DNA from: Candidatus Auribacterota bacterium
Lineage (GTDB): Bacteria; Auribacterota; JAFGBW01
Reading direction: 5' to 3'
Length of the DNA stretch: 13,445 bases
Assembly: GCA_016932965.1 (NCBI GenBank)
Contig: JAFGBW010000087.1
Coordinates: 1 to 13,445, forward strand
Position numbers and translations under genes: made by a program. How positions within the stretch are numbered: the first letter of the stretch is position 1; every line of letters begins with the position of its first letter. The notes beneath the pieces were generated by a model. It searched no databases and was not told where the DNA came from. It saw only the letters and a list, made by a program, of their open reading frames with translations. Positions 1-13,445 of this stretch are shown here, piece by piece.

Positions 1-32
1 GTTTCAATCCACGCGCCCGCGAGGGGCGCGAC
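1..32 (-). CRISPR. Leader-proximal type I-C CRISPR repeat; array continues off the left edge
   Basis: This is a single 32-bp repeat which, read on the minus strand, starts GTCGC and ends TGGATTGAAAC, the hallmark of type I-C repeats. A 7-bp stem (CGCGCCC at 12-18 with GGGCGCG at 24-30) encloses a 5-nt loop. Cleavage at the 3' base of the stem would leave the 11-nt 5' handle TGGATTGAAAC. No second copy occurs to the right, so 33 onward is leader and the spacers lie left of base 1, outside the window. The orientation agrees with the minus-strand cas operon, and the type agrees with cas8c. With only one repeat visible, the call rests on recognising the repeat and on its neighbours. Confidence 0.93.
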
Positions 33-248
33 TGTATCTTAAATCAAATCAATAAAATCAAAGGCTGGACGACAGTAAATCGCTGACCCTGAAAACAGGA
101 ATCAATTTAAAACACTTCAACATTATACCATTCACCCTTATTCATTAAAATGCAATTAGTTCCATTCATCGCGAATCTCTTTAGAAGAATCTGTTTACTT
201 GGGATTCGCGTTTCTCAAATTTAAAATCTGAGATTTCAGATTATTTTC
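33..248 (-). promoter_or_regulatory. CRISPR leader between cas2 and the first repeat
   Basis: This is 216 bp of AT-rich non-coding sequence between the cas2 stop and the first repeat, and is the expected leader for transcription and polarised spacer insertion. It holds several inverted repeats: CGCGAATC (170-177) with GATTCGCG (203-210); AATCTGA (225-231) with TCAGATT (236-242), part of a dispersed TTTGAGAT-type element; and CCTG-AAAA-CAGG (88-99). The repeat-proximal 50 bp are rich in TTGATTT-like words on the minus strand. I saw no clear IHF consensus. Confidence 0.8.
122..130 (-). promoter_or_regulatory. Candidate crRNA promoter (extended -10)
   Basis: On the minus strand the bases read TGGTATAAT, a perfect TATAAT preceded by TG one base upstream (extended -10). 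The best -35 at 17-bp spacing (145-150, TTTTAA) is weak, which an extended -10 can tolerate. Transcription would begin near base 115, about 80 nt before the first repeat. This is motif matching only. Confidence 0.5.
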
Positions 249-539
249 TCATACAATGAGCGCACCTTCGGGATTATATGCAGGTTTAGCTCCAACATGC
301 TCAACTCTTCCCTGCCAATTTGCTCCCAGATAATAAAACCTCAGACTGTCTTTATCGGGATCAATAATATTTATCAATTTTTCCTGTAATTCCACCCATT
401 GGGCGGGATCTACAAGACATTCAAACACAGAATTCTGAACCCGCTGCCCCTTATTCTCACATGCTTTTGCCACGTGGCGCAGACGTTTCCTCCCTTTTGG
501 AGTTTCAGTGTTCACATCATATGTCACTAAAACCATCAT
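249..539 (-). CDS. cas2: CRISPR-associated protein Cas2 (type I-C)
   Basis: Cas2 is the dimeric core of the Cas1-Cas2 integrase that captures protospacers and inserts them at the leader end of the array. The 96-aa product has the normal Cas2 length. It starts MMVLVTYDV, the first beta strand of a ferredoxin-like fold with the conserved Asp in YDV, followed by the RLRHVAKACE helix and the QNSVFEC strand typical of I-C Cas2. The start is at 539, or possibly the adjacent ATG at 536; GAGGGGG lies just upstream. It is the last gene of the operon, 77 bp after cas1. Its spacer contains a hairpin (552-573) and a TTTGAGAT-type element. The leader follows directly. Confidence 0.96.
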   Translation of the reverse strand: MMVLVTYDVNTETPKGRKRLRHVAKACENKGQRVQNSVFECLVDPAQWVELQEKLINIIDPDKDSLRFYYLGANWQGRVEHVGAKPAYNPEGALIV

Positions 540-551
540 GGATCACCCCCT

Positions 552-595
552 CACCATGCTGTTTGGCATGATGAATTTCAGATTCCAAATCTCAG
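552..595 (-). repeat. TTTGAGAT-type element plus hairpin upstream of cas2
   Basis: Read on the minus strand this begins GAGATTTGGAATCT, continues into ATTCATCATGCC and ends in a hairpin. The stem is 8 bp, CATCATGC with GCATGGTG, with a 6-nt loop. The one imperfect pair is U.G in the sense RNA and C.A on the other strand. The 12-mer ATTCATCATGCC, and most of the GAGATTTG(A/G)AATCT block, recur upstream of xre at 10865-10900. The hairpin ends 12 bp before the cas2 start, next to its Shine-Dalgarno. Confidence 0.7.
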
Positions 596-616
596 TTCTT
601 AAATTTTTGAATAATA

Positions 617-1687
617 TTATCTCCAAATGAATGGCGGATAACCATCCAAATCCCCTCGTAAATAACGTGCGAATAACAATGCCTGCACATGAGGTAAAAG
701 CCCCATCTTAATTTTTTCACCGATAAACGGATGCAAGATTTCTTCCTGCTTTCGTTTCTGATATGCTACCAGCAGCTCTTTTCTTGTTTCATCATCCATA
801 AGCACAGCCCCTGTTTCTGTTTTATTAAAACCTTTTCCTCTGATTTGCTGCCGGTTGATAAGCGTCAATGCCAGACGGTCTGCAAGATAAACCCGGAATT
901 CTTCCATGAGATCCAACGCTAATCCCGGTCTTCCCGGCCTGTCCCTGTGAAGAAATCCGACTGCAGGATCAAGCCCCACAGCCTCACAGGCTGAACGAAC
1001 ATCATGCGAAAGCAGGGTATAAAGGAAGGAAAGAAGTGCATTCACATTATCCAGTGGCGGCCTTTTGTTTCTCTCATTGAAAATAAAATCCGACTTTTGA
1101 GAGGTGATTAAATGGTTAAATACTCCAAAATAACTTCTTGCAGCATCGCCTTCGATTCCCCTGACCCTATCCAGCAAAAGAGTAGGGTGCCCGCCGCATT
1201 CACCATGAACAGGATACTCATGACGCTTTAGTTGATCCAGCAACCCACCCATATGCCTGACCGCTTTTTCGATTTCTTCCTGATTTTCATTTTCGGTTTT
1301 TTCCCGTAAGCGTCTTAACAGGGATATTCTTGAATTTGCGATTTTTGCCATGACAATATTTCTTGCAATACGTCCGGATTCTTCAACATCATCCGACCTG
1401 CGATACTGCTCTTTTCTTAAAAGCACATTACCGCAAACCGGCCCCCTGATGCTTGCCATGTAACGGCCATTTTCATTCAAAAAAGAGACAGACACATTTT
1501 TTTCTGCACACATCCCCATTAAAAATGGACTCATGGAAATATTCCCGAAACACACAATCCCGCCAAGGTTATGTATAGGAAGGCGAAGCCTGACTTCCCT
1601 ATCCACATTGACACAGACGGTTTCACCTTCCTTGTTCAGGTAGGCGCCCTGGGTTGTGACATATAGTGTATTTAAAAGGTGTTTCAT
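617..1687 (-). CDS. cas1: CRISPR-associated endonuclease/integrase Cas1 (type I-C)
   Basis: Cas1 is the metal-dependent integrase that joins new spacers to the leader-end repeat as a Cas1-Cas2 complex. The product is 356 aa, at the long end of the family range. It begins MKHLLNTLYV, typical of I-C Cas1, with a beta-rich N-terminal domain (about 1-85) and an alpha-helical catalytic domain. Metal ligands are visible as Glu179 in RGIEGDAAR, His247 in GFLHRDRPGRPGLALDLMEEFR, and Asp259 (or Glu262) in the same motif. The start at 1687 has AAGGGA just upstream. That Shine-Dalgarno is part of a small hairpin (TCCC-GAA-GGGA), so translation may be damped. It lies between the ivp gene (38-bp gap) and cas2 (77-bp gap). 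All catalytic residues appear intact. Confidence 0.97.
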   Translation of the reverse strand: MKHLLNTLYVTTQGAYLNKEGETVCVNVDREVRLRLPIHNLGGIVCFGNISMSPFLMGMCAEKNVSVSFLNENGRYMASIRGPVCGNVLLRKEQYRRSDDVEESGRIARNIVMAKIANSRISLLRRLREKTENENQEEIEKAVRHMGGLLDQLKRHEYPVHGECGGHPTLLLDRVRGIEGDAARSYFGVFNHLITSQKSDFIFNERNKRPPLDNVNALLSFLYTLLSHDVRSACEAVGLDPAVGFLHRDRPGRPGLALDLMEEFRVYLADRLALTLINRQQIRGKGFNKTETGAVLMDDETRKELLVAYQKRKQEEILHPFIGEKIKMGLLPHVQALLFARYLRGDLDGYPPFIWR

Positions 1688-1733
1688 GGAGTCCCTTCGG
1701 GAATCTCATATCTAATATCTCAAATTTAAAATT
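1688..1733 (-). repeat. TTTGAGAT-type element and SD-masking hairpin upstream of cas1
   Basis: On the minus strand an AT-rich block (AAATTTGAGATATTAGATATGAGATT) runs into TCCC-GAA-GGGA (1692-1702), whose 3' arm is the cas1 Shine-Dalgarno AAGGGA. The stem continues beyond one mismatch (1690/1704, 1689/1705). The block overlaps the last codons and stop of the ivp gene (ending 1726). It closely resembles the elements at 214-242, 576-595, 2228-2243 and 10862-10890. Confidence 0.6.
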
Positions 1734-2208
1734 TCTTTTTTTCTGTATATTGTTGTAAAGACTTATAAAATTGTTCCTGTTTTTTCTTATGTTCATAAAC
1801 CTGTTTTGTTTTATCATCAAGATGCCTTTGGCCTTTGATATCGGTATTTTGCAGCGAATCCGTCCAGCCGCGTATCTGCCTGGAAATTGATTCAGCTTTT
1901 GATTTAAGATCTGAAATTTGAGATATAAAATTTTTAAAAACCGGCATTGATTCAAGAACGCATAGGATAGACCGGACTTCACCCGCTGAACCGCGGGCAT
2001 AATACAGAAAAGTGATCAATTCCTGGGTTGTTCCCCGCTCAAAGCCTTCGGCGATATTATTGGAAACAGATAATCCCGCCCGCTGGATTTGGTTTGCAAT
2101 ATCTCCTTTGAAACGGAATGATTTATCTTCAGTCAGGGAAAAAATATCTGTCGCCAGCTTAACCCCATCTTTCCAAACAGGGACATCCTCGAATCTTTCA
2201 TATTTCAT
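1726..2208 (-). CDS. Four-helix bundle protein, 23S rRNA intervening-sequence (IVP/S23) family
   Basis: The product is 160 aa. The family is recognised from the N-terminal FEDVPVWKDGVKLATDIFSL, the conserved RAGLSVSNNIAEGFERGT and the helix pair FLYYARGSAGEVRSIL; it folds as a four-helix bundle that forms pentamers. Some relatives are encoded inside 23S rRNA intervening sequences, but most copies, like this one, are free-standing, and the function is unknown. I chose the start at 2208 because AAAGGAGGGG lies directly upstream and the family usually starts just before this FEDVPVW motif; an upstream in-frame ATG (2340) lies inside cas4. The charged C-terminal 45 residues (KKKQEQFYKSLQQYTEKKK) extend past the usual roughly 120 aa. 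The gene is not a normal member of a I-C operon. It is bordered on both sides by TTTGAGAT elements, and its own sequence at 1901-1925 resembles them. Confidence 0.85.
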   Translation of the reverse strand: MKYERFEDVPVWKDGVKLATDIFSLTEDKSFRFKGDIANQIQRAGLSVSNNIAEGFERGTTQELITFLYYARGSAGEVRSILCVLESMPVFKNFISQISDLKSKAESISRQIRGWTDSLQNTDIKGQRHLDDKTKQVYEHKKKQEQFYKSLQQYTEKKKF

Positions 2209-2227
2209 TTCCCCTCCTTTTTGAATG

Positions 2228-2243
2228 ATCTCAAATTTGAGAT
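2228..2243. repeat. Perfect 16-bp palindrome ATCTCAAATTTGAGAT
   Basis: This exact inverted repeat lies in the 38-bp gap between the cas4 stop (2247) and the ivp start (2208), just upstream of the ivp Shine-Dalgarno. It is the most symmetrical copy of the TTTGAGAT element found at several other gene boundaries in the window. Confidence 0.75.
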
Positions 2244-2246
2244 TAT

Positions 2247-2870
2247 TTATTCTTCTCCTATACTCTCCATGTATTTTTTTACCGACCCCTGCCCGGTGCG
2301 TCTGGGCATGCATAAATTCAATAACGAGCACCTTCCGCAACGCTCATCATATTCAGCTTGCGGGGTAATTGCCTGTTTGATGAATTCATGAAGTCTTATT
2401 GTTAAATTTTCAGTTTCATTTCGAAGCGTTTCATCAAAATTTACTTCCAGCCGGTGAAGAGTCTTTCCATAAAATATGGCACCTTTGGGAATACAAACTC
2501 CCAGCATTTCTTCAAGACATATAGCTTGTGCGCACAATTGCACCTTGTCACAATCATCCAACTTGGGTTTTCCACGTTTATATTCAACAGGGAAAGGCAG
2601 CCATGTATTATTTGCTTTATGAAATTCGACCACATCGGCCTTTCCTATCAATCTCAGTTTAAAGGAACGAAGTGCAAGCCCTCGTTCAATCCGGATATTT
2701 CCTCTGGATTCATGGCCTTCCTCATGACATTTTTCATGCATGATCCTGCCTTCGGCCGTAAAACGATTTTCCTCCCACACCTGTTCAATATGTATGAGCG
2801 CACATTGCCGTTCACAAAACATCAGGTGCTGAAGAGCGGAAATCGGAAGAAGATCGTCTTCGGAGTACAT
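2247..2870 (-). CDS. cas4: Cas4 exonuclease (type I-C adaptation)
   Basis: Cas4 is a RecB-like Fe-S nuclease that trims prespacers in a PAM-dependent way and hands them to Cas1-Cas2. The 207-aa product shows the family signatures in order: LPISALQHLMFCERQC (Cys19/Cys23), His45 in GRIMHEKCH, Asp79 in GKADVVEF, Glu96/Lys98 in PVEYKRGK, and Gln111 in QLCAQA. The C-terminal cluster cysteines are Cys178, Cys181 and Cys187 in ERCGRCSLLNLC. The nuclease site and the four-Cys cluster look intact. The start MYSEDDLLPIS is typical of I-C Cas4. No convincing Shine-Dalgarno precedes it. Instead a 6-codon upstream ORF with an AAGG ends 2 bp before the ATG, and a 40-bp dyad lies further upstream. Guest genes sit on both sides. 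Confidence 0.95.
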   Translation of the reverse strand: MYSEDDLLPISALQHLMFCERQCALIHIEQVWEENRFTAEGRIMHEKCHEEGHESRGNIRIERGLALRSFKLRLIGKADVVEFHKANNTWLPFPVEYKRGKPKLDDCDKVQLCAQAICLEEMLGVCIPKGAIFYGKTLHRLEVNFDETLRNETENLTIRLHEFIKQAITPQAEYDERCGRCSLLNLCMPRRTGQGSVKKYMESIGEE

Positions 2871-2872
2871 GG

Positions 2873-2893
2873 TCAGAATCTATTCGTCTCCAT
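2873..2893 (-). CDS. Six-codon upstream ORF before cas4 (possible leader peptide)
   Basis: The codons read Met-Glu-Thr-Asn-Arg-Phe-stop, and the stop lies 2 bp before the cas4 ATG. AAGG lies 6 bp upstream of this ATG, whereas cas4 itself has no evident Shine-Dalgarno. Reinitiation or coupling is therefore possible. An ORF this short can arise by chance, so the call is tentative. Confidence 0.25.
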   Translation of the reverse strand: METNRF

Positions 2894-2896
2894 GAT

Positions 2897-2936
2897 TGAC
2901 CTTATTTTTAGGTTATATAACCTTTTTTATAGGTCA
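2897..2936. promoter_or_regulatory. Concentric 40-bp dyad upstream of cas4 (candidate operator)
   Basis: An inner perfect 14-bp palindrome AGGTTATATAACCT (2910-2923) is flanked at equal 7-bp distances by TGACCT (2897-2902) and AGGTCA (2931-2936). All share the centre 2916.5. It lies 27-66 bp upstream of cas4. The layout suits cooperative repressor dimers, or an RNA hairpin whose outer arm would mask the AAGG of the upstream mini-ORF. TATATAA and TATAAA words in it could also act as a -10. Function is inference. Confidence 0.55.
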
Positions 2937-3007
2937 TAACCATCCAACTGAGAATCAAGTAAATTCATGAGATTAAATTTATCCAATAACTGGTTGGGGA
3001 TTTTAAA

Positions 3008-3506
3008 TTATGCATTCACTTTTGCACCTATCAGCCTTTTAATTCTTTTCTCCAGAGCCTTTCTGGCATCCCCAGCAATTTCAGGTGAAGAAATCCCTTC
3101 CAGCATGTTGAAAACATCATTCACGTCAGTAGTTTCAATATTTCTTTCCTGCATCTCCTGTAATCGTTCAAACGCTGTCTTTGCCAGCCAGCGTCTGACC
3201 GACTCAGCCCTTGGGGAAGGAATCGCCTGAATGATTCGGAATGCGCCTTCCAGGGTAACGCAATCAAAAAACGTTTTCCCTGCTCTTGTCTGAATCAGGC
3301 GAGGGGCGACAAGCCGCCCCCACTCCTGATCAAGCATCGGATCACTGGCCTTTACTTTCCGGAAATTTTCCTGAAAAATCCCCGGATTCCATAAACCCGT
3401 TTACAACATCCTCCACGGCAAACCACCATTCGTTTTCATGAAAGGTCTTGCGGATACGCCTGTCCGCTATCATGGACTGAGAGGGGGATTGATCCTTGTT
3501 GTTCAT
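3008..3506 (-). pseudogene. Bro-N/DinD-type protein gene with a frameshift, embedded between cas7 and cas4
   Basis: Two overlapping reading frames together make a Bro-N (phage antirepressor/DinD-like) protein. The first (3506-3342, 54 codons) starts with AGGAG upstream and encodes RRIRKTFHENEWWFAVEDVV, the usual domain start. The second (open to 3008) supplies FRKVKASDPMLDQEWGRLV and VTLEGAFRIIQAIPSPRAES, then a short tail ending SSPEIAGDARKALEKR. Removing one T from a five-T run (3374-3378, A on the plus strand) joins them into about 165 aa with the natural reading ESGDFQENFRKVK. Even repaired, it lacks roughly 100 residues of the usual C-terminal middle. Family members are DNA-binding or antirepressor-like proteins of phages and mobile regions and are not known I-C components. 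A one-base insertion, a sequencing error and +1 slippage at TTT-T are all possible; a true pseudogene is most likely. The second half may still be translated from the ATG at 3337. Confidence 0.75.
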
Positions 3507-3517
3507 ACAACTCCTGA

Positions 3518-3543
3518 CCATTTCGTTGATGTCAACAAAATGG
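3518..3543 (-). promoter_or_regulatory. 26-nt hairpin directly after the cas7 stop codon
   Basis: The stem is CCATTTTGTTGA with TCAACGAAATGG (minus-strand reading of 3518-3543): 12 pairs around a 2-nt turn, opening to a 4-nt loop. The only non-Watson-Crick pair (3524/3537) is U.G in the cas-sense RNA but C.A in the other strand, which favours function in the cas transcript. It begins at the base next to the cas7 stop (3544) and has no U-tract, so it is not a typical terminator. An mRNA-stabilising or partial attenuation role is inference. Confidence 0.5.
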
Positions 3544-4380
3544 TTAAAGTTTTTCTATGATTTCGATTCCATTCGGCAATTTATCCTTTTTTACTTCAAC
3601 TGAATAATCTTTCCATTCCCTTGGAAGGTCAGCAGTTTTCTTGATCACAACACGATCAAACAGTTCACCAGAACGGGCATTTCCGAGATGACTTCCGTGC
3701 TTGAAGACAACAAGTTTTCTGGGATTCATTTCTCCGCGGGCAGCGGCTCGGTCATGCTCAAAGGCATTTAAAAGCGCTTCCCATAAAAGATTCAAATCAT
3801 TTTCTGAAAATCCGGTTTTTTGTGCATCAACGGCGGAAATAAACCCGTGCATTCTGTAAAGGGCGTAGGGGACAGTAGCTTTACGGCCAAAGGTTGAAGC
3901 ATGTTCTCTTTTTTCTTGTTTTTTTGCTTCTTCTTTAGTTGTAACTGCGCACCGTGTTACTGAATGTTCTGACTGATAAATTCTATCTTCAGAACGTGAG
4001 AATGTGAATTGTACAGGTCCCCTGACAGTACCTGCGCCTTTGTCGCCAGTACTTAAAACGGCTCCAAAAGTTCTTATGTCAAAATAATTCCCACATAAAT
4101 CTTTTTGTCTGTCCTGAGGTTTATCCCCTTTTGCAGAATCAATTACATCATTTAAAATATTTTCCTGCCGAATAAAAATATCATAGGGAGTTTTCAAGGA
4201 TTCTTTCAATTGGACGTAATTCCTGACTTTTCTTTTTATACAAACATCCGTAACCAGTCCCTCCTGATTTTCAGCATCGGATCTTGGAAGATTTGCCTGA
4301 TCCGGGTCTCCGTTCGGATTGCCATCTTTCACATCAAATAAATAAACAAAGTCATAACGATTTTTAATTGCATCACTCAT
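3544..4380 (-). CDS. cas7c: Cas7c (Csd2), Cascade backbone subunit
   Basis: Cas7c polymerises along the crRNA spacer to form the backbone of the I-C effector (about seven copies per complex in characterised systems). The 278-aa product matches the family length. It begins RYDFVYLFDVKDGNPNGDPD, the Csd2 signature, followed by the NLPRSDAENQEGLVTDVCIKRKVRNY RRM-like core. Later blocks such as IRTFGAVLS, GTVRGPVQFTFSRS, ITKKEEAK-like helices and GRKATVPYALYRMHGF are typical of the family. The start at 4380 has AAAGGAGA 8 bp upstream, located in the 3' end of cas8c. cas7 begins 2 bp after the cas8c stop, so the genes are likely translationally coupled. A stable hairpin directly follows its stop. 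Confidence 0.97.
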   Translation of the reverse strand: MSDAIKNRYDFVYLFDVKDGNPNGDPDQANLPRSDAENQEGLVTDVCIKRKVRNYVQLKESLKTPYDIFIRQENILNDVIDSAKGDKPQDRQKDLCGNYFDIRTFGAVLSTGDKGAGTVRGPVQFTFSRSEDRIYQSEHSVTRCAVTTKEEAKKQEKREHASTFGRKATVPYALYRMHGFISAVDAQKTGFSENDLNLLWEALLNAFEHDRAAARGEMNPRKLVVFKHGSHLGNARSGELFDRVVIKKTADLPREWKDYSVEVKKDKLPNGIEIIEKL

Positions 4381-4382
4381 GA

Positions 4383-4781
4383 TTAATTCTCCTTTATTGT
4401 TTCTTTGGATTCAGATTTATTAAATTGACGTTCTTTTTGATGGTAATACCCGATAGCGAATTGCCCCTGCTGTTCCAGCGAAAAAGTCGCTGACAATTTT
4501 GCAATTTCAATTTTTCCCACCAACGCTTGTAATTCTTTATCAAGATTCACAGCCAAACCAGGCTTATCACTTTTTAATTTTGTAAAATGTTTTGCATTAA
4601 GATTGAATAATCTTCCAAATGCCGCCAGTGGGGCAGTCATGGCATAGCTGAAATATTTTTCACGTATCCCGCTATTTCTATCCCCCAGGGCCGCATATTG
4701 AATGCTTTCAATCTTGGCAAATATCTGTCCCGCCACATAAGCAGGGTTTTCATTTGCCGGATCAAGTTGTTCATTAATCAT
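4383..4781 (-). CDS. cas11c: Cas11c (small Cascade subunit) from an internal start in cas8c
   Basis: In type I-C systems the small subunit is made by internal initiation within cas8c; this is established for other I-C operons. Here, in frame with cas8c, ATG at 4781 is preceded by AAAGGAGGG (4785-4793) with a 3-bp gap, one of the strongest Shine-Dalgarno sequences in the window. The product would be 132 aa, starting MINEQLDPANENPAYVAGQI, the expected boundary (NPAY..G..FA.IE) and size for Cas11c. Two copies normally line the belly of Cascade next to Cas7. It shares its stop with cas8c. The start follows from the sequence; actual translation is inferred. Confidence 0.82.
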   Translation of the reverse strand: MINEQLDPANENPAYVAGQIFAKIESIQYAALGDRNSGIREKYFSYAMTAPLAAFGRLFNLNAKHFTKLKSDKPGLAVNLDKELQALVGKIEIAKLSATFSLEQQGQFAIGYYHQKERQFNKSESKETIKEN

Positions 4782-6119
4782 AATCCCTCCTTTAAAATTA
4801 CGGTTTAAAATAAGACGAATAATTGACGCTCGCTGAAAGGTGACCCCCTCAAGCCGGATTCTCTTTAATACTGAAGTTAAAACCCAGAGTGGTGGTGCAG
4901 AATTTTTTAAAGCACAATTCCATAAATGAACGGCTGTTCTGGACAAGGTATAGTGTTTTGTCTCATCCATATTCTGACCTGTTCTGGCCAAATCGTACAA
5001 TCTGGGATAAAGTATTTTGGTTTGTTTTAACGCAGAATCATAGTGACTGATTTTTATATCCTGAAACCATTTGGCAATTTGATTTCTCAAATTTTCAAGA
5101 CTGGTCTCAATCCAGTCACGAACGGCTATACGCGCAGACACTCCGGAAAGTGTACATGAATAAAACTGATCGGTTTGAATGTATCGTGACTGATTTTTTG
5201 AACCCGATGCAACCGACTCAATCAAAGAAGAAACAGCTTGTTCATCTGGCTGTTCCAGAAAATCAATTTCTTCTACTTTTTGATTTTCTTTGGTCCAGAA
5301 AACCATTGCTGTATCGGGACCAAAATTTTTTCTATGATTGAATTTATAATATTCCTTTCCCTTCTCGTTTAAAGTCGGAGATCCATCATTCATTAACCAT
5401 CCCAGGCCTTCAACGTAGGTTTTTGCGCAATTGGTGCAGATTGAAGAATTTTGATTCCCTTCTAATCCATATGATTCGAATGCATCATTATTAAAAGAAA
5501 CCAAAGCACAACCAGAAGTTGTTCCTTCAGGTACTCTTTTTATCATCCCATGGGGAATATCCTCAACAGGATATTCATTTTTTCCACAAATTGAACACGT
5601 TTTGGCTATAGTTGCTAATTTACTTTTTTGAGCTTCTTCATATTTTTGGATGATGGATTCCTGCACTTCCAAATTATCATGAATTCTTGAATCCATGTTA
5701 TGAAGTCTAAAAGCTATATTCCCTTTTCGTTCTTTTTCAGGAATTTTGGATTCAAACAAGGATAGAGCCAATTCTACACCTTTTTCTTTATTCCTATTAT
5801 AAAAAGCCAAGACAGGCTGAATACTTTTTAAATTGGAATATTCATTTAGCTTTTCAAGAAAGAGTTGATGCTTTTTCTTTGAAGCCTCACCTCCATACTG
5901 CAATATTTCTTCGGCCTTATCTAATAACAGGCGGGCTTTACCTTTTTTAGCTGTAATTGCCTCCACTCTTTTTGCCATCTGCTTTTCAAATAAGAAAAAA
6001 TCCTGAAAACTACCATCTTCACCAATTAACAAATCAATCGAAAATGGCTCATCTTTCAGTGCATTATGGGATTCGCTACTTCTTAATTTTTTTCCCAGTT
6101 CACTTAATTCCTTTATCAT
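4383..6119 (-). CDS. cas8c: Cas8c (Csd1), large Cascade subunit
   Basis: Cas8c recognises the PAM, helps open the target duplex and recruits Cas3; it is the signature protein of subtype I-C. The product is 578 aa, within the usual range. The central region holds a zinc-finger-like set, CSICGK (Cys175, Cys178) and CTNCAK (Cys228, Cys231), a Csd1 hallmark. Family blocks such as GLGWLMNDGSPTL, FWTKEN and LSRTAVHLWNCALKN follow. The C-terminal part, from IMINEQLDPANENPAYVAGQIFA onward, is the helical Cas11-like domain and has its own internal start (separate entry). The start codon overlaps the cas5c stop as ATGA (6116-6119), indicating coupling, and cas7c follows after 2 bp. Confidence 0.96.
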   Translation of the reverse strand: MIKELSELGKKLRSSESHNALKDEPFSIDLLIGEDGSFQDFFLFEKQMAKRVEAITAKKGKARLLLDKAEEILQYGGEASKKKHQLFLEKLNEYSNLKSIQPVLAFYNRNKEKGVELALSLFESKIPEKERKGNIAFRLHNMDSRIHDNLEVQESIIQKYEEAQKSKLATIAKTCSICGKNEYPVEDIPHGMIKRVPEGTTSGCALVSFNNDAFESYGLEGNQNSSICTNCAKTYVEGLGWLMNDGSPTLNEKGKEYYKFNHRKNFGPDTAMVFWTKENQKVEEIDFLEQPDEQAVSSLIESVASGSKNQSRYIQTDQFYSCTLSGVSARIAVRDWIETSLENLRNQIAKWFQDIKISHYDSALKQTKILYPRLYDLARTGQNMDETKHYTLSRTAVHLWNCALKNSAPPLWVLTSVLKRIRLEGVTFQRASIIRLILNRNFKGGIMINEQLDPANENPAYVAGQIFAKIESIQYAALGDRNSGIREKYFSYAMTAPLAAFGRLFNLNAKHFTKLKSDKPGLAVNLDKELQALVGKIEIAKLSATFSLEQQGQFAIGYYHQKERQFNKSESKETIKEN

Positions 6120-6853
6120 ACACCGACCTCCATTTTTTCCTTTTGATTGAAGTCATAGATAACGGCAGATATATTGCTATCTTCAGGCGGCCTTTTATGG
6201 GTGGCCTTCATCATTTTTTCATTTTCAGGTACTTCACAATTTAAAATACCGTTCTTTACAGCTACATCATAAAAAAATATCGGCTCCGGCTTTCCCTGTT
6301 CATTGAAATAAATATCGAACAACATGCTCCCAATAGGAATAGTTTCTTCCAAAGGTTGTTCTTTGCCCACCGGTTCAAAAAATTCTGCTGCAAATTCTTT
6401 TGTACCGAGAAAAGGCCTTCGCCAGCATTGCCCTTTACGAACTCTTCTCCTGAATATTTCCACATATTTTTTTGGCGGATTTTCTTTTAAAAATGAATCC
6501 TGATAAATGGAAGCCTCAATAATGTAAGAAACATCTTTTAAAACTATGCTGTTCCGCTGAGCTCGATTTACGGGCTTTCCTAATGAATTTACTTCATCAA
6601 TAATAATTGGATTTTTACCCTGCTTTGAATTTATTTCATTTCTACGGACAGAAAAGAATTTAACCGGGTTAAGAATCCAGATTTTCCGCACATACCATTT
6701 GAATTCCGGCTTCCATAAAATGGAATCCAGAACTCCCCTTGCTGCTGAAGGCGTCATGCAGGGATATGTCATCCGCTCCACCTTCAAATCAGGCCGGGTG
6801 AAACAGGCAAATTCTCCTGTTACCTTGACCCTTAAAATTTCACTATCAAGCAT
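6116..6853 (-). CDS. cas5c: Cas5c (Cas5d), expected pre-crRNA endoribonuclease and 5'-handle cap
   Basis: In type I-C, which lacks Cas6, Cas5c cuts pre-crRNA at the base of the repeat hairpin and stays on the 5' handle. The 245-aa product has the family landmarks: a first RRM strand (ILRVKVTGEFACFTRPDLKVE), MTPSAARGVLDSILWKP, VRRNEI, the FRRRVRKGQCWRRPFLGTKEF block and GSMLFDIYF. AAGGAGGG lies upstream of the ATG at 6853, 22 bp after cas3, and its stop overlaps the cas8c start. As I recall B. halodurans Cas5d, the active residues are Tyr46, Lys116 and His117 (SIYWKP, GKHYSILQR). Here the matching positions read Leu46 (SILWKP), Lys129 and Tyr130 (PKKYVEIFRR). Two of the three catalytic residues therefore appear replaced. 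Tyr54 or Tyr130 might compensate. Confidence 0.95.
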   Translation of the reverse strand: MLDSEILRVKVTGEFACFTRPDLKVERMTYPCMTPSAARGVLDSILWKPEFKWYVRKIWILNPVKFFSVRRNEINSKQGKNPIIIDEVNSLGKPVNRAQRNSIVLKDVSYIIEASIYQDSFLKENPPKKYVEIFRRRVRKGQCWRRPFLGTKEFAAEFFEPVGKEQPLEETIPIGSMLFDIYFNEQGKPEPIFFYDVAVKNGILNCEVPENEKMMKATHKRPPEDSNISAVIYDFNQKEKMEVGV

Positions 6854-6875
6854 CGCAATCCCTCCTTATATGAAA

Positions 6876-9050
6876 TTATACAATCATTTCTTCCACGGTT
6901 AATGGATCAACCACTATTCCGGTTTCATCATATTTACCATTCCAAAGCCAATAACCCTGGGTTTTGTCTTCAATCTTTTTTTCTTCCAGCCATACCCTGT
7001 GTTTCAATAAAAAATTCCTGTAAACAGGAACTGAAAAGACCTGCATTTTTCTGAAATCTTCTTTTGATAAATAAGGTTTGTATCGTATGCTTTCATATAG
7101 TGTCCGACTGTCGTCATTGTAATTCCAGACAAAAATACTTTCTGTTGCCTGATCTATAATACGGAAGGCATCATTAACAGTTTCAAACATGAATTCTAAT
7201 CTTGCCTGATTAATTTTTTTCTTATCCGGGTCGGCATATAATTTTATGATGCGTTTATAATATTCTTTAAAAAAGTCATGTTCATGGAGTCGGTTTATAT
7301 CAGCCTTAATAAGATTTTCTGCCTCCTGCGCGTATGCACCATAATTCTTATCCGGCATTTTTTCGCCTTCAAGTTTGAATAGCATGACATTGCCTAATCT
7401 GTTCATTTTCCCCTCACGGTTGCATCGACCCGCTGACTGAATAATGGATTCCAGCGGAGCCATTGCACGCATGACACAAGGGAAATCAAAATCAACTCCC
7501 GCTTCAATAAGTTGAGTTGATGAAACAAATATTTTAATTCTATCCGCTAAATCTTTGCGTATAGAATCAATAACTGCCCACCTGTGAACAGGACACATGG
7601 AAGTAGATAAATGATAGATTTTTTCAAATTCTTTTATATTGATGCCTGCTACCTGGTAACACTCGCGAGCGGATTTCTTTGTATTGAAAATAACAAGTAC
7701 GGAATCTTTCTGTTGTACCGCTTCTGCCCATAAATCAGTCATAGAAACAGGAACAAGATCATTTTTAAAAAAATAGGATACACGCTTTGTTTTATCGAAA
7801 AGTAATTTTGAATCCTCAACCAAGGGAGTAATATTCTCTATTCCTTCAAAATCCGCCCTTTTCTCAAAAGCCGGTAATGTGGCTGTACAAAATAAGAAAG
7901 ATGAATTCATGACAGATTGAATATTTTTAAGCAGAGTCAAAACCGGAAGAATGACATCTTTTGGAATGGATTGCACTTCATCGAAAATGATTACGGATTC
8001 CGAAATATTATGAATTTTCCTGCATTTTGAAGGCTTATTGCTGAAAAGAGATTCAAAAAATTGTACTGTCGTTGTAACAATAATCGGATAATCCCAATTT
8101 TCAGTCGCCAAAAGTTTTCTTTTTTGTATGGGATCAATATTTTCTTTATCATCCTTATCATTTTCATTGTAATTGGAATGATGCTCCAAGACCCATTCAT
8201 CGCCAAAAATATTTTTCAAAATGCGGGCAGTTTGATCAATGATGTTAATATAAGGCAGAATCAAGATCAGCCTTTTCATTTTATTTTCTTTGGCATGGCG
8301 CATTGCCCATGAAACAGAGGATAACGTTTTTCCAAGACCTGTCGGAACATTTAGAGAATAAAATCCGCATGGAAGCCCTGATTTTTTCAAAACTTCTGTA
8401 AGAACCTGATTTCTTAATTGATTAATTTCCCCGGTTTTTTCTTTACTATCAATAAGGTCTTTCAGCCTGCGGATCATTTCATCCAAAGGCCAAAATTTAC
8501 TTTCTCTTGTAGTTGCCTTATCAGGCTCAAAATGAGCTTCTGTATCCAGCCAGTCTGCGTCTGTTAAACTGCTGAATAGATAACGGACAAAACATTCCCT
8601 ATGCATTGGATCGGAAAATTTGATGTTGGAAATTTTAAAATCTGATTCTGATATATGATTATCTTTCAAGTACGTTTGAACAACCTGATCAAAATTTATG
8701 ACATCATTGTGAATATAAGGGTCAACATCGCCTTTCCAATGGCTTCGATCAGGAATTCCCTTATGATGGCCATCTATAGCAAATGAGATTTCATTTTGTT
8801 TCAATATTCTTGAATAACCAGCACCCCAGCTTGCGTGTGGAACACTTCCCCTTTCTCCACTATTAACCAAATAGGTTTGAAAATCTGTTTGATATTTTCC
8901 CAGATCATGAAACATTCCAGCCCAATAAAAAAACTTACTCCAATCTTTATTGAGACAAAAAGATTCAGCTAGTTTTGCCGTTTTATTGAGATGATCTGAC
9001 AATAAATGCCGTTTACCCTGATCATTTTCCGAATGTGCGTAATATTCCAT
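6876..9050 (-). CDS. cas3: Cas3 helicase-nuclease (type I-C, HD plus SF2)
   Basis: Cas3 is recruited by target-bound Cascade and unwinds and degrades DNA 3' to 5'. The 724-aa product is full length for I-C. The N-terminal HD nuclease shows His20 (DHLNKTAKLAESF), the HD pair in MFHDLGK (48-49), HH around 95-96 (DGHHKG) and SLTDADWLD (Asp164). The SF2 helicase shows Walker A VPTGLGKT (235-242), DEVQ (357-360), CTATLP (388-393), VLVIFNTKKSA (451-461), SSTQLIEAGVDFD (510-522) and QSAGRCNREG (538-547). A C-terminal domain with YWLWNGKYDETGIV closes it. All catalytic motifs appear intact. The start at 9050 has GGGGGA upstream. It begins 3 bp after a remnant of a different cas3, and cas5c follows after 22 bp. 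Confidence 0.97.
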   Translation of the reverse strand: MEYYAHSENDQGKRHLLSDHLNKTAKLAESFCLNKDWSKFFYWAGMFHDLGKYQTDFQTYLVNSGERGSVPHASWGAGYSRILKQNEISFAIDGHHKGIPDRSHWKGDVDPYIHNDVINFDQVVQTYLKDNHISESDFKISNIKFSDPMHRECFVRYLFSSLTDADWLDTEAHFEPDKATTRESKFWPLDEMIRRLKDLIDSKEKTGEINQLRNQVLTEVLKKSGLPCGFYSLNVPTGLGKTLSSVSWAMRHAKENKMKRLILILPYINIIDQTARILKNIFGDEWVLEHHSNYNENDKDDKENIDPIQKRKLLATENWDYPIIVTTTVQFFESLFSNKPSKCRKIHNISESVIIFDEVQSIPKDVILPVLTLLKNIQSVMNSSFLFCTATLPAFEKRADFEGIENITPLVEDSKLLFDKTKRVSYFFKNDLVPVSMTDLWAEAVQQKDSVLVIFNTKKSARECYQVAGINIKEFEKIYHLSTSMCPVHRWAVIDSIRKDLADRIKIFVSSTQLIEAGVDFDFPCVMRAMAPLESIIQSAGRCNREGKMNRLGNVMLFKLEGEKMPDKNYGAYAQEAENLIKADINRLHEHDFFKEYYKRIIKLYADPDKKKINQARLEFMFETVNDAFRIIDQATESIFVWNYNDDSRTLYESIRYKPYLSKEDFRKMQVFSVPVYRNFLLKHRVWLEEKKIEDKTQGYWLWNGKYDETGIVVDPLTVEEMIV

Positions 9051-9053
9051 AAT

Positions 9054-9161
9054 TTATTCCCCCACCGCGGCGACATCGAGACAGTGGTAAGGCAGGAGAT
9101 GATAATTCCCCTCCTTGTCCGCCTTGCCCCAGTATTGGTAATAGGATTTATCCAAAGTCAT
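9054..9161 (-). pseudogene. Remnant of a type I-E-like cas3 (N-terminal 35 codons)
   Basis: The minus strand encodes [14 protein letters not shown], then [16 protein letters not shown] and a stop. YWGK followed by [12 protein letters not shown] is the signature start of type I-E Cas3 HD domains (Escherichia coli Cas3, as I recall it, has CHYWGKSS and [17 protein letters not shown]). His26 would be the first metal-ligand histidine. The reading stops after VGE, and the intact I-C cas3 begins 3 bp later with an unrelated N-terminus. The rest of the I-E gene is therefore missing. The ATG overlaps the stop of an upstream small ORF (ATGA), and the frame is undamaged. This looks like a recombination scar where an I-C operon replaced a I-E cas3. 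It may still be translated as a 35-aa peptide. Confidence 0.72.
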
Positions 9162-9262
9162 ATCGTTACCTGTCTTTCCAATTCATCCCGCGCTTCTTGC
9201 CGGTAAAAACACAGAGATTCCGCGTGGTTTGAAAATGGGAAATTTAAAACTTGATTGAACAT
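9158..9262 (-). CDS. Small ORF (34 aa) upstream of the cas3 remnant, unknown
   Basis: ATG at 9262 has AAGGGGGA (9271-9278) 8 bp upstream. The product [19 protein letters not shown] continues to a charged tail ending [12 protein letters not shown], and its stop overlaps the ATG of the cas3 remnant (ATGA), as in coupled genes. It lies 31 bp after the Sel1-repeat gene. I do not recognise it. It could be a real small protein, or the tail of a gene that once preceded the I-E cas3. Confidence 0.35.
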
Positions 9263-9293
9263 GAAATGGGTCCCCCTTCATGACAAAAGAAAG

Positions 9294-10718
9294 TCATATT
9301 ATGACCCTCTTTCCCTGATCCGTAAACCTTATATTTTCACCAAATCCCCGTGACGCAGACCTGTTTAGCAGCAGACAGGTCGCGTCCTCAAGGTCCGTTA
9401 AAACATATTCAGCTACCCATCCCTTGTCTTTTAAATAAGCGCTCAAATGATAAAAAGCCTCCCCCAGCTCGTACCTGGCGCCGGAATCATCTCCTTCAAC
9501 CCCCTCTGAAAATAAACGCTTCATCCTGCTTCTTTCTCCCGAATGAAAATGATGAAGCAGTCCTTTGATCTTTTCTTTTTGTTCCATCGAAAAATCCGGC
9601 GGCTTTGAATCCCCATCTCCTTCTGTTTTCAGTTCAGACCCGGGTTTTTTCGATGAAACCGCACTGATGCTCTCGTTCATAAAAGCAGATTCCTTTATCT
9701 GCTCCAGCAGAGCCTTCGCCTTCCCGGATAAAAGCGTATTCCCCCTGGAAACCACCTCTTCTGCCAGGCATTTCGCCTTCGACAGGCTGCTTTCGCACCC
9801 TTTGCCTGTCAGGTACAGACCCGCCAAAGCGTATTTCGCATACATGTCATCCTGCCCTGCCGCTTTCAATAACCATCCAAAACCATTTGCATACCGTTTA
9901 GCGCGAAGACACAAACACCCCATCTTTGTCTGGGCAATTGCCTTCCCCTGCCCGGCTGATTCCTCGATTTTCATAAATTCCTGGAATATCCTGACCTGAT
10001 ATGAATGAAGGACACCCGGGGTTCCGCATGAAAACCGTTCTGCGCTTTTGATGTATACCGGAATCAATTCATCCAGCCATGTCCAGGCATATTCATCCCC
10101 GAGCAGGATGGCTTCCAGAAGTAAATGTAAAGCCCGGACATGACTTTGAGGACGAAAACACAAACCATCATTTCTCAGATACAGTTTCGCCAGTTCCACC
10201 CGGGCTTCCAAACTCCCCCTTCTGATCCAGCTTTTGAGACATTTAAAAGGGCCGGTCCAGTTCTCATGGAGAGGCCTCTTTTCAAACAGTTTTTTCAAAT
10301 ACGTCTCGGCTTCAGCCTCCCGGGATTCGGCAATCCGTCTATATAAGTCGAACGCTTTGTCATGGTCTTTGTTAACAATACAGCCGCTTTCATACAACCT
10401 GCCCAAATAATACAACGCCTTTGCATTACCCCCCTCGGCGGCTTTTATCAGCCAGTAAAAAACTTCAAACCGGAATTCCTCGTCCTCGCCGTCTGACATA
10501 TTTCTTGTACAGCCCATTTTTAAAAAAAAATACAGCTGTGTTCCAAGCTGTCCTTCTTTTTTATGATCCCCGTTCAACACGCCGAGATACAGGATTTTAT
10601 AAACCGGGATTTCATCCATGGGCAGAATTTTAAACCAGAAAGGAAACACAACCTCCCCTGGATATTTCCGCCTTTTATACAGCAGATAATCCGCCTCGGT
10701 TAGACAACGTGATGACAT
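9294..10718 (-). CDS. Sel1-repeat (TPR-like) protein, upstream of the cas operon
   Basis: The 474-aa product has Sel1-like helical repeats. The clearest span about 86-140 (VFYWLIKAAEGGNAKALYYLGRLYESGCIVNKDHDKAFDLYRRIA) and 279-325 (GFGWLLKAAGQDDMYAKYALAGLYLTGKG and the following helix), with weaker ones at about 168-210 and 255-275. A low-complexity linker (about 350-378) leads to a C-terminal helical segment. Such repeats act as protein-interaction scaffolds. I see no signal peptide or membrane segment, so it is probably cytoplasmic; its partner is unknown. The start at 10718 has AGAGG upstream. It is the first gene in the cas direction, 31 bp before the next ORF, so it may be co-transcribed with cas. 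Sel1 proteins are not standard I-C components. Confidence 0.85.
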   Translation of the reverse strand: MSSRCLTEADYLLYKRRKYPGEVVFPFWFKILPMDEIPVYKILYLGVLNGDHKKEGQLGTQLYFFLKMGCTRNMSDGEDEEFRFEVFYWLIKAAEGGNAKALYYLGRLYESGCIVNKDHDKAFDLYRRIAESREAEAETYLKKLFEKRPLHENWTGPFKCLKSWIRRGSLEARVELAKLYLRNDGLCFRPQSHVRALHLLLEAILLGDEYAWTWLDELIPVYIKSAERFSCGTPGVLHSYQVRIFQEFMKIEESAGQGKAIAQTKMGCLCLRAKRYANGFGWLLKAAGQDDMYAKYALAGLYLTGKGCESSLSKAKCLAEEVVSRGNTLLSGKAKALLEQIKESAFMNESISAVSSKKPGSELKTEGDGDSKPPDFSMEQKEKIKGLLHHFHSGERSRMKRLFSEGVEGDDSGARYELGEAFYHLSAYLKDKGWVAEYVLTDLEDATCLLLNRSASRGFGENIRFTDQGKRVII

Positions 10719-10818
10719 ATTTAACCTCTCATTTATCTTAAATATGAATTATTAGTATCAATAATCAGGTTTTATTACAATAAAAAAATACTAAATTTGG
10801 TTTTTTTATTAAAAATCA

Positions 10819-10846
10819 TTGACAAAATGTGAGAAAAAATTAAACT
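10819..10846 (+). promoter_or_regulatory. Candidate promoter of xre-immA
   Basis: TTGACA at 10819-10824 is an exact -35, and TAAACT at 10841-10846 is a 4-of-6 match to the -10 at 16-bp spacing. It would give a 5' leader of about 80 nt that contains the TTTGAGAT element and the hairpin at 10891-10914. Confidence 0.5.
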
Positions 10847-10861
10847 TTTATTAAAAAATAA

Positions 10862-10914
10862 TTTGAGATTTGAAATCTTGCATTTGAGATTCATCATGCC
10901 TGAAGGCATGATGA
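10862..10914 (+). repeat. TTTGAGAT-type element and perfect hairpin upstream of xre
   Basis: The AT-rich block (TTTGAGATTTGAAATCT then CATTTGAGATT) runs into TCATCATGCC-TGAA-GGCATGATGA (10891-10914), a perfect 10-bp stem with a TGAA tetraloop. It ends 16 bp before the start codon and just before the Shine-Dalgarno AAAGGA. The same ATTCATCATGCC word in the same order occurs upstream of cas2. Confidence 0.7.
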
Positions 10915-10930
10915 CAAGAAAGGACATCGC

Positions 10931-11986
10931 ATGGAGTTGAAAAAATTAGGAGAAAACCTGCGGCAGATCCGGAAACAGAGGCAATTGACTCTTCAGGAGT
11001 TGTCTGAACAATCCGGCATCCCGCTTAATACATTAGGCCGCATCGAACGGGGCCAGAACTGGCCGTCGGTGCAGTGGATCTCGAAACTGAGTGATGCCCT
11101 GGAGGTGCCTGTGAACGCCCTGTTTCAGGAAGAACCCAAACCCATCATCCATTACCGCGGGGAGAAAAAGTTGTCCCCCCGATTGAAGCAGGAAACCGAA
11201 ACCATCATCAGCTTTTATTCCAGGCTTGAAGATATGTGCGGCGCTCAGAAATATCATTCTTTTCCGCTGGACATTCCTTTATACCAGTTTTCAATGTCTG
11301 ACATCGAAGAAGCAGCAAACCAAACCCGGGAACTGTTGGGCATCGGACATGCCATTGTGTTTGATCTTATCCATCTTTTGGAATCAAGCGGACTCCGCGT
11401 GATTGTGCGGAATATGCCGCAGGAAATCACGGGTTTTTCCTACTTCAGCCCCAGGAGCAAAAGCATCAATTTCTTCCTCAATTCCAAAGATACCGCCGAA
11501 CGAAAAATCTTCACCCTGGCGCATGAGCTGGGGCATGTGATTTTTCATCAGGGAGGGGCCAAATACCTGGTTTACCAGCCTTGCTTGTCAGAGGAAGACC
11601 TGGAAAGATCCGCCAGATACTTTGCCTCCTGTTTTCTCATGCCTGAAAAAACCGTTCGCAGCACAGTCCGTCAGCTGGGAATCGGACTTTCAAACTGGAA
11701 TTTTGATCTGTTGATCAGCATCAAGAGCCGTTTCAGCGTTTCTGCACAGGCTTTTCTCCAGCGTTTGTCTGAACTGGATCTCATTCAAAAAAAACAGAAG
11801 GAATCCATGGAATCCGAAATCAGGTTTCATTACGGCCAGACGAATTACCGGGAACCCGGACCCGGAATCCATCTGCGTGAAAATCAGCGCCTCAAAGACA
11901 TGCTTCTCATTGCGGCACATTCACCCGTTGATTCAATAGAGGCCAAGACCATGGAGAAGGAATTGACCAGACTGGGAGTGATTTAA
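10931..11986 (+). CDS. XRE-family HTH regulator fused to an ImmA/IrrE metallopeptidase
   Basis: The product is 351 aa. The N-terminal 65 residues form a Cro/C1-type HTH (LRQIRKQRQLTLQELSEQSGIP with NTLGRIERG). The middle has the ImmA/IrrE zinc-protease motif LAHELGH (His198, Glu199, His202), with Glu225 of ERSARYFASCFLMP as likely third ligand. The last 60 residues are charged and variable. In characterised relatives the protease half cleaves a repressor (ImmR, DdrO), and fused forms often act as stress- or mobile-element-linked regulators. AAAGGA precedes the ATG, and a TTGACA promoter lies upstream. It is divergent from the Sel1-cas unit, so control of that unit is a natural hypothesis; other targets are equally possible. 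Confidence 0.9.
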   Translation: MELKKLGENLRQIRKQRQLTLQELSEQSGIPLNTLGRIERGQNWPSVQWISKLSDALEVPVNALFQEEPKPIIHYRGEKKLSPRLKQETETIISFYSRLEDMCGAQKYHSFPLDIPLYQFSMSDIEEAANQTRELLGIGHAIVFDLIHLLESSGLRVIVRNMPQEITGFSYFSPRSKSINFFLNSKDTAERKIFTLAHELGHVIFHQGGAKYLVYQPCLSEEDLERSARYFASCFLMPEKTVRSTVRQLGIGLSNWNFDLLISIKSRFSVSAQAFLQRLSELDLIQKKQKESMESEIRFHYGQTNYREPGPGIHLRENQRLKDMLLIAAHSPVDSIEAKTMEKELTRLGVI

Positions 11987-12039
11987 TCCATACAGGATTG
12001 TAGATCATGCAATCTGATCTAAATTTTTCATTCACTTTT

Positions 12040-12066
12040 CTCAGCGCCTCCGCGCCTCTGCGGGAG
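12040..12066. repeat. GC-rich dispersed repeat (CTCAGCGCCTCCGCGCCTCT type)
   Basis: The block reads CTCAGCGCCTCCGCGCCTCT then GCGGGAG, set in AT-rich flanks (ttttcattcac before, tagttttgat after). It matches the intergenic repeat type I know from many environmental bacterial genomes, usually seen as AGAGGCGCAGAGGCGCTGAG on one strand. Its mobility is not understood. Only one copy lies in this window, so recognition is from memory. Confidence 0.55.
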
Positions 12067-12101
12067 TAGTTTTGATTTGTGAGTGCCAGCGTTGTTTTTT
12101 C

Positions 12102-12131
12102 TTGACCTGAACGCCTGGTTGGCTCAATAAT
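12102..12131 (+). promoter_or_regulatory. Candidate tpiA-secG promoter
   Basis: TTGACC (12102-12107) and AATAAT (12126-12131), each one base off consensus, are separated by 18 bp and lie 42 bp upstream of the GTG start. The palindrome at 12136-12151 falls over the predicted transcription start. Confidence 0.5.
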
Positions 12132-12135
12132 ACCC

Positions 12136-12151
12136 ATCTTTTATAAAAGAT
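12136..12151. promoter_or_regulatory. Perfect 16-bp palindrome ATCTTTTATAAAAGAT before tpiA
   Basis: It is an exact inverted repeat 21 bp upstream of the tpiA start and 4 bp downstream of the candidate -10. It could be an operator at the transcription start. Because it is very AT-rich, chance remains possible. Confidence 0.35.
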
Positions 12152-12172
12152 CATCAACAACAGGAGAAATCC

Positions 12173-12931
12173 GTGAAACGAACACCCGTTATTGCAGCGA
12201 ACTGGAAAATGAACATCACTCCGTCTGAATCGGAGGGGTTTGTCAAAGCGTTTATTCCTCTGGTCAAAGACAACCGGGAAGTGGAAATCGTGCTGTGTCC
12301 GTCCTCCCCCACCATTGAAAGAGTCACCCGGTCGTTGAAAGACGCTCAAAACATCAAAACCGGCGGCCAGAACATCTATTTTGAAGTCAACGGGGCCTTT
12401 ACAGGAGAAACCAGCGCCTCCATGCTCAAGGACCTTGGCTGCTCTTATGTGATCCTCGGGCATTCTGAAAGACGCGAGATTTTTCACGAGACCAATGACA
12501 TGGTTAATAAAAAGGTGAAAAAGGCGCTCCAAACCGGTCTGTCCTGCATCGTGTGTGTCGGAGAAAAACTCTCTGAAAGACAAAACGGCCGGACAGAAAG
12601 TGTTGTGAAAGATCATGTCACGAATTCCCTGGCGAATTTTTCCAAAGACGACATGAAAAACATCGTGATCGCCTATGAGCCTGTGTGGGCGATTGGAACA
12701 GGGGTAAACGCAACGCCTGAACAGGCCGAGGAAGTGCACGTTTTTATCCGGGGTCTTCTAAAAGACATGTTTGATGAGGAAACCGCTGAAGCGACAAGGA
12801 TCCAGTACGGCGGGAGTGTCAAACCCGAGAACATCAAGGAACTCATGGCTCAAAAGAACATAGACGGCGCCCTGGTCGGCGGGGCCAGTTTGAAACCCGA
12901 TTCCTTTGCAAAAATCGTTAATTATCAATAA
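12173..12931 (+). CDS. tpiA: Triosephosphate isomerase
   Basis: This enzyme interconverts dihydroxyacetone phosphate and glyceraldehyde 3-phosphate in glycolysis and gluconeogenesis; it is cytoplasmic and dimeric. The 252-aa TIM barrel shows all active-site elements: Asn10 and Lys12 in AANWKMN, the electrophile His97 in ILGHSERR, the catalytic base Glu169 in IAYEPVWAIGTG, the phosphate-gripping loop that follows it, and YGGSVKPEN near the end. Translation starts at GTG (12173), chosen for AGGAG 6 bp upstream and because the family begins a few residues before NWK. secG follows after 12 bp, a common pairing in delta-proteobacterial-type genomes. It is a housekeeping gene marking the chromosomal side of the CRISPR locus. 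Confidence 0.97.
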   Translation: MKRTPVIAANWKMNITPSESEGFVKAFIPLVKDNREVEIVLCPSSPTIERVTRSLKDAQNIKTGGQNIYFEVNGAFTGETSASMLKDLGCSYVILGHSERREIFHETNDMVNKKVKKALQTGLSCIVCVGEKLSERQNGRTESVVKDHVTNSLANFSKDDMKNIVIAYEPVWAIGTGVNATPEQAEEVHVFIRGLLKDMFDEETAEATRIQYGGSVKPENIKELMAQKNIDGALVGGASLKPDSFAKIVNYQ

Positions 12932-12943
12932 GGACTTCATATT

Positions 12944-13445
12944 ATGGTCACGTTTATTCAAATCCTGCATGTCATTCTTTCCATTATGCTGATAGGAATC
13001 ATTTTGATGCAAAGCAGCAAAGGTCACGGCCTGTCGGGCGCTTTCGGCTCTTTTGGAGGCGGAGCCATTCAGAACGCATTCGGTGCCAGAACCGGGGATT
13101 TTCTCGTAAAAACCACTGCTTATATGACGATCATTTTTTTTGTTTCAGCTTTTTATCTGGCTTATATCCAGATCATGCCGGGCAAATCGTCATCGGTTCT
13201 TCAAAACTACAAAGGCGTCGTTTCTGAAACCCCGACCAAACAGGCCGAAGAAGTCGGTAAAAAACTCGGGGAGTTGACCGGGGACCTCCTGAAAAAATTA
13301 AAACCGTCAGAGGAAGAACCCATCAATAAGGAAATTCCTCCTCCACCGCCGCCCAAAAATGATTCCAATGTGGTGAAGCCGCTTCCCGTTTCTCAGGAAA
13401 CCAGTAAAGAAGAAACTCTTCCAGCAGAATCTTCTGTTCCGGAGA
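12944..13445 (+). CDS. secG: SecG, protein-export membrane subunit (3' end outside window)
   Basis: SecG is the small accessory subunit of the SecYEG translocon in the inner membrane. The visible 167 residues include two membrane segments (about 4-22, FIQILHVILSIMLIGIILM, and about 57-77, TTAYMTIIFFVSAFYLAYIQI). Between them is the conserved cytoplasmic loop MQSSKGHGLSGAFGS with Gly-rich FGGG and the AFGARTGDFL block. AAGGA lies 9 bp upstream of the ATG, 12 bp after tpiA, so the two are probably one operon. After residue 80 comes a long charged and Pro-rich tail (PPPPPP around 132-137) not found in the short E. coli protein; comparable tails occur in related anaerobes. The gene runs off the right edge. 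Confidence 0.93.
   Translation, partial: MVTFIQILHVILSIMLIGIILMQSSKGHGLSGAFGSFGGGAIQNAFGARTGDFLVKTTAYMTIIFFVSAFYLAYIQIMPGKSSSVLQNYKGVVSETPTKQAEEVGKKLGELTGDLLKKLKPSEEEPINKEIPPPPPPKNDSNVVKPLPVSQETSKEETLPAESSVPE

Follow-up and report, generated by a model that had tools for sequence, protein, structure and literature searches.

Remnant of a type I-E cas3 gene directly upstream of a type I-C cas3 in an Auribacterota contig: probable scar of a CRISPR operon replacement

Introduction

CRISPR subtypes turn over fast, and direct traces of the replacement of one subtype by another at the same spot have rarely been pointed out. The closest described relics are the cas3 pseudogenes of Salmonella and Shigella, which represent the last relic of deleted type I-E operons (PMC2886076). 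There, the operon was lost without replacement, whereas in the window analyzed here, a stretch of 13,445 nucleotides from Candidatus Auribacterota bacterium (GenBank assembly GCA_016932965.1, contig JAFGBW010000087.1), the remnant, which comprises the first 35 codons, lies directly against the start codon of another subtype's cas3. A second point of comparison is the horizontal acquisition of type I-C operons, for example in the Vibrionaceae, where one such region has a GC content of 40% in a genome of 48% GC (PMC6360697). The likeness is that complete I-C operons arrive as units, but the operons of the Vibrionaceae are described as inserted at new sites or on mobile elements and not as joined to the cas3 of another subtype.

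Short upstream ORFs or leader peptides can be translationally coupled to the following gene, with a stop codon next to the downstream start and possible re-initiation. The window resembles such coupled leader ORFs in that the stop adjoins the downstream start, but its fragment has neither a conserved sequence nor a known regulator. In the open-access literature, we found no case described in which the start of one subtype's cas3 adjoins another subtype's cas3 with stop-start spacing, and a placement of this kind, stop-start-coupled to a replacement cas3, seems to be undescribed.

Results

The draft metagenome-type contig belongs to a genome that is 92.6% complete and distributed over 300 contigs. 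It contains the following features (coordinates of the window):

1..32, plus strand: CRISPR repeat, sole copy left on the contig; the array continues past the contig end
249..539, minus strand: cas2, profile match
617..1687, minus strand: cas1c, 508.1 bits against a cut-off of 385
2247..2870, minus strand: cas4, profile match
3544..4380, minus strand: cas7/csd2, 311.3 bits against a cut-off of 182.25
4383..6119, minus strand: cas8c/csd1, 280.5 bits against a cut-off of 218.65
6116..6853, minus strand: cas5c, 133.9 bits against a cut-off of 85
6876..9050, minus strand: complete cas3 (type I-C-like, 724 aa) with a start of its own, as the alignment with MSAFYAHSEN... of G210 shows
9051..9053, minus strand: gap of 3 nt (ATT) separating the fragment's TAA from the I-C cas3 ATG; junction within a few bases
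9054..9161, minus strand: N-terminal fragment of a type I-E cas3, ORF of 35 codons plus stop; profile matches and DNA similarity
9162..9293, minus strand: intergenic stretch from the Sel1-repeat gene to the fragment, putative 5' leader
9294..10718, minus strand: gene for a Sel1-repeat protein, upstream of the fragment on the same strand; host-like GC content (47%)

The assignment of the operon to type I-C is based on Cas5c, Cas8c, Cas7 and Cas1c, all of which score above the curated I-C cut-offs, and agrees with the first-pass annotation, which had called the neighboring effector clearly I-C. The order cas3-cas5-cas8c-cas7-cas4-cas1-cas2 is also that of type I-C, with extra ORFs between cas7 and cas4 and between cas4 and cas1. 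The latter interval harbors a gene for a 23S rRNA-intervening-sequence (four-helix) protein (1726-2226, minus strand, 4.9e-22), and the 109-aa ORF between cas7 and cas4 (3008-3337, minus strand) has a weak similarity to the end of a BRO-N domain (0.001, below the cut-off) and is possibly the remnant of an insertion. At its very beginning the contig carries one complete repeat, GTTTCAATCCACGCGCCCGCGAGGGGCGCGAC, which we take to be of the I-C type; a second copy of this repeat was not found elsewhere in the genome.

Directly upstream of this operon, an ORF of 35 codons is located on the minus strand (ATG at 9161-9159, TAA at 9056-9054). Its peptide matches positions 3-38 of 878 of NCBIfam PRK09694, the I-E Cas3 equivalog, with an E-value of 6e-10 and profile positions 1-27 of Pfam Cas3_HD (PF18019) with 1.5e-7, and it contains the N-terminal motif of type I-E Cas3, YWGK...HLLxYHxLDVAAV. 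Together with the nearest relatives, which are also I-E, these matches bear out the earlier proposal that the frame is the start of a type I-E Cas3. Within this family, the peptide corresponds to approximately residues 1-35, but the ORF ends at residue 35, and the window keeps the first few percent of the protein, with the HD nuclease and helicase domains absent. Judged by its domain content, the ORF is only a fragment of a Cas3 and not a Cas3. A PDB search with the 35-aa peptide gave no match, the query being too short.

The conserved motifs of the peptide were scanned in one genome per species. This yielded 117 confirmed loci, and the best 80 were retained. All of these 80 belong to cas3, and the open frame continues in nearly every case as a gene of about 800-925 aa; in a few the gene is broken later or cut by the contig end, and a free-standing 35-aa gene did not occur among the assessable genes of this set. 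The first-pass annotation had left room for a non-Cas3 family as best match; instead, the best matches are I-E Cas3 N-termini, and no other family was met among the best 80 of the 117 loci. Closest to the peptide within this set are Smithella, Syntrophaceae and another deltaproteobacterium with 85-90% at the amino acid level over 30 residues, and the nearest relatives are the N-termini of intact I-E Cas3s from Syntrophales/deltaproteobacteria (L087, L109, L124). The DNA similarity to the nearest I-E cas3 genes amounts to 75-81%, sets in among the first codons and ends near 9060. A comparison by codon with L087 revealed 14 identical codons, 13 with synonymous differences only and 2 with residue changes. 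Because of this predominance of synonymous differences, we conclude that the fragment was selected as a real Cas3 until recently, and on the codon pattern it is the little-decayed start of a true I-E cas3. That a spurious ORF resembles Cas3 by chance might be considered for a frame of only 35 codons, but the probability is negligible and chance can be excluded, because both E-values were obtained in whole libraries, the match starts at the first residues of the family and the DNA similarity to intact genes reaches 81%.

The ATG of the I-C cas3 (9050-9048) is in the same frame as the fragment, which stops 3 bp before it, as previously noted, and in a six-frame profile search both together form one 768-aa frame with a single TAA. 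The G-rich sequence GGTGGGGG is located about 8 nt upstream of this ATG and could be the ribosome-binding site of the I-C cas3. The I-E homology of the fragment ends at the junction and the GC content shifts there too, from 50% in the fragment to 35.6% in the I-C cas3, with 47-49% in the Sel1, XRE-like and tpiA genes; the corresponding GC3 values at the junction are 64% for the fragment and 30% for the I-C cas3. Composition alone is weak and only supporting, because some 108-bp segments in the operon (mean GC 0.39, sd 0.06, maximum 0.56) reach 56% GC and the fragment falls inside this range. The arrangement of an old-operon fragment abutting a new operon, with homology that ends at the junction, is that of an operon-replacement scar. 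It is also that of a coupled leader ORF, with a stop a few nucleotides from the downstream start and a putative ribosome-binding site nearby, and the spacing suggests that translation of cas3 may be coupled to the fragment.

A panel of Cas3 N-termini was compared with the DNA upstream of cas3 at 30-odd I-C-like loci. At three of these loci, namely the window, G210 and G388, a truncated N-terminal Cas3 fragment ends at the start of cas3. In G210, the fragment has 37 aa (L137:5414-5524, MPVAEEKTKEFYAHNIEGKPVQEWQLFEYHLNRTANI) and its TAA overlaps the cas3 ATG as TAATG; in G388 (L139), it has about 58 aa (...KEGCIHSLRDHLITTSELALQMSRMFDVVCWLRCAQLWHEIRNSK) and overlaps the ATG as ATGA. The occurrence of comparable fragments in G210 and G388 shows that joins of this sort recur. 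The G210 fragment represents the resident cas3 type of its family, because it is 79.5% identical over 78 bp of DNA to the broken cas3 start of the relative G063; the reading frame of the G210 I-C cas3 is itself interrupted after about 480 codons, with non-cas genes downstream. Neither MPPSDKKAKAFYTHS at L139:183 nor the YWGK-like matches in L028 and L029 were accepted as scars. Ahead of about 30 other I-C-like cas3 loci, an I-E fragment was not found. The 35-aa ORF itself is missing there as well, and its interpretation as an independent conserved leader gene of I-C loci, which the first-pass annotation had named as a counter-explanation, was rejected for this reason.

The first stop lies at most 6 nt upstream of the ATG or overlaps it in any given frame in 18.5% of cases (27 I-C-like cas3 starts), compared with all three fragments. 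This is a small, after-the-fact count, and the placement is consistent with selection of those joins that let the old start feed into the new gene. It could also be argued that the 35-aa ORF was kept as a working leader peptide, selected either for an effect on cas3 translation (coupling or regulation) or as a small protein touching the effector complex, since the open frame is undecayed with mostly synonymous differences from intact relatives, the stop-start spacing in the window, G210 and G388 is typical of coupling and a G-rich stretch lies 8 nt ahead of the cas3 ATG. However, a recent event explains the absence of decay equally well, most I-C-like cas3 genes are without any such fragment, and no peptide sequence is conserved as a leader, because the three fragments (35, 37 and about 58 aa) differ in Cas3 type and length. 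We regard a kept leader function as quite unlikely. Even less probability, and in fact very little, is left for an assembly or binning artefact: the junction is known from the assembly alone and the draft contig breaks in the array, but the junction has no repeat, the break coincides exactly with an intact gene's start codon, two further assemblies show this architecture too, and copies of a dispersed intergenic motif flank the junction on either side (551-616 and 10849-10914).

Broken cas3 starts were observed in other contexts as well. In G063 (L198:1875-2045), a start of about 57 residues runs into unrelated DNA, after which there is no cas operon, and the DNA 5' of this start shares 85% identity with the cas locus of G388. 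G331 (L201:2100-2310) contains an I-E-type Cas3 N-terminal relic with no operon behind, and in G249 (L200:1-330) a broken cas3 start leads straight into an apparent I-C-type CRISPR repeat near the contig end.

The first-pass annotation had further assumed that the old promoter was kept. This retention is not supported, because the DNA 5' of the coding region of the fragment has no similarity to any I-E locus; a single, weak promoter-like match is located at 9326-9298, and expression by read-through from the co-oriented Sel1 gene is equally possible. The upstream DNA of G388/G389 and their shared MPxxDEKT start were considered as proof of promoter retention and set aside, as the similarity is partly due to a dispersed repeat, about 100-150 bp long and present several times at each locus. 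This repeat is found in one small phylum, in L204 (2941-3086, 3947-4048, 4896-5040), L203 and L198, and one copy forms the start of a cas3 gene (MPxxDEKT).

The genome was also searched for further traces of a I-E system: at 92.6% completeness, a profile search yielded no other I-E Cas3, and Cas7e was likewise not found. The nearest I-C cas3 genes belong to other phyla (G130 with 59%, G210 with 57%), compared with at most 39% in the same phylum, which fits a transferred operon. Plasmid and phage I-C cas3 genes are all less than 40% identical to that of the window, plasmids contained no related DNA, viral contigs contained neither the I-E motif nor close relatives of the I-C cas3, and a scan of the genome collection with the I-C Cas3 gave no confirmed locus. 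On the right flank, tpiA has 43-57% similarity to other genomes of the phylum, as for a host gene. For the Sel1 gene, partial repeat-type matches and no full-length counterpart were found in 42 other genomes of the phylum, and we found no relative in which the Sel1 gene and tpiA enclose an intact I-E operon.

These data bear on the possibility that the join was formed elsewhere and that a I-C operon already bearing the I-E cas3 start entered as one piece, which would not imply any resident I-E operon. The fragment is indeed closest to deltaproteobacterial I-E Cas3s and not to the one good I-E Cas3 in the phylum (G004, 69% over the peptide), and the genome is without any other I-E gene tested (Cas3, Cas7e). 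However, the GC content of the fragment is like that of the right-hand flank and unlike that of the I-C operon, none of the about 30 other I-C-like cas3 loci has a I-E fragment, and G210, the nearest locus with readable upstream DNA, has another fragment type. Entry as a single piece seems unlikely to us, although it is less so than a kept leader.

Discussion

We assume, with a probability of roughly 0.75, that a type I-C operon replaced a resident type I-E operon and that the start of the old cas3 was left as a scar. This core of the first-pass annotation is strengthened by the identity of the fragment, the end of homology, the GC shift and the parallels in G210 and G388, whereas the retention of the old promoter is not supported. 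In the case of such a replacement, the resident type I-E operon would have been lost at this site, the loss running from inside cas3 in the direction of the array, and its place would have been taken by a complete type I-C operon, joined there together with its array. The upstream breakpoint would be located inside the resident cas3, just past codon 34-35 and a few bases from the incoming cas3 start codon, and because it fell inside this gene, the first 35 codons of the old cas3 would have survived as a short ORF. We infer the order of these events from the anatomy and the homology of the window; the join may have been formed by illegitimate recombination or by a deletion after insertion, as one sequence fits either.

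Ribosomes ending at the TAA of the fragment, near the G-rich sequence 8 nt ahead of the ATG, would probably re-initiate on the new cas3, which would make the relic a passive 5' leader. A remnant ahead of the new cas3 points to a way in which an incoming operon could become expressed immediately. Furthermore, an in-frame remnant of the old nuclease gene names the lost system and dates the swap as recent. As the same join arose separately elsewhere with other Cas3 types, the data suggest that the 5' end of cas3 is often the last survivor of a lost or replaced operon, and its presence in unrelated lineages makes a systematic search for scars possible. A more general idea, which we put forward only tentatively and consider doubtful, is that the breaks in swaps of type I operons repeatedly fall early in the resident cas3, within its first 35-60 codons, and leave the new cas3 immediately downstream of the old start, and that these joins are selected because stop-start coupling makes them work; if this is true, the scars would be a readable record of the earlier CRISPR subtype of each genome.

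As a minor observation, a dispersed AT-rich motif (AAATCTCAAATTT-like) is present at 212-241, 551-616, 1709-1732, 1901-1924, 2220-2243 and 10849-10914, in intergenic stretches of the I-C operon and past the Sel1 gene. Two of the copies are fused to a CATGATG...CATCATG hairpin, and 551-616 and 10849-10914 form an inverted pair.
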